Shown piece by piece: positions 1 through 64,000 of a stretch of 64,000 nt of DNA; position 1 is the first letter of the stretch, and every line of letters begins with the position of its first letter. A program made the position numbers and the translations under genes. The stretch covers positions 248,001 through 312,000 of the forward strand of contig JAFUNI010000016.1 of the NCBI GenBank assembly GCA_017482385.1, given 5' to 3'. The notes under the pieces were generated by a model, which had not been told where the DNA came from, made no database searches, and was given only the letters and a program-made list of their open reading frames with translations. Source of the DNA: Oscillospiraceae bacterium. Lineage in GTDB: Bacteria; Bacillota; Clostridia; Oscillospirales; Oscillospiraceae.

Positions 1-1
1 C

Positions 2-679
2 CGGGAGTATGTGAAGCAGAGCGCTGACCGCACATTCCGCTGGCTGGAACGCTGCAAGGCAGAGAATGCCCGTCTGAATGCATTGCCGGATACTGTCAAT
101 AAAGAGCAGATGCTTTGGGGTATCAACCAGGGTGGCACCTATGCGGATATCCGCGTGGATCACATGAAGCGTATTGCTGAACTGGATTTGCCCGGTTACG
201 CCATTGGCGGCCTTGCAGTAGGTGAAACCGCGGAGGAGATGTATGACATCATTGAGGCGGTAGAACCCCATATGCCTGCGGACAAGACCCGGTATCTGAT
301 GGGCGTGGGTACACCTACCAATATCATTGAAGCGGTTGCCCGTGGTGTGGACTTCTTTGACTGCGTTATGCCTGCCCGCAATGCCCGCCACGCAAGACTT
401 TTCACCTGGCAGGGCGCAATCAATTTGAAAAATGCCAAGTATGCCAAGGATCTTTCTCCCATCGATCCGGAATGTGATTGCCCTGTGTGTCGGCGTTACT
501 CCAAGGCATATATCCGCCATCTGTTTGTGGCTGAGGAAATGCTGGCAATGCGTCTTTGCGTTATGCACAATCTGTATTTCTACAATAAATTGATGGAAAA
601 GATCCGCAATGCCCTAGATAATGGTACATTTGAGCAGTTCAGATGTGAACATTCTGAGAAATTAAGCCGCAGAATCTAA
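2..679 (+). CDS. tgt: Queuine/preQ1 tRNA-ribosyltransferase, C-terminal part
   Basis: The reading frame is open from base 2, so the gene is cut by the window edge; about 226 C-terminal residues are present out of a usual ~375. The family exchanges guanine-34 for preQ1 in tRNAs with GUN anticodons. Seen here: the substrate-binding segment GINQGG, the GGLAVGE loop, the DFFDCVMPARNARH stretch carrying the catalytic Asp region, and the zinc site (CDCPVC at the start, the last ligand in a later His). Three bases separate its stop from a spurious upstream GTG of the next gene; yajC follows, a very common order (tgt-yajC). Confidence 0.95.
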   Translation, partial: REYVKQSADRTFRWLERCKAENARLNALPDTVNKEQMLWGINQGGTYADIRVDHMKRIAELDLPGYAIGGLAVGETAEEMYDIIEAVEPHMPADKTRYLMGVGTPTNIIEAVARGVDFFDCVMPARNARHARLFTWQGAINLKNAKYAKDLSPIDPECDCPVCRRYSKAYIRHLFVAEEMLAMRLCVMHNLYFYNKLMEKIRNALDNGTFEQFRCEHSEKLSRRI

Positions 680-686
680 AATGTGC

Positions 687-714
687 TTGCAATTTATGGG
701 AATAATGCTATAAT
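687..714 (+). promoter_or_regulatory. Sigma-A promoter for yajC
   Basis: TTGCAA at 687-692, 16 bp, then TATAAT at 709-714 with an extended TG one base upstream. It sits just after the tgt stop, so yajC can be transcribed on its own. Confidence 0.6.
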
Positions 715-748
715 AGTCACGATATTAATAGGAAAAGGAGTTAATCCA

Positions 749-1144
749 ATGTTACTGTTCTTAGAAGAAACTGCGCCCCAGGCGAATCCTGCAGGCGGTT
801 TGATTAGCATGCTGCCTATGTTGCTGATTATGGTGGCTCTATTCTACTTCATGCTGATTCGTCCTGAGAATAAGCGTAAGAAGGAAGCTGAGCAGCTGCG
901 TTCTGCTGTGAAGAACGGCGATAAGATCACAACCATCGGTGGTATCGTTGGTACTGTTGTGGATGTGAAGAGCGATAGCTTTGTAATTGAAACCAGCGCA
1001 GACCAGGTTCGTATGGAGCTGATGAAGTGGGCTCTGTCCACCAATGAAACTGCTGACGCAGCGGCTAAGGAAGAAGCGAAGAAGAAGCAGGAAGCTAAGG
1101 CTAAGGCCAAGGCTGCCAAGAAGGCTGCTAAGGAGAACAACTAA
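749..1144 (+). CDS. yajC: Preprotein translocase subunit YajC
   Basis: YajC is a small inner-membrane partner of the SecDF/Sec translocon. The 131-residue product starts at ATG 749, chosen because GGAAAAGGAG ends 8 bases before it; a longer frame to GTG 683 has no ribosome site and crosses the promoter. One membrane helix lies at about residues 17-36 (LPMLLIMVALFYFMLIRP), followed by the typical RPENKRKKE loop and a GDKITTIGGIVGTV beta segment. The tail is an unusually long Ala/Lys/Glu helix (residues ~95-131). No secD/secF follows; a terminator closes the unit. Confidence 0.92.
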   Translation: MLLFLEETAPQANPAGGLISMLPMLLIMVALFYFMLIRPENKRKKEAEQLRSAVKNGDKITTIGGIVGTVVDVKSDSFVIETSADQVRMELMKWALSTNETADAAAKEEAKKKQEAKAKAKAAKKAAKENN

Positions 1145-1150
1145 TAACGA

Positions 1151-1183
1151 AAAGAGCTTCGGTTAAACCGAAGCTCTTTTTCT
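1151..1183 (+). terminator. Bidirectional intrinsic terminator
   Basis: AAAGAGCTTCGG (1151-1162), 5-base loop, CCGAAGCTCTTT (1168-1179) and a T run. It serves yajC and, read on the other strand, overlaps the last codons of the convergent exporter gene. Confidence 0.85.
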
Positions 1184-2395
1184 TTTCCATTCGTTCCAAA
1201 GTCGTACAAGCGTGGATATCATCAAAATGCCAACAGCAATTACACCGGCAATGGCAATAGTTTGCTTTCCTGTATCGGTAAAGCCGGACATATCACCCAT
1301 TACCAGGCAGTTGGTAGTATAATAAATACCAGAGCCGGGTATCAGTGGGAAAATGGAAACAACAAGGTAGGAGATGGCGGGATATTTGCGTATCCGGGCC
1401 ATTGCCTCTGCATAGGTTGCAGCGCTCAAAGCAGATAAGAAATAGCACATGGTTTCACTACAGCCATAATGAGCCGCTACACAGAAAATACCCCAGGAAA
1501 CAGCACCGCCAAGGGCGCACAGAAGGATTCCCGGTCCGTGAATATTGAATATGAAGGAAAAACCGATGCAGCCTATAAAGGCGGCTATGCACTGTATGAT
1601 CCAGCTGTAGGACTGAGTAGGGGAGTTGACCATCATTTCGCCCAGCACATTGGAAAGATTCCAGGCAGCGCCCGTACCCAGTGCGATTGCGGCTGCGATC
1701 AGCAGTACCTGTACGATGCGGTTGATGCCAGAGTTTGTATCGCCGAAAATAATATCCCGCATTGCGTTGGTGAAAAGCAGTCCCGGCACTAAGATCATCA
1801 ACGTGCCGATAATAACAGCGTCCGTATTGTTAGCCAAACCCAATACGCTGGTGATATTACCGCCGACTGTCATAATAAAGGCGCAGACGATTGTCTTAAA
1901 GAATTGGTTTGTGCCAAATTTGCCAAAGAAATGATCGCTTAAACCCACGAGCAGTCCGCACAGAGCAGCACAGAACGCGTCCAATAAGGTTCCACCGAAA
2001 AATACCGCAAAGCCGGCAGCACCCAAAATATTGCCCAAAAGATAAAGGGGCAGCTTGTATTTGATTCTGGATTGGTGTGTTTCCTGCAGCCATTGCAGCG
2101 CGGTTTCCGGATCGGGCCTTTGGGAGCAGATACGCCTGCTCAAATTGCTGTAGCGTTCTACTGCATCCAAATCGTTTCCGTGGAAGCCTATTCGTTTCAT
2201 ACGGGTGATGGCCTTGCCGTCAGGTGTTTTGATACTGACAGTCATACAGTTAGTGATGGCAAATACCTCAGAATCAATTCCATAAGAAGCTAAGATGCGA
2301 TTGATACTTTCTTCAACGCGAAAAGTCTCAGCACCGCTCATTGCCAGATTATATCCCAAGTCCGTTACAAGATCCAATAAAATATCGTAATCCAT
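1163..2395 (-). CDS. ThrE-type threonine/serine exporter, fused form
   Basis: A 410-residue multi-spanning membrane protein. The N-terminal ~115 residues are the soluble part of the ThrE domain (motif SGAETFRVEES near residue 20), followed by about ten hydrophobic segments; the second half (from about residue 270) matches the smaller ThrB/DUF3815 partner domain. Many Clostridia encode the halves as two genes; here they are one chain, as in Corynebacterium ThrE, which exports L-Thr and L-Ser. Substrate is inferred from family only. The start is supported by AGAGG before ATG 2395. It is a single-gene unit with its own promoter, ending in the shared terminator. Confidence 0.85.
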   Translation of the reverse strand: MDYDILLDLVTDLGYNLAMSGAETFRVEESINRILASYGIDSEVFAITNCMTVSIKTPDGKAITRMKRIGFHGNDLDAVERYSNLSRRICSQRPDPETALQWLQETHQSRIKYKLPLYLLGNILGAAGFAVFFGGTLLDAFCAALCGLLVGLSDHFFGKFGTNQFFKTIVCAFIMTVGGNITSVLGLANNTDAVIIGTLMILVPGLLFTNAMRDIIFGDTNSGINRIVQVLLIAAAIALGTGAAWNLSNVLGEMMVNSPTQSYSWIIQCIAAFIGCIGFSFIFNIHGPGILLCALGGAVSWGIFCVAAHYGCSETMCYFLSALSAATYAEAMARIRKYPAISYLVVSIFPLIPGSGIYYTTNCLVMGDMSGFTDTGKQTIAIAGVIAVGILMISTLVRLWNEWKRKRASV

Positions 2396-2426
2396 AAGGA
2401 AGCCTCTTTTATATTTGATATATTCA

Positions 2427-2454
2427 AGTATAGCATACCGCCCCGAAAATACAA
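2427..2454 (-). promoter_or_regulatory. Sigma-A promoter for the ThrE-type exporter
   Basis: On the minus strand TTGTAT (2454-2449), 16 bp, TATACT (2432-2427) with a TG one base upstream of the -10. Confidence 0.5.
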
Positions 2455-2461
2455 GTCAAAA

Positions 2462-2484
2462 CCGCCGGAAATCAATTCCGGCGG
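2462..2484 (-). terminator. Terminator after the DegV gene
   Basis: Perfect 9-bp stem CCGCCGGAA / TTCCGGCGG with a 5-base loop; on the minus strand it is followed by TTTTGACTTG, a short U tract. Confidence 0.7.
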
Positions 2485-2493
2485 TATAGAAGA

Positions 2494-3336
2494 TTATTTT
2501 TTAACGAACAGTACACCCAATGTGCCGGGTCCACAGTGACAGGAAACGGTGCAGCCTGCCATTGTCCAGTAGATATTTTCAAAATCTGCGTATTCGGTTA
2601 CCGCGGCTTCCACGGCTTTCAAGCATTCGTCAGAAACCGGTGTGCGGGTAATGAACAGGTGTTTTTTGTCAAGATCGTCTCTGTTTGCCAGGCGATCCTT
2701 TACATAGCTGGCAAGACTTTTGGCATAATTGCCGCGGTACTTCTTCACTACACCCATTTTGCCGTCCTTAACCTCAATGCAGGGTTTCAGACCAAGCAGG
2801 TTTGCGCCCAAGGCGACGACAGCTGTGCAACGACCGCCTTTGACCATATAATCCAGCCTGTCAAGCAGGAAGCTTGCTTCCACTTTGGGGGTAAAAGCGT
2901 TTAATTTTTCTTTGATTTCCTCCAAAGAGGACACAGAATCAGCTAATTCACAGGCTTTCAGCACCACCAGACCCTGGCCGGTGGACAGATTGCGTGAGTC
3001 GATCACAGCCACATTATCAAATTCTTCGGCGGCCAGACTTGCATTTTGATAGCTGGAGGAAAGCTCGGAGCTGATATTGATGTGAACCACAGCATCGTAT
3101 TTATTGGCAAATTCTGCAAAGCGCTCCTGGTAATCAACGACGCTGATCGCAGCAGTAGTGCAAAGATTGCCTCCTGCGGCTACATGGGCAAAAATCTCAT
3201 CGGTAGTGATTGTAACACCGTCGGAATATTCCTGTTCGTCTTTAATAACAGTGAGGGGTACAACAGTGATGTCATATTTTTCAAGCAGATCTTTTGAAAG
3301 ATCGCAGGTGCTGTCAGACAAAATTTTAATCTTCAT
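2494..3336 (-). CDS. DegV family fatty-acid-binding protein
   Basis: 280 residues, the family's usual length. The N-terminal KIKILSDSTCDL strand-loop and later CTTAAISV and LDRLDYMVKGGR segments are diagnostic of the DegV/EDD fold, which binds a single fatty acid and in Firmicutes delivers exogenous fatty acids to the FakA kinase (FakB role). No fakA is adjacent, so which function applies is open. Start taken at ATG 3336 behind AAGGAG; a longer frame to 3369 adds 11 residues with no family match and would begin within the promoter region. Divergent from copA. Confidence 0.85.
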   Translation of the reverse strand: MKIKILSDSTCDLSKDLLEKYDITVVPLTVIKDEQEYSDGVTITTDEIFAHVAAGGNLCTTAAISVVDYQERFAEFANKYDAVVHINISSELSSSYQNASLAAEEFDNVAVIDSRNLSTGQGLVVLKACELADSVSSLEEIKEKLNAFTPKVEASFLLDRLDYMVKGGRCTAVVALGANLLGLKPCIEVKDGKMGVVKKYRGNYAKSLASYVKDRLANRDDLDKKHLFITRTPVSDECLKAVEAAVTEYADFENIYWTMAGCTVSCHCGPGTLGVLFVKK

Positions 3337-3363
3337 TTTATAATCTTTCTCCTTTGTGTGTAC

Positions 3364-3392
3364 TTGCAATCGGATTATAATTTTGTTAAAAT
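3364..3392 (+). promoter_or_regulatory. Sigma-A promoter for copA
   Basis: TTGCAA (3364-3369), 17 bp, TAAAAT (3387-3392). It overlaps the oppositely directed degV promoter. Confidence 0.5.
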
Positions 3393-3419
3393 AGTAACAT
3401 AAAATTGAATGATTGTCAA
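3391..3419 (-). promoter_or_regulatory. Sigma-A promoter for the DegV gene
   Basis: On the minus strand TTGACA (3419-3414), 17 bp, TACTAT (3396-3391); a near-consensus promoter whose -10 abuts the copA -10. Confidence 0.6.
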
Positions 3420-3447
3420 TTCGGAAAGTATATATGGAGTGATTGGG

Positions 3448-5907
3448 ATGGAACTGAAATTTGATGTTACGGGTATGACCTGTGCGGCTTGTTCTGCCCG
3501 TGTGGAAAAAGTTACCGCCAAGGTTCCCGGGGTTACCAAGGCTGAAGTGAATTTGCTTGCAGGAAAAATGGTGGTTGAAGCAGAGAACGCTGACATTGCA
3601 GAGGTGATTATTACAGCAGTGCAGGATGCCGGATACGGCGCCAGCCAGTCCGGCAAGCAGACAGCAAAAAAACCAAAAACAAACAACGATTTGAAACAGA
3701 TGAAGCTGCGCATTATTGGCTCTGCCATTTGCCTTTGTATTTTAATGTATTTTACGATGGGGCATATGGTGGGTCTGCCTGCACCTGGTTGGTATCATGG
3801 CCCTGAAAATGCGGTTGTTGCAGCGCTGCTGCAGCTTTTCCTCACACTGCCGGTAGTGTACTTGAACAGGGTCTATTATATAAAGGGTTTTAAGGCTCTT
3901 TATCATCGCGCACCCAATATGGATTCCTTAATTGCAGTGGGTTCTGCTGCAGCGTTGGTCTACGGTATTGTGGCACTCTTTGTGATGGCTTATGCATCCG
4001 GTCACGGTCAGTGGGAAATTGTCAGTAAATACCGGGAAAACCTGTATTTTGAATCGGCTGCGATGATCCTAACGCTGATAACTCTGGGTAAATTCCTGGA
4101 AACAAGAGCAAAGGGAAAAACGGGTGATGCCATCGCTGCGCTGCTGGATCTGCGGCCTAAAACTGCAGTTGTACGCCGCGACGGTGTTGAATTGACTGTA
4201 GCATTAGAGCAAGTTCGTGTGGGTGATATTGTGATCGTTCGTTCCGGCAGCACAATACCGGTTGACGGCACAGTTTTGTCCGGTCGTGCTGCGGTGGACC
4301 AGAGCGCACTGACAGGTGAGAGTGTTCCCGTTGAGAAGAATTTAGGCGACACTGTGGCTGCTGCTACCATTAACAAAGAGGGTTATTTGGAGATTCGCGC
4401 TGACAAGATAGGTGAGGATACCACACTCTCCCAAATCGTGCGGATGGTAGAAGAGGCTGGCGGCTCCAAGGCCCCCATAGCCCGCCTTGCGGATAAAATT
4501 GCAGGTATATTTGTGCCTGTCGTTATGACGATCGCACTGCTTGCGCTGGTTGTATGGCTGATAGCGGGCGCATCTTTGGAATTTGCGTTAAACACCGCAA
4601 TTTCCGTGCTTGTGATCTCCTGTCCCTGTGCGCTGGGATTAGCGACCCCTGTGGCAATTATGGTAGGTACCGGCAGAGGTGCCGGGATGGGTGTACTGTT
4701 TAAAAATGCGGAGGTTTTGGAAAATCTCCACAAGGTCGATACTGTTGTATTGGACAAGACCGGAACACTGACGCAAGGTATTCCCGGCGTTACCGATGTT
4801 TTGCCCGACTGTGTGGAAGAAACGGAACTTCTGACGATTGCGGCTTCTCTTGAAGCCCGGTCTGAGCATCCGTTTGCAAAGGCAATTTTGGATAAAGCCG
4901 GATCGTTAAATATGCTGACGGTGGAAGATTTCCGGGTGCTACCCGGACAAGGTGTTACCGGCATCATTAACGGTGAACAGATTTATGGCGGAAATGCCAA
5001 ACTGATGGAAGAACTGGGGATCTCTGTACCCGATTATGCAGATTTGACAGCAGAAGGGAAGACGCCTTTATATTTTGCATCCGCAAAGCGCTATTATGGT
5101 GCAATTGCTGCGGCGGATCAGCTGAAAAATGATTCGATAGATGCTGTGAAACGATTGCAAAAACAGCATTTGCAGGTGGTAATGCTCACCGGTGACAATG
5201 AAAATACCGCTAAGGCGATTGCGGGTGCGGCCGGAATCAAAGAGGTAATATCCGATGTTTTGCCGGCAGACAAGGCCGGTGCAGTTTCTGCTCTGCAGCA
5301 AAAGGGCCATCGTGTTTTGATGGTTGGTGACGGTATCAATGATGCTCCGGCTTTGGTTACAGCCGATGTGGGAATGACCGTTGGTTCCGGTACGGATATT
5401 GCGGTGGAATCTGCCGATGTGGTGCTGATGCATAATTCTCTTACAGGGATTGCCGATGCCATCGCGCTTAGTAAAGCAACCATTCGCAACATAAAGGAGA
5501 ATCTGTTTTGGGCATTTTTCTATAACTGTCTTGGAATCCCTGTAGCAGCCGGCTTGCTGTATCCGGCGTTTGGCGTGCAGTTGAGTCCTATGCTTGGTGC
5601 GGCAGCTATGAGTATGAGCTCTGTTTTCGTTGTGTCTAATGCGTTGCGTCTGCGCTTTTTTAAGGCGAAAAACAAGGAAGTTTTGGAAGAAACGAAGGAG
5701 GAAATTAAAATGGAAGTAGTTATCAAAGTTGAAGGAATGATGTGTCCGCATTGCAAGGCCCGCGTGGAATCCGTTTGTAAGGCTGTTGCCGGCACACAGG
5801 ATGCAGTTGTGGATCTGCAGGCAAAGACTGTGACCGTAACCGGAAATGCAGATGTGGAGGCACTGAAAAAAGCTATTACAGAAGCGGATTACAAGGTGGT
5901 TGAATAA
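3448..5907 (+). CDS. copA: Copper-translocating P1B-type ATPase with N- and C-terminal metal-binding domains
   Basis: 819 residues from ATG 3448 (GGAG 8 bases upstream; the longer frame to 3409 has no site). Order: heavy-metal-associated domain with GMTCAAC (Cys12, Cys15), eight membrane helices, actuator LTGES, the transmembrane metal site CPC (Cys392-Pro-Cys394), phosphorylation motif DKTGTLT (Asp436), the SEHPFA His-Pro of P1B ATPases, and GDGINDAPAL hinge. After the last helix pair a second HMA domain follows (GMMCPHC, Cys766 and Cys769), an unusual C-terminal placement. The enzyme exports Cu(I) from the cytosol. No CsoR or CopY gene is adjacent. Confidence 0.95.
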   Translation: MELKFDVTGMTCAACSARVEKVTAKVPGVTKAEVNLLAGKMVVEAENADIAEVIITAVQDAGYGASQSGKQTAKKPKTNNDLKQMKLRIIGSAICLCILMYFTMGHMVGLPAPGWYHGPENAVVAALLQLFLTLPVVYLNRVYYIKGFKALYHRAPNMDSLIAVGSAAALVYGIVALFVMAYASGHGQWEIVSKYRENLYFESAAMILTLITLGKFLETRAKGKTGDAIAALLDLRPKTAVVRRDGVELTVALEQVRVGDIVIVRSGSTIPVDGTVLSGRAAVDQSALTGESVPVEKNLGDTVAAATINKEGYLEIRADKIGEDTTLSQIVRMVEEAGGSKAPIARLADKIAGIFVPVVMTIALLALVVWLIAGASLEFALNTAISVLVISCPCALGLATPVAIMVGTGRGAGMGVLFKNAEVLENLHKVDTVVLDKTGTLTQGIPGVTDVLPDCVEETELLTIAASLEARSEHPFAKAILDKAGSLNMLTVEDFRVLPGQGVTGIINGEQIYGGNAKLMEELGISVPDYADLTAEGKTPLYFASAKRYYGAIAAADQLKNDSIDAVKRLQKQHLQVVMLTGDNENTAKAIAGAAGIKEVISDVLPADKAGAVSALQQKGHRVLMVGDGINDAPALVTADVGMTVGSGTDIAVESADVVLMHNSLTGIADAIALSKATIRNIKENLFWAFFYNCLGIPVAAGLLYPAFGVQLSPMLGAAAMSMSSVFVVSNALRLRFFKAKNKEVLEETKEEIKMEVVIKVEGMMCPHCKARVESVCKAVAGTQDAVVDLQAKTVTVTGNADVEALKKAITEADYKVVE
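5710..5907 (+). CDS. Possible internally initiated CopZ-like copper chaperone
   Basis: Inside copA and in its frame, AAGGAGG (5695-5701) lies exactly 8 bases before ATG 5710. Translation from there gives a 65-residue stand-alone HMA domain with GMMCPHC, the size of a CopZ chaperone that hands Cu(I) to CopA. The Shine-Dalgarno coincides with codons for Lys-Glu-Glu at the linker, so it could be chance. Seen: the site and the complete domain. Inferred: that it is used. Confidence 0.4.
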   Translation: MEVVIKVEGMMCPHCKARVESVCKAVAGTQDAVVDLQAKTVTVTGNADVEALKKAITEADYKVVE

Positions 5908-5940
5908 GTCCGTTTTATTACTCTTATGTAGTTTTATACT

Positions 5941-5971
5941 TAAGCCATACAAACCAAGGAGGTATGGCTTA
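5941..5971 (+). promoter_or_regulatory. Hairpin presenting the ribosome site of the small ORF in its loop
   Basis: AAGCCATAC (5942-5950) and GTATGGCTT (5962-5970) form a perfect 9-bp stem, extended by a T-A pair to the A of the start codon. The 11-base loop holds most of the Shine-Dalgarno AAGGAGG (5956-5962). Could stabilise the mRNA or gate translation. Confidence 0.5.
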
Positions 5972-6099
5972 TGTATTCCATTCGTTATGTTAGCGGTCAT
6001 GTTCAGGTGTATGATCAGAAAGGGCAATTCCTGTTTTCTGCCGACACAGAGCGGGAAGCCAGAGAGGAACTGAAGGAGTATGCGGAATCTGCGGCTTGA
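5971..6099 (+). CDS. Small protein of unknown function, 42 residues
   Basis: ATG 5971 follows AAGGAGG by 8 bases. The product begins MYSIRYVSGHVQVYDQKG and reads as a short beta hairpin (residues 1-24) plus an acidic helix ending KEYAESAA. It resembles small conserved hypotheticals I associate with Oscillospiraceae but cannot name. Its last 20 bases overlap the start of truA in another frame, so the two are probably translationally coupled. No signal peptide, no membrane helix. Confidence 0.7.
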   Translation: MYSIRYVSGHVQVYDQKGQFLFSADTEREAREELKEYAESAA

Positions 6100-6814
6100 T
6101 ATTTGCTATGAGGGAACCCGATACCGGGGTTGGCAGCGCCTTTCTGGTACTGACAATACCATTCAGGCAAAATTGGAACAAACCCTCAGCAGAATTTTAG
6201 GCGAACCCATTGAAATATCCGCCAGCGGTCGCACCGATGCGGGAACTCACGCGAAGGGACAGGTTGTAAGCTTTCACTGCCAAAGCACAATGCCCTGTGA
6301 GGAAATTCTTTTCAAGCTTCGCAGTTATTTGCCGGAGGATATCGGCATATATTCCTGTAAGAACGTGTCCCCTCGGTTTCATGCCCGTTTGAACGCAAAA
6401 ACAAAAACCTACACCTACCGGTTGTGGAACAGTGAAGAGCCCTGTGTATTTGAGCGAAAATTCGTCCATATTGATCCCCGACCAGTGGATATGGATGCGA
6501 TGCTCCGGGCATCAAGGGACTTTTTGGGACAGCATGATTTTTCTGCATTTTGTGCTAATAAGCATATGAAAAAGTCAACTGTCCGTTATATCGAAAGTTT
6601 TAGTATTGAAAGACTGGAAAACGAGATTCGTTTTACTGTCACCGGTAACGGATTTTTGCACCACATGGTTCGAATTATGGTGGGAACGCTGCTGGAGATC
6701 GGTAGGGGAGAGCGCACTGCGGATTGTATTCCTGCTTTGTTTGGCGCAAGCCGTGCTGACTCCGGCGAACTGATCCCGGCCTGTGGCCTGTGCCTTATGG
6801 AGGTAACATATTGA
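6080..6814 (+). CDS. truA: tRNA pseudouridine(38-40) synthase
   Basis: 244 residues, the usual TruA length. It isomerises uridines 38-40 in the anticodon stem. The catalytic Asp lies in SGRTDAGTHA (about residues 50-59), preceded by YEGTRYRGWQ and followed by FLHHMVRIMVGTL, all TruA signatures. The start ATG 6080 is inside the preceding small gene; AAGGAG is only one base from the ATG, but AGAGAGGAA 10 bases upstream has proper spacing. Its stop overlaps the TTG start of the next gene. Confidence 0.95.
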   Translation: MRNLRLDICYEGTRYRGWQRLSGTDNTIQAKLEQTLSRILGEPIEISASGRTDAGTHAKGQVVSFHCQSTMPCEEILFKLRSYLPEDIGIYSCKNVSPRFHARLNAKTKTYTYRLWNSEEPCVFERKFVHIDPRPVDMDAMLRASRDFLGQHDFSAFCANKHMKKSTVRYIESFSIERLENEIRFTVTGNGFLHHMVRIMVGTLLEIGRGERTADCIPALFGASRADSGELIPACGLCLMEVTY

Positions 6815-7152
6815 ACATACAGATTTTTGGAAAAAGCAAATGCTTTGATACGAAGAAAGCAGAGCGGTATTTTAAGGAGCGGCGCATTAAATACCAAATG
6901 GTGGATCTGATTCGGTTTGGTTTATCCGGCAAAGAATTTGATGCGGTGCTTCGTGGTGTGGGCGGCATTGATAACTTGATCGACTGGGACGGGAAAAGCC
7001 AGGAGATCACTTTGATGAAATATATGGATGATGTCCGGGCCAAGGAAGATAAGGTCTTTGACGACCCGGCATTGATGCGAACGCCCATCGTGCGTAACGG
7101 CAAGCAGGTAACAGTGGGCTATTGCCCGGAAGTATGGGCTCAATGGGAATAA
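6811..7152 (+). CDS. ArsC/Spx-family thioredoxin-fold protein
   Basis: 113 residues starting at TTG 6811, chosen because GGAGG (6799-6803) lies 7 bases before it and the start overlaps the truA stop (TTGA). The family fold is visible: MNIQIFGKSKCFDTKKAERYF with one cysteine, a helical middle, and the cis-proline strand MRTPIVRNGKQVTVG near the end. With one Cys in the first motif rather than Spx's CxxC it is closer to the YffB/ArsC-like group; arsenate reduction is not shown, and no ars genes are nearby. A terminator follows. Confidence 0.85.
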   Translation: MNIQIFGKSKCFDTKKAERYFKERRIKYQMVDLIRFGLSGKEFDAVLRGVGGIDNLIDWDGKSQEITLMKYMDDVRAKEDKVFDDPALMRTPIVRNGKQVTVGYCPEVWAQWE

Positions 7153-7156
7153 CACA

Positions 7157-7190
7157 AAAGCAGTTTCTCAAAAGAGAAACTGCTTTTTTC
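7157..7190 (+). terminator. Terminator of the truA operon
   Basis: AAAAGCAGTTTCTC / GAGAAACTGCTTTT with an AAAA-type loop and a T run to 7189. Confidence 0.85.
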
Positions 7191-7219
7191 TTGCATATTT
7201 TGAAAAGTGGTGCTATGAT
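7191..7219 (+). promoter_or_regulatory. Sigma-A promoter for the symporter gene
   Basis: TTGCAT (7191-7196), 17 bp, TATGAT (7214-7219) with an extended TG, starting directly after the preceding terminator. Confidence 0.5.
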
Positions 7220-7230
7220 AGGAGGAAACA

Positions 7231-8757
7231 ATGATAAAGGTATTGGATGCTGTCAACGGTTTTGTGTGGGGCGTACCGGGGCTTCTCTTAATTCTGTCTG
7301 TGGGTATCTTGCTGAGTATACGGACAGATTGGGTTCAGTTGCGAATGTTTCCGGCGGCGCTCAAGGCTTTCCTGTTATCCTTGCGGAAATCGGACAATAA
7401 GGGCGTATCTTCCTACAAAGCCTTGTGCACAGCTTTGGCTGCCACTGTTGGCACAGGGAATCTTGCCGGTGTGGCAGGTGCGATTGCATTGGGTGGTCCC
7501 GGCGCTGTGTTTTGGATGTGGATATGCGCGTTTCTTGGAATGGCAACGAAATTTGCGGAAGCAGTTCTTTCTGTTCGCTACCGGGTAAAAGGAAACGACG
7601 GAACCTATATGGGCGGACCGATGTATATCGTCCGGCAGGGTATGGGCAAAAAATGGCAGCCTCTTGCAGGTATCTATTGCTTTTTCGGTGTCGTTGCGGC
7701 CTTCGGCGTTGGTTCTGCTACCCAGATCAATACGGTTTTGGGCGGCATTAACGGCGCTGTCAGATCCCTGGGCGGCCATGAATCAGACTTTATGAATCTG
7801 CTAATTGGAATTGCACTTGCGATTCTCTTGGTTCTGGTGCTTCTTGGCGGCGCGAAGCGTATTGGTTCGGCAGCGGCGTTCTTAGTTCCTTTTGCATCTT
7901 TATTTTACATTTTACTATGCATTGGTGTGTTGGTACTTCGGGCGCAAGCAATACCCAACGCATTTGCTGCTATTATGACCGGAGCATTTGATCCCAAGGC
8001 TGTAACAGGTGGTGTAATAGGCTCTATATTCATTGCCCTGCGTGTTGGTGCATGCCGCGGTGTGTTTACCAATGAGGCAGGTATGGGAACTGCCGGCATA
8101 GCCCATGCATCAGCGGAGGTGTCCCATCCAACGCAACAGGGGCTTATGGGAATTATGGAAGTGTTTATCGACACCATTGTGATCTGCACAATGACTGCAC
8201 TTGTAATTTTGTGCAGTGGTATTTCGATTCCCTATGGACAGGATCTTGGAATACAGATCACAGCCAATGCATTTTCGGAGATTTACGGTAGCTGGGTGCA
8301 TATACCCTTGGCATTTACTTTGTGTTGCCTGGCCTTTGCCACAATAATCGGCTGGGGATTATATGGAACGCGATGCGCCCAATTCCTGTTTGGAGAAGCT
8401 GCTTGGAGAAAGTTTGTCTTTCTGCAAGCTGGCTCTGTTATTTTAGGCGCTGTGTTGAGTACGGGCACAGTTTGGTCGCTTTCCGAGATTGCAAACGGGC
8501 TAATGGCGATTCCCAATCTGGTAGTTTTGCTATATTTTTCCCCTGAGCTTGTAAAGCTCACTGTAGATTATAAAAATAATGGCACGATAGTTGCCACAGG
8601 AGGTACTTATGAAGATTTCTATCAATGCAAACCGCTGCGAACCCTCTCCAATGCGAAAGTTCCACCCGCTGGCGGTAAAAGTAAAGGAGGATGGCAAAAA
8701 GATTTACCATCTGAATATCGGCCAGCCCGACATTCCCACCCCGGCAGCATTTTATGA
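7231..8757 (+). CDS. Alanine or glycine:cation symporter (AGCS family), apparent stop-codon loss
   Basis: The AGCS family imports Ala/Gly with Na+ or H+. Residues 1-448 are typical: ALAATVGTGNLAGVAGAIALGGPGAVFWMW, about ten membrane helices, and NEAGMGTAGIAHA. The family normally ends just after a segment like the VKLTVDYK seen at residue ~446. Here the frame instead runs on for 60 residues through the ribosome site and 149 bases of the next gene, giving a hydrophilic tail with no family sense. One extra A in the A5 run at 8572-8576 would produce TAA at once. So this is either a recent indel or a sequence error; the transporter core is intact. AGGAGG precedes ATG 7231. Confidence 0.85.
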   Translation: MIKVLDAVNGFVWGVPGLLLILSVGILLSIRTDWVQLRMFPAALKAFLLSLRKSDNKGVSSYKALCTALAATVGTGNLAGVAGAIALGGPGAVFWMWICAFLGMATKFAEAVLSVRYRVKGNDGTYMGGPMYIVRQGMGKKWQPLAGIYCFFGVVAAFGVGSATQINTVLGGINGAVRSLGGHESDFMNLLIGIALAILLVLVLLGGAKRIGSAAAFLVPFASLFYILLCIGVLVLRAQAIPNAFAAIMTGAFDPKAVTGGVIGSIFIALRVGACRGVFTNEAGMGTAGIAHASAEVSHPTQQGLMGIMEVFIDTIVICTMTALVILCSGISIPYGQDLGIQITANAFSEIYGSWVHIPLAFTLCCLAFATIIGWGLYGTRCAQFLFGEAAWRKFVFLQAGSVILGAVLSTGTVWSLSEIANGLMAIPNLVVLLYFSPELVKLTVDYKNNGTIVATGGTYEDFYQCKPLRTLSNAKVPPAGGKSKGGWQKDLPSEYRPARHSHPGSIL

Positions 8758-9814
8758 GGCGACCCGTGCTTTTGATAATAAGACCCTTGCATACGAGGCC
8801 TCTCCTGGCAATCCTGCTTTGATCGATGCTATTCGTAAGTACTATGCCAAGCTGGGAATTTCCCTGGATGCCGATGATATTTTCATTACAACCGGCGGCA
8901 GCGAGGCTCTGCTCTTCACTTGCTTAAGTATTCTTGACCCCTATACGGAAGTGATTATCCCCGAGCCATACTATCCTAACTATACCACCTTTGTTCATGC
9001 TGCCGGTGGCGTTATCCGCGCCCTGCACACTACTCCGGAGGAAGGTTATCGCTATGCTTTCCGGGATCGGATCGAAAAGCTGATCACCAAGAATACCCGG
9101 GCAATTATGATTACCAACCCCGGTAACCCCACCGGTGTCGTACTGAGCCGGGAAGAGATGCGTATGATTGCCGATGTTGCAAAGGAACACGATTTGTTCC
9201 TGATCAGCGATGAGGTCTACCGTGAGTTCTGCTACGACGATAAATACGGCATTCCCAGCATGGGCCGTTTCACCGATATTGACGATAATTTGGTTATTGT
9301 TGACTCGGTGTCCAAGCGGTTCTCTTCCTGTGGCGCAAGAGTCGGCTGCGTGATCACCAAGAACAAAGAACTGCAGCAGGCAATTTTGAAGTTCTGTCAG
9401 TCCCGTTTGTCCGTTGCTACTTTGGATCAGGTAGGCGCCACTGCGCTGTATTCTGTGGATAAGGAATTTTTCGTACAATCCAAGGCTGAGTATAAAAAGC
9501 GCAGAGATACTGTGGTGCAGGGACTTCGTGATATTCCCGGTGTCCTTGTTGAGGAGCCTATGGGTGCGTTCTATGTAATGGCACAGCTTCCGGTAGATGA
9601 TGCGGATAAGTTTCAGCGCTGGCTCTTAACAGCTTTTTCCGATAATGGAGAAACTGTGATGTTTGCTCCCGGCGCGCCGTTCTATGAAACCCCCGGCAGC
9701 GGTATCAATGAAGTCCGTATTGCCTATGTCCTTGAACAGAAGGAATTGCAGCGGGCAATGGAACTGCTGGGCAAGGGTATTGCCCAGTACCGCAAGGAAC
9801 AAATGGGTCTGTAA
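8609..9814 (+). CDS. Class I/II PLP-dependent aminotransferase
   Basis: 401 residues. The start ATG 8609 has AGGAGG 5 bases upstream; the preceding in-frame ATG at 8591 lies before that site and is rejected. Fold-type I aminotransferase marks: NIGQPDIPTP near the N-terminus, the NPGNPTGVVLS segment that binds cofactor and substrate, SDEVYREF (Asp to pyridine N), and SVSKRFSSCGARVG with the Schiff-base Lys. Likely an aspartate/alanine/aromatic aminotransferase; specificity cannot be read. It overlaps the run-on tail of the amino-acid symporter and is probably co-transcribed with it. Confidence 0.9.
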   Translation: MKISINANRCEPSPMRKFHPLAVKVKEDGKKIYHLNIGQPDIPTPAAFYEATRAFDNKTLAYEASPGNPALIDAIRKYYAKLGISLDADDIFITTGGSEALLFTCLSILDPYTEVIIPEPYYPNYTTFVHAAGGVIRALHTTPEEGYRYAFRDRIEKLITKNTRAIMITNPGNPTGVVLSREEMRMIADVAKEHDLFLISDEVYREFCYDDKYGIPSMGRFTDIDDNLVIVDSVSKRFSSCGARVGCVITKNKELQQAILKFCQSRLSVATLDQVGATALYSVDKEFFVQSKAEYKKRRDTVVQGLRDIPGVLVEEPMGAFYVMAQLPVDDADKFQRWLLTAFSDNGETVMFAPGAPFYETPGSGINEVRIAYVLEQKELQRAMELLGKGIAQYRKEQMGL

Positions 9815-9825
9815 TGATATAAGAT

Positions 9826-9862
9826 AAAGCCCGGTTTGGATTTTCCAAACCAGGCTTTTTGT
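9826..9862 (+). terminator. Terminator after the aminotransferase
   Basis: AAAGCCCGGTTTGGA / TCCAAACCAGGCTTT with one mismatch, then TTTTTG. Confidence 0.85.
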
Positions 9863-9874
9863 TATTGTGTAGAA

Positions 9875-10459
9875 CTAATCTTCAACAGCCTGAAACTTGC
9901 TGTCCATGCAGTAATATGCTACCACATAATGCACAAAGGCGATCAGTAAAAAGACGGCGTCAATAATCGTGATGATGTTAATGGTTTTTAGCGGCATATC
10001 CGGCATCATAACCATTAAGATCAGACTCACAAACAGAATCGTCGTGCAAATTTTTCCGCTAAGCAGTGCGCCTTTGAGCATAATACCCTTGCGCAACCGA
10101 AGACTGCCGGCAATCAACTGAAAACCCTCCTTCATCACAAACAGACCGATCAGGTACCAAAGCAGGGTGTTCTTAACCTTCAAAGCCAAGCAAAGGATCA
10201 AGGTAAATTGCGTCAACTTGTCAGCCAGTGGGTCAAGCACCTTTCCCAAAGAGGTGATCATATTGAAATGTCGGGCAATTTTACCGTCGATCATGTCCGT
10301 CAGACAGGAAACGGCCAAAATACCGGCAGCCAAATAATAATCTGTTGCCGACCGTGCGTTTAGATAGATGGTCACATAAACAGGTATTAAAACCAAGCGC
10401 AGCAAACTCAGCAGGTTCGGAATTGAGCATATGTCTTTTTTCCAATCCTTGATAAACAT
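9875..10459 (-). CDS. pgsA: CDP-alcohol phosphatidyltransferase (PgsA-like)
   Basis: 194 residues, membrane protein with about six helices. The family signature DG-x2-AR-x8-G-x3-D-x3-D is complete in DGKIARHFNMITSLGKVLDPLADK region (residues ~58-80). PgsA condenses CDP-diacylglycerol with glycerol-3-phosphate as the first committed step to phosphatidylglycerol; a related CDP-alcohol transferase role (for example cardiolipin synthase of this fold) cannot be excluded. GGAGG precedes ATG 10459. It has its own promoter. Confidence 0.8.
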   Translation of the reverse strand: MFIKDWKKDICSIPNLLSLLRLVLIPVYVTIYLNARSATDYYLAAGILAVSCLTDMIDGKIARHFNMITSLGKVLDPLADKLTQFTLILCLALKVKNTLLWYLIGLFVMKEGFQLIAGSLRLRKGIMLKGALLSGKICTTILFVSLILMVMMPDMPLKTINIITIIDAVFLLIAFVHYVVAYYCMDSKFQAVED

Positions 10460-10499
10460 TGAAACTTCCTCCGAGTATAGTTGCCAGCTTAATAAAGTA

Positions 10500-10527
10500 A
10501 TTATATCCCATTTTTAATCTAAATCAA
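10500..10527 (-). promoter_or_regulatory. Sigma-A promoter for pgsA
   Basis: On the minus strand TTGATT (10527-10522), 16 bp, TATAAT (10505-10500). Confidence 0.55.
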
Positions 10528-10561
10528 GAGCATTTTATGGGAAATCGAAAAAATTTAACAA

Positions 10562-11107
10562 TTATTCAAAATTATTACGTTTGTTAGCTTGCTTGTGGGC
10601 GCTCAAAGTAAATTGCTTTGAAAGAAACCTCCAGGTGATTTTATCCAGTTCACCGGTAGGAGGCAGACCGGCTAAAAGTTGGAAGGCAGCAAGGGCCTGG
10701 CTGGTGGGATCGTCCAGAACGCCATTGTGATCCGGCGGAGAGATGGTTGGATTGTCATTGGATAGCTGTGTAAGTATGCTTTGCAGCAGATAAATATACG
10801 CGTTGCTGTCACCCAAGCGAAAGACCTCGCCCGGCTCCATAATGATCTCAATAGATTCTGCAGGACTAATACGAATGAGAGCAGGCTCGTAAATGCTAAC
10901 TATCTGATCCCAAGTAGCCTGGTCGGTGATGCCGGTGACCGGCAAACCGTATTGTCGCTGAAATGCAGAAACAGCCTGCATAGTTGTCGGACCGTATACA
11001 CCGTCCGGTACAACTGTCGGCAGCCGTGTGTCTTCCTCGGCAATTACCCGGAGCATTGTCTGCAAACTGCGAATGGGCTGCTCAACAAAAGATTCACCCG
11101 GTCTCAT
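10562..11107 (-). CDS. Protein with two peptidoglycan-binding (PG_binding_1) domains
   Basis: 181 residues. Each half has the three-helix repeat: first DGVYGPTTMQAVSAFQRQYG (residues ~35-54), second a degenerate NGVLDDPTSQALAAFQ copy (~130-145). No signal peptide or membrane helix is visible, odd for a wall binder. Its ATG overlaps the stop of the SpoIID-domain gene (ATGA), so the two are coupled. Last gene of a three-gene unit with a sigma-K-like promoter; a role at the forming spore surface or cortex is inferred. Confidence 0.8.
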   Translation of the reverse strand: MRPGESFVEQPIRSLQTMLRVIAEEDTRLPTVVPDGVYGPTTMQAVSAFQRQYGLPVTGITDQATWDQIVSIYEPALIRISPAESIEIIMEPGEVFRLGDSNAYIYLLQSILTQLSNDNPTISPPDHNGVLDDPTSQALAAFQLLAGLPPTGELDKITWRFLSKQFTLSAHKQANKRNNFE

Positions 11108-12381
11108 CGTACCACCTCCTGTCGGACGGAATCCTGTCCGCCGATACTCAAATTACGGCCGGGGAATTGGGTCATTGTTGTTGATCTTGCGTAATTGGAC
11201 CTTTGAGAATTTGCGGGATTTCCGTTTCTTCTGAAATTACCCACAGGCCGGACAGCGCCTGCAGGTGCAGTAGCTTCCGGGGAGCGGGGGAAGGTTTCGC
11301 CGCTGCGAAGTGTCGTGTTCTCAATTCCGGAGAACTGGTCATAGATCTCGTCCCAGGTGGCTTCACCAACGACCCCTGTTTCCGGAAGCCGAAACCGCCG
11401 TTGCGCAGCCAACACCGCTGCGCGGGTAGCCTGCCCAAAAATGCCATCTACAGAAACAGGCGGCATCTCGGGAATATAAGCGGAGAGAACAGATAGCATA
11501 TACTGTAGCTGCCGTACCTTATCACCTGTATCTCCTGTTTGCAAGGCGTTAGGTGCAGACCAGTTGATGGCATAGAATTGCTGCCCCTGACTGCGAAGTT
11601 CAGAAAGGGAAGTAACAGCAGTATATAGCCGTACGATCTCATACCAAGTAGCGGGGCCCACAATTCCGTCCGGAGAAAGACCGAAAATCTGCTGAAATGC
11701 CCTGACTGTAGCTTCGGTGCGTGGGCCAAAGATCCCATCTGCAGCTGGAATTTTAGGGATTGCCGGGTAATTCTGTGCTATCCGGTTTAAGGACACCTGT
11801 ATTACAACAACATTGGGCCCGGTGCTGCCTACACGCAGCGGTGTTCCGGGATAAGATGAGGTAATGCCTCGGATTGGTGCGTTGAGAACTGTTTCCACAT
11901 CACCGTAATAACTGCGGAGGATCTGGGTAGAGTTATAGCCCTGTTGGGCAAGGTTTTGGCTGCCCCATTGGCTAAGTCCTTCACAGGTGACTGTGGTACC
12001 GTTGCAGAATTTTGCGGCCAGTGGCTCTACAAATCCCGGTCTGCGCAGATAGTCGTTAAAGAGTTCGTCGACCAATCGGGAGATGTTTTCAAAGAAAGCC
12101 CGCCCCTTCACAAAGTACTGATCATAAGCAGTAGAATTTGTGATATCAAAATCATAACCGCGGCTACGGTAAAATTCCGTATATACCCGGTTTAGCGCAA
12201 ATGAAGTAATGGCTAAAATATTGGCACGCAGTGCGCTTTCGTCCCAGGTAGGATATATCTCGCTGGAGGCTACATTTTTAACATAGTCCGCAAAGGAAAC
12301 AGTGACATTTTCTGCATTGGACGACGGTGCGCCTAAATGCACGGTGATCCGCTGGGGTACAAAAGGTGTTACTGTTGGCAT
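11104..12381 (-). CDS. SpoIID-domain protein with two peptidoglycan-binding repeats
   Basis: 425 residues. Residues ~25-165 resemble the SpoIID/LytB lytic transglycosylase domain: YVKNVASSEIYPTW keeps the Glu equivalent to the catalytic one, and CEGLSQWGSQNLAQQGY matches the C-terminal block. Two PG_binding_1 repeats follow (DGIFGPRTEATVRAFQ ~205-220; DGIFGQATRAAVLAAQ ~305-320) and a basic, Asn/Arg-rich tail. SpoIID itself has an N-terminal membrane anchor; this protein has none and starts MPTVTPFVPQ, so it may act inside the mother cell or be exported another way. GGGAGGG precedes the ATG. Confidence 0.85.
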   Translation of the reverse strand: MPTVTPFVPQRITVHLGAPSSNAENVTVSFADYVKNVASSEIYPTWDESALRANILAITSFALNRVYTEFYRSRGYDFDITNSTAYDQYFVKGRAFFENISRLVDELFNDYLRRPGFVEPLAAKFCNGTTVTCEGLSQWGSQNLAQQGYNSTQILRSYYGDVETVLNAPIRGITSSYPGTPLRVGSTGPNVVVIQVSLNRIAQNYPAIPKIPAADGIFGPRTEATVRAFQQIFGLSPDGIVGPATWYEIVRLYTAVTSLSELRSQGQQFYAINWSAPNALQTGDTGDKVRQLQYMLSVLSAYIPEMPPVSVDGIFGQATRAAVLAAQRRFRLPETGVVGEATWDEIYDQFSGIENTTLRSGETFPRSPEATAPAGAVRPVGNFRRNGNPANSQRSNYARSTTMTQFPGRNLSIGGQDSVRQEVVR

Positions 12382-12393
12382 AAGTTACCCTCC

Positions 12394-12777
12394 CTAAAGA
12401 TTTTGGGACGGTGTTGGAAACACCTCCAATTTATTAAAGGATTGGGGGAGCTCCGAAAGAGGAATCATCTCTAAATTTTGCACCGTAGTAGTGCCGGGAA
12501 ATATTTGCAGATTTTCAATTTCAATTGCTTCGTAGCCGTTTAGACGGGCGTATAAATTTACCACTGCAAAGGGGATGATGCCAGTGTTGGGGCTTTGACC
12601 GGAAGTAACATTCGGTGCCGCAATCTCGATTGGCGCATCCAACAAGCCGTTCCGGTTCGTCAGACGCAGGGCAATCGCTCCACCGCTGGCATCGGTGACG
12701 GAAACGGCAACATCCCGCAGTGGAATTTGCGCATAGCTTGTGTAAGCGTGAACCTGTATGTATCCTGAATCAGCCAG
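12394..12777 (-). CDS. Carboxypeptidase-regulatory-like (beta-sandwich) protein, probable CTG start
   Basis: 127 residues from CTG 12777. An ATG exists 18 bases upstream at 12795, but the strong site AAAGGAGG lies after that ATG and 7 bases before the CTG, and a sigma-K-like promoter would start RNA at about 12799, too close for the ATG. The product (MADSGYIQVHAYTSYAQ) is one transthyretin-like fold: DVAVSVTDASGGAI, LTNRNGLL, NLYARLNGYEAIEI, then TTVQNLEMIPL. Such domains are structural rather than enzymatic. It is the first gene of the unit with the SpoIID-domain and PG-binding proteins, 12 bases apart. Confidence 0.75.
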   Translation of the reverse strand: MADSGYIQVHAYTSYAQIPLRDVAVSVTDASGGAIALRLTNRNGLLDAPIEIAAPNVTSGQSPNTGIIPFAVVNLYARLNGYEAIEIENLQIFPGTTTVQNLEMIPLSELPQSFNKLEVFPTPSQNL

Positions 12778-12805
12778 AATATCTCCTCCTTTCATTTTTC
12801 TTTCT

Positions 12806-12832
12806 TATGCTATGCTGACAGCGTAAAAAAGT
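12806..12832 (-). promoter_or_regulatory. Sigma-K-like sporulation promoter
   Basis: On the minus strand AC (12832-12831), 16 bp, CATAGCATA (12814-12806). This matches the B. subtilis sigma-K pattern AC-N16-CATAnnnTA at every specified base. It lies directly before the carboxypeptidase-regulatory/SpoIID/PG-binding gene unit. Confidence 0.55.
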
Positions 12833-12859
12833 TCCAGGGGTTTACAGAAACCCCTGGAG
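12824..12859 (-). terminator. Terminator after the 142-residue helical protein gene
   Basis: On the minus strand CTCCAGGGGTTT, loop CTGT, AAACCCCTGGAA, then a run of six T. It separates this gene from the downstream three-gene unit, which supports a separate promoter for the latter. Confidence 0.8.
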
Positions 12860-13270
12860 CTGATGATTGTTTGCTTCTTCAATATCAATGAGTCGCTGTG
12901 CCAACGCATTGACCTGCCGATCTGAGGGTGGGAACTGGTTTAAATTTTTGAAGCCTTTGATGATACCTCTGGTGTTGCCACGGATCATCATTGCTGCAGC
13001 CTTTGAATCCAGCTCACCATAGCTTAACTGTGTGCGAGTCATCATGTAGGCCATACTTTTGATTGCTGGATTGAGCTCTTTCAGTTCCCAGCCGCGTTCT
13101 TTGGCTATGCCGTGGGCTTCTTGCTCAATTGCGTCATATTCACGCAATTCATTTCTCAGTTCAGTACGCAGGCTGGGCTGCAGCGGCTCATTTAAGATAC
13201 TGCGAATGCCGATTTGCCCCATTTGTGTTGTTTTCAGAATGGAGGAGAGGATGTCCTTGCTGCCTTTCAT
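12842..13270 (-). CDS. Conserved helical protein of unknown function
   Basis: 142 residues from ATG 13270 (MKGSKDILSSILKTTQMGQIGI); ATGs at 13276 and 13282 are alternatives and none has a clear Shine-Dalgarno. The sequence is almost wholly helical: a basic N-terminal segment, LREYDAIEQEAHGIAKERGW, then DSKAAAMMIRGNTRGI and a C-terminal helix. The spacing suggests a four-helix ferritin-like or spore-coat-like bundle, but I see no metal-binding Glu/His pattern. No signal peptide. It faces asnB and precedes the spore-type peptidoglycan-binding cluster. Confidence 0.75.
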   Translation of the reverse strand: MKGSKDILSSILKTTQMGQIGIRSILNEPLQPSLRTELRNELREYDAIEQEAHGIAKERGWELKELNPAIKSMAYMMTRTQLSYGELDSKAAAMMIRGNTRGIIKGFKNLNQFPPSDRQVNALAQRLIDIEEANNHQLQGFL

Positions 13271-13365
13271 TTTCATCACCATAAATAATATGTCCGACGG
13301 GGGCAATATTTATGCACAATTTTGTGCCTGCAACATAAACTCATAGCAGGAAGGAGTTGTGATAT

Positions 13366-15177
13366 ATGTGTGCAATAGCCGGAATCCTGAATCTACCTTT
13401 TGATTCGCAGATTTTGGATACTTTGCTTCGCACGATGCAGCATCGAGGTCCGGATGGCACCGGTAGCTATATGCAGCGGCAATGCTGTCTGCTTCACAGT
13501 AGACTTGCCATCGTGGACCCGGAGGGCGGCGCGCAGCCAATGCAACTGTGCTGGTCCGGGGAGGAATATGTAATTACATACAACGGAGAGCTCTACAATA
13601 CTCAGGAATTGCAAGATACTTTGCAGGCCTTGGGTCATGAATTTATAACCCGGAGTGATACAGAAGTTGTCCTGCATGCCTATGCTCAGTGGCAGGAGGG
13701 ATGCGTTGAAAGATTTAACGGAATTTTTGCCTTTGGTGTTTGGGAAAAGAATAAAAAACGACTGTTTCTTGCCCGGGACAGGATGGGTGTCAAACCTTTG
13801 TTTTATACACAATTCTCCGGAGGACTGCTATTTGCATCAGAAATGAAAACATTACTTTCCTATCCCGGTGTTCCGGCACAGTTGGACAGGGAAGGGGCAG
13901 CGCAGATTATTTTGCTTGGTCCGGGACGAATTCCCGGTAGTGGCGTATTTAAGAACATATTGGAGCTGAAACCCGGCTGCTGCGGATTCTATACACAGGG
14001 TAAGTTAAGATGGTGGCAGTATTGGAAGCTACGGGACAGAGAGCATAAAGAATCCTTTGATGAAACAGCTGAATGTGTCCGCTGGCTTGTAACGGATGCC
14101 ATTCGCAGACAGATGGTATCCGACGTCCCTCTTGGAACTTTTTTGTCAGGAGGTCTGGATTCCAGCCTGATTACAGCTATTTGTGCGGAAGAAATGCAAG
14201 GACAGTTGGATACGTTTTCTCTTGACTATGAAAACAATGATAAATTCTTTGTACCTGGTAAATTCCAACCCAATTCCGATAACAGCTATATTGCACTTAT
14301 GCAGGAAAAACTGCAGTGCAGGCATCACTGGACCGTACTAAAACCTGTCAATTTAGTGGATGCGTTGAAGGAAGCTACTATCGCAAGAGATCTTCCCGGT
14401 ATGGCTGATGTGGATTCGTCACTGCTGTTGTTCTGCAGAGAAATTCGAAAAGAAGTAAAAATGGCCCTTTCCGGGGAGTGCGCCGATGAGATTTTTGGTG
14501 GGTATCCCTGGTACCGGGATCCTGAGGTAAGGTCCTTTGCCGGTTTTCCCTGGGCACAAAACACGCAAGACAGAGCCAAACTGTTGCATAAGGATATATT
14601 ATCCGCAATTGATCCGGAGAGCTTTGTGAACGAACAGTATCTCAAGACCATTTCCGAGTGCGATATTTTACCCGGTACAGATGCCACAGAGCGGCGGATG
14701 AAGGAAATGGTAAACTTAAATCAGCAATGGTTTATGCAGACGTTGCTTGACAGAAAAGATCGGATGAGTATGGCTTGCGGTCTGGAGGTTCGCGTGCCGT
14801 TCTGTGATTATCGGATCGCTGAGTATCTATACGGTGTGCCTTGGGAGTATAAAGATTATAACGGAAAAGAAAAAGGTCTTCTTCGTTATGCAATGGAAGG
14901 CATATTGCCCCAAGAGGTGCTTTGGCGGAAAAAGAGTCCCTATCCCAAGACCTACGACCCCGGTTATTTGAAAGCGGTCAGCGGCTTGATGCAGGAACTT
15001 TTACAGCGAAAGGATGCGCCGATTTACGGGATTATAAACCGGGATGCTCTGAAAAATCTGTGCAGCGCAGAATTGGCATGGCCATGGTACGGACAGCTCA
15101 TGAAACTACCTCAAACGATTGCTTATATGCTGCAAATCAATTTCTGGTTGGAACACTACCATGTATCTATAATTTGA
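13366..15177 (+). CDS. asnB: Asparagine synthetase (glutamine-hydrolysing)
   Basis: 603 residues, full length. The glutaminase half starts MCAIAGI, giving the N-terminal nucleophile Cys2 after Met removal, with MQHRGPDG and NGELYN. The synthetase half has the ATP pyrophosphatase loop FLSGGLDSS and later SGECADEIFGGYPWY. It forms Asn from Asp, Gln and ATP; AsnB paralogues in Gram-positives can instead amidate meso-diaminopimelate in peptidoglycan, which the wall-related neighbours make worth noting. AAGGAG precedes ATG 13366. Monocistronic with a terminator. Confidence 0.92.
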   Translation: MCAIAGILNLPFDSQILDTLLRTMQHRGPDGTGSYMQRQCCLLHSRLAIVDPEGGAQPMQLCWSGEEYVITYNGELYNTQELQDTLQALGHEFITRSDTEVVLHAYAQWQEGCVERFNGIFAFGVWEKNKKRLFLARDRMGVKPLFYTQFSGGLLFASEMKTLLSYPGVPAQLDREGAAQIILLGPGRIPGSGVFKNILELKPGCCGFYTQGKLRWWQYWKLRDREHKESFDETAECVRWLVTDAIRRQMVSDVPLGTFLSGGLDSSLITAICAEEMQGQLDTFSLDYENNDKFFVPGKFQPNSDNSYIALMQEKLQCRHHWTVLKPVNLVDALKEATIARDLPGMADVDSSLLLFCREIRKEVKMALSGECADEIFGGYPWYRDPEVRSFAGFPWAQNTQDRAKLLHKDILSAIDPESFVNEQYLKTISECDILPGTDATERRMKEMVNLNQQWFMQTLLDRKDRMSMACGLEVRVPFCDYRIAEYLYGVPWEYKDYNGKEKGLLRYAMEGILPQEVLWRKKSPYPKTYDPGYLKAVSGLMQELLQRKDAPIYGIINRDALKNLCSAELAWPWYGQLMKLPQTIAYMLQINFWLEHYHVSII

Positions 15178-15183
15178 TTGAAA

Positions 15184-15218
15184 ACTCCCGGTAAAGCTGT
15201 CTTTGCCGGGAGCTTTTG
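15184..15218 (+). terminator. Terminator after asnB
   Basis: ACTCCCGGTAAAG / CTTTGCCGGGAG with a CTGT loop, followed by CTTTTG. Confidence 0.75.
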
Positions 15219-15288
15219 ATGGTTTTCTCCAAAAAGTTGCTTTAGCTAAGTGAAGTTTTGTAAAAAGTGATAATTTTTGGATTTCTTC

Positions 15289-15317
15289 TTGTTTTTTTGC
15301 GAAAAAGGTGTTATTAT
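15289..15317 (+). promoter_or_regulatory. Sigma-A promoter of the serine operon
   Basis: TTGTTT (15289-15294), 17 bp, TATTAT (15312-15317), 50 bases before the first start codon. The leader has a short GTACA-TT-TGTAC inverted repeat (15322-15333) of unknown use. Confidence 0.5.
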
Positions 15318-15368
15318 TTAAGGTACATTTGTACACTGCAAAAAGACACACAGTAAGGGGGAATTGCG

Positions 15369-16565
15369 TTGAAATATGTAATCGTACTTGCAGACGGTAT
15401 GGCAGATTTGCCCATTGCAGAGCTTGGCGGCAAAACACCGATGGAGTTTGCTTCAACACCCTGTATGGACATTCTCGCCTCTGGTGGCACTGTGGGTTTG
15501 GCAAAAACTGTTCCCGACTCAATGAAGCCGGGCAGCGATGTGGCAAACCTGGCGGTGATGGGTTATAACCCATTAAACTGCTACTCAGGACGATCACCCC
15601 TGGAGGCGCTGAGTGTAGGTGTCTCAATGAAAGATACTGATGTAATATTCCGCTGCAATATTGTAACGGTGTCAGAGGATGAACCCTATGAGGAAAAGAC
15701 CATTTTGGACCACAGCTCCGGTGAGATTTCCACCCAGGATGCAGACATTCTGATGGATGCTGTCCGGGAGGCTTTCCAGAATGAAGAATTTAAGTTCTAT
15801 ACCGGTACCAGCTATCGGCATATTACCGTTTGGGATCAGGGTGAAATTCTGGAGCTGGAGCCGCCCCACGATCATTTAGGTCAGGTGATTGGACCGTTCC
15901 TGCCGGAAAATCCTGTGTTCCGCGCGATGATGGAAAAGAGCTTTGAGGTTCTCAACAACCATCCGCTGAATATTGCCCGCGCACAGGCTGGCAAAAATAA
16001 GGCAAACTCACTTTGGTTCTGGGGTGCAGGTACAAAGCCCGCATTGCAAAACTTTAAGGAAAAGACCGGCCTTTCCGGCACAATGATCTCCGCTGTTGAC
16101 CTACTGAAGGGTATTGCGGTGGGTGCCGGCATGCAGGTAGTTGAGGTCGAGGGTGCTACCGGCTCTTTGGACACCAACTACTTAGGCAAGGCTCAGGCTG
16201 CCGTAAAGGCGCTGCTGGAGGATGGACAGGATTTCGTCTATATCCATGTGGAAGCCCCGGATGAGATGGGCCACCAGGGCAATCTGATGCACAAGGTGCA
16301 ATCCATTGCGGAAATTGATGAGAAAATCGTTTCCGTTGTGAAAAAGGCGCTGGATGATGCAGGGGAACCTTACAGAATGCTTGTTCTGCCCGACCATCCC
16401 ACACCTATTTGTAAACGCACGCATACATCTGATCCTGTTCCTTATGTGCTGTACGACAGCACCAAGGTGCAGAAGAAAGTGGATGTTTTCTCAGAAAAGT
16501 CCGCTGAAGCCAGCGGCACCTACCAGAGCGAAGGTTATCGCTTATTAGAAGAATTTATCGTTTAG
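15369..16565 (+). CDS. apgM: Cofactor-independent phosphoglycerate mutase, archaeal (ApgM) type
   Basis: 398 residues starting with TTG 15369 behind AAGGGGG. Alkaline-phosphatase superfamily marks: VLADGMADLP (metal Asp), GSDVANLAVMGY with the Ser/Asn of the phosphotransfer site, and YIHVEAPDEMGHQG plus DHPTPICKRTHT for metal binding. It interconverts 3- and 2-phosphoglycerate. This subfamily has also been listed as a proposed homoserine kinase in genomes where it sits with threonine genes; here it heads serC-serA, which use 3-phosphoglycerate, so the mutase role fits better. Confidence 0.85.
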   Translation: MKYVIVLADGMADLPIAELGGKTPMEFASTPCMDILASGGTVGLAKTVPDSMKPGSDVANLAVMGYNPLNCYSGRSPLEALSVGVSMKDTDVIFRCNIVTVSEDEPYEEKTILDHSSGEISTQDADILMDAVREAFQNEEFKFYTGTSYRHITVWDQGEILELEPPHDHLGQVIGPFLPENPVFRAMMEKSFEVLNNHPLNIARAQAGKNKANSLWFWGAGTKPALQNFKEKTGLSGTMISAVDLLKGIAVGAGMQVVEVEGATGSLDTNYLGKAQAAVKALLEDGQDFVYIHVEAPDEMGHQGNLMHKVQSIAEIDEKIVSVVKKALDDAGEPYRMLVLPDHPTPICKRTHTSDPVPYVLYDSTKVQKKVDVFSEKSAEASGTYQSEGYRLLEEFIV

Positions 16566-16577
16566 GAGGAAATAGAA

Positions 16578-17660
16578 ATGGCAAGAGTTTATAATTTTTC
16601 TGCAGGTCCTGCTGTCCTGCCCGAGGAAGTTTTGAAAGAAGCAGCGGCAGAAATGCTGGATTATAAGGGAACCGGTATGTCCGTCATGGAGATGAGCCAC
16701 CGCAGCAAGGCTTACCAGGAGATCATTGATGAGGCTGAGGCTGATTTACGGGATTTGATGAATATTCCCGATAATTACAAGGTTTTGTTCCTGCAGGGTG
16801 GCGCATCTCAGCAGTTTGCTATGATTCCCATGAACCTGATGAAGAACGGCGTTGCTGACTACATTGTCACCGGTCAGTGGGCAAAGAAAGCATACCAGGA
16901 AGCACAGAAATACGGCAAGGCCAATGCTGTGGCATCATCTGCCGACAAGACTTTCTCTTACATTCCCGACTGCTCTGACCTGCCCATCAGCGAGGATGCA
17001 GACTATGTGTACATCTGTGAGAATAACACCATTTACGGCACCAAGTACCATACCCTGCCTAACACCAAGGGTAAGATCCTGGTTTCCGATGTTTCCTCCT
17101 GCTTCCTGTCTGAGCCTGTGGATGTGACCAAGTACGGTATGATCTACGGCGGCGTGCAGAAGAATATCGGTCCTGCCGGTGTGGTGATCGCTATTATCCG
17201 CGAAGACCTTATCACCGAGGATGTGCTGCCCGGCACTCCCACTATGCTGCAGTACAAGATCCATGCTGACAACGGCTCTATGTACAACACACCTCCATGC
17301 TACGGCATTTACATCTGCGGTAAGGTGTTTAAGTGGTTGAAGAAAATGGGCGGCCTGGAGGCTATGAAGGCCCACAACGAGAAGAAGGCTAAGATCCTCT
17401 ACGATTACCTGGACGAAAGCAAGCTGTTTAAGGGTACTGTTCGTAAGGAGGATCGCTCCCTTATGAATGTTCCTTTTGTTACCGGCAGTGAAGAACTGGA
17501 TGCTGAGTTTGTTAAGGCCGCAAAGGCTGCCGGCTTTGAGAACCTGAAGGGCCACCGTACCGTGGGCGGAATGCGCGCAAGTATTTACAACGCAATGCCT
17601 ATCGAGGGTGTTGAGAAGTTGGTGGAGTTTATGAAGGCTTTTGAGGCAAGCCATACCTAA
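16578..17660 (+). CDS. serC: Phosphoserine aminotransferase
   Basis: 360 residues. N-terminus RVYNFSAGPAVLPEEV and MEMSHRSKAYQEI are SerC signatures; LQGGASQQFAMIPMNL forms the PLP phosphate pocket and YGGVQKNIGPAG carries the Schiff-base Lys. It converts 3-phosphohydroxypyruvate and Glu to phosphoserine and 2-oxoglutarate. AGGAGG lies upstream; it is 12 bases from apgM and 15 bases before serA. No serB phosphatase is in the unit. Confidence 0.96.
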   Translation: MARVYNFSAGPAVLPEEVLKEAAAEMLDYKGTGMSVMEMSHRSKAYQEIIDEAEADLRDLMNIPDNYKVLFLQGGASQQFAMIPMNLMKNGVADYIVTGQWAKKAYQEAQKYGKANAVASSADKTFSYIPDCSDLPISEDADYVYICENNTIYGTKYHTLPNTKGKILVSDVSSCFLSEPVDVTKYGMIYGGVQKNIGPAGVVIAIIREDLITEDVLPGTPTMLQYKIHADNGSMYNTPPCYGIYICGKVFKWLKKMGGLEAMKAHNEKKAKILYDYLDESKLFKGTVRKEDRSLMNVPFVTGSEELDAEFVKAAKAAGFENLKGHRTVGGMRASIYNAMPIEGVEKLVEFMKAFEASHT

Positions 17661-17675
17661 GAAAAGAGGATAGAT

Positions 17676-18842
17676 ATGTTTCAGTATCATTATTTGAATA
17701 AAATTTCCGACAAGGGTACTGCCTTGTGGACAGACGAATTTGCAAAGACCGAAGAAATTGATAAGGCCCAGGCGGTTGTTGTGCGTAGCGCTGCTATGCA
17801 CGATATAACCTTCGCTCCCGAGCTTTTGGCTATCGCCAGAGCAGGTGCAGGTGTCAATAATATTCCTTTGGACCGCTGTGCACAGGAAGGTATCGTGGTT
17901 TTCAACACCCCCGGCGCCAATGCAAACGGCGTTGTGGAACTGGCTCTTTGCGGCATGCTGCTGGGCAGCCGTGATGTTGTTGGTGGCATCAACTGGGTGC
18001 AGACCATCAAGGATACCCCCGATGTAGGCAAGCAGGTGGAAAAGGGCAAGTCCCAGTTTGCCGGTCATGAAATTGCAGGCAAGAGCCTTGGCGTTATCGG
18101 TTTGGGCGCTATCGGTGGTCCTTTGGCCAATGCTGCCATCAAGCTGGGTATGAATGTTTATGGCTGTGACCCCTTTATTTCCATTGATGCTGCTTGGCAT
18201 TTGGACAGCAACATCATCCCGGTTAAGACCCGTGATGAGATTTATGCCAACAGTGATATTATTACCCTGCATGTGCCTTTGCTGCCCGATACAAAGGGTA
18301 TGATTGACGCAGAAGCTATTTCCAAGATGAAGGACGGCGTTGTGATTCTGAACTTTGCCCGTGATTTGTTGGTTGACGACGATGCAATGGAAGAAGCACT
18401 GAAGTCCGGCAAGGTTCGCCGCTACATTACCGACTTCCCCAATGACAGAACTGCCGGTATGGAAGGCGTTGTGGCCATTCCCCACCTGGGCGCTTCCACT
18501 GAGGAGTCTGAGGATAACTGTGCCAAGATGGCTGTTAAGCAGGTGATGAACTACCTGAAGAACGGTAACATTGTGAACTCTGTAAACTTCCCCAACTGCG
18601 ATATGGGCATCTGCTCTAAGGCAGCTCGTGTGACGATCCTGCACAAGAATATCCCCAATATGCTGAGTCAGTTCACCACTGTACTGTCGGAAGAACACAT
18701 CAATATTTCTGATTTGGTGAACCGCAGTAAGGGTGATTATGCCTACACAATGCTGGATCTTGATAGCGTTCCTTCAAAGGCGGCCATCGAAAAGCTGACC
18801 AAGATCGAAGGCGTTATCCGGGTAAGAGAGATCGATAAATAA
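17676..18842 (+). CDS. serA: D-3-phosphoglycerate dehydrogenase
   Basis: 388 residues: substrate domain split around an NAD-binding Rossmann domain (GVIGLGAIGGPLANAA, residues ~145-160), the catalytic Arg in NFARDLLVDD and His in IPHLGAST, then a C-terminal ACT domain (~315-388) that usually senses serine. It lacks the extra intervening domain of long PGDHs. First step of serine synthesis. Third gene of the apgM-serC-serA unit, ending in a strong terminator. Confidence 0.94.
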   Translation: MFQYHYLNKISDKGTALWTDEFAKTEEIDKAQAVVVRSAAMHDITFAPELLAIARAGAGVNNIPLDRCAQEGIVVFNTPGANANGVVELALCGMLLGSRDVVGGINWVQTIKDTPDVGKQVEKGKSQFAGHEIAGKSLGVIGLGAIGGPLANAAIKLGMNVYGCDPFISIDAAWHLDSNIIPVKTRDEIYANSDIITLHVPLLPDTKGMIDAEAISKMKDGVVILNFARDLLVDDDAMEEALKSGKVRRYITDFPNDRTAGMEGVVAIPHLGASTEESEDNCAKMAVKQVMNYLKNGNIVNSVNFPNCDMGICSKAARVTILHKNIPNMLSQFTTVLSEEHINISDLVNRSKGDYAYTMLDLDSVPSKAAIEKLTKIEGVIRVREIDK

Positions 18843-18844
18843 AT

Positions 18845-18876
18845 AAAAATCAGCCACCGTTAGGTGGCTGATTTTT
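18845..18876 (+). terminator. Bidirectional terminator between serA and proC
   Basis: AAAAATCAGCCACC, loop GTTA, GGTGGCTGATTTTT: a 14-bp stem with U tracts in both directions. Confidence 0.9.
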
Positions 18877-19663
18877 ATTTACCAAGTTCTTGGTTTCGCT
18901 TATAGGCTGCGCAAACACAGTCGAGAACTGCTTGGTCAAAGTCTGCGGCCTCCAAGGCTCGTACACCGGCGATTGTGCTGCCTCCGGGGGAACAGACGTT
19001 GTTTTTGAGAACCTCGGGGTCTTCGCCGGTCTGTTGTACCATTTTGGCAGCGCCGATCATTGTTGCGGCTGCATAGGACAAAGCTTTATCCTGGGGAACG
19101 CCGCAGGCTGCCGCGCCCATGGCCAATGCGTTCATGAACATATACATATATGCTGGACCGCAGCCGGAAACCACACCGGCAGCATCGATCAGCTCCTCAT
19201 CCAGCTTATCCCACTGACCGCAAGGAACAGTATCTGCCAGGAAGTCTGCTAACAAAGAATCGTCCACCAAATCATTATGGCAGTACAGAATCATACCGGA
19301 ATTTACCATTACAGGCGTGTTGGGCATAATGCGAATGATGGGCAGGTGTGTGCCAATCAGTTCTTCAATTTTTGCTCTAGTTATGCCCGCGGCCATAGTA
19401 ATTACCAGGGGCTTTTTCTCGGCAAATGCACTTTGCAAGGGTGCCAGTACATCGGCCATCACCTGAGGCTTGACAGCCAAAAAGACCCGGTCACAGGTGG
19501 AAACCACTGTCTGATTGTCACCACTCTTACATCCCAGTTCCTCTGCCAAAGCAGCAGCCTTCTCAGGGAAGAAATCCGACAGCATAATATCATTTGTACT
19601 GCAGGACAGTGCTCTTGCAATAGCGCCACCCATATTACCGCAACCAATAAATCCATATTTCAT
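18875..19663 (-). CDS. proC: Pyrroline-5-carboxylate reductase
   Basis: 262 residues. The NADPH-binding start GFIGCGNMGGAIA, VKPQVMADVL, MPNTPVMVNSGM and the C-terminal SPGGSTIAGVRALE are all ProC landmarks. It makes proline from P5C. Third gene of proB-proA-proC on the minus strand, 10 bases after proA. Confidence 0.96.
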   Translation of the reverse strand: MKYGFIGCGNMGGAIARALSCSTNDIMLSDFFPEKAAALAEELGCKSGDNQTVVSTCDRVFLAVKPQVMADVLAPLQSAFAEKKPLVITMAAGITRAKIEELIGTHLPIIRIMPNTPVMVNSGMILYCHNDLVDDSLLADFLADTVPCGQWDKLDEELIDAAGVVSGCGPAYMYMFMNALAMGAAACGVPQDKALSYAAATMIGAAKMVQQTGEDPEVLKNNVCSPGGSTIAGVRALEAADFDQAVLDCVCAAYKRNQELGK

Positions 19664-19673
19664 AATCTTACTC

Positions 19674-20912
19674 CTATCTGATATGGCCTTCGCCGGTGAT
19701 AATGTACTTGTAACTTGTCAGCTCCTGCAGTCCCATAGGGCCTCTTGCGTGGAGCTTTTGTGTGGAAATACCCATCTCGCAGCCCAGACCAAACTCACCG
19801 CCGTCGGTAAACCGGGTGGATGCATTTACATAAACCGCAGCGCTGTCCACACAACTGGTGAAGATAGCTTTAGCCTCGTCGGAATTGGTAATGATGGCTT
19901 CACTGTGACCGGTGGAGTGTGCTGCAATATGTGCAACAGCTTCTTCAACACCGTTGACACATTTTACAGCCAAAATATAGTCCAGAAACTCTGTATCGAA
20001 ATCTTGAGGACCGGCAGGCCTTCCGGGAATGATTTTGGCAGCGTTTTCATCCAAGCGCAACTCTACAGGCACAGAGCGCTTTGTAACAAGGCGATCGTAG
20101 AGCTTAGGTAAGAATTCTGTAGCGATTTCATTATCCACAAGCAGGACTTCCTCGGCGTTACAAACGCTGGGGCGGCTTGTCTTGGCGTTCTCAATGATGT
20201 TCAATGCCATATCCAGATCAGCGGACTTCTCCACATAGATGTGGCAGATACCGGTACCGGTGGCAATACAGGGAACAGTGGCGTTTTGCACACAGGCATT
20301 GATAAGACCGGCACCGCCCCGGGGAATCAGCAGATCCACAAATCCCTGAGCCTTCATCAGCGCTGTGGCGCTCTCCCGGGATGTGTCACCAACTAAGTTC
20401 ACGGCATTCTCGTTGATGCCGGCTGTCTTTAACCCCATACGCAGAGCCTCTACAATGGCACTGGCGGAGCGGTAAGCCTCTTTGCCACCACGGAGGATGC
20501 AGACGTTACCGCTCTTTAGAGTGAGCGCAGCGGCGTCACTGGTTACGTTAGGGCGGCTCTCATAGATGATGGCAACCACACCAATGGGGGAAGAAACCTT
20601 CTTGATTTTCAATCCGTCTGCGCGGACATATTCGCTCAGCTGACGGCCCACCGGATCGGGAAGCTCAGCTACTTCACGAATACCTTTGGCCATACCGGCA
20701 ATCCGATCTTCCGTCAGACGCAAGCGGTCCAGCATAACGGGGGAGATGCTGTTCTTAGCCTGCTCCAGATCGGCGGCATTGGCGGCAAGGATTTCTGCTT
20801 GCCGAGCGATTAAGGCATCTGCCATTGCAAGTAGGGCATTATTTTTTTGCACCGTGGACAGACGGGCAATTTCAGATTTTGCTGCTTTTGCAGCTTGCAG
20901 CATATTTGTCAT
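19674..20912 (-). CDS. proA: Gamma-glutamyl phosphate reductase
   Basis: 412 residues. Aldehyde-dehydrogenase-like fold with the catalytic Cys in [17 protein letters not shown], the [14 protein letters not shown] cofactor segment and [27 protein letters not shown]. It reduces glutamyl-5-phosphate to the semialdehyde. Its ATG overlaps the proB stop (ATGA), indicating coupled translation of the two enzymes that share a labile intermediate. Confidence 0.96.
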
Positions 20913-21679
20913 AGCTTCTTCTCCGTAAAGGTGGTGCCAATGGCCTTACCGTCCATAATGGCATAAAGATTCTCCGGCTTTTCGCCGTTGCAGATGATCA
21001 TATCGCAGCTGCAGGACATACAGATCTTGGCTGCTTCCAGCTTGGTAGCCATACCGCCGGTACCGAGGTTCGTGCTGCTGCCGCCGCCCAGGGCCAAAAT
21101 CTGCTCATCGATGGTGTTGATAACAGGAATCAGCTTGGCATTGGGATCCTTGTGGGGATCGGCGGTGTACAGACCGTCAATATCGGACAAAAGCACCAGC
21201 TTGTCTGCTTTCACACTTTGCGCAACAATGGCAGCCAGGGTGTCGTTATCTCCAATGACGATTTCCTTGGTGGCAACAGTATCGTTCTCGTTAATAATGG
21301 GAATGGCATCCAGTTCCATCAAACGGGTGAGGGTGTTGCTGAAATTGTTGTGCCGAGTTTCATTTTCCACATCTTCACTGGTGATCAGCAACTGAGCGAC
21401 GGTATGGTTAAACTCGCTGAACAGCTTATCATATACATACATCAATTCACACTGACCAACAGCGGCAGCTGCCTGCTTGGTGGGGATATCCTTGGGCCGC
21501 TCCCGCAGGCCCAATTTGCCGATGCCCATTGCAATAGCGCCGGAGGAAACCACAATTACCTGGTTGCCGGCATTCTTAATATCACTTACGATCTTGCACA
21601 ACTCTTCTACCCGGCGGATGTTTAAGTGGCCGGTGGGGTAGGCCAGTGTGCTTGTACCGATTTTGATGACGATTCTCAT
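20909..21679 (-). CDS. proB: Glutamate 5-kinase, short form without PUA domain
   Basis: 256 residues: only the amino-acid kinase domain ([14 protein letters not shown] at the start, [43 protein letters not shown]). The C-terminal PUA domain of the long enzymes is absent, as in many Clostridia. First step of proline synthesis and normally feedback-inhibited by proline. First gene of proBAC; GGAGG precedes ATG 21679. Confidence 0.95.
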
Positions 21680-21708
21680 GGGAAAACCTCCAAATAATAC
21701 TTACACAC

Positions 21709-21714
21709 ATTATA
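21709..21714 (-). promoter_or_regulatory. -10 element before proB
   Basis: TATAAT on the minus strand, 30 bases before the proB start; a weak TTTATT lies 17 bp upstream. I see no T-box or other leader structure here. Confidence 0.4.
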
Positions 21715-21863
21715 TAACAAAATTTTCCGTAAATAAAGAGAAAATTTTTGAATTTCGCTGAAAATGGAAAATGCTTAACCGATACGTCATTTTTATGAAT
21801 TATATACAATAGGTGGAACTGTGAATTTGGGCGTTTTTCCTATGTGAAATCCTGTTTTTATTA

Positions 21864-21872
21864 TGTTATAAT
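21864..21872 (+). promoter_or_regulatory. Extended -10 promoter of the CarD-like gene
   Basis: TGTTATAAT (TGn plus TATAAT); no good -35 is present, consistent with an extended -10 promoter. Confidence 0.5.
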
Positions 21873-21900
21873 GAAAGCACCAAGGGTGAGAGGTGAAGAG

Positions 21901-22401
21901 ATGTTTCAACAGGGAGATTTTGTTGTTTATGGAATGCACGGTGTGTGCAGAATTCTGGGGCGGGAAGTTCGTCGAATTGACCGCAACAGCGTTGAGTACT
22001 ATGTTCTGGAGCCGGTAAAGCATACCGATGATCGTTACTATGTGCCTACGCAGAATGCAGCAGCTGTATCAAAAATGAAACCGATTCTGAATAAGCAACA
22101 GTTGGACGAACTTCTTTCTTCACCGGAAACAACAATGAATGTGTGGATTGAAGACGAAAACCAGAGAAAGCAGAAATACCGGGAATTGATTACCGGCGGT
22201 GACAGAGTGGCACTGCTGTCAATGGTAAGAGCGCTGCACATTCACAAGGAAATCCTGTTGGCGCAGGAGCGGCGGCTACACCTGTGCGATGTGAATTTTC
22301 TGCGGGATGCAGAAAACTTGCTAGGCGAAGAGTTTTCCCTGGTACTGGGAATTGAGCCCAATGAGGTAGGTAATTATATTATAAACGCAATAAAAGAATG
22401 A
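21901..22401 (+). CDS. CarD/CdnL-family RNA-polymerase-binding regulator
   Basis: 166 residues from ATG 21901, which follows GAGAGGTGA; the longer frame from 21844 starts upstream of the promoter -10 and is rejected. The N-terminal ~60 residues are the Tudor-like RNAP-interaction domain (FQQGDFVVYGMHGVCRI, EYYVLEP, DRYYVPT), followed by a helical DNA-contacting domain rich in Arg/Lys. CarD proteins stabilise the open promoter complex. Monocistronic. Confidence 0.88.
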   Translation: MFQQGDFVVYGMHGVCRILGREVRRIDRNSVEYYVLEPVKHTDDRYYVPTQNAAAVSKMKPILNKQQLDELLSSPETTMNVWIEDENQRKQKYRELITGGDRVALLSMVRALHIHKEILLAQERRLHLCDVNFLRDAENLLGEEFSLVLGIEPNEVGNYIINAIKE

Positions 22402-22403
22402 GA

Positions 22404-22431
22404 AGGCTCTGCCCGATGGGCAGAGCTTTTT
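22404..22431 (+). terminator. Terminator between carD-like and bile salt hydrolase genes
   Basis: AGGCTCTGCCC, loop GAT, GGGCAGAGCTTTTT; converging with the minus-strand gene whose stop codon begins at the T run. Confidence 0.85.
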
Positions 22432-23401
22432 AGTTTTCCATCCGGATTTGCGGCTGGGTGTGGAGAGGGAAAACGGATACTTCGTAAGCATCCAAGTTAG
22501 TGTTGTACATCGATATACCGGTGATTTGCGAGTTTTCATAGGTGGTGTAATAATAGATTCCGGTATCGGTATTGCAGCAGCTTGTATAGATGGTTTTTTC
22601 GAAGGCGTTGCCTACCCTAGCGCAGCCTTCCTGCTGGGAAACAGATCCAAGAATGTGGAAAAACTGATTGATAGAAGCAGCATCATTTCCCTCGCATACA
22701 GAGTTCAGTTTTACAAATGCTGCTCTTACAAAACGGGAAGGGGAGGATAGATCACCGGGCAGTCCAATGGCGCCCATACCGCGACTGTACGGTGACAATC
22801 TACAGTTTGGAGCAAAGCGGTTTGTTGGTTCTTCACGGGTAAGATTCAGATATCCGGTCAGATTGTGCAGATGAAAATCAAAGGGAGGGTTGTTGGTTAA
22901 CACACCCACAGGGTTTTCAAAAACTTGAATGCCGTCTACCATGGGTTCTACCACAAGGGAAGCATCCCGGTCAGCAATGATCCAATGCAAAGGTGACAAC
23001 GGATAGTGATCGCTGTAAGCAATGTCTAACAAGTTCAAATTGCGTAATTTTTCTTTTGCTTGTGAGATGTTTTCGCAATCACCCAAAATCCAGGGAATAA
23101 ATTCAAAGGGTGTGATATTATTCATTCTGGGTTTCACAGGCTGATATACGGCATTTCCCGGGAAATAGAGCCCTGCCATACTAAGACCCTTTTCATTTGT
23201 GCCGTCAAAATAGAGGGGATAACCATTGTCTGCAACGGCCATACCAATGATAGCATAATGCTTTTCCATCGATACAGATTTCCGAAAAGTAAATGGATAA
23301 TTCCTGGGTGTGATGACGACGGCCTGACCGAACCCATATTCGAAATCCAAATTTCTGCCAAAATAGTGATCCTTGGTATGAAATGTAATAGCTGTGCACA
23401 T
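22430..23401 (-). CDS. bsh: Choloylglycine hydrolase (bile salt hydrolase type)
   Basis: 323 residues, matching bile salt hydrolases in length and pattern. It begins MCTAITF, exposing nucleophile Cys2; other active-site positions are present as Arg16 and Asp19 in FGRNLD, Asn83, Asn170 (GVLTN) and Arg223 (SPSRF). No signal peptide, so cytosolic. Such enzymes cleave the amide of glyco- and tauro-conjugated bile acids. The loop before GLPGD reads Ser206-Arg207-Gly208, the S-R-x type reported for glycine-preferring enzymes as opposed to G-x-G for taurine-preferring ones. A penicillin-V-acylase role is the alternative. AAGGAGG precedes the ATG. Confidence 0.88.
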   Translation of the reverse strand: MCTAITFHTKDHYFGRNLDFEYGFGQAVVITPRNYPFTFRKSVSMEKHYAIIGMAVADNGYPLYFDGTNEKGLSMAGLYFPGNAVYQPVKPRMNNITPFEFIPWILGDCENISQAKEKLRNLNLLDIAYSDHYPLSPLHWIIADRDASLVVEPMVDGIQVFENPVGVLTNNPPFDFHLHNLTGYLNLTREEPTNRFAPNCRLSPYSRGMGAIGLPGDLSSPSRFVRAAFVKLNSVCEGNDAASINQFFHILGSVSQQEGCARVGNAFEKTIYTSCCNTDTGIYYYTTYENSQITGISMYNTNLDAYEVSVFPLHTQPQIRMEN

Positions 23402-23458
23402 ATTATTTCCTCCTTTTAGCTGATATGATAGTATTTGCAGCTACAGAGAAATATTGTA

Positions 23459-23487
23459 TTGCACTTCTGATTTCTATTTTGTATAAT
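23459..23487 (+). promoter_or_regulatory. Sigma-A promoter of the TIM-barrel gene
   Basis: TTGCAC (23459-23464), 17 bp, TATAAT (23482-23487). Confidence 0.55.
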
Positions 23488-23522
23488 TGGTACATTAGTT
23501 ACGCTGAAAGCGAGGGATTCTT

Positions 23523-24362
23523 ATGTTGAAGATCGGTATGTCCAGCGCAGGCAAAAAGATAAATGAGGAACTTTTTGCAGACTATGCTAAGCACGGAATA
23601 GAAGCCATTGAAATTTCTCCGGGCTGGCCGGATTATAAGCATTTGGATTATAAAGCTCTGAAACAGTACAGCAAAAAATATGGTGTGGAGCTTTGGTCCT
23701 ACCACATTCCGTTTCAGACAACGGATATTGCTAATGCTGACAGAGCTTGGCGCTTGTGCTCGCTGGAGTATATTTGCGAGCTGATCAAACAGGCCAGTGA
23801 AATTGGAATTCATAAATTCGTCACCCACGCCAGCACAGAACTGCCGGATGATCCTGTTAAGCGGGCAGATACCTTAGCAATTGCGAAAGAAAGCCTTTCG
23901 CAGCTTGCTGATTTTGCCGGAAATTACGGAAGCGTGATCTGCGTGGAGGATCTTCCCAGACGGTGTTTGGGAAATTGCTCTGAGGAGCTTTTAGACATTC
24001 TGTCCGTCAATGATAAGCTGAGAGTTTGTTTTGATACCAATCATCTGTTGGGCGAAGATATTCTGTCTTTTGTTAAGCGCATGGGCGATAAGATCGTAAC
24101 AATCCATGTTTCCGACTATGACTATATTGACGAGCGTCATTGGTTGCCCGGCGAGGGGGATATCCCCTGGTATGATTTGTATAAGACCTTGTTGGAAGTG
24201 GGCTATACCGGTGCCTGGATGTATGAGATCGGCCCCAAATGTCCCAAGACCATATTCCGGGACCGTGACCTGACCTGCGCTGATTTTGCCCGGAATGCGA
24301 AGGAAATTTTTGAGGGCAAGCCATTAACGGTGTTTTCGCAAAAGATTGGCATCAATGCCTGA
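23523..24362 (+). CDS. Sugar phosphate isomerase/epimerase-like TIM-barrel protein
   Basis: 279 residues of the xylose-isomerase-like/AP-endonuclease-2 superfamily. The metal site is readable: CVEDLP (Glu), CFDTNH (Asp, His), IHVSDYD (His, Asp) and MYEIGP (final Glu). These enzymes isomerise or epimerise sugars or sugar acids using one or two metal ions; the substrate here is unknown and no sugar operon surrounds it. Single-gene unit with its own promoter and terminator. No signal peptide. Confidence 0.85.
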   Translation: MLKIGMSSAGKKINEELFADYAKHGIEAIEISPGWPDYKHLDYKALKQYSKKYGVELWSYHIPFQTTDIANADRAWRLCSLEYICELIKQASEIGIHKFVTHASTELPDDPVKRADTLAIAKESLSQLADFAGNYGSVICVEDLPRRCLGNCSEELLDILSVNDKLRVCFDTNHLLGEDILSFVKRMGDKIVTIHVSDYDYIDERHWLPGEGDIPWYDLYKTLLEVGYTGAWMYEIGPKCPKTIFRDRDLTCADFARNAKEIFEGKPLTVFSQKIGINA

Positions 24363-24406
24363 GATGAGCAGTATTTAAGGAACAAGCTTTGGTGCTAAAA
24401 CATAAA

Positions 24407-24436
24407 GAAAAGCCACGTTGTAACGTGGCTTTTTCT
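24407..24436 (+). terminator. Bidirectional terminator
   Basis: GAAAAGCCACGTT / AACGTGGCTTTTTC, a near-perfect palindrome with U tracts on both sides; the convergent methyltransferase gene ends within it. Confidence 0.85.
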
Positions 24437-25593
24437 TATTTCACATATCCGTCCCAAAGATAGGGGTGAATACCTAAGGTATCGCAGATTTCTTTGTACT
24501 CAGCTTTTAGTTTTTCAATCTTAGCATTACTTGTACTGTTGCGCTTTATACCGCGAATCAGCACATTTTTGGGCGTTTCTTCGGGGTCAATTAACTCCAA
24601 TGCGGTTACATCGTAACCGTTGATCTCCAAAACCTTGCAGCGTAGTGCATCTGTAGCAGCATCTGCTAACTTTTGCTTGAGAATGGAGTGTTCCAGCAGG
24701 AAGTCTGTAAAAGCGCCGGTGGGCTTTAGCTGGTGCATCATTTCGTGATGACAGCATGGCGTGGACAGAATAACCCGGGAGCCGGAATCCATACCTTTTG
24801 CCAGGACAATGTCTGTTGCAATGTCGCAGGCGTGGAGCGACACGGTCAGATCCGGTGTACGGCGAACAGGGAAGTCACGAATATCGCCTGCAATAAAGTG
24901 AAGTCCGTCGTAATGAAGCTTTTCAGCGACAGATGCGCAGTATTCGATGACATCTTTTTTGAGATCTACACAGTCCATTGTAACTTTGCAACCGCGAATA
25001 ACGGTAAAATAGTAATAGACAGCAAAACTCAAGTAGCTTTTGCCGCAGCAAAGATCAAGAATATATAATTCATGGCCGGTTAGAATTTTGCTTTCTACAT
25101 CAGCAACAATTTCCAAAAAACGGTTGATCTGCCGAAATTTTGCTCGCTTTTTATCATAAATAAAACCAGCTGGATCTTGCACGCCCAAGGCAATCAAAAA
25201 ATCAACAGGTTTATCGTCAGGAATGATATACTGTTTTTGACGATTGTGCTCCAGGTTCACAGCAACAGCATTGCTGCGTTTTATTCTATCTATGACTGTA
25301 ATCTTGCCTTTTTTAGAAACCTTGACTTCACAGTCGCCGTTTGCTGTGGAAATATTCAGTTGCTTATACTGCTCAGGGATAAGCGCAGAAATCGTTTCTG
25401 AGGCTTCACCCAAAGGTATATTCTTTTGCTGAACCTTGCCATCGGCATAAAAAGTTTCCAAAGCAAGAAAGGGAACACCCTTAATTTCAATCAGCCGACC
25501 GGTGGCACGCAAAATATTGCTGTCTGCGCATTTGCTTAAAGTCAGCTTGCGGAGTGTTTGATTCTCTGTTACATAGGTAAGTACTTCTTTCAT
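24436..25593 (-). CDS. SAM-dependent methyltransferase, METTL25/RRNAD1-like (Methyltransf_32)
   Basis: 385 residues from ATG 25593 (GGGAG 5 bases upstream). The N-terminal ~150 residues are a beta-rich domain of unknown role. The Rossmann methyltransferase core has motif I ILDLCCGKSYLSFAVYYY, an Asp strand MDCVDLKK, then VSLHACDIATD and STPCCHHEMM. The cysteine/His cluster CCHHE and motif I resemble the Methyltransf_32 group that includes eukaryotic METTL25/RRNAD1, whose bacterial members are not characterised to my knowledge. Target (RNA is a guess) unknown. Monocistronic. Confidence 0.8.
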   Translation of the reverse strand: MKEVLTYVTENQTLRKLTLSKCADSNILRATGRLIEIKGVPFLALETFYADGKVQQKNIPLGEASETISALIPEQYKQLNISTANGDCEVKVSKKGKITVIDRIKRSNAVAVNLEHNRQKQYIIPDDKPVDFLIALGVQDPAGFIYDKKRAKFRQINRFLEIVADVESKILTGHELYILDLCCGKSYLSFAVYYYFTVIRGCKVTMDCVDLKKDVIEYCASVAEKLHYDGLHFIAGDIRDFPVRRTPDLTVSLHACDIATDIVLAKGMDSGSRVILSTPCCHHEMMHQLKPTGAFTDFLLEHSILKQKLADAATDALRCKVLEINGYDVTALELIDPEETPKNVLIRGIKRNSTSNAKIEKLKAEYKEICDTLGIHPYLWDGYVK

Positions 25594-25658
25594 AGCAGCT
25601 CCCATAGTGTTTTTTTCGATTGTAACACACAATGAAAAAAATAGCAATTTCTAAAAAT

Positions 25659-25685
25659 CCCGGAAGGTATGTCACACCTTCCGGG
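25659..25685 (-). terminator. Terminator after the lipoprotein gene
   Basis: Perfect 10-bp stem CCCGGAAGGT / ACCTTCCGGG with a 7-base loop; on the minus strand followed by ATTTTTAG. Confidence 0.85.
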
Positions 25686-25690
25686 ATATA

Positions 25691-26827
25691 TTATTTTGCA
25701 ATCTGGGTTTTGGCGATTTTGCCGTTGGAAGAATAACTTAGTTCCAAATTCTTGGCAGCATCTTCCTTGACTTGTACCATAATGGATTCGCCGTCAGACA
25801 GGCTGTTGGCGGCAAATACCGTATATCTTTCGTCGCCATCTGTGAAGGTTATACGGATATCCTGTACAACGCCTTCGGTGTGTACCAGGTACATCTTGCC
25901 TTCGGGATCCATAACCAGCTCAGCAGTGTGGGTGAAGTTTTCAGCCAAATCAGAGGTAAAGGCGGAAATAGTAACCTTGCCGGTTGCAGCAGCACGAACA
26001 GCGGGGAGATAGTCGGGCTGTAAGAGTCCGCCTAACTTTGCATAAGGAATTTCAGCGGTGATCACACCGGAGGCGTAGGGTGCAATTTCATAAGGGTCAA
26101 AATAGAAACACAGACCGGCGGTGGTAAAATACCAGTTCTCATCCTGACTGGCATCTGTGTTAAAGCGGCGCTTTACATCCTCAGCGTAGCCTTCCCGAAG
26201 GAAATCACCCTCAGCCCGCTCAGCAAGTGCATCCAAAACCAGCTTGCAGAAATCCTCAGTAGTAGCTTCTGTGGTCATAATGCTGGCAAGGGTCAGTACA
26301 TCACCGGTAGCAAGGTCATAGCTGACGCCCTTGCGGGAACGCTCGGGGTGAGCGGCACCGGTGAATTTGACTTTGTCGCCATAAAAACTCAAAATCTTTT
26401 GGTCGATTCTCTGAGGGTTATAGGTGAATCCGTAGAAATAGGGTGTCCAGTTTTTGTTGCCGGTATAGGCAGATTTAGCCGCGGATTCAACGGTGGCTGC
26501 GTCCTGGTCAATGTCCAACCTGTTGAGGAAGTCCTTTGTGATCTTATCCGCAACCTCCGCATTGTTTAGAATCAAATACATTTTTTGGTTGGTACGCTGG
26601 AACAGAACGGTTCCGTCCTCAGCTGTTGTATCTTGGGTAGTAACACCGACATCTACGGCAATCATAGTTTCAGCAGGACCGGTGGGTGCGGTGGGCTTTG
26701 TAGCTGTGGTGGTTTGCGTTGGTACGATAGTTTCGGTAGGTTCTGGGTTGTTGGCAGGGGTTTTTGTACAGCCGACTAAAGCAATTGCAATGGAAAGTGC
26801 AAGAATAATTGCGATCTGTTTTTTCAT
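25691..26827 (-). CDS. Lipoprotein with DUF3298/RsiV-like domain
   Basis: 378 residues. A lipoprotein signal peptide ends in the lipobox LVGC (Cys20), followed by a Thr/Pro-rich linker (residues ~22-52). The folded part (~55-265) carries the pattern of the DUF4163/DUF3298 pair found in RsiV and PdaC: TGNKNWTPYFYGFTYNP, GAAHPERSRKGVSYDLATGDVLTLASI and a C-terminal FYFDPYEIAPYASG typical of that fold. A further beta domain (~285-378) closes the protein. It is therefore an outer-face, membrane-anchored protein; no sigma factor or transmembrane segment accompanies it, so an anti-sigma role is unlikely. Confidence 0.85.
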   Translation of the reverse strand: MKKQIAIILALSIAIALVGCTKTPANNPEPTETIVPTQTTTATKPTAPTGPAETMIAVDVGVTTQDTTAEDGTVLFQRTNQKMYLILNNAEVADKITKDFLNRLDIDQDAATVESAAKSAYTGNKNWTPYFYGFTYNPQRIDQKILSFYGDKVKFTGAAHPERSRKGVSYDLATGDVLTLASIMTTEATTEDFCKLVLDALAERAEGDFLREGYAEDVKRRFNTDASQDENWYFTTAGLCFYFDPYEIAPYASGVITAEIPYAKLGGLLQPDYLPAVRAAATGKVTISAFTSDLAENFTHTAELVMDPEGKMYLVHTEGVVQDIRITFTDGDERYTVFAANSLSDGESIMVQVKEDAAKNLELSYSSNGKIAKTQIAK

Positions 26828-26859
26828 ATTATTCCCTCCGCTGGATATAATTTTACTAT

Positions 26860-26888
26860 ACTATACCATATTTCCCGCTATTGGGCAA
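26860..26888 (-). promoter_or_regulatory. Sigma-A promoter of the lipoprotein gene
   Basis: On the minus strand TTGCCC (26888-26883), 17 bp, TATAGT (26865-26860). It is back to back with the cysS promoter. Confidence 0.5.
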
Positions 26889-26896
26889 TGATATTC

Positions 26897-26926
26897 TTGA
26901 CAAAACCGGTAATTTAATGGTAAAAT
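26897..26926 (+). promoter_or_regulatory. Sigma-A promoter of the cysS T-box operon
   Basis: TTGACA (26897-26902), 18 bp, TAAAAT (26921-26926). Confidence 0.65.
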
Positions 26927-26932
26927 ATTTGC

Positions 26933-27127
26933 AATTGAATATCGCTGTGAACGGAAAGAGTACTGCATCCAATCCTTCAGAGAACCTGGGTCGTCGGCTG
27001 TAAGCCTGGGTGGTGTCGGTAGCAGGAAAGTGCGTCCGGGAGCGAATTTGTTTTGAGTGATAAATAAGAGTGGAACCGCGAGTTGTTTGACCCGCCTCTT
27101 GTGCCAGCGGCATAAGAGGCGTTTTTT
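26933..27127 (+). ncRNA. T-box leader, cysteine specific
   Basis: The conserved T-box GAGTGGAACCGCG occurs at 27068-27080. Upstream is a stem I region with an AGAGTAC-type loop and the codon TGC at 26964-26966, the expected Cys specifier. A terminator stem GCCTCTT (27094-27100) / AAGAGGC (27114-27120) with a T6 tail follows. Uncharged tRNA-Cys would pair with the specifier and T-box and allow read-through into cysS. This explains the whole 26828-27148 gap. Confidence 0.92.
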
Positions 27128-27148
27128 ATTAAAATTGGAGGAAAAACT

Positions 27149-28564
27149 ATGTATCTTTATAATTCTCTGTCCCATAAGAAAGAGCTGTTTCAGCCCAATT
27201 CTCCCGATGTGGTGAAGATGTATACCTGTGGTCCTACGGTGTACCACTATGCCCATATTGGTAATTTGCGTACCTATATTATGGAAGATGTTCTGGAGAA
27301 AAGCTTGCGCTATGTTGGTTATAACGTTCGGCGCGTAATGAACATCACCGATGTGGGTCACTTGGCTTCCGATGCAGATACCGGCGAGGATAAAATGCTC
27401 AAGGGCGCCAAGCGGGAGAATAAGTCCGTTATGGATATTGCCCGGTATTACACCGAAGCCTTCCGTGCAGACTGTGACAAGCTGAACATCAAGTGGCCCG
27501 ATGTGGTTGAGCCTGCTACCAACTGCATTGATGAATATATCCATATGGTTCAAACATTGTTGGATAACGGTAAGGCTTATTTTGTCGGAGGAAATGTCTA
27601 TTTTGATACCTCTACGCTGGATAAGTACTATGTCTTTAACGATCATGATGAGGAAGATCTGGCTACCGGCGTCCGTGAGGGTGTGGAAGAAGACACCAAT
27701 AAGAAGAACAAGAATGACTTTGTTTTATGGTTTACAAAGTCCAAGTTTGAAGACCAGGCGCTGAAATGGGATTCTCCCTGGGGTGTTGGTTACCCTGGCT
27801 GGCATATTGAATGTTCCTGCATCTCAATGAAGCATCTGGGCGAGGATCTGGACATCCATTGTGGCGGTATTGACAATGCTTTCCCGCATCATACCAATGA
27901 GATCGCCCAGTCTGAAAGCTACTTGGGTCATAAGTGGTGCAATTATTGGTTCCATGTGATGCATCTGAATGACGAATCCGGTAAGATGAGTAAGTCCAAG
28001 GGTGATTTCCTCACGGTGTCCCTGCTGGAGAAAAAAGGATATGATCCGATGGCTTACCGCCTGTTCTGCCTGCAGAGCCATTACCGCAAGAACCTGGTGT
28101 TTACCTGGGAAAATCTTGATAACGCTGTGGTTGCCTACAATAAGATGGTTGCCAAGATCGCTGCCTTCAAAGACGAGGGTGAAGTGGATGCAAATGCATT
28201 TACTGAGCTCAAGCAGCGCTTTGTGAAGGCGCTGGAGGGCGATTTGAATACCTCCGTTGCCGTCACTGCTGTTTATGATGTACTGAAGGCAAAATGTAAT
28301 GATGCTACCAAGTTGGCTGCTATTGCTGATTTTGACAAGGTACTGAGCCTCAATCTCATCTCTGCTGCTGAAAAGCTGAAGAAACAGCAAGCTGAGGAGG
28401 CTGCTGCCTCTGCTGACCCAGAGATTGATGCATTGGTTGCTGCGCGTACCCAGGCAAAGAAGGAAAAGAACTATGCTGAGGCAGACCGGATCCGCGACGA
28501 GCTGAAGGCTCGCGGTATTGAAATTATTGATACGCCCCAGGGCGCAAAATGGAGAAAAGTATGA
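27149..28564 (+). CDS. cysS: Cysteinyl-tRNA synthetase
   Basis: 471 residues. Class I signatures: TCGPTVYHYAHIGN (HIGH-like, with a zinc-ligand Cys) near residue 30, HIECSCISM and HCGGIDNAFPHH of the zinc/cysteine site, and GKMSKSKGD (KMSKS). It charges tRNA-Cys. GGAGG lies before ATG 27149. Its stop overlaps the polA start (ATGA). Confidence 0.97.
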   Translation: MYLYNSLSHKKELFQPNSPDVVKMYTCGPTVYHYAHIGNLRTYIMEDVLEKSLRYVGYNVRRVMNITDVGHLASDADTGEDKMLKGAKRENKSVMDIARYYTEAFRADCDKLNIKWPDVVEPATNCIDEYIHMVQTLLDNGKAYFVGGNVYFDTSTLDKYYVFNDHDEEDLATGVREGVEEDTNKKNKNDFVLWFTKSKFEDQALKWDSPWGVGYPGWHIECSCISMKHLGEDLDIHCGGIDNAFPHHTNEIAQSESYLGHKWCNYWFHVMHLNDESGKMSKSKGDFLTVSLLEKKGYDPMAYRLFCLQSHYRKNLVFTWENLDNAVVAYNKMVAKIAAFKDEGEVDANAFTELKQRFVKALEGDLNTSVAVTAVYDVLKAKCNDATKLAAIADFDKVLSLNLISAAEKLKKQQAEEAAASADPEIDALVAARTQAKKEKNYAEADRIRDELKARGIEIIDTPQGAKWRKV

Positions 28565-31086
28565 AGCTGCTGATCCTTGACGGAAACAGTGTTATAAATC
28601 GTGCATATTACGGTGTCAAGCCCCTTACCAATCGTGAGGGGCTTTTCACCCATGCTGTCTACGGTTTTCTAAACATTTTGGAGAAGATGGAGAAGGAGGA
28701 GCAACCGGATGCTGTCTGTGTTGCCTTTGACCTGCATGGCCCCACCTTCCGCCATAAAATGTATGACGGCTATAAGGCCACCCGGCATCCCATGCCCGAG
28801 GAATTGGCGCAGCAGATGCCTGTGATAAAACAGGTTCTGACCGCAATGAATATTCCCATCTATGCTTGCCAGGGCTGGGAGGCTGATGATGTGATCGGCA
28901 CTGTCAGCCGTATTTGCAGCAACAATGAATGGGAATGCGTGATCGTAACCGGTGACCGTGACAGCTTACAGCTCATTGACAAGAACGTGCATGTGAAGCT
29001 GGTCATCAGTAAGATGGGACAAACTAATGCAACCCTCTACAATGTGGATAAATTCCAGGAGGAGTACGGATTTGAACCCAAAAAGCTGATCGACCTTAAG
29101 GCGCTGATGGGCGATTCTTCTGACAATATTCCCGGGGTTGCCGGTGTTGGTCAAAAGACAGCAACAGAACTCATTTTGAAGTTTGGTTCATTAAATGGTG
29201 TTTATGAGAATTTGACTGATGCATCCATTCGTCCAAAGCTGCGCGAAAAGTTGGAAAACAGCAAGGAAAATGCGGTTCTATCCTATGATTTAGCAACGAT
29301 TCGTTGCAATGCACCCATTGATTTTGAACCGAAGGATGCCATTGTGCAGCCTTATAACAAGCAGGAATTATATGCAATTTTCCAGAGATTGGAATTTGTG
29401 CGTCTGATCGATAAATATGGCTTGCGGGATGCCGGCCTTTCGGCTACACCCGTAACCGCTGAGGTAAAAGAATTACCCCAGATGGACGGCCTTCCGGATA
29501 AGGAAACACAGTGCGCAGTCTATTTAGCCCCCGATGGCACCCTTGGTGTTGCATGTAGTGAAGGCGTTTGTGTATTAACACCGCTGGAAGTGCAGATGGG
29601 CGTAAAATTGCCCAAGGGTGACCATATTTGCCACGATATGAAATCCGCAATGCACGCATTGGATAATATAGGTGTTGGCTATGGGGTTTTTGCGTTTGAT
29701 ACAGCATTGGCTGCCTATGATTTGAACCCGTCTGCATCGGAGTATCCGGTTTCTAAGCTGGCTGTCAATCATTTGGGTATCAATGTGGATGATAACGATG
29801 CCAACGCTTGCGCAAAAGCATTGTGGAATTTATATCCGGTGCTGAATGGGGAACTGAAAAAACTGGGAATGGAGAGCTTGTATTACGAGATCGAACTGCC
29901 CCTGTGTCCCGTGCTTTATAAGATGGAAAAAGCCGGTGTGGCGATTGATAAAGAGCAGCTTCAGCAGTTTGGGCAAATGCTTTCCCAGCGGATTGCGGAT
30001 TGTGAAACTTTGATCTTCGGATACGCTGATGGGCCGTTTAATATAAATTCCACCAAGCAGCTGGGAGAATTGCTCTTTGATAAGCTTGGTTTACCTCCTG
30101 TTAAGAAGACAAAAACCGGATATTCCACCAATGCGGAAGTGCTGGAAAAGCTGAAAGACAAACACCCCATCATTCCGGCAATTATGGATTACCGAATGCT
30201 TACCAAGCTGAACTCCACCTATGCAGAGGGCTTGATGAAAGCCGTTGGTGAGGATGGTCGAATCCACACAACATTCCAGAATTTAGTAACCGCTACCGGC
30301 CGACTTTCTTCTACAGAGCCTAATCTGCAGAATATCCCTGTGCGGACTGATTTGGGCGCGGAGATTCGAAAAATGTTCATCCCCAAGCCCGGCTGTGTCT
30401 TGGTAGATGCAGATTACAGCCAGATCGAGCTGCGTGTGCTTGCCCATATTGCAGGCGATATAACCATGCAGGAGGCCTTCCGCAGTGGTATGGATATCCA
30501 CACGGTTACGGCATCTCAAGTGTTTTCTGTGCCCGCTGAGCAGGTGACCCCTTTGCAGCGCCGACATGCAAAGGCTGTCAATTTCGGCATTGTTTATGGC
30601 ATTTCCGAGTTTTCTTTGGCGGAAGATATCGGTGTCAGCCGTTATGAGGCAAAAGCGTATATTGAAAGCTACCTTGCCAACTATCCCGGCGTGAAAGCCT
30701 ATATGAAGCAGGTGGTGGCTGATGCCGCTCGAACGGGTTTTACTCAGACTATGTATGGTCGTTGCAGAGAGATCACCGAGCTGAAGAGCAGTAATTTCAA
30801 TATCCGTCAAAGCGGTGAGCGAATCGCTTTGAACACACCGATCCAGGGCACAGCTGCCGATCTGATTAAGCTGGCAATGATCCGTGTAGATAAAGCCCTT
30901 TCTGAAAAATTCCCCGATGCTAAACTTCTTCTGCAGGTTCACGATGAACTGATCGTGGAGTGCCCCGAAGAAATTGCGCAGCAGGTGGCTGAGCTCATAA
31001 GCCGTGAGATGGAGCAAGTAGCCCAGCTGCAGGTGCCCTTGTTTGCGGAGGCAAAGTGGGGAAAGAGCTGGTATGAGGCAAAGTAA
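28561..31086 (+). CDS. polA: DNA polymerase I
   Basis: 841 residues from ATG 28561 (GGAG 6 bases upstream, overlapping the cysS stop); an ATG 12 bases earlier is less well spaced. N-terminal 5'-nuclease domain (LLILDGNSVINRAYYG, YKATRHPMPEEL, GWEADDVIGT, VTGDRDSLQL, GDSSDNIPGVAGVGQKTA). The middle ~300-450 is a vestigial 3'-5' exonuclease without the DEDD acidic residues, so no proofreading is expected. Polymerase motifs A (VDADYSQIELRVLAHI), B (RRHAKAVNFGIVYG) and C (QVHDELIVE) are intact. Needed for Okazaki processing and repair. Confidence 0.97.
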   Translation: MKLLILDGNSVINRAYYGVKPLTNREGLFTHAVYGFLNILEKMEKEEQPDAVCVAFDLHGPTFRHKMYDGYKATRHPMPEELAQQMPVIKQVLTAMNIPIYACQGWEADDVIGTVSRICSNNEWECVIVTGDRDSLQLIDKNVHVKLVISKMGQTNATLYNVDKFQEEYGFEPKKLIDLKALMGDSSDNIPGVAGVGQKTATELILKFGSLNGVYENLTDASIRPKLREKLENSKENAVLSYDLATIRCNAPIDFEPKDAIVQPYNKQELYAIFQRLEFVRLIDKYGLRDAGLSATPVTAEVKELPQMDGLPDKETQCAVYLAPDGTLGVACSEGVCVLTPLEVQMGVKLPKGDHICHDMKSAMHALDNIGVGYGVFAFDTALAAYDLNPSASEYPVSKLAVNHLGINVDDNDANACAKALWNLYPVLNGELKKLGMESLYYEIELPLCPVLYKMEKAGVAIDKEQLQQFGQMLSQRIADCETLIFGYADGPFNINSTKQLGELLFDKLGLPPVKKTKTGYSTNAEVLEKLKDKHPIIPAIMDYRMLTKLNSTYAEGLMKAVGEDGRIHTTFQNLVTATGRLSSTEPNLQNIPVRTDLGAEIRKMFIPKPGCVLVDADYSQIELRVLAHIAGDITMQEAFRSGMDIHTVTASQVFSVPAEQVTPLQRRHAKAVNFGIVYGISEFSLAEDIGVSRYEAKAYIESYLANYPGVKAYMKQVVADAARTGFTQTMYGRCREITELKSSNFNIRQSGERIALNTPIQGTAADLIKLAMIRVDKALSEKFPDAKLLLQVHDELIVECPEEIAQQVAELISREMEQVAQLQVPLFAEAKWGKSWYEAK

Positions 31087-31524
31087 ATGATTATCAGAAA
31101 GATGAATTTAGAGGATGTTTCTGCCATTGCAGAGTTGGAAAAAGTCTGTTTTTCCGATCCCTGGAGTGAAAACAGCATTGCGTCCGAGGTAGAGAATCCC
31201 TTATCCTATTGGTTGGTGGCTGAGGTGGACGGTGTGGTTGCCGGCTATGTTGGTTCACAAACTGTTCTGGATGCAGCGGATATGATGAATCTTGCAGTAT
31301 CGCCGGATTATCGACGGCAAGGCATTGGACAGGCACTGGTAAATGCCCTTGTGGAGCATTTGCGGCAGAATAAGGTAATTGCTTTGCTGCTTGAAGTTCG
31401 TGTTTCCAATGCGCCTGCCATTACTTTGTATGAAAGAATGGGTTTTGAACAGGTAGGCCGCCGGCCAAAGTACTATCACAATCCTCGTGAGGACGCACTG
31501 ATTTTGAGAAAGGAGCTGATTTAA
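31087..31524 (+). CDS. rimI: Ribosomal protein S18-alanine N-acetyltransferase
   Basis: 145-residue GNAT enzyme starting directly after the polA stop. Acetyl-CoA motif A is VSPDYRRQGIGQALVNAL, then EVRVSNAPAITLYERMGFEQVGRRPKYY, the classic RimI pattern. In bacteria rimI often neighbours tsaB/tsaD; here tsaD follows immediately, which supports the name. tsaB and tsaE are not in this window. Confidence 0.9.
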   Translation: MIIRKMNLEDVSAIAELEKVCFSDPWSENSIASEVENPLSYWLVAEVDGVVAGYVGSQTVLDAADMMNLAVSPDYRRQGIGQALVNALVEHLRQNKVIALLLEVRVSNAPAITLYERMGFEQVGRRPKYYHNPREDALILRKELI

Positions 31525-32541
31525 GTGAATATCCTGGCAGTTGAATCTTCCTGCGATGAAACCGCTGTTGCCATCGTTCAAGACGGCCGTAAGGTTTTGA
31601 CGGATTGTATCGCATCTCAGGTAGATCTGCACCGTATTTATGGCGGTGTTGTGCCGGAGATCGCATCCCGGATGCATATTGAGGCAATCTATGGCCTTGC
31701 GGATCAAGCTCTTATAAAAACAGGCCTTTCCCGGCAGGATATCGATGCTATCGCTGTAACCTATGCGCCCGGTTTGATCGGTGCGGTTTTGGTAGGGGTG
31801 AATTTTGCTAAGGCTGCTGCTATGGCACTGAATAAGCCCCTTATTCCCGTTCACCATATCCGTGGTCATATTGCGGCTAACTATATTGCCTATCCGGAGT
31901 TAGAACCCCCGTTTCTGTGTTTGGTCGTATCCGGCGGTCATACCATGATCGTGGATGTGCAGGATTATACCAAAATGGGAATTTTGGGAACGACGCTGGA
32001 CGATGCGGCCGGTGAATGCTTCGACAAGGTGGGCCGCGTATTGGGTATGCCGTACCCCGGCGGTGCGGCGTTGGATAAAGCTGCATCCACCGGTGACGAT
32101 ACAAAATATCCGTTGCCTCGTTCCAGACGTGGTGCAAATCCTTTCGATATGAGTTTTTCGGGTCTTAAAACTGCTGCGCTGAATCTCATTCACCACAATG
32201 AGCAGGTAGGGGAGACGCTGGATGTTAACAGCTTGTGTGCTTCATTCTGCGGTGCAGTTTCAGACACTTTGGTGCCCCGTGTGGTAATGGCATTGGAGCA
32301 GACTGGCTATAAGAAATTAGCAGTTGCCGGCGGAGTGGCCGCTAATTCCAGGATTCGCCGGGACATTCTTGCCGCTGCTGAAAAACTGGGTTTAGAGGTG
32401 TATTTGCCGCCTCTTTCTCTGTGTGGTGACAATGCTGCGATGATCGGCGCACAAGGTTATTATGAATATTTGGCAGGTAATGTGGCTGATATGTCCTTAA
32501 ATGCCTTTGCAACCAAATCCATTATTGGAGAAACTCTCTGA
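31525..32541 (+). CDS. tsaD: tRNA N6-threonylcarbamoyladenosine transferase
   Basis: 338 residues starting with GTG 31525, AAGGAG 11 bases upstream. ASKHA-fold signatures: LAVESSCDETAVAI, the iron-binding HHIRGHIAANY, VSGGHT, DDAAGECFDKVGR and AVAGGVAAN. TsaD transfers the threonylcarbamoyl group to A37 of ANN-decoding tRNAs with partners TsaB and TsaE, which must be encoded elsewhere. Confidence 0.96.
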   Translation: MNILAVESSCDETAVAIVQDGRKVLTDCIASQVDLHRIYGGVVPEIASRMHIEAIYGLADQALIKTGLSRQDIDAIAVTYAPGLIGAVLVGVNFAKAAAMALNKPLIPVHHIRGHIAANYIAYPELEPPFLCLVVSGGHTMIVDVQDYTKMGILGTTLDDAAGECFDKVGRVLGMPYPGGAALDKAASTGDDTKYPLPRSRRGANPFDMSFSGLKTAALNLIHHNEQVGETLDVNSLCASFCGAVSDTLVPRVVMALEQTGYKKLAVAGGVAANSRIRRDILAAAEKLGLEVYLPPLSLCGDNAAMIGAQGYYEYLAGNVADMSLNAFATKSIIGETL

Positions 32542-32542
32542 T

Positions 32543-32992
32543 ATGTTGAAACTAATCTACACAATGGCAGAGCTGGATTCTGAGCAGTTGCTTGCTATAT
32601 ATAAGGAACATAATTGGGATGAATTGGATTTTTTATCCTACCTCCGTGAGGATTTCTTTCGTCAGAAAGACGCGGTTTATGCTATATGGGTAGAGGCTTC
32701 CGAGTACAAAGCAGCGGTGCGATTGGAGCGCTGCCAAGATGGGGTGTTATTACATTCCCTGGAAACAGCGCCCAATGAACGAAGAAAGGGATATGCATAC
32801 AGCCTTTTGATGCATTTTTTGGATTATTTACGAACTACGGATTGCAAGTGCGTTTATTCTCATGTTGAAAAACACAATAAAGCTTCTCTTGCGCTTCATA
32901 AAAAATGCGGATTTGAGATCATTTCAGATTCAGCTACCTATCTCGACGGTACGGTGACCCAACGCAGCAATACCTTACGAATCAGCCTATAA
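32543..32992 (+). CDS. GNAT-family N-acetyltransferase
   Basis: 149 residues from ATG 32543, one base after the tsaD stop; GGAG 12 bases upstream is a weak site. The acetyl-CoA loop ETAPNERRKGYAYSLL and the C-terminal NKASLALHKKCGFEII are GNAT motifs. Substrate unknown; a small-molecule or protein N-acetyltransferase. Last gene of the cysS operon, ended by a terminator. Confidence 0.85.
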   Translation: MLKLIYTMAELDSEQLLAIYKEHNWDELDFLSYLREDFFRQKDAVYAIWVEASEYKAAVRLERCQDGVLLHSLETAPNERRKGYAYSLLMHFLDYLRTTDCKCVYSHVEKHNKASLALHKKCGFEIISDSATYLDGTVTQRSNTLRISL

Positions 32993-33027
32993 AAATACCC
33001 ATCGGTATCAACCGATGGGCATTTTTT
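32991..33027 (+). terminator. Bidirectional terminator between cysS and aro operons
   Basis: CCCATCGGT (32998-33006), loop ATCA, ACCGATGGG (33011-33019), with T6 on the plus side and TATTTTTA on the minus side. Confidence 0.88.
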
Positions 33028-33460
33028 AACTGCCATATTTTTCAGTAAGGTAGATAATTGCCTGCCTATAGCCGTCAATACCCTGTCCTTTGATTGTTTT
33101 CTCGCAGTACATACCAGCATAAGAAATCTGCCGGAAGGCCTCTCGGGAATCCACATCAGAGATGTGCACCTCCACAGCGGGAATCGAAACGGATTTTAGT
33201 GCATCCAAAATGGCAACCGAGGTGTGGGTGTAGGCTGCCGGATTGATAACGATACCATCGTAATCCCCGTAGGCAGCCTGGATCTTGTCCACAAGAGCCC
33301 CTTCGTGATTGGATTGGTATTGATCAATCGCAATACCGGTTTCCTTAGCGGTTTGGTTTATCAAATCCAAAAGATCAGAAAAGGTCTGCTTTCCGTAAAT
33401 GCCAGGCTCACGAATACCAAGCATATTGATGTTGGGTCCGTTCAAGACTAAAATTTTCAT
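33026..33460 (-). CDS. aroQ: Type II 3-dehydroquinate dehydratase
   Basis: 144 residues from ATG 33460; AAAGGATG precedes it and a frame to ATG 33472 has no usable site. Signatures: ILVLNGPNINMLGIREPGIYG with catalytic Arg/Tyr, QSNHEGALVDKI, NPAAYTHTSVAI and VEVHISDVDSRE with the catalytic His. Third step of the shikimate pathway. Last gene of the eight-gene aromatic operon; its start lies just past the aroEK stop. Confidence 0.95.
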   Translation of the reverse strand: MKILVLNGPNINMLGIREPGIYGKQTFSDLLDLINQTAKETGIAIDQYQSNHEGALVDKIQAAYGDYDGIVINPAAYTHTSVAILDALKSVSIPAVEVHISDVDSREAFRQISYAGMYCEKTIKGQGIDGYRQAIIYLTEKYGS

Positions 33461-33468
33461 TTGTCGTT

Positions 33469-34680
33469 TCATCCTTTCAAAATTTGTGTAACCGCATCGT
33501 CCAGACTGGAATCGTTAGATACAGTATAGTCTGCAAACTGTTCATACATAGGCTTGCGGACACTGAACATTTCTTCCAGCTTACCCGACTGAGAAAGGGG
33601 TCTTCCGTCGGTGGGCAGGGAAGTGATATCCCGCTTGATCCAATAAATCGCTCCGTTTTGGTGCAAAAGAGGATAGTTTTCCGCTCTGGTGACACAGCCA
33701 CCGCCGGTAGCGATCACAAGACAGGATTTTTGACCTAATTTGGTCAGTACCTGGGTTTCAATTTTGCGGAAGCCGTCTTCTCCCTGCGTTTCAAAGATTT
33801 CCGGAATCGACATACCCGCTTCGTTTACAATTTCTGCATCAGCATCTACAAATTCGCGGTTCAGTTCTTGGGCAAGCAACTTGCCCACGGTAGATTTACC
33901 ACAACCGGGCATTCCAATCAGAACGATATTCTCCATTCGCTTACACATTTTGTCATAGATTTCGGGAATGACATCATCACTGATTTTTATGCCTGTAAAC
34001 CATTCTGCCGCTTCTTTTGCTTGGGCAACCAGCATCCAAAGTCCGTTTTCACAGGGGATATTTCTTTCAGCAGCGTCGAGCAAAAGCTTTGTTCTTGCAG
34101 GATTATAAATAATATCCAGCACACCTTCCAAGTTTGGGAACATATCCAGGTCCACCGGAGAAATACCGGCATTGGGGTACATACCCACCGGGGTGGTGTT
34201 TACAATGGCTGCTGCATCCCTGTGCAGATGTAAATTGGTATAGTTGTTTTCTCCGGTGCGGGAGATGATCACCACATTTGCGCCCAGTTCCTTTAAGACG
34301 ATTACGGCTGTTACAGATGCGCCACCGCTGCCAAGCACCAAAACTTTCTTTCCGGTTAGTGAAAGCCCCATACGGTTAAAGGTGTAATGCAGCCCAAAGT
34401 AATCGGTATTATGGCCGATCAATGTACCGTCAGTGCGGCGAACAATGGTATTGACAGCGCCCATCTTTTTCGCGCAATCTGTCAGCTCGGCGCAGTAGGG
34501 CATAACATCCTTTTTGTAAGGGATTGTTACATTGATGGCTGTGAAATCGCCATTTTGCAGGAAACTTCCCACATCCTTAGGTTCTTTCTCAAAGAGGGTA
34601 TAGGGATAATCACCCAAATAACTGTGAATTTGCGGGGAATAGCTGTGGCCCAGAGTTCTGCCCAGTAATCCGCATTTCAT
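33469..34680 (-). CDS. aroE/aroK: Fused shikimate dehydrogenase-shikimate kinase
   Basis: 403 residues. Residues 1-240 are shikimate dehydrogenase: LGHSYSPQIHSYL, NVTIPYKKDVM with the catalytic Lys, HNTDYFG with the Asp, and the NADPH loop VLGSGGAS. Residues ~250-403 are shikimate kinase: Walker A GMPGCGKSTVGK, FVDADAEI, GEDGFRKIE and TGGGCVT. The two steps are consecutive in the pathway. Linker KMCKRMENIV suggests a clean gene fusion; the Met in it could once have been the kinase start. Its ATG abuts the pheA stop. Confidence 0.95.
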   Translation of the reverse strand: MKCGLLGRTLGHSYSPQIHSYLGDYPYTLFEKEPKDVGSFLQNGDFTAINVTIPYKKDVMPYCAELTDCAKKMGAVNTIVRRTDGTLIGHNTDYFGLHYTFNRMGLSLTGKKVLVLGSGGASVTAVIVLKELGANVVIISRTGENNYTNLHLHRDAAAIVNTTPVGMYPNAGISPVDLDMFPNLEGVLDIIYNPARTKLLLDAAERNIPCENGLWMLVAQAKEAAEWFTGIKISDDVIPEIYDKMCKRMENIVLIGMPGCGKSTVGKLLAQELNREFVDADAEIVNEAGMSIPEIFETQGEDGFRKIETQVLTKLGQKSCLVIATGGGCVTRAENYPLLHQNGAIYWIKRDITSLPTDGRPLSQSGKLEEMFSVRKPMYEQFADYTVSNDSSLDDAVTQILKG

Positions 34681-35823
34681 TTATACCACCTCGGTATAGC
34701 TTCCAAGATATTTAAATTCTTCGCAAAGGTCGTCCAATTCACACATCAGCTGGACAAACTCTTCAGAATAAATGGAGGTTTCTAAGTCAAAATAGAACAT
34801 AAACTCGAAATCCTTGTCAGGCAGAGGACGGGATTCCAGTTTGATGACATTGATACCCAGCACGTACATACGGGCCAGCACCTTGTAAAGCGCGCCGGGC
34901 TTGTGGGGTAGAATCATCATAATGCTTGTCTTGTCAGCGCCGGGATAAATCTCCAAATTCTTGCTGATGCAGATAAACCGTGTGCGATTATTGCCCTCAT
35001 CCTGTACAGAATCGGCCAGGCTCTTAAGACCATACAGCTCTTCACAGGTGTGGCTGGCAATGGCGGCTATATCGGTTCGACCGGACTTGGCAACCGTCTC
35101 TGCGGCAACGGCTGTGTTCTCGACGGGAATCACCTTGATGTTGGGGTGGTTCTTCAAGAAGTCACCACACTGATTGATGGCCTGTTCATGAGAGTAGATT
35201 TCTTTAATATCTGCAAGCTTAGCACCGGGCAAAGCAATCAAATTATGATCCACCTTCATACGGAAGGTTCGCACAATGGAGAAGTTATGATGGATCATCA
35301 GGTCATATACCTTTTTCACAGAACCAGCGGTAGAGTTTTCAATGGGCAGAATGCCGTACTGGCAAAGTCCCTGTTCAATGGCATTGAAAACACCGTCAAA
35401 GTTCTTGAAATACATAATCATCGGCGATTTGAAGATCTTCTCACAGGCGATTTGAGAATAAGCACCTTCTACACCCTGGCAGGCAACCATTGGTGCTTGG
35501 GGGAAGAGTTTCTCGGTTTTATCAATAGACGCAGTGATATTTTGGTACAAGGGAGTAGTTTCGGAGTTGCGCTTGCTCTGATAGCTTCTGCTCAGCTCAA
35601 AAAGCATAGAGTAAAGCACCCGGGTATAATTTGCCATTTCCGGACCGGCTTTCGCAGCCACATCCTGTAGGATCTCCCGCTCCCGGGCAGGTATATAAAT
35701 AGGCATGTTGTTTGCTTTTTTGTAATCTGCGACCTGAGCAGATAAATTCATGCGCTTGACGAAAAGCTGAACAAGTTCGTCGTCAACAGCGTCGATTTGC
35801 GTTCTGATATCTTTCAAATCCAT
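34681..35823 (-). CDS. pheA: Bifunctional chorismate mutase-prephenate dehydratase
   Basis: 380 residues from ATG 35823 behind GGGAGGAA. Residues 1-85 are an AroQ-type chorismate mutase (MDLKDIRTQIDAVDDELVQL). Residues ~110-285 are the dehydratase (QGVEGAYSQIA, FDGVFNAIE, LPIENSTAGSV, NNRTRFICI with the conserved TRF). Residues ~295-380 are an ACT domain with the ESRP phenylalanine-binding motif (KLESRPLP), so allosteric inhibition by Phe is expected. It overlaps the aroC stop by 10 bases. Confidence 0.96.
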   Translation of the reverse strand: MDLKDIRTQIDAVDDELVQLFVKRMNLSAQVADYKKANNMPIYIPAREREILQDVAAKAGPEMANYTRVLYSMLFELSRSYQSKRNSETTPLYQNITASIDKTEKLFPQAPMVACQGVEGAYSQIACEKIFKSPMIMYFKNFDGVFNAIEQGLCQYGILPIENSTAGSVKKVYDLMIHHNFSIVRTFRMKVDHNLIALPGAKLADIKEIYSHEQAINQCGDFLKNHPNIKVIPVENTAVAAETVAKSGRTDIAAIASHTCEELYGLKSLADSVQDEGNNRTRFICISKNLEIYPGADKTSIMMILPHKPGALYKVLARMYVLGINVIKLESRPLPDKDFEFMFYFDLETSIYSEEFVQLMCELDDLCEEFKYLGSYTEVV

Positions 35824-36911
35824 TGGTATTCCTCCCAAAGCTTGCAGTCAAGCAAGTACATATCAAAGATGGCAATAGCAGCTGCGGCTTCGATGACCGG
35901 AACTGCCCGGGGTACAATACAAGGGTCGTGACGGCCCTGTACAGACAATTCCTGCTGCTCCATGCGTCCCAGGCTTACAGATAGCTGCTGCCGGGAGATG
36001 GACGGTGTGGGCTTGATGGCGACTTTGAAAATTAAAGGCATACCGGTAGTGATGCCGCCCAGAATACCGCCGGCATTGTTGGTTGTGGTTGTGATCCTGT
36101 TATCTGTTACGGAGTAAGGGTCGTTGTTTTGGCTGCCACGAAGCTCGCTGCCGGCGAAGCCGGAGCCAAACTCCAACCCTTTCACAGCGGGAACACCGTA
36201 AATGATTTGCGCAAGCTTGCTTTCCATACCGCCAAACATAGGCTCACCCAATCCGGCGGGTAGGCCGGTAATGGCGCATTCAATTGTACCGCCGACACTG
36301 TCGCCATCAGCTTTCGCTTTTATAATCTCTGCAAGCATTTGCTTGCCTGCGTTGGTATCAAGCACAGGGAATGTATTTTGTACAGCGGTCAGATCCGGAG
36401 AAACCCAATCAAATGATTTATCTGAGATTCCGGCAATTGAACTGATGTGAGCGCCAATTTGAATGCTCTTTAATTCCAGCCACTGCTTGCACAGACCGCC
36501 GGCAATGCACAAAGGTGCGGTAAGACGACCGGAGAAATGTCCGCCGCCGGCAACATCCTGGTAGCCCTTATATTTGATTTGCGCAGGGAAGTCTGCATGA
36601 CCGGGTCTGGGACAGTCCTTGAGGTTGCTGTAATCCCCGGAGCGGGTGTTTGTGTTGCGGATAATGGCAGACAGCGGTGCGCCGCAAGTGAAGCCGTCTA
36701 CAAGGCCGGAGAGAAATTCCGGCTGATCGGCCTCTTTTCGTGATGTTGCAAAACTTCCCTGGCCGGGAGCCCGTCGAGCCAAAAAGGCATTCAATGCCTC
36801 AAAATCAACAGGGAGACCAGCAGGAATTCCGTCCAACGTCATACCGATGGCGGGCCCGTGGGACTGTCCAAATATGGAAAGCTTCAGCTTTTCACCGTAT
36901 GTGCTGCTCAT
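35814..36911 (-). CDS. aroC: Chorismate synthase
   Basis: 365 residues. SIFGQSHGPAIG, RRAPGQGSFATSRKE, the RPGHADF segment with the active-site His, AGGGHFSGRLTA and RHDPCIVPRAVPVIEA are chorismate synthase blocks. It removes phosphate from EPSP using reduced FMN. AGGAGG precedes the ATG and lies within the last codons of aroA (20-base overlap). Confidence 0.97.
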   Translation of the reverse strand: MSSTYGEKLKLSIFGQSHGPAIGMTLDGIPAGLPVDFEALNAFLARRAPGQGSFATSRKEADQPEFLSGLVDGFTCGAPLSAIIRNTNTRSGDYSNLKDCPRPGHADFPAQIKYKGYQDVAGGGHFSGRLTAPLCIAGGLCKQWLELKSIQIGAHISSIAGISDKSFDWVSPDLTAVQNTFPVLDTNAGKQMLAEIIKAKADGDSVGGTIECAITGLPAGLGEPMFGGMESKLAQIIYGVPAVKGLEFGSGFAGSELRGSQNNDPYSVTDNRITTTTNNAGGILGGITTGMPLIFKVAIKPTPSISRQQLSVSLGRMEQQELSVQGRHDPCIVPRAVPVIEAAAAIAIFDMYLLDCKLWEEYQWI

Positions 36912-38088
36912 ATTTGCCTCCTAATTCTTTGTATACCTGCCAAAATGCAGGATAGGATTTAGATACGCATTCTGCGCCTAAGATAGTTATAGGTCCATCT
37001 GCAACGGTAGCCGCTATGGCGGCGGACATTGCGATGCGGTGGTCATTTACTGCGTCGATGGTACAGCAGTGGTATTTGCCCGGTTGCACGGTCAATGTGT
37101 TTTCATCCGCAAAAGCATTCGCACCCAAAGTGTTTAGCATATTACAAACTGATGCTACGCGGTCGGATTCTTTCAATCGCAGACGGGCGATATTCGTAAA
37201 AACCGCTCCTTTTTTTGCACCGGCAACAACAGCCAAAACCGGCACCAAATCAGGAATATCAGCTGCGGAAACAGAGATTCTTTCTTCTAACTCAGAAAGT
37301 ATTTTCGCTGAAGCTCTGTCACCTTGGGGAGAGCCTAAGTCAAGATTGGTGATGGACAGGGGATTGCCAAGAGCCTGTGCAGCCAACCAAAAAGCGCCAT
37401 TGCTCCAATCACCCTCTACAATAAGTTTTCCGGGGGAACGGAAAGGATAATTTCCTTTGATGCAGTAGTTATCTGTATCAACACCGAAAATTCTTAGTGC
37501 CAACTGTGTCATATCCACATAGGATTTGGATTCCAGCGTATCGGTGATGGTAATTTGACTTATTCCGTCCAGCAATGCAGTGGCGAACAGGAGTCCGGTA
37601 ATAAACTGGCTGGATACTTTGCCGCTGAGGGAAAATTCGCCGGATCGCAATTTACCGCTAATGCGGATTGTTGCTTCAGTAGGACGGGTCAAACTGCAAC
37701 CCATTCGCTCTAATTCTTCCCACATTGGCGACAGTGGCCGATAGGGAAGACGGCCTTGCATGTGGAAAGTGGCTTCCACGCCCAAAGCACAGGCTACGGG
37801 TAACAAAAAACGCAGCGTAGAACCGCTTTCACCACAATCCAACACAGCCTTTTGTGGGATATACTTGACCGGATTGACAATATATCCGTTGTCGGTTCGT
37901 TTAATATCCGCACCAAGAGCGTTTAAGCATCGGGCGGTTGCTTCAATGTCAGCGTTGGTTTGCGGGCATTCAAGGATGGTCTGGTTGTCGGAAAAGGCAG
38001 CGCAGATCATCAGTCTGTGGGCTTGGGATTTTGATGGAATTGCCTGGACAGTACCACTTAAGGTACCGGGCAGTATGGTGATGTCCAT
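36892..38088 (-). CDS. aroA: 5-enolpyruvylshikimate-3-phosphate synthase
   Basis: 398 residues from ATG 38088, one base after the aroB stop, with AGAAGG 8 bases upstream; the longer frame to 38148 is inside aroB and rejected. Motifs: PSKSQAHRLMI (PEP/shikimate Lys), LDCGESGSTLRFLLPVA, RLPYRPLSP, and LRLKESDRVAS, DHRIAMSAA. The loop LDCGESGSTLR has Glu-Ser where class I enzymes have NAGTAMR, a pattern of other EPSPS groups; sensitivity cannot be judged from it alone. Confidence 0.95.
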   Translation of the reverse strand: MDITILPGTLSGTVQAIPSKSQAHRLMICAAFSDNQTILECPQTNADIEATARCLNALGADIKRTDNGYIVNPVKYIPQKAVLDCGESGSTLRFLLPVACALGVEATFHMQGRLPYRPLSPMWEELERMGCSLTRPTEATIRISGKLRSGEFSLSGKVSSQFITGLLFATALLDGISQITITDTLESKSYVDMTQLALRIFGVDTDNYCIKGNYPFRSPGKLIVEGDWSNGAFWLAAQALGNPLSITNLDLGSPQGDRASAKILSELEERISVSAADIPDLVPVLAVVAGAKKGAVFTNIARLRLKESDRVASVCNMLNTLGANAFADENTLTVQPGKYHCCTIDAVNDHRIAMSAAIAATVADGPITILGAECVSKSYPAFWQVYKELGGKYEQHIR

Positions 38089-38089
38089 A

Positions 38090-39127
38090 TTACAGACCTT
38101 CTTCAATAAAGAATTCCAGCTTTTCCACCGGGGTGGGAACGATTTCACAATGTCCTATTTCCCGGGGAATAATTAGATTCACTGTACCACCGGAGCGTTT
38201 TTTGTCAGAAAGGGCGCTGGTGTACAGATCTTCTGCGGAAAAATCGGTAGTTGTAGGCAGATTAAATTTCGCCAAAACGGCACACAGTTCAGCATAAATT
38301 GCCGGACTGCCTGCTTTGGAAACAATTGCCATACCAATGGCAACCGCCTGTCCATGCGTGACGGAAAAATTGCTTTGTGCTTCCACGCTGTGACCGATGG
38401 TGTGGCCCAAATTCAGCTTCTGTCTTGCACCGGTATCAAATTCATCTTCGGCAACGACATTTCGCTTTAGTTCTACGCAGCGGGCAATGGCGGCTTCACG
38501 GTCAAATTTTAAGCCCTTTTCAGATAAATGATCAAATAACTGACGGTCATATAAAACACCGTATTTGATCACTTCTGCACAGCCGTCGCAGAAGACAGAA
38601 TCGGGGAGTGTATTCAATGTATCCAGGTCGCACAAAACCAGGTTGGGCTGGTAGAATGCGCCAACCAAGTTTTTGCCGGCAGGCAGGTCAATGGCAGTTT
38701 TGCCGCCAACAGAGGAATCAACCATTGCCAGCAGGGTAGTGGGAACTTGAATATAACGAATGCCCCGTAGGAATGTTGCAGCAGCAAAGCCGGTCATATC
38801 ACCTGTTACACCGCCACCTAAAGCAAGTACTGCGTCAGAGCGGGTCAGATGATTTTCTGCAAGGAAGTTGAGAATGTTTAAATATGTATCGGCATTTTTG
38901 CTGCTTTCGCCTGCAGGGAACACAAAATTAACCACGGAAAAACCTGCGTTCATCAAAGCGGTTTCTGCTGCTTTTCCGTAATGCGGCCAAACATTGCTGT
39001 CGCTGATAATGGCGACCTTACACGGTTTGTTCAGCACGGAAAGAAGCTGCTGACCCAAGTTGTTCAGCAAACCGGCACCAATGAGAACATCATAGCTTTT
39101 GGATGCGGTAACATGGATAGTTTTCAT
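38090..39127 (-). CDS. aroB: 3-dehydroquinate synthase
   Basis: 345 residues. VFPAGESSKN, LALGGGVTGDMTGFAAATFLRGI with NAD and zinc residues, VDSSVGGKTAID, GCAEVIKYG and LNLGHTIGHSVE (zinc His) identify AroB. It cyclises DAHP. Start overlaps the tyrA stop by 4 bases. Confidence 0.97.
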   Translation of the reverse strand: MKTIHVTASKSYDVLIGAGLLNNLGQQLLSVLNKPCKVAIISDSNVWPHYGKAAETALMNAGFSVVNFVFPAGESSKNADTYLNILNFLAENHLTRSDAVLALGGGVTGDMTGFAAATFLRGIRYIQVPTTLLAMVDSSVGGKTAIDLPAGKNLVGAFYQPNLVLCDLDTLNTLPDSVFCDGCAEVIKYGVLYDRQLFDHLSEKGLKFDREAAIARCVELKRNVVAEDEFDTGARQKLNLGHTIGHSVEAQSNFSVTHGQAVAIGMAIVSKAGSPAIYAELCAVLAKFNLPTTTDFSAEDLYTSALSDKKRSGGTVNLIIPREIGHCEIVPTPVEKLEFFIEEGL

Positions 39128-39954
39128 CCGTCCACCTCTTCTTTTCGTTTGCGGCCTTCATCCAGTAGGGTAATCAATGTAGCCGCATCATCTCGGGTGA
39201 TGGCATCCTTATAGGCTTCCAGGCTTTTAATAAAGGCGTCCAGCTCAAAAAGTATGTTTTCCTTGTTGGACATAAACAGCTCTGCCCACATTCGGGGATT
39301 CAGCCAGGCAACACGGGTCAGGTCCTTGTAGCTGCCGGCAGAAAAACCTTTGTGGCTTTGTGCAGTGGGAGATTTGATAAACGCATTGCTGACGATGTGG
39401 GGCATTTGGGATGTAAAAGCGATCATTTTGTCGTGTTCTTCGGCGGTTGTAACGGAGAAAGAGCCAAATTTGCAGGGTTCAAGTGCATCAACTGCCCGTT
39501 GCAAAAGCTCCGGATCGTCAAACCGGTAGGGTACAAGCACCATAGGAGCGCCCTGGAACAGATTGGACCGGCTGTACTTAAATCCGGAGTTGTGAGAACC
39601 AGCCATAGGGTGACCGCCCATAAAGGTGAAACCGTATTTTTCTGCCAAGGGAAAACATCGTTCACAGATGGCTTTTTTGATACCGCAGCAGTCTATAACA
39701 AGGGCTTCTTTTGCTATCAGATGAGCATTGTTTTCCAACCATTGGGCGGAGCCATCGGCAAAGATCGCCAGCAATATTAAGTCACAGCAGGGGATCGTGT
39801 TTGGGTTCAAAACATCCTTGACAGCACCGGAAAGCTGCGCAAAGGTCAGCATACTCTCATCCAGTTCACAGGCATACACACTGTGTCCGGCTTTGGAATA
39901 AGCTCTCGCAAGAGAACCGCCGATCAAACCGAGACCCAGGATACCTACATTCAT
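39124..39954 (-). CDS. tyrA: Prephenate dehydrogenase
   Basis: 276 residues. NAD-binding GILGLGLIGGSLARA, then GGHPMAGSHNSGF with the catalytic His and TTAEEHDKMIAFTSQMPHIVSNA. Converts prephenate to 4-hydroxyphenylpyruvate for tyrosine. No ACT domain, so feedback control by Tyr may come through the leader attenuator and DAHP synthase instead (inference). It overlaps aroF by 4 bases. Confidence 0.95.
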   Translation of the reverse strand: MNVGILGLGLIGGSLARAYSKAGHSVYACELDESMLTFAQLSGAVKDVLNPNTIPCCDLILLAIFADGSAQWLENNAHLIAKEALVIDCCGIKKAICERCFPLAEKYGFTFMGGHPMAGSHNSGFKYSRSNLFQGAPMVLVPYRFDDPELLQRAVDALEPCKFGSFSVTTAEEHDKMIAFTSQMPHIVSNAFIKSPTAQSHKGFSAGSYKDLTRVAWLNPRMWAELFMSNKENILFELDAFIKSLEAYKDAITRDDAATLITLLDEGRKRKEEVDG

Positions 39955-40952
39955 TTTAATACCTCTCTGATTCTTTTCACTTTTTGGTTTAATTCATCAA
40001 ACTGTACAGGGGTTAAGGACTGCGCACCATCGCACATAGCGCAGGCGGGGTTGTTGTGAACCTCGACCATAATGCCGTCTGCGCCGGCTGCAGCTGCTGC
40101 GACAGCCATAGGAGGCACCAGCGCGGCGCGACCGGTTGCGTGGCTGGGGTCGATAACTACAGGCAGGTGTGACAGTTCGTGCAAAACAGGAATTGCGGAT
40201 AGATCCAAGGTGTTTCGTGTATAGGTTTCATAGGTGCGGATACCGCGCTCGCAGAGGATGATATTTTCGTTACCTTCGCTCATAATATACTCTGCGCTCA
40301 TCAGCAGTTCCTGCAAAGTGTTGGCAAGACCGCGCTTCAAAAGAATAGGCTTCTGGGTTTTGCCCAATTCTTGCAGCAGGTCGAAGTTTTGCATATTACG
40401 GGCGCCAACTTGAATAACGTCCACATCCTCAAAAAGATCCAGAGTACGAATATTCATAATTTCGGTGATGATAGGCATACCGGTTGCCTTCTTGGCCTCT
40501 AAGAGAAGTTTAATGCCTTGATCCTTCAGTCCCTGGAAGGCGTAGGGTGAAGTACGGGGCTTAAATGCGCCTCCACGGAGGATATCAGCACCGGCTGCCT
40601 TTACGGCTTGTGCAACCTCAATAATCTGCTCCTCGCTTTCTACAGAGCAAGGACCAGCAATCATTGCAAAATTACCGCCGCCGATTTTTACATTGTTGCA
40701 TTCAATAACACTGTCGTTGGGATGGAATTTTCGGTTGGCCTGCTTAAAGGGCTCAGAAACCCGCTTTACTGTGGCAACGATCTCCAAACTCTTCAGCAGT
40801 TCAATGTCCACACGGCTGGTATCGCCGACCAAACCAAGAATGGTGACTTCCTGACCTTGGGAAATGTGGACATCAAGGCTCATATTCTTGAGCCACTTGA
40901 TTAGATGTTCGGTTTGTTCGGGGGTAGTACCCTGTTTCAATACAGCAATCAT
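39951..40952 (-). CDS. aroF: 3-deoxy-7-phosphoheptulonate (DAHP) synthase
   Basis: 333 residues of the type I-beta class. Residues 1-70 form a ferredoxin-like/ACT-like regulatory domain (MIAVLKQGTTPEQTEHL). The barrel has FAMIAGPCSVES, GAFKPRTSPYAFQG, IQVGARNMQNFDLLQELG, KPILLKRG, and PVIDPSHATG. It condenses PEP and erythrose-4-phosphate, the pathway entry. First structural gene behind the Tyr/Phe leader; AGGAG precedes the ATG by 8 bases. Confidence 0.96.
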   Translation of the reverse strand: MIAVLKQGTTPEQTEHLIKWLKNMSLDVHISQGQEVTILGLVGDTSRVDIELLKSLEIVATVKRVSEPFKQANRKFHPNDSVIECNNVKIGGGNFAMIAGPCSVESEEQIIEVAQAVKAAGADILRGGAFKPRTSPYAFQGLKDQGIKLLLEAKKATGMPIITEIMNIRTLDLFEDVDVIQVGARNMQNFDLLQELGKTQKPILLKRGLANTLQELLMSAEYIMSEGNENIILCERGIRTYETYTRNTLDLSAIPVLHELSHLPVVIDPSHATGRAALVPPMAVAAAAAGADGIMVEVHNNPACAMCDGAQSLTPVQFDELNQKVKRIREVLK

Positions 40953-40965
40953 AACAACATCTCCT

Positions 40966-41005
40966 AAATATAAAAACGCTGCACAGATACGATCCTGTGC
41001 AGCGT
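40966..41005 (-). terminator. Attenuator terminator of the aromatic operon
   Basis: On the minus strand ACGCTGCACAG (41005-40995), 8-base loop, CTGTGCAGCGT (40986-40976), then TTTTATATTT. It lies between the leader peptide and aroF. Confidence 0.9.
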
Positions 41006-41101
41006 CTGAAAATACGACTTACAAAAATAAATGCAGCACAAATCGCTATTACTTTTCTCCGTTAAAAAAGTAATAGTAATAAAAGTAGCTGTATGCAGCA
41101 T
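40994..41101 (-). promoter_or_regulatory. Mutually exclusive leader RNA helices (segments 1-2 and 2-3)
   Basis: Segment 1 ATGCTGCAT (41101-41093), which ends in the first Tyr codon, can pair with segment 2 GTGCTGCAT (41039-41031), eight pairs around one U-U mismatch. Segment 2 extended, TTTGTGC-T-GC (41042-41033), can instead pair with GC-T-GCACAGG (41003-40994), the 5' arm of the terminator. A ribosome stalled on the aromatic codons would cover segment 1 and favour the antiterminator; one that reaches the stop at 41049 would cover segment 2 and let the terminator form. Confidence 0.7.
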
Positions 41102-41117
41102 TTACGGTAGTGACCAT
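41049..41117 (-). CDS. Tyr/Phe-rich attenuator leader peptide, 22 residues
   Basis: ATG 41117 is preceded by GGAGG (41128-41124) with a 6-base spacer. The peptide starts MVTTVNAA and residues 9-18 read YSYFYYYYFF: six Tyr and three Phe in ten codons, then NGEK and TAA at 41051-41049. It lies 24 bases after a predicted transcription start and just upstream of an antiterminator/terminator pair in front of aroF. This is the design of the trp and phe leader peptides, here sensing both tyrosine and phenylalanine. Too short for ordinary gene finders. Confidence 0.92.
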   Translation of the reverse strand: MVTTVNAAYSYFYYYYFFNGEK

Positions 41118-41147
41118 AGTTGGCCTCCAAATAATAAGTATGCAGTT

Positions 41148-41176
41148 ACTATACCACGCTACATATGATTTTGCAA
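41148..41176 (-). promoter_or_regulatory. Sigma-A promoter of the aromatic operon
   Basis: On the minus strand TTGCAA (41176-41171), 17 bp, TATAGT (41153-41148); start of RNA expected near 41141. Confidence 0.65.
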
Positions 41177-41272
41177 GGTTTTTTTCAAAATTTGATAAAA
41201 AAGTAGCCGTGGTTGGTACCCGCAATCGTATGTTACAGGTTCAAAAAGTGCGTAAGTCAACTGTGAAGACTA

Positions 41273-41301
41273 TTTACAAAGTAAAACTAACCCCTTATAA
41301 T
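41273..41301 (+). promoter_or_regulatory. Sigma-A promoter of the GH2 gene
   Basis: TTTACA (41273-41278), 17 bp, TATAAT (41296-41301). Between this and the divergent aro promoter (41177-41272) I see no clear feature. Confidence 0.6.
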
Positions 41302-41335
41302 GAAATTATAGACTGAAAAAGGGGGAAAACGACCC

Positions 41336-44077
41336 GTGAAAAAGTTCAATTTTGACCATAACTGGGAATTTACCTTTGACAACTCACTGGATGCTTTTAA
41401 TATTTTTGGCTTTGATAAATATGCTGATGCCAGTGGCGCACCGGCTCGTTTTTATGATTACAGTAACTGGGAGCGTATAGATCTGCCCCATGACTGGGCG
41501 GTTTCCCTGCCAAAAAATTTGGCTGCAAATACCTTTGCCGGCGCTCGGGCCAATACCCATTTTCACCGCTACATGACTGAGCGCTGGAGCCCGGTGGAGA
41601 AAATATACAATGTGGGTTGGTACCGCAAACAGTTTGCCTTTGACCCTGCGTGGGAGGGTAAGCGCGTTTTTTTGGAATTTGAGGGCGTTTTTCGAGATGC
41701 CATCGTGTGGATCAACGGTAGCTATATGGATCGGCACTGTAGCGGATATACTGGCTTTATTCTGGATATTACCGACCATTTACTCCCGGGAGAGGACAAC
41801 TCTGTTGCTGTCCGAGTGGACAGCGACCAGCCGGAGGGTTGGTGGTATGAGGGTGCGGGCATTTACCGCCATGTAAATCTGCTGGTAGGCGAGCCTGTCT
41901 ATTTCCAATATAATCAAACTGTGGTCAAAACTGCCTTGGATGGAAGTGTATATGCCTCAGCGGTTTTGGTCAACGATACCGATGCACCGGCGACACTGTC
42001 GCTGCAGTGGGAAATCAGGGATGATAAAACTGTGGTAGCCACGGCCTCTGAAAATGTGACGGTTCCGGCCTATAATCGGCATCAAGTGTGGGCTCAGATG
42101 CAGGTAGAAGATCCCCAATATTGGACTGTGGAGAGCCCCAATTTGTATACTTTGTCTATTCATGCCGGCGCGGAGGAAACCTCACAGCGGTTTGGAATCC
42201 GCACTGTGTCCTTTGATGCGGAACGGGGATTCTTGCTCAACGGCAAAGAATATAAGATCCGGGGTGCTTGCGTCCACCAGGACTTTGGCGGTGTGGGTAT
42301 AGCTTTGTCTGATAATCTAAATCGCTACAAGATCAAAAAACTCAAGGAAATGGGTGTAAACGCCTACCGCTGCGCCCACCATGCACCTACGCCAGCTCTT
42401 TTGGATGCCTGTGATGAGTTGGGTATGCTGGTGATGGATGAGACCCGTATGTTTGGTACATCCCCTGAGGCAGTGCGTCAGTTAACGGATTTGATCGAAA
42501 GGGATAGGAATCACCCCAGTGTCTTTATCTGGGCATTGGGAAATGAGGAGTTTCGGGTTCAGCATTTGCCAATTAGCGGAAGGTTGATAAAGAAAATGAC
42601 ACGCCTTGCAAAGGCGCTGGACGATACACGCCCGGTTACCTATGGCAGCAATATCGGTGAGTGGTTCGTCGGCGCAGGTGGTGCGTCAGAGGTGCGGGGT
42701 ATCAACTATATCCGCAATGGCACCGGTGACGGTACATGGCTGGAAACCTATCACAGGGAACATCCGGAGCAGCCCGTCATTGGTACTGAGGAAACCAGTT
42801 ATGTAATCAGCCGTGGCGGTGTTAAGACGGATCTTGGAAATGGACTTCTCAGCTCTGCCGGTGATGTGACAATGCCGTGGGGTACAACGCCCAAGGGGTT
42901 TGTTAAGCGCTTTGAGGAAACACCCTGGCTTGCCGGCAGCTTTATGTGGACCGGCTTTGATTACCGCGGAGAGCCAAACCCCTTTATCACAACAAATGTT
43001 TCCTCAAGCTTTGGCACGCTGGACTTAACCGGTATGGAAAAGCCACCTTTCTGGTACTATAAGGCATGGTGGACGGATGAGCCTGTGTTGAAGCTGACAC
43101 CCCACTGGAATCATGAAGTCGGCGAAACAGTGACTATGTACGTGTTCACCAACTGCGAGGAGATCACATTGTATATTAATGGCTGTGCAGTGGAGACAAA
43201 GCGGGTTGCTCAGTTCGATGCGCCTGCATTTACGGTGGAATTCCAGCCGGGAGAGATTGCGGTTGAAGGTAGGCGTAACGGCAAGATATACCGGGATACA
43301 ATCTGTACGGCCGGAAAAACGACAGAAGTACGCTGTGCAACTGAGCTGTTAGCTCACGCCAATGAGGATGTGGGCATCTATCAACTTGAGGCCTATGACG
43401 CGGACGGAAACATCAACCACGTCGCTTCCGATTTGCTGAATCTTTCCGTAGAAAACGGCAAGATTATTGGTGTGGGCAATGGCGACCCTGCATGCTTGGA
43501 CGATGAACAGAATCCTTTGGAGGAAGAGGCAATCTTCCTGCGCACTTTCCATTATGACCACGGGATGTACAGCGTGCCGATGAAGACGCCCAATATGCAC
43601 CGCAGGCGCTATGATTACATAGAAAACGAACCAAAAGTTAATGGCTATGAAGACGATTTCCGAACAGTTGCACAAAACAGTGACAACCGCCTGCCTAAGG
43701 AAACACTAACGCTCACGACCCGTTTTTTGAACGATAAGGGATATGAATATGTGGAGTTTGAGCGGCTGGGTGGTGTGGCGAAGGTATACTTAAACGGAAA
43801 ACTGATCGGTGACAATCTTCGCGGGCGTGGACGGGTGTCTTGTTGCAATATCCGCCCGTACAGGTTCTACTGTGACATTTTGGAGGGAGAAAACGAGTTG
43901 ACTGTGGTGACGGAGCAGCAGGAATCCTCCGGCTTGCCTTTCTCCGGCTATGTTAAAGTGGGTAAGCTGGTTGAGAAGCCCTACAAGGTGCGTTTGCATT
44001 ACGGAAAGGCCCGTGTGTTTGTGAAGTCCGGTACCCCGGATAAGGTCAAGCTGACAGCCATGCTTTCACTTGATTGA
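41336..44077 (+). CDS. Glycoside hydrolase family 2 beta-galactosidase-like enzyme
   Basis: 913 residues starting with GTG 41336 behind AAAGGGGGAAAA. Sugar-binding domain (~1-190: WERIDLPHDWAV, WVNGSY-type WINGSYMDRHCSGYTGF), immunoglobulin-like domain (~195-290), then the TIM barrel with IRGACVHQDFG, acid/base Glu404 in WALGNEE and nucleophile Glu485 (or 486) in GTEETSY. The C-terminal ~330 residues hold further beta domains. No signal peptide, so it cleaves imported oligosaccharides in the cytosol. Beta-galactosidase is likely; beta-glucuronidase or other GH2 specificities are possible. No sugar transporter is adjacent. Confidence 0.9.
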   Translation: MKKFNFDHNWEFTFDNSLDAFNIFGFDKYADASGAPARFYDYSNWERIDLPHDWAVSLPKNLAANTFAGARANTHFHRYMTERWSPVEKIYNVGWYRKQFAFDPAWEGKRVFLEFEGVFRDAIVWINGSYMDRHCSGYTGFILDITDHLLPGEDNSVAVRVDSDQPEGWWYEGAGIYRHVNLLVGEPVYFQYNQTVVKTALDGSVYASAVLVNDTDAPATLSLQWEIRDDKTVVATASENVTVPAYNRHQVWAQMQVEDPQYWTVESPNLYTLSIHAGAEETSQRFGIRTVSFDAERGFLLNGKEYKIRGACVHQDFGGVGIALSDNLNRYKIKKLKEMGVNAYRCAHHAPTPALLDACDELGMLVMDETRMFGTSPEAVRQLTDLIERDRNHPSVFIWALGNEEFRVQHLPISGRLIKKMTRLAKALDDTRPVTYGSNIGEWFVGAGGASEVRGINYIRNGTGDGTWLETYHREHPEQPVIGTEETSYVISRGGVKTDLGNGLLSSAGDVTMPWGTTPKGFVKRFEETPWLAGSFMWTGFDYRGEPNPFITTNVSSSFGTLDLTGMEKPPFWYYKAWWTDEPVLKLTPHWNHEVGETVTMYVFTNCEEITLYINGCAVETKRVAQFDAPAFTVEFQPGEIAVEGRRNGKIYRDTICTAGKTTEVRCATELLAHANEDVGIYQLEAYDADGNINHVASDLLNLSVENGKIIGVGNGDPACLDDEQNPLEEEAIFLRTFHYDHGMYSVPMKTPNMHRRRYDYIENEPKVNGYEDDFRTVAQNSDNRLPKETLTLTTRFLNDKGYEYVEFERLGGVAKVYLNGKLIGDNLRGRGRVSCCNIRPYRFYCDILEGENELTVVTEQQESSGLPFSGYVKVGKLVEKPYKVRLHYGKARVFVKSGTPDKVKLTAMLSLD

Positions 44078-44104
44078 CAACTATTTTGCTTAATAAACAA
44101 CAAA

Positions 44105-44136
44105 AATCCCGAAATGTGTTACCATTTCGGGATTCT
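44105..44136 (+). terminator. Bidirectional terminator
   Basis: AATCCCGAAATG, loop TGTTAC, CATTTCGGGATT; U tracts on both strands, shared by the GH2 gene and the convergent kinase-like gene. Confidence 0.85.
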
Positions 44137-44163
44137 TTGCGCAATTAAGACGATTGCTATTTC

Positions 44164-47082
44164 TTATGCAATTTTGAATTGTTGCGTGGCGGCCAAGCCA
44201 CCATTGAAAAATACATCAATTGTGTATGTTCCGGCAGTTGCGGGCATAGGCGGCATTTGTAGTTTGCAATAGTCGTTTTTCCACATCTTTGCAAGGGTGC
44301 TTGTGGTTGTGCTGAGGAGTACAGGAGTAGACTCTGCGTTGCGAACGAGGAATGTGATTTCAACAGAATTACTGTTGAGTGTGATGTAATCCTTTTTGAG
44401 TTCGATCAGGAAAGAGCCGCTTTCTCCGGTAGCAAAAGTGCTCTCAAACTTTACATCACTTATCTTCTTGCCGTTCCAATTCTGCAGGCTGGAAGTTTTG
44501 CACATATGGAATACCAAATCGCTGCGCTTCAGTTCGTACCGGCCTACTTTTTGACTGTAATCAGATCCTGCGGCAGTTTTGGCCTCCAAATCGGAGCCTA
44601 ATAAAGGAATATCTTTTGCATCGGTCAGCCAAACGCGGTATGTTACATTGGGAAGAAGGGAAGAGATCGTTGCTTCGTTTTTAGTGCAAGCAATGCTTTC
44701 CTTTTGTTCTATACCTACGATTGCGTAGTGGAGTTTCCAACCATCTTTGGGAATCGGCTGGCTGGTATTCCAGGTGAACTTTAATGTACCGGACTTGCTG
44801 TTGTCTGCCTTCATATCGGTCACGGTTATAGAATTAGCTGGGATATCCTTTTTTACCCCCTCGCTCATACCTTCTGCCTTCACCTCGACAACAAAATTGG
44901 ATGTGTGGTCAAGGTTCTTAAAGGTCATGGTGGTTTCTGTGATCGTGGCGGTTTGGTTATATGTGCCGCCGGTACAGGAGACCTGCCAATTAGAAACTTT
45001 TTCACCGGCAGGTGCTGCCCACTTAACGACCAATTCGTTGTTTATACAACTTACGATATTTACTTTCTCCGCCTTAATAACCTTGCGCGCAGTGTAAAGA
45101 ATCTCGCTCTCACCGGTAAGATACAGTTCGTCCTTGGGTACTAAACGGAATTTATATTCCTTGCCAATGGTCAGACCGCTGATTGTGGCTCTATGGACAG
45201 CTACTTCCGCAGTGCGCTCAGCTTCATCTTCAGCGGAATAGTGTACAGTCCATTTTTCACTGTCAGGACCGTCGATAGTAAAATCAAGAATAACACTTCC
45301 ATCGGTGGCGCCGGTGATTGCATCGAAATGTACGATATTGGACTGAACCGGCGTTGAGTAGGTGAGGGCACCAACACCGGAAACTTGGCGATATCTGCTG
45401 GCAACGACCTTTATGTTGTATGCGGTGTTGGGGGCAAGCTCTTTAAATTCTGCTTTTCCGTCAACAACAGAAGCAAGGATCTGATTACCATAGGTGTCGA
45501 CACAGAGAACCTGTAACTGTTTCTCGTCATCTTCTGTTTTGATGTTAACGACTAAGGAGTCCTTGGCACCATTGAGAGAAACGGAGTCAACAACGATCAC
45601 AAAGAAGTGCTTGTAGATAAAATAACCCGCAGCAAGGAGGGCTGCGATGAGCAGCACAATGATGGAATTGCGGACCCAGTGATGTTTTTTTGCTTTTTCA
45701 TCTGTGGGATCGGCCTCGTCCGTATCGTCTGATTCGCCGTCTTCATCTGCAGATTCTTCGGAGTTTTCATCTGCATCCTCTGTTTTGGACTCGATTTCTT
45801 CTTCGGGATCGGGTGACTCAGGCACAATTTCAATGGGTTCCAGCTCAGGAAGTTCAATATAATCCGGAACACTTACAGGCTCGGGCACAGAAAGTGTAGC
45901 TAACTCGTCTGCCTGTGTCAGTATCTCCGTTACTTCGCCAGTCAGTTCTTCATAATCGGTTTCATCGCCGGTTAAATCCAAATCATCGGCGGTAATGTCG
46001 GACAGTGAAGACAAATCAGTCAATTCATCTGAGATGGGAGAAGTCTTCTCCGCTTCTGCATCAGTAGTTTCGGCGCAATCGGCTTCCGAAATCTCGGTTC
46101 CTTCAGTTCCAGCTAAAACATCCGTGGTCTGAGTGAAAGTTTCGTCCTCACCATCATTTTCTTCGGGAACAGGGAGCGGTACAATTGGAGTATCCAACGC
46201 ACCATTGCGCTGCATGTATTCTACGATGGCCTGACCCATTTGAGTGGGTTCCTGCCAGCGTTCAGCCGGATCGGGGTCGCAAGCCTTTAAGATGATCTCA
46301 CTCATTTCGTAATCAGCATATAAAGGTGCAGGCAGCTTATCACCGGGAGCAACATCATCGTTAAAGGGCAGTTCGCCATTGTTATATGCTTGATAAAGGA
46401 TCAAGCCAATAGCGTAAATGTCAATGGTTGTGTTCAGTGCGGCGTATGCATCGTTGATCTCAGCAGGCGTATAAATGCTGCGGGATTTTTCCGGTAGGGA
46501 CATATACTTGAGGGAGTCTAATTTCATAAATCCCAGACCACCAACCTTGTACTGGAGCTGATCTGTGACAAAAATGTTGCCTGGTTTCAATCCTACATAC
46601 AAATAACCGCTTCTTCTGCTGACAGACATAGCAGCACACAGATCCAGACCTAAATTTAAGGCATCTAAGTGGGTAAAAGTGTGGCGCTTGAAATGTGTCT
46701 CAAGGGTACGGTTGTATGTACGCAGGAGGTAAATATCATAGCCTTTTCCGTCTTCTTTGGGCTCTATCTGCCATGCATCATAAGGCATATAGCCCTCTTG
46801 CTCGGACAAACGCTTTTGAATGTCGATTTCTGCAATGATCTCGTCAGCAACATCTTTGTAGTAGGCAAGGGCAGATTCTTCGTCTGGGTAGGCTCCGGAA
46901 AGCAACAGTGCATCCATTTGCGCAGAAGTTGCCGGAACAGAGATGATTTTTACGATGTACTTTTCGTCAGTATCTTCCTTGATGGCAGGGCAGCAAAAAA
47001 TGCCGTGGTGCTCGTTGATAGGTTCGCCCATAATCAGACCATCGAGCAAAGGAGATATGCGTTTGGGTTCAGACAAAGTCAT
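44164..47082 (-). CDS. Membrane-bound pseudokinase with four Fn3-like extracellular repeats
   Basis: 972 residues from ATG 47082; AAGGAGG is only 2 bases from that ATG but 8 bases from an in-frame TTG at 47076, which may be the true start. Residues ~10-290 have the protein-kinase fold: ATP Lys45 in YIVKII, helix C, and the catalytic-loop region YVGLKPGNIFV (162-172), where the HRD Asp is Gly164, and GGLGFMKL, where the DFG Asp is Gly182. APE-like TPAEI and IDIYAIGLILY follow. Then an acidic linker (~301-466), one membrane helix (~473-492) and four Fn3-like repeats plus a beta tail outside. Catalysis is not expected; a signalling scaffold is inferred. Confidence 0.85.
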   Translation of the reverse strand: MTLSEPKRISPLLDGLIMGEPINEHHGIFCCPAIKEDTDEKYIVKIISVPATSAQMDALLLSGAYPDEESALAYYKDVADEIIAEIDIQKRLSEQEGYMPYDAWQIEPKEDGKGYDIYLLRTYNRTLETHFKRHTFTHLDALNLGLDLCAAMSVSRRSGYLYVGLKPGNIFVTDQLQYKVGGLGFMKLDSLKYMSLPEKSRSIYTPAEINDAYAALNTTIDIYAIGLILYQAYNNGELPFNDDVAPGDKLPAPLYADYEMSEIILKACDPDPAERWQEPTQMGQAIVEYMQRNGALDTPIVPLPVPEENDGEDETFTQTTDVLAGTEGTEISEADCAETTDAEAEKTSPISDELTDLSSLSDITADDLDLTGDETDYEELTGEVTEILTQADELATLSVPEPVSVPDYIELPELEPIEIVPESPDPEEEIESKTEDADENSEESADEDGESDDTDEADPTDEKAKKHHWVRNSIIVLLIAALLAAGYFIYKHFFVIVVDSVSLNGAKDSLVVNIKTEDDEKQLQVLCVDTYGNQILASVVDGKAEFKELAPNTAYNIKVVASRYRQVSGVGALTYSTPVQSNIVHFDAITGATDGSVILDFTIDGPDSEKWTVHYSAEDEAERTAEVAVHRATISGLTIGKEYKFRLVPKDELYLTGESEILYTARKVIKAEKVNIVSCINNELVVKWAAPAGEKVSNWQVSCTGGTYNQTATITETTMTFKNLDHTSNFVVEVKAEGMSEGVKKDIPANSITVTDMKADNSKSGTLKFTWNTSQPIPKDGWKLHYAIVGIEQKESIACTKNEATISSLLPNVTYRVWLTDAKDIPLLGSDLEAKTAAGSDYSQKVGRYELKRSDLVFHMCKTSSLQNWNGKKISDVKFESTFATGESGSFLIELKKDYITLNSNSVEITFLVRNAESTPVLLSTTTSTLAKMWKNDYCKLQMPPMPATAGTYTIDVFFNGGLAATQQFKIA

Positions 47083-47233
47083 CGCCTCCTTGTGAAATTC
47101 AGAATTAGTATGGTATAGCAATTATGGATAAATTTGGATAAATTTAGTTTTCCAAATTTTACAGAAAATATGAACATACACTCATACATAATAATTATAA
47201 AGTAAATTTCTAAAAAAAGCAACAGAATTATAG

Positions 47234-47262
47234 TTGTTTTATTCAACAAGAAATGCTATAAT
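47234..47262 (+). promoter_or_regulatory. Sigma-A promoter of the zinc-ribbon gene
   Basis: TTGTTT (47234-47239), 17 bp, TATAAT (47257-47262) with an extended TG. In the same gap a tandem 10-bp repeat GGATAAATTT occurs twice at 47126-47145, on the kinase side. Confidence 0.6.
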
Positions 47263-47314
47263 GTAGCTGAAATTGATTTTTGCAGGGCAACCTGCCATCC
47301 AGGAGGTATATAGA

Positions 47315-48640
47315 ATGAGTAAAATTATTTGCGATATTTGTGGAACTTCCTATTCGGAAACTGCGAAGCAATGTCCTGTTTGCGGATGTGTACGCCCCGG
47401 GGATGTTCAGCGCGTAACAAATGAGATCAATGCAGACGGAAATGGCGCATCCGGTTATACTTATGTCAAAGGCGGACGTTTTTCCAAATCCAATGTTAAG
47501 AAGCGCAACAAGACCAACGGCAGCAGCACTGCTGCGAAGTCTGCTCCTGTTACGGATAATGGTGAAAAGGGACCCCACAACAGCCGCGGACTGGTGATTG
47601 CGGCAATTGTCCTATTGCTTGCGATTATTGGTGTTGTGATTTATATTGCTGTAGGCTTCTTTGGCCCTATTGCCGGTACAGGAAACAACCCCACTACAAC
47701 ACCTACGGGTAGTCAACTGGATCTTTCCTGCAAGGGCATTGTTTTGGATACTGATATGGTGATTTTGAGCAAGGCTGGCGATGCACATCTGCTCAGCTAC
47801 AAGCTTCAGCCTGCAAACACCAAAGATGCAGTAACCTTTACTTCTGAGAATCCTGAGATTGCTACAGTAAACGAAAAGGGCAGTGTTACCGCGGTTGCTG
47901 ACGGCGAAACAAAAATCATCATTAAGTGCGGCGAGGCGGAAAAGGTTTGCACTGTTTATTGCCAGTTTGAGGAGGATCCTACGGCAACTACAGCGCCTAC
48001 CACCACAACGGAAACTGATGCAACCGGCTCTACTGATACGACTGCGCCCACTGATGCTACTGATTCTACTGATTCTACTGCAACTACGGCTCCTACTGTG
48101 GCCGGCACGGATATTCGGCTGAACCGTAATGATATCACCATGCAGTTCCAGGGCGAAAAATGGGAATTGTACAGCGGCTCTGTTCCCAAGGATAAGGTGA
48201 CCTTTACCAGTGAGAACGAATCCGTCGTTACCTTTGTAGACGGTTGGGTTACTGCCGTAGGTGGAAGTACTGAACCTGTTAAGGTTCATGCAGAATATGC
48301 GGGTCAGAAGGTCACATGCCTGATTCGCTGTATGTTCCGGGAAAGCAGCGGCACTGTCGGTAACGGCGGTGTGTCCGAGGACGGTGGTGGCATTGTCAGC
48401 GGCGGTACCACCGAGGACGGTGGAAATGTGGGTACACCTGTTAATCTGACCGGTAAGATTGTCAATGTCCAGGTCAGTGTGAATGTCCGCTCTGATGCAG
48501 GAACAGAATTTGCAAAGACGGGCGTTTTGGCTTTAGGTCAGCAAGTTACAATTACTGAAACAAAAAATGACAGCACCGGCATGCAGTGGGGCAAGACCGC
48601 CACAGGCTGGGTTCGTATGGACTATGTTCAACTCAACTGA
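47315..48640 (+). CDS. Zinc-ribbon membrane protein with Ig-like (BIG2) and SH3 domains
   Basis: 441 residues from ATG 47315 (AGGAGG 8 bases upstream). N-terminal cytoplasmic zinc ribbon Cys6-x2-Cys9...Cys20-x2-Cys23, a basic linker, one membrane helix (~92-116), then outside: a BIG2 domain (VTFTSENPEIATVNEKGSVTAV), a Thr/Asp-rich stalk (~230-275), a second BIG2 (VTFTSENESVVTFVDGWVTAV), a Gly-rich linker and a C-terminal bacterial SH3 (VNVRSDAGTEFAKTG). The SH3 suggests wall binding. It is divergent from the pseudokinase and shares its architecture of a cytoplasmic module, one helix and extracellular beta repeats. Confidence 0.85.
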   Translation: MSKIICDICGTSYSETAKQCPVCGCVRPGDVQRVTNEINADGNGASGYTYVKGGRFSKSNVKKRNKTNGSSTAAKSAPVTDNGEKGPHNSRGLVIAAIVLLLAIIGVVIYIAVGFFGPIAGTGNNPTTTPTGSQLDLSCKGIVLDTDMVILSKAGDAHLLSYKLQPANTKDAVTFTSENPEIATVNEKGSVTAVADGETKIIIKCGEAEKVCTVYCQFEEDPTATTAPTTTTETDATGSTDTTAPTDATDSTDSTATTAPTVAGTDIRLNRNDITMQFQGEKWELYSGSVPKDKVTFTSENESVVTFVDGWVTAVGGSTEPVKVHAEYAGQKVTCLIRCMFRESSGTVGNGGVSEDGGGIVSGGTTEDGGNVGTPVNLTGKIVNVQVSVNVRSDAGTEFAKTGVLALGQQVTITETKNDSTGMQWGKTATGWVRMDYVQLN

Positions 48641-48652
48641 AACTAAGTATTT

Positions 48653-48686
48653 TAGAAGCCGAAATGCATTTGCATTTCGGCTTCTT
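48653..48686 (+). terminator. Bidirectional terminator
   Basis: AGAAGCCGAAATGCA / TGCATTTCGGCTTCT (15-bp stem), U tract on the plus strand TTTCTT and TAAAATACTT on the other. Confidence 0.82.
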
Positions 48687-48688
48687 TC

Positions 48689-48895
48689 TTATTCACCGTT
48701 AAGGCCAATTCGGTTTCTGCGGAACAGAAGGGTCAAGCACCACAGTCCGGCCAGGCCGACAACAGCATAGATGATACGGCTGATGGCAGCGGTCTGCCCA
48801 CCGAAAATCCAGGCGACCAGGTCAAATTTGAACAGGCCCACAAGTCCCCAGTTTACAGAGCCGATAATGGAAAGGATCAGTGCTAAAGTGTCCAT
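48689..48895 (-). CDS. DUF378 small membrane protein
   Basis: 68 residues from ATG 48895 (GGAGG 8 bases before; an earlier ATG at 48910 overlaps that site). Two membrane helices: DTLALILSIIGSVNWGLVGLF with the DUF378 signature GxxNWGLVG, and a second ending GLWCLTLLF. Function unknown; homologues (YuzA type) are common small membrane proteins. Alone between converging/diverging neighbours. Confidence 0.88.
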   Translation of the reverse strand: MDTLALILSIIGSVNWGLVGLFKFDLVAWIFGGQTAAISRIIYAVVGLAGLWCLTLLFRRNRIGLNGE

Positions 48896-48964
48896 ATGGT
48901 TTACCTCCATTTACAAGATTGGGTAGTGGTATTTTGTCCCGCTGAAAATAAAATATGCAAACCG

Positions 48965-48993
48965 TTGCAAAATTGCGAAAAATTCGTTATAAT
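48965..48993 (+). promoter_or_regulatory. Sigma-A promoter of ispE
   Basis: TTGCAA (48965-48970), 17 bp, TATAAT (48988-48993). Confidence 0.65.
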
Positions 48994-49023
48994 ACTTTAA
49001 AATTACTGGGAAGGATAATTGGT

Positions 49024-49881
49024 ATGATGACTTTATATGAGGGTGCATTTGCAAAAATTAATTTAACATTGGATGTCCTGGGCAAGCGCGAAGACGGGTA
49101 TCACGATTTGAAGAGCGTGATGCAGACGATCTCCATTCGTGATGATGTGGAAATTGATGTAGACACCGGTAAACCCTGGGTGCTCAAAATTGATGCAGAT
49201 GGTATTCCTACGGACAGTCGCAATCTTGCGTGGAAGGCAGCCGAAGTATTCTTCGAACAGACGAAAAGGACAACAACCGGCTTGGAAATCCGTATTACTA
49301 AGCGAATTCCCATGGAGGCCGGCTTGGGTGGTGGCAGTGCGGATGCTGCAGCTGTCCTAAGGGCTTTGAACCGGCATTACGGAAACCCGCTTTCCATTAT
49401 GGCTTTGGCTGAGATCGGTGCTCTTGTGGGCAGTGATGTGCCTTTCTGTGTTCTTTGCGGTACGGCTATGGTGGAAGGCAGGGGAGAGCGCTTAAGAAAA
49501 TTGCCGGATTTGCCTGACTGTTGCTTTGTGGTATGTAAACCTGATTTTTCTGTGTCAACCCCGGAACTTTATAAAAGAATTGATGAGGTCGCGATTGCCA
49601 AAAGACCGGATCACCAGGCAATGGAGAGTGCGTTGTTGGCCGGTGATTTAGGCAAAATTGCAGAAAATGTCTATAATGTATTTGATCCTGTTGTAACTGC
49701 CGATCACCTGGAACTGAATTACATTAAATCTATCTTTAATAGCTACGGCTCTATTAACCAGCAAATGACCGGTTCCGGTTCTGCTGTATTCGCCATAGTA
49801 CCGGATTTTGAGTTTGCGGCAGTGATCTGTAATATGCTGAAAGAAAACTATCCGCAGGTATTTATTGCCAAACCTGTATAA
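49024..49881 (+). CDS. ispE: 4-diphosphocytidyl-2-C-methyl-D-erythritol kinase
   Basis: 285 residues from ATG 49024 (AAGGA upstream; a second ATG follows at once). GHMP-kinase marks: FAKINLTLDVLGKREDGYHDL, the ATP loop PMEAGLGGGSADAAA and MTGSGSAVFAI. It phosphorylates CDP-ME in the non-mevalonate isoprenoid pathway. The long frame to 48955 crosses the promoter and is rejected. Followed by spoIIR. Confidence 0.95.
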   Translation: MMTLYEGAFAKINLTLDVLGKREDGYHDLKSVMQTISIRDDVEIDVDTGKPWVLKIDADGIPTDSRNLAWKAAEVFFEQTKRTTTGLEIRITKRIPMEAGLGGGSADAAAVLRALNRHYGNPLSIMALAEIGALVGSDVPFCVLCGTAMVEGRGERLRKLPDLPDCCFVVCKPDFSVSTPELYKRIDEVAIAKRPDHQAMESALLAGDLGKIAENVYNVFDPVVTADHLELNYIKSIFNSYGSINQQMTGSGSAVFAIVPDFEFAAVICNMLKENYPQVFIAKPV

Positions 49882-49905
49882 TTTTTGAAAATTCCGTCCA
49901 TACTG
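49876..49905 (+). promoter_or_regulatory. Sigma-F-like promoter for spoIIR
   Basis: GTATA (49876-49880), 15 bp, GTCCATACTG (49896-49905), against the B. subtilis sigma-F pattern GYWTA-N15-GGnnAnAHTR (one mismatch, the second G). It overlaps the ispE stop codon. spoIIR is a sigma-F gene in B. subtilis. Confidence 0.55.
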
Positions 49906-49933
49906 GAGTTATTTCAGAATGGACGGTGTTTTT
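49894..49933 (+). terminator. Terminator of ispE abutting spoIIR
   Basis: CCGTCCAT-A-CTG (49894-49905) pairs with CAG-A-ATGGACGG (49915-49926) and a TGTTTTT tract runs into the ATG at 49934. The 5' arm contains the sigma-F -10 element, so a transcript starting from that promoter would lack the hairpin. Confidence 0.65.
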
Positions 49934-50533
49934 ATGAAAAAATTTATCAAAATTTTGTCTTGTTTGGTTTTGCTTGCATCTACTATTTGGATGGCAGATG
50001 TTTGGCAAGATAAAAAGGCATTGCAAGAAAATTTGATTCGACTACATGTGGTTGCAAATTCAAACACAAAAGAGGATCAAGAAATAAAATTGCAGGTAAG
50101 AGATGCCATTGTAGCTTACTTAGAGCCCCTGGTAGAACAATTCTCGGATAAAGAGCAGGCAATGGTGTATATTGCTGATAATCTTACTTCAATCCAGCAA
50201 GTAGCTAACGATACGCTTGAAGAACTTGGTGAGCATGACAGAGCGGTTGCCTATCTGGGTCAGGAAACTTTTGATACACGCAGATATGAAACGTTTTCGT
50301 TACCAGCCGGGGTTTATGACTCGTTGAAAATCCAAATTGGAGAAGGGAAGGGGAAGAATTGGTGGTGCGTGGTGTTCCCATCATTGTGCTTGCCTGCAAC
50401 CTCCGAAGGATTTGAGGATACTGCTGTGTCTTCTGGGTTTTCAAAGGCGCTTGGAAACTCACTTGCAAATGGCAAGAATTTTCGGTTTTACCTCTTGGAT
50501 TGTTTCGGGAAGATAGAAAAATTATTTCATTAG
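49919..50533 (+). CDS. spoIIR: Stage II sporulation protein R
   Basis: 204 residues from ATG 49919, or 199 from ATG 49934 (MKKFIKIL), which is the more usual SpoIIR start; the ribosome site GGACGGTG favours 49934. Secretion signal/anchor at the N-terminus (LSCLVLLASTIWMADVW), then RLHVVANSNTKEDQEIKLQVRDAI and YETFSLPAGVYDSLKIQIG, KNWWCVVFPSLC: the SpoIIR signatures. Made in the forespore and exported to trigger SpoIIGA cleavage of pro-sigma-E. Slightly short, lacking extra C-terminal repeats. Confidence 0.93.
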   Translation: MDGVFMKKFIKILSCLVLLASTIWMADVWQDKKALQENLIRLHVVANSNTKEDQEIKLQVRDAIVAYLEPLVEQFSDKEQAMVYIADNLTSIQQVANDTLEELGEHDRAVAYLGQETFDTRRYETFSLPAGVYDSLKIQIGEGKGKNWWCVVFPSLCLPATSEGFEDTAVSSGFSKALGNSLANGKNFRFYLLDCFGKIEKLFH

Positions 50534-50592
50534 ACCCTATAAATTGGACTAATTTTGTGTTATCATAACAAAAAAGAGAGGAGGAACCTTTT

Positions 50593-53500
50593 ATGCTGAC
50601 TTTGTTGTTAGGAACGGATTGGATCGCCAACCGTGATAAGGTTCTTGATATGATCGCGCAGGATGTGTCTAATGAAAAGGCCGGCGTGGTTTATATGGTT
50701 CCAGAATTGGTCAGCCACGACACAGAGCGCCGTCTTAGTGGGGTGGCCGGTGATGCGACCAGTCGATTTGCTGAGGTCATTACCTTTACAAGGTTGGCAA
50801 AACGTGTTTCTGATGCTGCCGGTCACGGCGCACCGGAATGTCTGGATAACGGTGGTCGATTAGTGGCTATGGCGTCTGCCACCCGTCAGCTGCACAGCAA
50901 GCTGAAAGCCTATGCTGCAGTGGAAACCAGACCTGATTTTTTGACCGGCCTTTTAGATGCTGTAGATGAGTTTAAGCGTTGTTGCATTTCTCCGGCTGAT
51001 TTGTTGGCTGCCAGCAAATCAGCCGAGGGTAGTTTTGCGCAGAAATTAGAAGAATTGTCCTTGATTTTGGAAGCATATGATACGATTTGCGCACAGGGAA
51101 AGCGGGATCCCCGGGATCAAATGACTTGGCTGCTGGAGCAGTTAGAGGACAGCAATTTTGCGCAGGAGCATAGCTTTTACATAGAGGGTTTTCCTGATTT
51201 TACTCGCCAGCATACAGCTATTTTGGCGCATTTGATTTTGAATAGTGCATCTGTTGTTGTGAGCCTGAATTGCGATTGTGTAGATTCACAAAACCCGGCG
51301 TTTGAGAAGGCAGGCGCGACAGCGGGTGAACTTCTGCGGGTCGCAAAGGCAGCTGGTGTTCAAACACAGGTATTGAAAGTAGAGCCGGGAAATAAAGGAA
51401 TTCAAGGTATTCTTTCTGCGCTGTATCAAGGAAAAATCCTGAATCATTCTGACGCGTTGCAGGTCTACTCTACGGATTCTGTGTATCGAGAATGCCACGT
51501 TGCTGCTGAAAAAATTGTGGAGGTGGTACGCAGTGGCTGCAGATATCGGGATGTCAGCATTGTTTGCCCAGATATGGCGGCTTATGCTAATATCTTGAAA
51601 ATGATTCTTGAGCGATATCATATTCCGGTCTATTTGTCTGGCACAGAGGATATTTTGAGCAAACCCGTAATGACTACAGTGCTTTCTGCCATTGATGCCG
51701 CGGTGCAAGGTTTTGAACAGGCAGATGTACTGCGTTACTTGAAGTCACCGCTTTCGCCGCTTTCTGTAGTGCAATGCGATAAAGTAGAAAATTATGCTTT
51801 GCTCTGGAAAATAACCGGTAATCAGTGGGGGAAAGAATGGACAAACCATCCAGAAGGCCTGTGCAGCTACTGGAGTTTGGAAGATAAAGCAAGGCTTTCA
51901 GAGCTGAATCAATTACGGCAGACCGCACTTACACCGCTGATGACACTGGGTAAAGCTCTGAAGAACGCGGATAGCCTGCAACAGCTTGTGGATGGGCTAT
52001 ACACATTCTTGTGTGATATTAATCTGGACGCCAGACTTAAGGGGATGGCAACGCAATTGGAGGCCTCCGGCGACTTGCGAAACAGCCAAATACTCTCACA
52101 GCTATGGGAGATTTTGCTGACAGCCTTGGAGCAACTTTCTGCTATGCTTGGACATACCTACTGGGATGCCCAAACCTTTACACGGTTACTGAGGTTGCTG
52201 CTGAGCCAGTACGATGTGGGTACGATCCCTGCAGTGCTGGATGCTGTAACTGTTGGTCCTGTCAGCGCAATGCGTTGTCACCAAACCAAGTATTTGTTGG
52301 TTTTGGGTGCAAATGAGGGATTTTTTCCAACTTATGGCGGTACGGTAGGTGTTCTGTCCGACCGGGAGAGGACACAGTTGCGCACGATGGGTGTGCCTTT
52401 GACCGGCGGCGCAATGGAGGGTTTGCAAGCGGAGTTTGCGGAGATTTACGGTGTGCTTTCTAGCGCAACAGACACGGTTTATGTTTCCTGTTCTGCGCAG
52501 CCTTCTTATTTATTCCGTCGACTTTGTGAAATGGCCGGCGGTGAAACTGAGGTATCTCCAATCGGTATTTCAACTACTGAAGCTATGGAAGTTGGCGCAT
52601 TTTTGGCTCGGTTGAATGATAAATCATCAGCGCAAACACTGGACTTATTAGAGGAATATCGGACTCTCAAGAAACAAAATAACCATGATTTAGGCCAGCT
52701 CTCGTCTAAGGCGGTTACTATGCTTTACGGCAACACACTGAATCTGTCTGCATCACAGGTGGACAAGCTTGCAGATTGCCGTTTGGCGTATTTCTTAAAA
52801 TACGGACTAAAGCTGAAAGAACGCAAGCCGGCAACAGTTGACCCTGCGGAATTTGGTACTTATGTTCATGCTGTTCTGGAAGATACAGGACGAAAAATTA
52901 TGGAGCAGGGAGGGTTCCACAAGGTTTCTTTGGAACAGACTCTCGAGATTGCTAACGAATTTTCTTTGCAGTATATTTCAGAGCATTTCGGTCAAATTGA
53001 CTCTCAACGGCTGAGCTATCTGTTCCGCAGAAATGCTCAGGAACTGGAAATGATAGTTACTGAATTGTGGCAAGAACTGCACGAATCTGATTTTGTGCCC
53101 ATAGCTTTTGAGTTGGGATTTGGACCGGAAAAGGAAATGGATGCGATCTATGTTACAGGCAGTGCAATGTCTGCCCGGTTGCGTGGATTTGTGGACAGAG
53201 TGGATGCCTGGGAGCGGCATGGCCGTACCTATTACCGTGTTGTAGACTACAAGACCGGTAAAAAAGATTTTGATTACTGTGACATTTATAACGGGTTGGG
53301 CTTGCAGATGCTGCTGTATCTGTTTGCGTTAGAAGATAATGGAGCTGTTTTGCTGGGGGAGAGACCGGTGGCTGCAGGCGTGCAGTATTTCCCGGCAAGA
53401 GCGCCCATCGTCGCTTTGGACGGCAGGGCGGACATTGCGGAGGCTGAAAAAGAACGGCAGAAACTTTGGCAGAGAAAGGGCTTGCTGCTCAGTGACGAAT

Positions 53501-53838
53501 CCGTTCTTGATGCAATGGAGCACAGTGAAAAGCCGTTGCGCCTATCCTATACCCGAAAAAAGGACGGCACAATGTCCGGTGATATAGCAAATTCTGAACA
53601 ATTTAAGTTGCTGAAAGCCTATGTTTTTGCGCTCCTGGGGAAAATGGTTGACGATATCGCTTCCGGCTGTGTCGAGCCCAATCCTTATACCCGCGGGGGG
53701 CGGCATAATGCCTGTGCATTCTGCCCTTATGGTGCCGTATGCCACGAAGCAACTGTGGAGGGAAGACGGGATTACGCAGCAATCACCTCCCAAAAATTCT
53801 GGGAAGATATCGAAAAGGAGATGAGCAGTCGTGGCTGA
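50593..53838 (+). CDS. addB: ATP-dependent helicase/nuclease subunit B
   Basis: 1081 residues. The C-terminal nuclease has the AddB iron-sulphur cysteines: Cys729 (LADCRLAYFLKYG) and Cys1041-x2-Cys1044-x5-Cys1050, plus DRVDAW and VVDYKTGKK of the PD-(D/E)xK site. The N-terminal helicase-like part begins LLLGTDWIANRDKVLD; B. subtilis AddB has a Walker A there (GRSGSGKT-like) but this protein does not, so its ATPase is probably lost. With AddA it resects double-strand breaks to Chi. AGGAGG precedes ATG 50593. The stop overlaps addA. Confidence 0.92.
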   Translation: MLTLLLGTDWIANRDKVLDMIAQDVSNEKAGVVYMVPELVSHDTERRLSGVAGDATSRFAEVITFTRLAKRVSDAAGHGAPECLDNGGRLVAMASATRQLHSKLKAYAAVETRPDFLTGLLDAVDEFKRCCISPADLLAASKSAEGSFAQKLEELSLILEAYDTICAQGKRDPRDQMTWLLEQLEDSNFAQEHSFYIEGFPDFTRQHTAILAHLILNSASVVVSLNCDCVDSQNPAFEKAGATAGELLRVAKAAGVQTQVLKVEPGNKGIQGILSALYQGKILNHSDALQVYSTDSVYRECHVAAEKIVEVVRSGCRYRDVSIVCPDMAAYANILKMILERYHIPVYLSGTEDILSKPVMTTVLSAIDAAVQGFEQADVLRYLKSPLSPLSVVQCDKVENYALLWKITGNQWGKEWTNHPEGLCSYWSLEDKARLSELNQLRQTALTPLMTLGKALKNADSLQQLVDGLYTFLCDINLDARLKGMATQLEASGDLRNSQILSQLWEILLTALEQLSAMLGHTYWDAQTFTRLLRLLLSQYDVGTIPAVLDAVTVGPVSAMRCHQTKYLLVLGANEGFFPTYGGTVGVLSDRERTQLRTMGVPLTGGAMEGLQAEFAEIYGVLSSATDTVYVSCSAQPSYLFRRLCEMAGGETEVSPIGISTTEAMEVGAFLARLNDKSSAQTLDLLEEYRTLKKQNNHDLGQLSSKAVTMLYGNTLNLSASQVDKLADCRLAYFLKYGLKLKERKPATVDPAEFGTYVHAVLEDTGRKIMEQGGFHKVSLEQTLEIANEFSLQYISEHFGQIDSQRLSYLFRRNAQELEMIVTELWQELHESDFVPIAFELGFGPEKEMDAIYVTGSAMSARLRGFVDRVDAWERHGRTYYRVVDYKTGKKDFDYCDIYNGLGLQMLLYLFALEDNGAVLLGERPVAAGVQYFPARAPIVALDGRADIAEAEKERQKLWQRKGLLLSDESVLDAMEHSEKPLRLSYTRKKDGTMSGDIANSEQFKLLKAYVFALLGKMVDDIASGCVEPNPYTRGGRHNACAFCPYGAVCHEATVEGRRDYAAITSQKFWEDIEKEMSSRG

Positions 53839-56800
53839 AAAGTTAACACCGCAACAGCGCCAAGCGGTTGAAAACCAGGGAGGAAAGCTGCTCGTTTCCG
53901 CAGCTGCGGGTTCTGGTAAGACTAAGGTGTTGGTAGAACGTTTGATGCGTTATATACAAAATATTAACGATCCTGCAAATATCGATGACTTTTTGATTAT
54001 TACATACACGAAAGCGGCTGCTGCGGAGCTGCGTGGCAAAATTGCGGCAAAGCTGTCGGAATTGATTGCTGCCGATCCTACAAACCGTCATCTGCAACAG
54101 CAGATGCAGCGATTGTATCTGGCCAAAATATCCACTGTGCACGGTTTCTGCACTGATGTGTTACGGCAGTACACCTACAGGCTGGACATTGCAAGCGACT
54201 TCCGCGTAGCAGATGAGACTGAATGCATAGAACTTCAGTTGAAAGCTTTGGAGCAGACACTGGAGAACGCCTATGAGAATGCTGAAAATGATGCAGATTT
54301 TTGCGCATTGATCGATTCTCAAGGGCTTGGCAGGGACGATAAGTTGATTCCACAGATAATTCTGAAGGTTTATTCCAGCGCAAAATGCCATCCTAATCCA
54401 CAGGAATGGCTAGGCTGGTGTGTTGATAATGGAATCTTTGATATTACTGGCGCAGAGCAAACACCCTGGGGTGCTTACTTGATTGCGGATTTGAAGTCCT
54501 ATTTGACTTTGCAAATCCGCGCAATGGAACGTTGTGCCACTGCAGCCGGATCTGCCGACGGAATGGAAAAACCCGCTGCACTCCTATCTGCAACAGCAGA
54601 TCAACTGCGGCAGCTGTATAATTGCAAAACTTGGGATGATATCCTTGCGCATAAAGAAATCCAATACGGCACATTGACATTTTCCAAGAAGTGCACAGAC
54701 AAGCAGCTGATCGATCAGATTAAAGCTGTTCGCAGTGCATGCAAGGAGGGGCTCAATAAGCGCCTGCGAAACTTTGTTGACAACAGTGAGCAGGTGCTAT
54801 CCGATATTTCTCGTTCCCTTGATGCTGCCAGGGGACTTGTGGGACTCGTTCAGGCTTTTGAACGGTGCTATTCGCGTCTAAAGAAGAACCGCGGCATTGT
54901 GGATTTTAGTGATTTGGAACATTATATGCTGGATCTGCTCCTGGGAAAGCAACGTTGTGCTGCTACCGCGATTGCAACCGAATTAGGAGCGCAATTCCGG
55001 GAAATTATGGTGGATGAATATCAGGATTCCAATGAGATCCAGGATGCTATTTTTGCAGCTCTGACTGCCGAAAAACAGAATTGTTTTATGGTAGGTGATG
55101 TGAAGCAGTCCATCTATCAGTTTCGTCTTGCTGATCCCGGCATTTTTATTGAGAAGTACAATACCTTTAAAGCCGCGGATGCCGCAATACAGGGCGAGGG
55201 AAGACGGGTTTTGCTCAATCACAATTTCAGATCTTCCGCTGGTGTGATTGAAGCGGTCAACGATGTATTTAGCCACTGTATGTGTCAAAATGTTGGTGGT
55301 CTTGATTACACAGAGACAGAAATCCTTCGGGAAGGTATTCCGCACGTACCGTTGAATGAGCCGGAGGTTTCTCTATATGGTATTGAAGTTGAAAATGATA
55401 CCTACGCAGAGGAAGCTTCATTCGTTGCAGACAAAATCTGTCAGCTACTGGATGGCTCTCATTATATTCGTGGCGGTGAAACGCTAAAACCTATTACAGC
55501 AGACGATATTGTTATTCTGCTTCGTAGTCCCGGTTCTGTTGGCGGTGAATTTCGGTTAGCACTGCAATCACGCGGTGTTCGCTGTGTTACCGGCGATCAG
55601 GGAGATATTTTGCAGACAGAGGAAATTACCGCCATTCGTTCAATTTTGGAGATTATTGACAATCCCCTACAGGATATTCCGCTGACAGCTGTATTAACAA
55701 GTCCTGTATTTGGCTATACAGCTGAGGATTTGGCAATTTTGCGTAGTACAAACCGAAATACTGACATCTACACACTGTTAGTATCTACAGATGACGAAAA
55801 GAGCAGAAAGTTTATTAATACCCTTGCATATCTGCGACAAATAGCCAAAATATCCAGTGTGACAGAGCTAATTTCTGCAGTTTATTCGCAAACCAACCTG
55901 CTGAGTATTTATTCTGCAATGCCGGATGGTGCAGAGAAATTGGACAACTTGCAGGCCTTCTTCCAAATTGCATCCGACTATGAAAATACAGGTCCAAAGG
56001 AACTCAGCCGCTTCTTAACGTATTTAACCGCTTTGGAAGAACGAGGTCTTGCGGGAAATGCACAGCAGACATCCGGCGGCGTGACGATTATGAGTATTCA
56101 TAAATCCAAGGGATTGGAGTTTCCTGTTGTGTTCCTGTGCGGCCTTTCCAGGGGATTTAATCAGGAAAGCTCTCGCGGGCAGGTTCTTTGCGATAAGGAT
56201 CTGGGGTTGGGCCTTGGGTGCGTGGATACAAAGCTCCGTGTTCGGTATCCCACACTTGCGAAACAAGCAATCAGCGTGAAAATCCAGCGGGAAGGTGTTT
56301 CTGAGGAGCTTCGCGTGCTATATGTGGCGATGACCCGTGCGAGAGACCGGCTGATCATGACCTATGCGGACAAGAAATTAGAAGATAAGCTTCAGAACTT
56401 ATCTATGCGCTTGGATATGACGGACAGAGAACTTTTATCAGTTGAGGCAGACTGTCCCGGTGATTGGGTACTGCAAACAGCTCTTACCAGGGTGGAAGCC
56501 GGTGGCTTTTTTGCTCTTGGCGGTCACCCGGATTGCGCCGGAGTGCGGGAAAAAACCTGGGAAATTGCGGTGGTTCGTGCTGAAGCAACACAAAGTCGAT
56601 CTGTATTGAAAGAGCCTGAACAGCAGATTCAGTCGGATGTCGTTGAAAGGTTGTCTTCGAATCTTAAATTCAAATACGACCATATTGGCGCAACAAAGAT
56701 ACCTTCCAAGCTGACGGCAACACAGTTGAAAGGTCGTGCTTTGGATAAAGAGATTGCGGATGGATCAAGTGAAATTGCGCTGACGCTATTCCGTAAGCCT

Positions 56801-57328
56801 GGTTCTGCTGGCGCAAAAGACGGGAAAGCCCACGGCACTGCGACCCATGCAGTTTTACAATATCTTTCCTTTGATAGGTGCAATGATATAGAGGAAATCC
56901 AAGAAGAGCTGGATAGGTTGGTTCGTGAACAGAGGATTACCCGGGAGCAGGCAGATATGCTGGATTGCAGCAAGATCGCGGCCTTGTTTGCATCTCCTAT
57001 TGGAAGAAAACTACAGCAATCGCAAAATGTTCTAAGGGAATATAAGTTTTCTGTTTTGGAAGATGCTGCAAAGTTTTATCCGGATGCTAAAGGGGAGCAA
57101 ATTCTGTTCCAGGGCGTTGTTGACTGCGCAATTATGGACGATGATGGCATTACAGTTTTGGATTTTAAGACCGACTATGTAACTGAGGAAACATTGGAGA
57201 TGGTTATGCAAAAGTATCGATCCCAGGTGGTTTCCTATGCTGATGCATTGTCTCGAATTTACAAGATACCCGTGAAATCTGCGATGCTGTATTTCTTTGC
57301 TTTGGATAGATTCGTGGATGTAATCTAA
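53831..57328 (+). CDS. addA: ATP-dependent helicase/nuclease subunit A
   Basis: 1165 residues starting with GTG 53831, overlapping addB by 8 bases. UvrD-type helicase motifs in order: Walker A AAAGSGKTKVLVER, TYTKAAAAELRGKI (Ia), MVDEYQDSNEIQD (II), GDVKQSIYQFR (III), NHNFRSS (IV), MSIHKSKGLEFPVVF (V) and YVAMTRARDRL (VI). The C-terminal nuclease has GVVDCAIMDDDGITVLDFKTD. It supplies the 3'-5' motor and one nuclease of the recombination initiation complex. Confidence 0.95.
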   Translation: MAEKLTPQQRQAVENQGGKLLVSAAAGSGKTKVLVERLMRYIQNINDPANIDDFLIITYTKAAAAELRGKIAAKLSELIAADPTNRHLQQQMQRLYLAKISTVHGFCTDVLRQYTYRLDIASDFRVADETECIELQLKALEQTLENAYENAENDADFCALIDSQGLGRDDKLIPQIILKVYSSAKCHPNPQEWLGWCVDNGIFDITGAEQTPWGAYLIADLKSYLTLQIRAMERCATAAGSADGMEKPAALLSATADQLRQLYNCKTWDDILAHKEIQYGTLTFSKKCTDKQLIDQIKAVRSACKEGLNKRLRNFVDNSEQVLSDISRSLDAARGLVGLVQAFERCYSRLKKNRGIVDFSDLEHYMLDLLLGKQRCAATAIATELGAQFREIMVDEYQDSNEIQDAIFAALTAEKQNCFMVGDVKQSIYQFRLADPGIFIEKYNTFKAADAAIQGEGRRVLLNHNFRSSAGVIEAVNDVFSHCMCQNVGGLDYTETEILREGIPHVPLNEPEVSLYGIEVENDTYAEEASFVADKICQLLDGSHYIRGGETLKPITADDIVILLRSPGSVGGEFRLALQSRGVRCVTGDQGDILQTEEITAIRSILEIIDNPLQDIPLTAVLTSPVFGYTAEDLAILRSTNRNTDIYTLLVSTDDEKSRKFINTLAYLRQIAKISSVTELISAVYSQTNLLSIYSAMPDGAEKLDNLQAFFQIASDYENTGPKELSRFLTYLTALEERGLAGNAQQTSGGVTIMSIHKSKGLEFPVVFLCGLSRGFNQESSRGQVLCDKDLGLGLGCVDTKLRVRYPTLAKQAISVKIQREGVSEELRVLYVAMTRARDRLIMTYADKKLEDKLQNLSMRLDMTDRELLSVEADCPGDWVLQTALTRVEAGGFFALGGHPDCAGVREKTWEIAVVRAEATQSRSVLKEPEQQIQSDVVERLSSNLKFKYDHIGATKIPSKLTATQLKGRALDKEIADGSSEIALTLFRKPGSAGAKDGKAHGTATHAVLQYLSFDRCNDIEEIQEELDRLVREQRITREQADMLDCSKIAALFASPIGRKLQQSQNVLREYKFSVLEDAAKFYPDAKGEQILFQGVVDCAIMDDDGITVLDFKTDYVTEETLEMVMQKYRSQVVSYADALSRIYKIPVKSAMLYFFALDRFVDVI

Positions 57329-57336
57329 TTATTACC

Positions 57337-57362
57337 GCCGAAGGGGATTCCCTTCGGCGGTT
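57337..57362 (+). terminator. Bidirectional terminator between addA and the spoVA unit
   Basis: CCGCCGAAGGG, short loop, CCCTTCGGCGG, followed by TTTGCCTTT on the plus strand; on the minus strand it follows the Asn/Gln-rich gene. Confidence 0.75.
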
Positions 57363-57367
57363 TGCCT

Positions 57368-57484
57368 TTAGCGGCTGTTTCTGTTCTGGTTGTTCTGATT
57401 CTGGTTGTTGTTCTGATTCTGATTGTTGTTCTGGTTGTTCTGATTCTTGTTCTGGTTATTCTGATTCTTGTTCTGGTTATTCAT
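57368..57484 (-). CDS. Asn/Gln-only low-complexity small protein, 38 residues
   Basis: ATG 57484 has GGAGG (57497-57493) exactly 8 bases upstream. The protein is 22 Asn and 10 Gln of 38 residues, with Lys at 6 and 13 and a basic end RNSR; it begins MNNQNKNQNNQNKNQ. Codons AAC/AAT/CAG vary, so it is not one pure nucleotide repeat. It is the last gene after spoVAD and spoVAE, 55 bases downstream of spoVAE, with the terminator just beyond its stop. It may be a forespore protein comparable in composition to gamma-type SASPs (inference). No name known to me. Confidence 0.82.
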   Translation of the reverse strand: MNNQNKNQNNQNKNQNNQNNNQNQNNNQNQNNQNRNSR

Positions 57485-57539
57485 CCTAATTTCCTCCGTT
57501 TGTATCATTGGGTTACCCCAGGATAGTATACCCATTCGT

Positions 57540-57896
57540 TCAGGATTTATCCTTGGCCTTAAAAATTAAGCTTACCAATAATCCCGCAACGACTGCGGCG
57601 GTAATACCACCGGCAGTTGCTTTTAGTCCACCGGTGAAAATACCGATAACACCATTGCTGGAAACAGCTTCCTTTACACCTTTGGCAAGTGTATAACCAA
57701 ATCCGGTTAGAGGAACAGTCGCACCAGCGCCGGCAAAATCAGCTAAGGGTTTGTATAATCCAATACCGCCTAAAATTACGCCGGCTACTACATAACTTAC
57801 TAAGATTCTGGCCGGTGTCAGTTTTGTCTTGTCAATAAGAATTTGACCAATGACACAGAGAATGCCACCAACTATAAATGCCTTTAAATAATCCAT
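57540..57896 (-). CDS. spoVAE: Stage V sporulation protein AE
   Basis: 118 residues from ATG 57896 (GGAGG upstream, two bases after the spoVAD stop). Three to four membrane helices; signatures AFIVGGILCVIGQILIDKTKLTPARILV and GFGYTLAKGVKEAV are typical of SpoVAEb. Part of the inner-spore-membrane channel that moves dipicolinic acid into the forespore and out at germination. The frame extends upstream through spoVAD but without a start signal. Confidence 0.94.
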   Translation of the reverse strand: MDYLKAFIVGGILCVIGQILIDKTKLTPARILVSYVVAGVILGGIGLYKPLADFAGAGATVPLTGFGYTLAKGVKEAVSSNGVIGIFTGGLKATAGGITAAVVAGLLVSLIFKAKDKS

Positions 57897-57898
57897 GC

Positions 57899-58912
57899 CT
57901 AACCTCCGCAAATAGAAACTGCATGACATACCCCCGGAATAGGCAGCCCTTGTTGTGTGGAGACCGGGGAAAGCAGAGCGCCTGTGCCGCAGAAAAGTAT
58001 CTTTTTCAGTTTTCCGCTGTTTAGTTGGTCCAGCAAATGTCCGCAAAGGACAATGGCGCTGCATCCGCATCCGGAACCGCCGGAGTGTACATCTTGTTTT
58101 AGTAAATCAAATACCTGCGTTCCGCAGTCCATTAGTTTGCCACCAAGAGAAATACCTTCTTTTTGTGCAATAGTAAGAAGAGCTTCCTTGCCCAGTTGTC
58201 CTAAGTCACCGGTGACAATCAAATCAAAATCTTCTGCAGATGTTTTCATATCTTCAAAATGGGTACGAATTGTTGCCAGGGCTGCAGGTGCCATGGCAGG
58301 ACCCATATTGTTGGCATCTTTGATTCCTAAGTCTGTTACGGTACCAACGGTGCAACCGGTAATTTGAGGGCCCTTTCCACCGGCACAAACAAGAGCTGCT
58401 CCGGAACCGGTGACAGTCCATTGGGCTGTTGGGGGTCTTTGTCCGCCATATCCGAGAGGAAAGCGGTACTGCCGCTCAGAGCTGGCAAAATGGGAGGAGG
58501 TCATCGCGACTACCTTGTCGAAAAAACCGCCTCCAACAGCCATAGAGGCCAGCAGAAGACTCTCTGACATAGTAGAACATGCACCGTATAAACCAATATG
58601 CGGTATGCCTGTATTTCGTAAAGTGAAGGAAGAACCGATGCACTGATTCAGCAGATCTCCGGAAAAGACCAATCCAAAATCCCTTTTGGGTATGCCTGCT
58701 TTTTTGCTTAGCTGCTCCAATGCAATTTGCTGCATCCGTTTTTCTGCCTGTTCCCAGGTTTTTTCACCGAAATAGGAATCCTTTTTTGTGATATCAAAGG
58801 TGCTTGATAAAGGTCCTTCCGATTCTTTTTTTCCGGCGACACTGGCCCAAGTGGTGATGACCGGTGGCTTATCCAAAATAAAGCTGTGTTTCCCGCATTT
58901 TTGATTTCCCAT
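57899..58912 (-). CDS. spoVAD: Stage V sporulation protein AD
   Basis: 337 residues from ATG 58912 (AAGGA upstream). Thiolase-like fold: SSFTLRNTGIPHIGLYGACSTMSESLLLA with the conserved Cys, TSSHFASSERQYRFPLGYGGQRPPTAQWTVTGSGAA, VTGDLGQLG and DVHSGGSGCGCSA. SpoVAD binds dipicolinic acid on the spore inner membrane. The usual upstream partner spoVAC is not here; the next gene upstream is unrelated and ends in a terminator. Confidence 0.95.
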   Translation of the reverse strand: MGNQKCGKHSFILDKPPVITTWASVAGKKESEGPLSSTFDITKKDSYFGEKTWEQAEKRMQQIALEQLSKKAGIPKRDFGLVFSGDLLNQCIGSSFTLRNTGIPHIGLYGACSTMSESLLLASMAVGGGFFDKVVAMTSSHFASSERQYRFPLGYGGQRPPTAQWTVTGSGAALVCAGGKGPQITGCTVGTVTDLGIKDANNMGPAMAPAALATIRTHFEDMKTSAEDFDLIVTGDLGQLGKEALLTIAQKEGISLGGKLMDCGTQVFDLLKQDVHSGGSGCGCSAIVLCGHLLDQLNSGKLKKILFCGTGALLSPVSTQQGLPIPGVCHAVSICGG

Positions 58913-58932
58913 AATAGCACCGTCCTTTTTGC

Positions 58933-58961
58933 TATTATGCTGCAAAATGCTAAGAATATAA
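58933..58961 (-). promoter_or_regulatory. Sigma-G-like promoter of the spoVAD unit
   Basis: On the minus strand TTATA (58961-58957), 17 bp, CATAATA (58939-58933). The -10 fits the sigma-G pattern CATnmTA; the -35 keeps only the ATA of GmATA. spoVA is sigma-G dependent in B. subtilis. Confidence 0.4.
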
Positions 58962-58966
58962 TAAAA

Positions 58967-58998
58967 AACTGTCAACACAGCCTGTGTTGACAGTTTTT
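58967..58998 (-). terminator. Terminator upstream of spoVAD
   Basis: AAACTGTCAACACA, loop of 3, TGTGTTGACAGTTTTTT; closes the minus-strand unit that includes ireB and the 93-residue protein. Confidence 0.85.
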
Positions 58999-59005
58999 TA
59001 TAAAT

Positions 59006-59287
59006 TTATTTACCGGCCAAGGCTCGCTCCAGCCAAACAGCACCCACATCCAGGGCGGTGTAGAAACCGGGCTTTTCGCTCTTTTTCACAACCCGGTCAC
59101 GGCTCTTTGCAGTAGGATCGGTGAGTTGAAGCTGAACGGAAACGCGGGTGGCGATATCCACATCGTTGACTTTCTTGGTTTCCAAAATCTGCAACATAAC
59201 AATGTGGCTGTCAGCCATAGAACCGTAGTAAACAAAATTTTCTTTACGCATCAAAGGATGCCCTTTATACATCAATCCTTCGGACAT
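59006..59287 (-). CDS. Conserved protein of unknown function, 93 residues
   Basis: AAGGAGG lies 5 bases before ATG 59287. The sequence (KGHPLMRKENFVYYGSMADSHIVMLQIL, then DIATRVSVQLQLTDP and GFYTALDVGAVWLERALAG) looks like a small alpha/beta fold with no signal peptide, membrane helix or recognisable catalytic motif. I do not recognise a family. It sits between ireB (63 bases upstream, with a hairpin between) and the spoVA terminator. Confidence 0.75.
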   Translation of the reverse strand: MSEGLMYKGHPLMRKENFVYYGSMADSHIVMLQILETKKVNDVDIATRVSVQLQLTDPTAKSRDRVVKKSEKPGFYTALDVGAVWLERALAGK

Positions 59288-59312
59288 AATGACCTCCTTA
59301 AAAAATGGAAAT

Positions 59313-59344
59313 CGGGAGGCCTTTGCGGCGGCAAAAGCCTCCCG
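59313..59344 (-). terminator. Hairpin between ireB and the 93-residue protein gene
   Basis: CGGGAGGC (59313-59320) and GCCTCCCG (59337-59344), with CTTTGC/GGCAAAAG extending the stem. On the minus strand it is followed by ATTTCCATTTTTT, so it may only attenuate. Confidence 0.55.
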
Positions 59345-59350
59345 TCTGAA

Positions 59351-59608
59351 TTAGGTGTTCTCAAACAGATAGCAGCGAACCAGTTCCTGAAGAAGTTCGT
59401 CACGGTCAATCTTACAAATATTGCTGCGAGCATTATTGTAATTGGTGATATAGGTGGGATCTTCAGTAAGCAGATAGCCAACGATCTGATTGATGGGATT
59501 GTAGCCCTTTTCGTTCAGAGCATCAAAGACGCCACGGAGGATAGTATGCATATCTTCCTTTTCGTCGCCGGGAACTCTAAACTTAATGGTACATTGCTTA
59601 TTATCCAT
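59351..59608 (-). CDS. ireB: IreB family regulatory phosphoprotein (UPF0297)
   Basis: 85 residues. The UPF0297 core is clear: LNEKGYNPINQIVGYLLTEDPTYITNYNNAR and DRDELLQELVRCYL. In Enterococcus IreB is phosphorylated on N-terminal Thr residues by the PASTA kinase IreK and restrains cephalosporin resistance; here Thr7 (KQCTIKF) is in a matching place. No kinase or the usual alaS/yrrK neighbours are in the window; it follows pheT. AAGGAGG precedes ATG 59608 by 10 bases. Confidence 0.92.
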   Translation of the reverse strand: MDNKQCTIKFRVPGDEKEDMHTILRGVFDALNEKGYNPINQIVGYLLTEDPTYITNYNNARSNICKIDRDELLQELVRCYLFENT

Positions 59609-59695
59609 TGCGTCATAGCCTCCTTCCGAATGGTGCAGATATTATAACCCAAAAAAACGCCGGTGTAAAGGGTTTCCAGTAAAAATATTGAAAAA

Positions 59696-62083
59696 TTAGC
59701 GAAGAATTGCTCCTACAGAGGTCTTCAGAGCCTCCAAAACCTTGGATACTACCTGCTCAGAGTCTGTATCGGTGAGGGTACGGTCATCGGCACGCAGTTC
59801 TAAAGCAAAGGCCATACTCTTTTTGCCTTCGGGAACACCGGTTCCACGATAAATGTCGAACAGCCGGATATTCCGCAGCAGCTTGCCGGCAGCCTTTTCG
59901 ATAACTTCCTCAACCTGACCAACAGTAATCTCCTCATCGCAGACCACAGCCAAGTCACGGGAAACAGTGGGATATTTGGGCAGGGGAGTGTAGGTGGGCT
60001 CGGGCTTACGCAGAGACATCAGTGCAGTAAAGTTGATCTCAGCGCAGTAAACTTCGCTGTCCATGCCGTAGTTTTTGGCAACCAGAGGATGGATCTGACC
60101 CATATAACCCAGCTCCACGCCGTCGATGCTGACCTTTGCACAGCGGCCGGGATGATAGGAGGGATTATCCTTCACGGCAACATAGCTTGCCTTGGGCATC
60201 CGCAGACCGGTAAAGATAGCTTCCATCTCGCCCTTCAGAGTAAAGAAGGTCTCGCCTGCGCCGTAGGTGCCTAAAACAAGAATCTTAGGCTCCTGGGGAA
60301 GAACCTCGCCCTCGGTGGGCAGATAGATCTTTGCCAGCTCATAGAGCTTTGCGGCCTTGTTGTGGTAAGCGCTGTTCCGGGACAGAATATCCAGCATGGA
60401 GGGCAGGGCAGTGGTACGCATAATGGAGGTGTCCTCACCCAAAGGATTCTGAATCTTTAAGGTGTTGCGGCGGGTGTCGTCCTTGGGAAGACGGATCTGG
60501 TCAAAGATAGCGGGAGATACGAAAGAATAGGTGATGATCTCGCTGTAACCCAAAGCGCGGCACAGACGACCACCGGCGGTCTCCAGCTCCATTGCAGGTG
60601 TGTAGCCGCCTTGGGTTGCATTCTTGAACTCGGTGGTGGGAATCTCGTTATAACCGTAGGAGCGGCCAACTTCTTCTGCAATATCAGCCATCAGGTTCAA
60701 GTCCGGACGCCAGGAGGGGATTTGGAGCATATCACCATCAACGGGGATCTCCAACAGGTTCAGATACTTGATCATTTCCCCGCGGGAGATGGTAGTGCCT
60801 AACAGGTTATTGATCTTCTCGACCTCCAGTGGCACGGTTTTAGGCGTGGGAACGAAATTAACGATATCGATGATACCATCCATCACATCACCGCACTCCA
60901 ACAGCTCAACGAGCTCACAGGCGCGCTGCACAGCAGGAACGGTCATCAGAGGATCCAGGTTTTTCTCGAACTTACCGGAGGACTCGGTACGCATACCCAA
61001 AGCCAAAGCGGTCTGACGAATGGAAGTTCCGTTAAAGTTGGCAGATTCAAAGACAACAGTGGTGGTATCGTCCAAAATTTCGGAGTTCTCTCCGCCCATA
61101 ATACCGGCCAGGCCGATGGGCTTGTTCTCGTCGGCGATCACCAGCATACCGGGCTTCAAATTCCGTACATTGCCGTCCAGGGTGGTGAGAGTTTCACCCT
61201 CAGTTGCCTCACGGACAACAATCTTGCCGGAACCAACATAGCGGTAGTCAAAGGCATGCATGGGCTGGCCGTACTCCAGCATTACATAGTTGGTAATATC
61301 AACGATGTTGTTGATGGGACGCACGCCGTTGGCACGCAGACGCTGGCGCAGCCACTTGGGAGAAGGACCGATCTTTACATTGGCAACCATACGGGAGGAG
61401 TAGCGGTTGCACAGGTCGGTAGCTTCAACCTCCACATCCAGCTTCTCGTACATGGAGCCGGCTGAGCTGCCCTTGACCACGGGCTCGTGATGTTTCATAG
61501 GCAGACCAAACGCAGCGGCGGATTCGCGAGCCAGACCGATAATGGAGTAGCAGTCGGGGCGGTTATTTGTAATCTCGAAGTCCACGATGGTATCGTCGTT
61601 GCCGATCACAAGGTTGATGTCATCGCCGGGCTTGCAATCTTCATCGTTGAGGATCCAAATGCCGTCTTCATAAGCACCGGGCAGATCGTTCTGAGTCAGC
61701 CCCAGTTCGGTGAAGGAGCAGAGCATACCATTGGAGGGAACACCACGGAGTTTACCCTTAGTGATATGAATGCCACCGGGCAGCCAGGAGTTGTGCAACG
61801 CAGCAGGAACCAGGTCACCTTGGTTCACATTTTGCGCGCCGGTGACGATTTGAACAGGCTCTTCCTGTCCCACATCCACTTGACAGACCCACATATGGTC
61901 GGAGTTCTCGTGCCGGACAATAGACAGAACCTTGCCAACAACAACGTTCTTGATCTCAGCGTCCATACGTTCATAGGTTTCCACCTTCTGACCGAAGACA
62001 GTCAGCTTCTCTACAAATTCTTTGTCAGAAACGGAGGACAGATCCACAAATTCTTCGTGCAGCCATTTTCTATTCAGTTTCAT
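59696..62083 (-). CDS. pheT: Phenylalanyl-tRNA synthetase beta subunit
   Basis: 795 residues. N-terminal B1 domain with MKLNRKWLHEEFVDL and an EMAP/OB-type tRNA-binding domain (VVGKVLSIVRHENSDHMWVCQVDVG, ~45-150), B3/B4 editing region (LGMRTESSGKFEKNLDP), B5, and a C-terminal anticodon-binding ferredoxin-like domain (YTPLPKYPTVSRDLAVV). AAGGAGG precedes the ATG; it starts 13 bases after pheS. Confidence 0.97.
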   Translation of the reverse strand: MKLNRKWLHEEFVDLSSVSDKEFVEKLTVFGQKVETYERMDAEIKNVVVGKVLSIVRHENSDHMWVCQVDVGQEEPVQIVTGAQNVNQGDLVPAALHNSWLPGGIHITKGKLRGVPSNGMLCSFTELGLTQNDLPGAYEDGIWILNDEDCKPGDDINLVIGNDDTIVDFEITNNRPDCYSIIGLARESAAAFGLPMKHHEPVVKGSSAGSMYEKLDVEVEATDLCNRYSSRMVANVKIGPSPKWLRQRLRANGVRPINNIVDITNYVMLEYGQPMHAFDYRYVGSGKIVVREATEGETLTTLDGNVRNLKPGMLVIADENKPIGLAGIMGGENSEILDDTTTVVFESANFNGTSIRQTALALGMRTESSGKFEKNLDPLMTVPAVQRACELVELLECGDVMDGIIDIVNFVPTPKTVPLEVEKINNLLGTTISRGEMIKYLNLLEIPVDGDMLQIPSWRPDLNLMADIAEEVGRSYGYNEIPTTEFKNATQGGYTPAMELETAGGRLCRALGYSEIITYSFVSPAIFDQIRLPKDDTRRNTLKIQNPLGEDTSIMRTTALPSMLDILSRNSAYHNKAAKLYELAKIYLPTEGEVLPQEPKILVLGTYGAGETFFTLKGEMEAIFTGLRMPKASYVAVKDNPSYHPGRCAKVSIDGVELGYMGQIHPLVAKNYGMDSEVYCAEINFTALMSLRKPEPTYTPLPKYPTVSRDLAVVCDEEITVGQVEEVIEKAAGKLLRNIRLFDIYRGTGVPEGKKSMAFALELRADDRTLTDTDSEQVVSKVLEALKTSVGAILR

Positions 62084-62096
62084 TCTCTGTACCTCC

Positions 62097-63140
62097 TTAG
62101 AATTGATTCAAGAATCTGACATCGTTATCGAAAATCAGACGCAGATCCGTAATTTTCAGACGGCCCATTGCCATACGCTCCAGGCCCATACCGAAGGCGA
62201 AGCCGGAATACTTCTCGGGATCGATACCGCAGTTGCGTAGCACATCGGGGTGTACCATACCGGCGCCCAACAGTTCAATCCAACCTTCGCCGTGGCAGGT
62301 AGAGCAGACCTGCCCGTTCACTTCACCGGTGCCATGGCACTTATGGCACTGCATATCCATTTCGCAGCTGGGCTCGGTGAAGGGGAAGTGGTGAGGACGG
62401 AAACGCATCTGTGCGTCCTGTCCGTAGATACGCTTCATCAAAGTAACCAAAGCACCCTTCAAGTCACCCATAGTGATATTCTCATCCACTACAAGACCTT
62501 CAATCTGATGGAACATAGGGGAGTGGGTAGCATCCGCTTCATCCTTACGGTACACACGGCCGGGCGCCAAAATGCAGATAGGAGGCTTGGCATTCTCCAT
62601 AACACGGATCTGCATGGGGCTGGTCTGTGTGCGCAGCAGAACAGAATCATCATCGTTAAAATAGAAAGTGTCGGAGCGGTCACGGGAGGGGTGACCTTCT
62701 TCAATATTCAGTCGGGTGAAGTTATAATCAGCCAGTTCCACTTCCGGGCCGTCTACGATCTGATAGCCCAGACCAACAAAGATATCCTTGATCTCCTGCA
62801 GAACTTGGTTCATGGGATGCTCATGGCCCATCTGTACTGCTTCGCCGGGAATGGTTACATCCAATGCCTCAGCAGCAAGCTTCTGCTCCAGCACGATGGC
62901 ATCGATCTGAGATTTGCGCTCTTCCAATTTTTCCTCAATTTCAGCACGGACACTGTTAGCCAGCTGACCCATAATGGGGCGCTCCTCAGCGGACAGCTTA
63001 CCCATCTGTTTCAGCACTGCGGTAACCTCGCCCTTCTTGCCCAGGTAACGCACACGCAGCTCATCCAGAGCAGCAGGGGAGTCTGCCTCCTGCAGGGCAG
63101 TCAGCGCCTGTACTTTCAGTTGCTCTAACTGTTCTTTCAT
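62097..63140 (-). CDS. pheS: Phenylalanyl-tRNA synthetase alpha subunit
   Basis: 347 residues. N-terminal coiled coil (~1-85), then class II motifs: HPMNQVLQEIKDIFVGLG, HTHSP-like TSPMQIRVM, GRVYRKDEADATHSPMFHQIEG (motif 2), FRPHHFPFTEPSCEMD and GFAFGMGLERMAM (motif 3). An unusual zinc-finger-like insert with four cysteines (CHKC...CSTC, ~250-270) interrupts the C-terminal part; a similar insert occurs in some Clostridia. First gene of pheST behind a T-box. Confidence 0.96.
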   Translation of the reverse strand: MKEQLEQLKVQALTALQEADSPAALDELRVRYLGKKGEVTAVLKQMGKLSAEERPIMGQLANSVRAEIEEKLEERKSQIDAIVLEQKLAAEALDVTIPGEAVQMGHEHPMNQVLQEIKDIFVGLGYQIVDGPEVELADYNFTRLNIEEGHPSRDRSDTFYFNDDDSVLLRTQTSPMQIRVMENAKPPICILAPGRVYRKDEADATHSPMFHQIEGLVVDENITMGDLKGALVTLMKRIYGQDAQMRFRPHHFPFTEPSCEMDMQCHKCHGTGEVNGQVCSTCHGEGWIELLGAGMVHPDVLRNCGIDPEKYSGFAFGMGLERMAMGRLKITDLRLIFDNDVRFLNQF

Positions 63141-63176
63141 ATTGATTTCTCCTTCCTGATAACAGGTAATTGATAC

Positions 63177-63434
63177 AAAAAAATAAGCCCGTCGTCCGTA
63201 TCGGGACGAAGGACCTTACCTCCGCGGTACCACCCGCAATTCGCTTGAAAGCGCACTTTCGGTGCAAACACACCTTAGATACTTAACGGAATCACCCGGC
63301 AAACCCTACTAAAATTTCAAGTAGCAGCTCCTGGGGGAAAGCCCTGTGCCGCGCGCGAGCGGTTCCCACCATCCCGCTCTCTCTGTGTGCGTGTTGTCGG
63401 CAAAAGACGACCCAATCATCGCTTTTGTTTATTC
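63177..63434 (-). ncRNA. T-box leader, phenylalanine specific
   Basis: On the minus strand GGGTGGTACCGCGG, the T-box, spans 63235-63222. Upstream GGGTGATTCCGTTA presents TTC at 63291-63289, the Phe specifier codon. A terminator helix CCTTCGTCC / GGACGACGG (one mismatch) with a run of seven T at 63183-63177 follows. Stem I occupies about 63300-63430. This explains the gap 63141-63440. Confidence 0.92.
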
Positions 63435-63440
63435 TAAGGG

Positions 63441-63469
63441 ATTTTAACATATAAAATTATAAAAAGCAA
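63441..63469 (-). promoter_or_regulatory. Sigma-A promoter of pheST
   Basis: On the minus strand TTGCTT (63469-63464), 17 bp, TAAAAT (63446-63441). Confidence 0.55.
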
Positions 63470-63481
63470 GTGTTAATTTTG

Positions 63482-63510
63482 TTGACTTATGGGGTATTGG
63501 CTGTTAATAT
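63482..63510 (+). promoter_or_regulatory. Sigma-A promoter of the MarR gene
   Basis: TTGACT (63482-63487), 17 bp, TAATAT (63505-63510). Confidence 0.65.
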
Positions 63511-63541
63511 AGTTGCATACGAAACTGTTGCAAGTGCAACT
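63511..63541 (+). promoter_or_regulatory. Probable MarR autoregulatory operator
   Basis: Perfect inverted repeat GTTGCA-AG-TGCAAC (63527-63540) and a further AGTTGCAT half site at 63511-63518, starting directly at the -10 element and covering the transcription start. Position fits repression by the MarR protein encoded just downstream. Confidence 0.6.
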
Positions 63542-63560
63542 ATTAAATTTGAGGTGGATT

Positions 63561-64000
63561 ATGCCAAGATTTATGAAAATGCTGAATAATATCAGCCGCT
63601 CTCAAGCCATTTACAGACATAGTAAAATATCGGCTGAGGATCTGCAAACAGGCCATTATGCCTTTGTTTTGGCCATTTGCCGGGAGTCGGGACGCTCCCA
63701 GGAAGAGCTTGCAAGGGAACTGTGCATCAATAAGAGCACTGTGACGAGGAATTTAAATTACTTAGAGGAAAGGGAATACATTACCCGAATCCCATTACCT
63801 AATGACAAGCGGCAATTCTCTGTTTATCCAACAGAAAAAATGCTTGCGGTTCTGCCGAAGATCAGACAGGTGTCTGCGGAGTGGATGGCGCTTTTATCTG
63901 AGGGAATACCACCGGAGGAACTTGCTATTTTCGATTCCGTGCTTGCACGTATGCAGGCGCGGGCAGGACAAATCATTGAGAATCAAGAGGAAAACAAATG
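63561..64000 (+). CDS. MarR-family transcriptional regulator (runs to window end)
   Basis: ATG 63561 follows GAGGTGG. 146 codons are present and the last two bases are TG; if the next base is A the protein ends there at 146 residues, normal for MarR. Winged-helix region: SGRSQEELARELCINKSTVTRNLNYLEEREYITRIPLPNDKRQFSVYPTEK (HTH about residues 53-75, wing DKRQ). The final ATG at 63998 would overlap that stop as the start of another gene, as is usual for MarR-transporter operons. Effector unknown. Confidence 0.9.
   Translation, partial: MPRFMKMLNNISRSQAIYRHSKISAEDLQTGHYAFVLAICRESGRSQEELARELCINKSTVTRNLNYLEEREYITRIPLPNDKRQFSVYPTEKMLAVLPKIRQVSAEWMALLSEGIPPEELAIFDSVLARMQARAGQIIENQEENK

Follow-up and report, generated by a model that had tools for sequence, protein, structure and literature searches.

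What controls transcription of the operon for aromatic amino acid synthesis in an Oscillospiraceae bacterium, and does the short region in front of it read the supply of Tyr and Phe? The locus lies in the window, meaning the whole stretch of 64,000 nt analysed here (assembly GCA_017482385.1, contig JAFUNI010000016.1, positions 248,001-312,000 of the forward strand). On its minus strand, from 41176 to 40952, a promoter-like site, a GGAGG, a 22-codon ORF, a linker, a terminator hairpin and an AGGAG precede aroF in that order (Table 1). Ribosome-mediated attenuation is textbook knowledge, and low-GC Gram-positives are usually taught as users of T-boxes or TRAP for their aromatic genes. An earlier note on this DNA had proposed that a Tyr/Phe leader peptide, alternative RNA pairings and termination before aroF act together here. 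That mechanism is supported, as leader, terminator and both conformations are conserved. The sequence comparisons and predicted folds make it highly probable that the element belongs to the ribosome-mediated transcription attenuators of the trp/phe type, sensing Tyr and Phe supply for the whole operon; translation, stalling, read-through, a role for the inner stem and the action of both amino acids are what we infer for it.

The eight ORFs 3' of the leader are named by NCBIfam as aroF, tyrA, aroB, aroA, aroC, pheA, aroE-aroK and aroQ, and the earlier count of eight shikimate, Phe and Tyr genes stands. aroF is the sole PF00793 match in the genome assembly. With this naming, the amino acids that would be sensed, Tyr and Phe, are the products of the operon. 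The promoter-like site is weak by itself, since a scan of the region returns two such sites and shuffles average 1.4; transcription would start near 41141. Next to the leader lies a large divergent ORF (41336-44077, plus strand), which by eye resembles a beta-galactosidase-like glycoside hydrolase of family 2.

Table 1. Features of the leader and of the operon behind it, numbered by position in the window.
Feature	Position	Strand	Basis and remarks
Promoter-like site, TTGCAA-N17-TATAGT (TG before -10)	41148..41176	-	consensus scan, 9/12 matches
SD of leader ORF, GGAGG	41124..41128	-	sequence
Leader peptide ORF, 22 codons, MVTTVNAAYSYFYYYYFFNGEK, TAA then in-frame TAG	41049..41117	-	sequence; alike in 80/83 usable genus upstreams
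Control codons 9-18, Tyr Ser Tyr Phe Tyr Tyr Tyr Tyr Phe Phe	41064..41093	-	sequence
Segment 1, 5' arm of outer 1:2 stem (partner 41040-41027), competes with 2:3	41092..41105	-	folds
Inner stem, 13 bp between 41076-41064 (control codons 14-18) and 41058-41046 (Lys codon, double stop)	41046..41076	-	folds
Segment 2: antiterminator strand (41046-41033) and 3' side of outer 1:2 stem (41040-41027)	41027..41046	-	folds
Segment 3 (5' arm of terminator plus some of its loop), pairs with segment 2	40989..41003	-	folds without terminator 3' arm
Intrinsic terminator 3:4, 13-bp stem (41007-40995 with 40986-40974), T tract 40976-40972 (five T's)	40972..41007	-	folds, scan
SD of aroF, AGGAG	40961..40965	-	sequence
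aroF, DAHP synthase	39951..40952	-	NCBIfam TIGR01361, 401.7 bits
tyrA, prephenate dehydrogenase	39124..39954	-	NCBIfam, below curated cut-offs
aroB, 3-dehydroquinate synthase	38090..39127	-	NCBIfam TIGR01357
aroA, EPSP synthase	36892..38148	-	NCBIfam TIGR01356, 277 bits, below cut-off 287
aroC, chorismate synthase	35814..36911	-	NCBIfam TIGR00033
pheA, chorismate mutase-prephenate dehydratase	34681..35838	-	NCBIfam NF008865: dehydratase over cut-off, chorismate mutase domain below
aroE-aroK fusion, shikimate dehydrogenase and kinase domains in one ORF	33469..34680	-	NCBIfam, both below cut-off
aroQ, type II dehydroquinate dehydratase	33026..33472	-	NCBIfam TIGR01088

The short ORF is preceded by an SD sequence and carries a run of end-product codons, its translation being predicted. 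Nine of the ten codons in the run are aromatic and six, the first one included, are Tyr. When the 400 nt upstream of aroF are dinucleotide-shuffled, none of 2000 shuffles reaches nine aromatic codons and two reach eight, so that the Tyr-Ser-Tyr-Phe-Tyr4-Phe2 run noticed earlier at codons 9-18 is confirmed in sequence and exceeds chance. The positions first given for the elements are likewise right to within a few bases by sequence, scans and folds. For the leader RNA the predicted folding energy is -53.1 kcal/mol (z -5.55), and 0 of 200 shuffles do as well. Its TAA (41051-41049) is placed such that, with the usual ribosome footprint, a ribosome there would reach the start of the antiterminator strand at 41046.

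The genus set comprises 101 genomes, 86 of which have a DAHP synthase match. Upstream regions were taken for 84 (those of G020 and G042, and of a further, distant match in G094, were left out), and 83 are usable, L034 being too short at 71 nt. An SD-preceded ORF with at least seven aromatic residues in ten is present in 80/83 of these regions, 0/83 reverse complements and 0/830 shuffles; a control tally of leaders with an SD counts 4/830 shuffles. All 80 leaders have at least two Tyr and at least two Phe in the run. An intrinsic terminator lies between leader and first gene in the window and follows the leader in 79 of the 80, as against 46/800 shuffles. The expectation that relatives would have a Tyr/Phe ORF and a terminator upstream of DAHP synthase is thereby borne out, and the loss of aromatic run or hairpins that was to count against the proposal is not the general picture in the genus. 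The three members without a leader (G034, G010 and G035; loci L175-L177) have the most divergent DAHP synthases among those fetched (57-67% identity), with another ORF close upstream. Aromatic leaders also accompany DAHP synthases 63-72% identical to that of the window in metagenome bins labelled Treponema, Thermoguttaceae, Kiritimatiellae and Lentisphaerae (L056, L076, L099 and L104), which reflect either misbinning or horizontal transfer. Among cultured relatives, Angelakisella massiliensis (L084) has a leader of this kind.

Folding of partial transcripts reveals the alternatives open to this RNA. A window RNA from 41073 to 40988, which lacks segment 1 and the terminator 3' arm, folds segment 2 onto 41003-40989, and an RNA from 41036 onward folds into the terminator. 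Antiterminator and terminator are mutually exclusive, and 2:3 in the window folds only without the 3' arm; once that arm is present, the terminator beats 2:3 even without segment 1, so that timing must decide read-through. Of the candidate protector hairpins 1:2, only the outer stem both excludes 2:3 and has its 5' arm in the ORF. In stepwise folds of the 80 genus leaders, outer 1:2 is formed in 71 before segment 3 is added; adding segment 3 and the loop, still short of the 3' arm, gives 2:3 in 45, 1:2 in 31 and neither in 4; in the whole leader, outer 1:2 is present in 70. For the window, the middle step gives 2:3 at -36.4 kcal/mol and a forced 1:2 at -35.4 kcal/mol, and in these calculations the switch appears poised, with both pairings at nearly equal energy. 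Since the ribosome-free middle step slightly favours 2:3, termination without translation is not assured. These folds, together with the alignment described below, uphold the proposals that segment 2 pairs either with segment 1 or with the terminator 5' arm, where 2:3 also reaches into the loop, and that segment 1 competes with 2:3 through the outer stem.

The attenuator would operate as follows. With ample charged tRNA-Tyr and tRNA-Phe, the ribosome would reach the TAA and cover the start of segment 2, 3:4 would form, and transcription would stop before aroF. When charging of either tRNA falls short, the ribosome would stall within codons 9-18; a stall at an early codon would cover segment 1 (41105-41092) and let segment 2 (41046-41033) pair with 41003-40989 before the 3' arm is made, which would allow read-through. 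Early codons should matter most, because with the usual ribosome footprint early stalls would cover outer segment 1 and late ones leave it open. With no ribosome, 1:2 would form first and compete with 2:3 at nearly equal energy, with a less certain outcome. Owing to the mixed run, a shortage of either amino acid would open the operon, which a single T-box could not achieve.

Covariation in the genus alignment is uneven among these pairings, and the covariation of segments 1 to 4 asked for earlier is seen for 1:2 with 3:4 and is slight for 2:3. In the conformer with 1:2 and 3:4, 87.5% of cells are paired (slid versions reach at most 56.0%) and 14 of 34 pairs are changed on both sides; for the terminator, this holds for 9 of 11 counted pairs. 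The 2:3 conformer has 88.1% of cells paired, with slid versions at 59.4% or less, and few double changes within the genus (7 cells; 115/500 shuffles are as high). Outer 1:2 by itself is paired in 71.6% of cells, its best slid version in 54.6%; it beats letter shuffles at 0.05 in only 24/80 members, and the window, at 0.26, is not among them. RNAalifold, unaided, proposes the inner stem and the terminator.

The inner stem, which was missing from an otherwise accurate list of segments 1, 2 and 3:4, has 13 bp and is nested within the outer 1:2 stem in the folds of the window leader. Across the 80-leader genus alignment, the codons CTATTACTTTTT are reverse-complementary to AAAAAGTAATAG, the stretch of the Lys codons and double stop. 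All 12 of 12 pairs are possible in 69 of these leaders, 11 in ten and 10 in one, and 97.8% of alignment cells are paired. The pair counts contain almost no covariation (a double change in 1/960 cells) because the stem is nearly invariant within the genus. It forms in 80/80 leaders at every stage of the stepwise folds; it fits both conformations and therefore does not itself switch. The idea that it excludes 2:3 was accordingly rejected, the stepwise folds having it in both states. In L030 the stop of the ORF falls on the initial letters of the 3' arm, and Lys-Lys is lost while the nucleotides of the arm are retained; in L172 both arms are altered together, with Ser in place of the usual Tyr. 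L305, which precedes a symporter gene in a relative, has different yet, by eye, complementary arms. Because L030 retains the arm and L172 changes both arms, the 3' arm seems to be held for the RNA rather than for the peptide. Lys-Lys as a peptide signal was rejected, as the identical nucleotides make up this arm. The inner stem may tether segments 1 and 2 to each other or cause the polymerase to pause.

Aromatic leaders are widespread beyond the genus. A search across class Clostridia finds DAHP synthase in 218/291 genomes; the sample consists of 89 upstream regions, one per genome, chosen mainly from better-scoring matches and so not random, of which 87 are long enough. An SD-preceded leader with at least six aromatic residues in ten is present in 57/87 of them, in 1/87 reverse complements and in 7/870 shuffles, and a terminator accompanies 51 of the 57 (29/570 in shuffles). 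Such an element was first thought unusual in a relative of Clostridium, a view that these counts do not bear out. Among named contigs, in which some genomes overlap the genus set, 56/79 have the leader and 52 of those 56 the terminator. Within the order, the leader is present at 23 of 28 examinable DAHP synthase loci, one of them being a genus member. L290, L362 and L365 were excluded from the order and family control loci because their upstreams were short and misplaced, and a few others are off by tens of bases for the same reason. Several clostridial families (L245, L264, L250 and L240) possess a second leader type with a recurring SWGYFYFSAGYF-like core that includes Trp; Trp occurs in the run of 18/57 class leaders.

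Pairing between segments 2 and 3 was compared in 126 non-redundant loci pooled from all five sets (genus, family, order, class and named), a few of them in front of genes other than that of DAHP synthase. Native 2:3 duplexes average -14.8 kcal/mol as against -11.2 kcal/mol for swapped partners, and 0/2000 permutations are as low. Against a letter-shuffled segment 3, 74/126 loci pass 0.05; taken singly, only 31/126 do better than 95% of swapped partners. By itself, the 1:2 region folds at z < -2 in 17/19 family, 11/19 genus, 16/31 named, 5/11 order and 13/46 class loci; it is less clear outside the family because fewer loci there reach this level.

Leader peptides differ widely across the class, their common feature being mainly aromatic richness. 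This bears on whether the nascent peptide might itself arrest the ribosome on a free aromatic compound, as TnaC does, instead of the ribosome stalling at uncharged codons. Within the genus the aromatic run and the Lys-Lys end are very constant, as such a peptide would be; the RNA stem explains this constancy, given that L030 keeps the nucleotides without Lys-Lys and L172 joins its Ser to a matching change. With the variety of class peptides also against it, TnaC-like arrest is very improbable.

Composition also bears on how many amino acids act. The same attenuator could respond in vivo to only one of them, most likely Phe, the other codons being passengers, and there is precedent in Corynebacterium glutamicum, where the AroR leader answers to Phe limitation and not to Tyr although it contains both codons (PMC11802643). 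On the other side, at least two Tyr and at least two Phe are retained in 50/57 class leaders as in 80/80 of the genus, Tyr supplies six of the ten run codons in the window and the first of them, and the operon makes both amino acids. A one-amino-acid response is unlikely, if well worth weighing, and sensing of both Tyr and Phe is preferred.

Known RNA regulators do not account for the site. No Rfam family reaches gathering level in the window, and matches at the site, followed up to E 5, are all below cut-off, so Rfam annotation overlooks the element. A T-box, riboswitch or other Rfam family was rejected here on this ground. The genome yields 12 matches to the T-box family RF00230 down to 60 bits, six of them over the family cut-off, and none is at the leader, where the scan extended to E 5. 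By eye the 12 precede valS, tyrS, metG, ileS, thrS, pheS, two trpB-type genes, alaS, cysS and two others; that of tyrS is over the cut-off, those of pheS and the two trpB-type genes below it. Two T-box matches lie in the window, at 63199-63428 (minus strand, 84 bits, by eye pheS) and 26938-27102 (plus strand, 60 bits, by eye cysS); both are below the Rfam threshold and missing from the gathering-level scan. The roughly ten closely spaced (G/U)AG triplets of a TRAP-type leader are not seen by eye at the site. At gathering level, 60 of the 89 class upstream loci give only two tRNAs, a weak negative for T-boxes because even in the genome of the window 6 of the 12 T-box matches fall short of that level. 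A T-box consensus pattern gives candidate matches in 1/89 class loci, in order locus L287, which also has a leader, and before one TrpX and one PaaK gene.

Could the RNA nevertheless be a riboswitch or bind a protein, the short ORF being incidental? Its secondary structure is strong, and a similar Firmicutes element, the trpB motif (RF04312), was first called a riboswitch candidate; it is described before ABC transporter genes and sometimes trpB (PMC11109978). Such an RNA would be expected neither to escape every Rfam threshold nor to keep an SD and an aromatic ORF in 80/83 genus and 57/87 class loci whose RNA sequences differ, and we consider it highly improbable beside the attenuator. RF04312 does not match the leaders of TrpX and trpB genes up to E 0.5; its possible relation to peptide attenuators deserves a look.

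In the window's genome, a covariance model built from the 80 genus leader sequences has a single full match (E 6e-28). The second-ranked match (E 0.023) is partial, with 35 positions, and falls at this same place on the other strand. Under stricter filters the model matches 44/120 family genomes (51 places) and 20/197 order genomes. Twenty family hits were taken: 12 precede DAHP synthase, two pheA, two TrpX-like substrate-binding protein genes, one a PaaK-like ligase gene, one a sodium symporter gene and one a trpB-like gene, and the last, the weak hit L303, has no leader and was taken as false. A further hit (G467) lies just before a TrpX-like gene. The aromatic leaders with model hits before genes other than aroF (L302, L304, L305, L307, L308, L310, L313 and L350) come from single relatives. 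The names are approximate, most NCBIfam scores being below cut-off: 244 and 241 against 390 for TrpX, 546 against 646 for PaaK, 323 against 366 for the trpB-like gene, which is cut by the contig end, and 217.5 and 213.4 against 219 for pheA. The runs are IAWFWWF before the trpB-like gene, FTFFYF before both pheA genes, FFFAFYF before the PaaK-like gene and YYYYY or FYYYFYF before the TrpX-like genes. Composition thus roughly matches some genes, W-rich with trpB-like and F-rich with pheA and PaaK-like, and Tyr/Phe leaders do not fit the name of the TrpX-like transporters, nominally for Trp.

Most of the pheA, PaaK and TrpX homologues read in the family have no leader, which is absent from 29/30 pheA homologues read (of 75 matches), 28/30 PaaK homologues (of 54) and 25 of 28 examinable TrpX homologues (30 read of 51 matches). 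Recruitment beyond the aro genes is therefore sporadic, and a regular multi-gene regulon was rejected. The same counts weigh on the proposal that the leader senses slow translation in general, like a drug-type attenuator, rather than amino acids. In principle any stall upstream of segment 2 could free that segment; leaders, however, stand mainly before DAHP synthase, at 23/28 order loci, as against 1/30 for homologues of pheA, in the window an internal gene of the operon, 2/30 for PaaK-like and 3/28 for TrpX-like genes. A general slowdown sensor is accordingly extremely improbable, and amino acid sensing is retained.

A wider, joint reading is plausible if not quite probable: aromatic leader-peptide attenuation may be the usual control of shikimate entry across class Clostridia, beside T-boxes, in the form of a module re-tuned through the composition of its peptide. 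Leader-peptide control would be usual because one peptide can combine two or three tRNAs as an OR gate, something impossible for a single T-box. Re-tuning would give Tyr/Phe before aro operons, Tyr/Phe/Trp in lineages with the SWGYFYFSAGYF-like core, Trp-rich runs before the trpB-like gene and Phe-rich runs before pheA and PaaK-like genes, and the TrpX-like transporters with Tyr/Phe-rich leaders would import Tyr or Phe. If so, many Clostridia would meter the shikimate pathway by ribosome position and keep T-boxes for single-tRNA tasks such as tyrS and pheS. The class would then offer a clean test of the choice between the two devices and a large body of comparative data on how attenuators evolve, and substrates of unknown transporters could be guessed from their leader peptides.

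Among known systems, the closest in layout are E. coli trpL and pheL, which have a leader ORF with end-product codons, alternatives 1:2, 2:3 and 3:4, and an intrinsic terminator. The window element has the same arrangement of ORF, alternatives and terminator. It differs in its mixed Tyr/Phe run over a whole shikimate-Phe-Tyr operon, in its clostridial Firmicute host, in an inner stem of control codons and double stop that fits both states, and in an antiterminator that reaches into the terminator loop. A T-box binds uncharged tRNA directly and has no leader ORF; compared with T-box leaders (RF00230), the window element is likewise predicted to respond to amino acids, but it has a leader ORF.

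Full-text searches, which covered mostly non-subscription papers, turned up no account of this Oscillospiraceae element, of its inner stem or of its spread through the class. The earlier remark that none was known may hold for this element; related leaders are in print. AroR of C. glutamicum, a tested leader before aroF (Neshat 2014, via PMC11802643 and PMC4046766), is, as described there, also a Phe/Tyr leader peptide attenuator before DAHP synthase; it is actinobacterial and has Phe-Tyr-Phe, whereas the window has nine aromatic codons in ten. uORFC-13-1, a uORF with at least one Phe codon and a terminator before aroF, is reported with 24 representatives, from Acholeplasma and unknown environmental sequences only (PMC8632094); by that description, this low-GC relative shares with the window a uORF with Phe codons and a terminator before aroF. 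Two candidate Phe/Tyr uORFs beside shikimate genes, mentioned in the legend of Fig. 6b of Stav 2019 (PMC6429828), embody by description the same idea as the window leader. The main-text parts of that paper name no species for the two uORFs and show neither an alignment nor alternative pairings nor a distribution; the two may be the clostridial version of the window element, because Clostridium novyi is among the five genomes studied there (PMC6429828). Tyr biosynthesis in the Bacillus cereus group has a T-box (PMC2494555). Peptide attenuators of the same kind for other amino acids are reported in Firmicutes: His leaders in a few lineages where others use T-boxes (PMC2965389, PMC9413887) and a Leu attenuator peptide in Staphylococcus aureus (PMC5794164). 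Set beside all of these, the attenuator principle is old, and its breadth across Clostridia is the interesting part.
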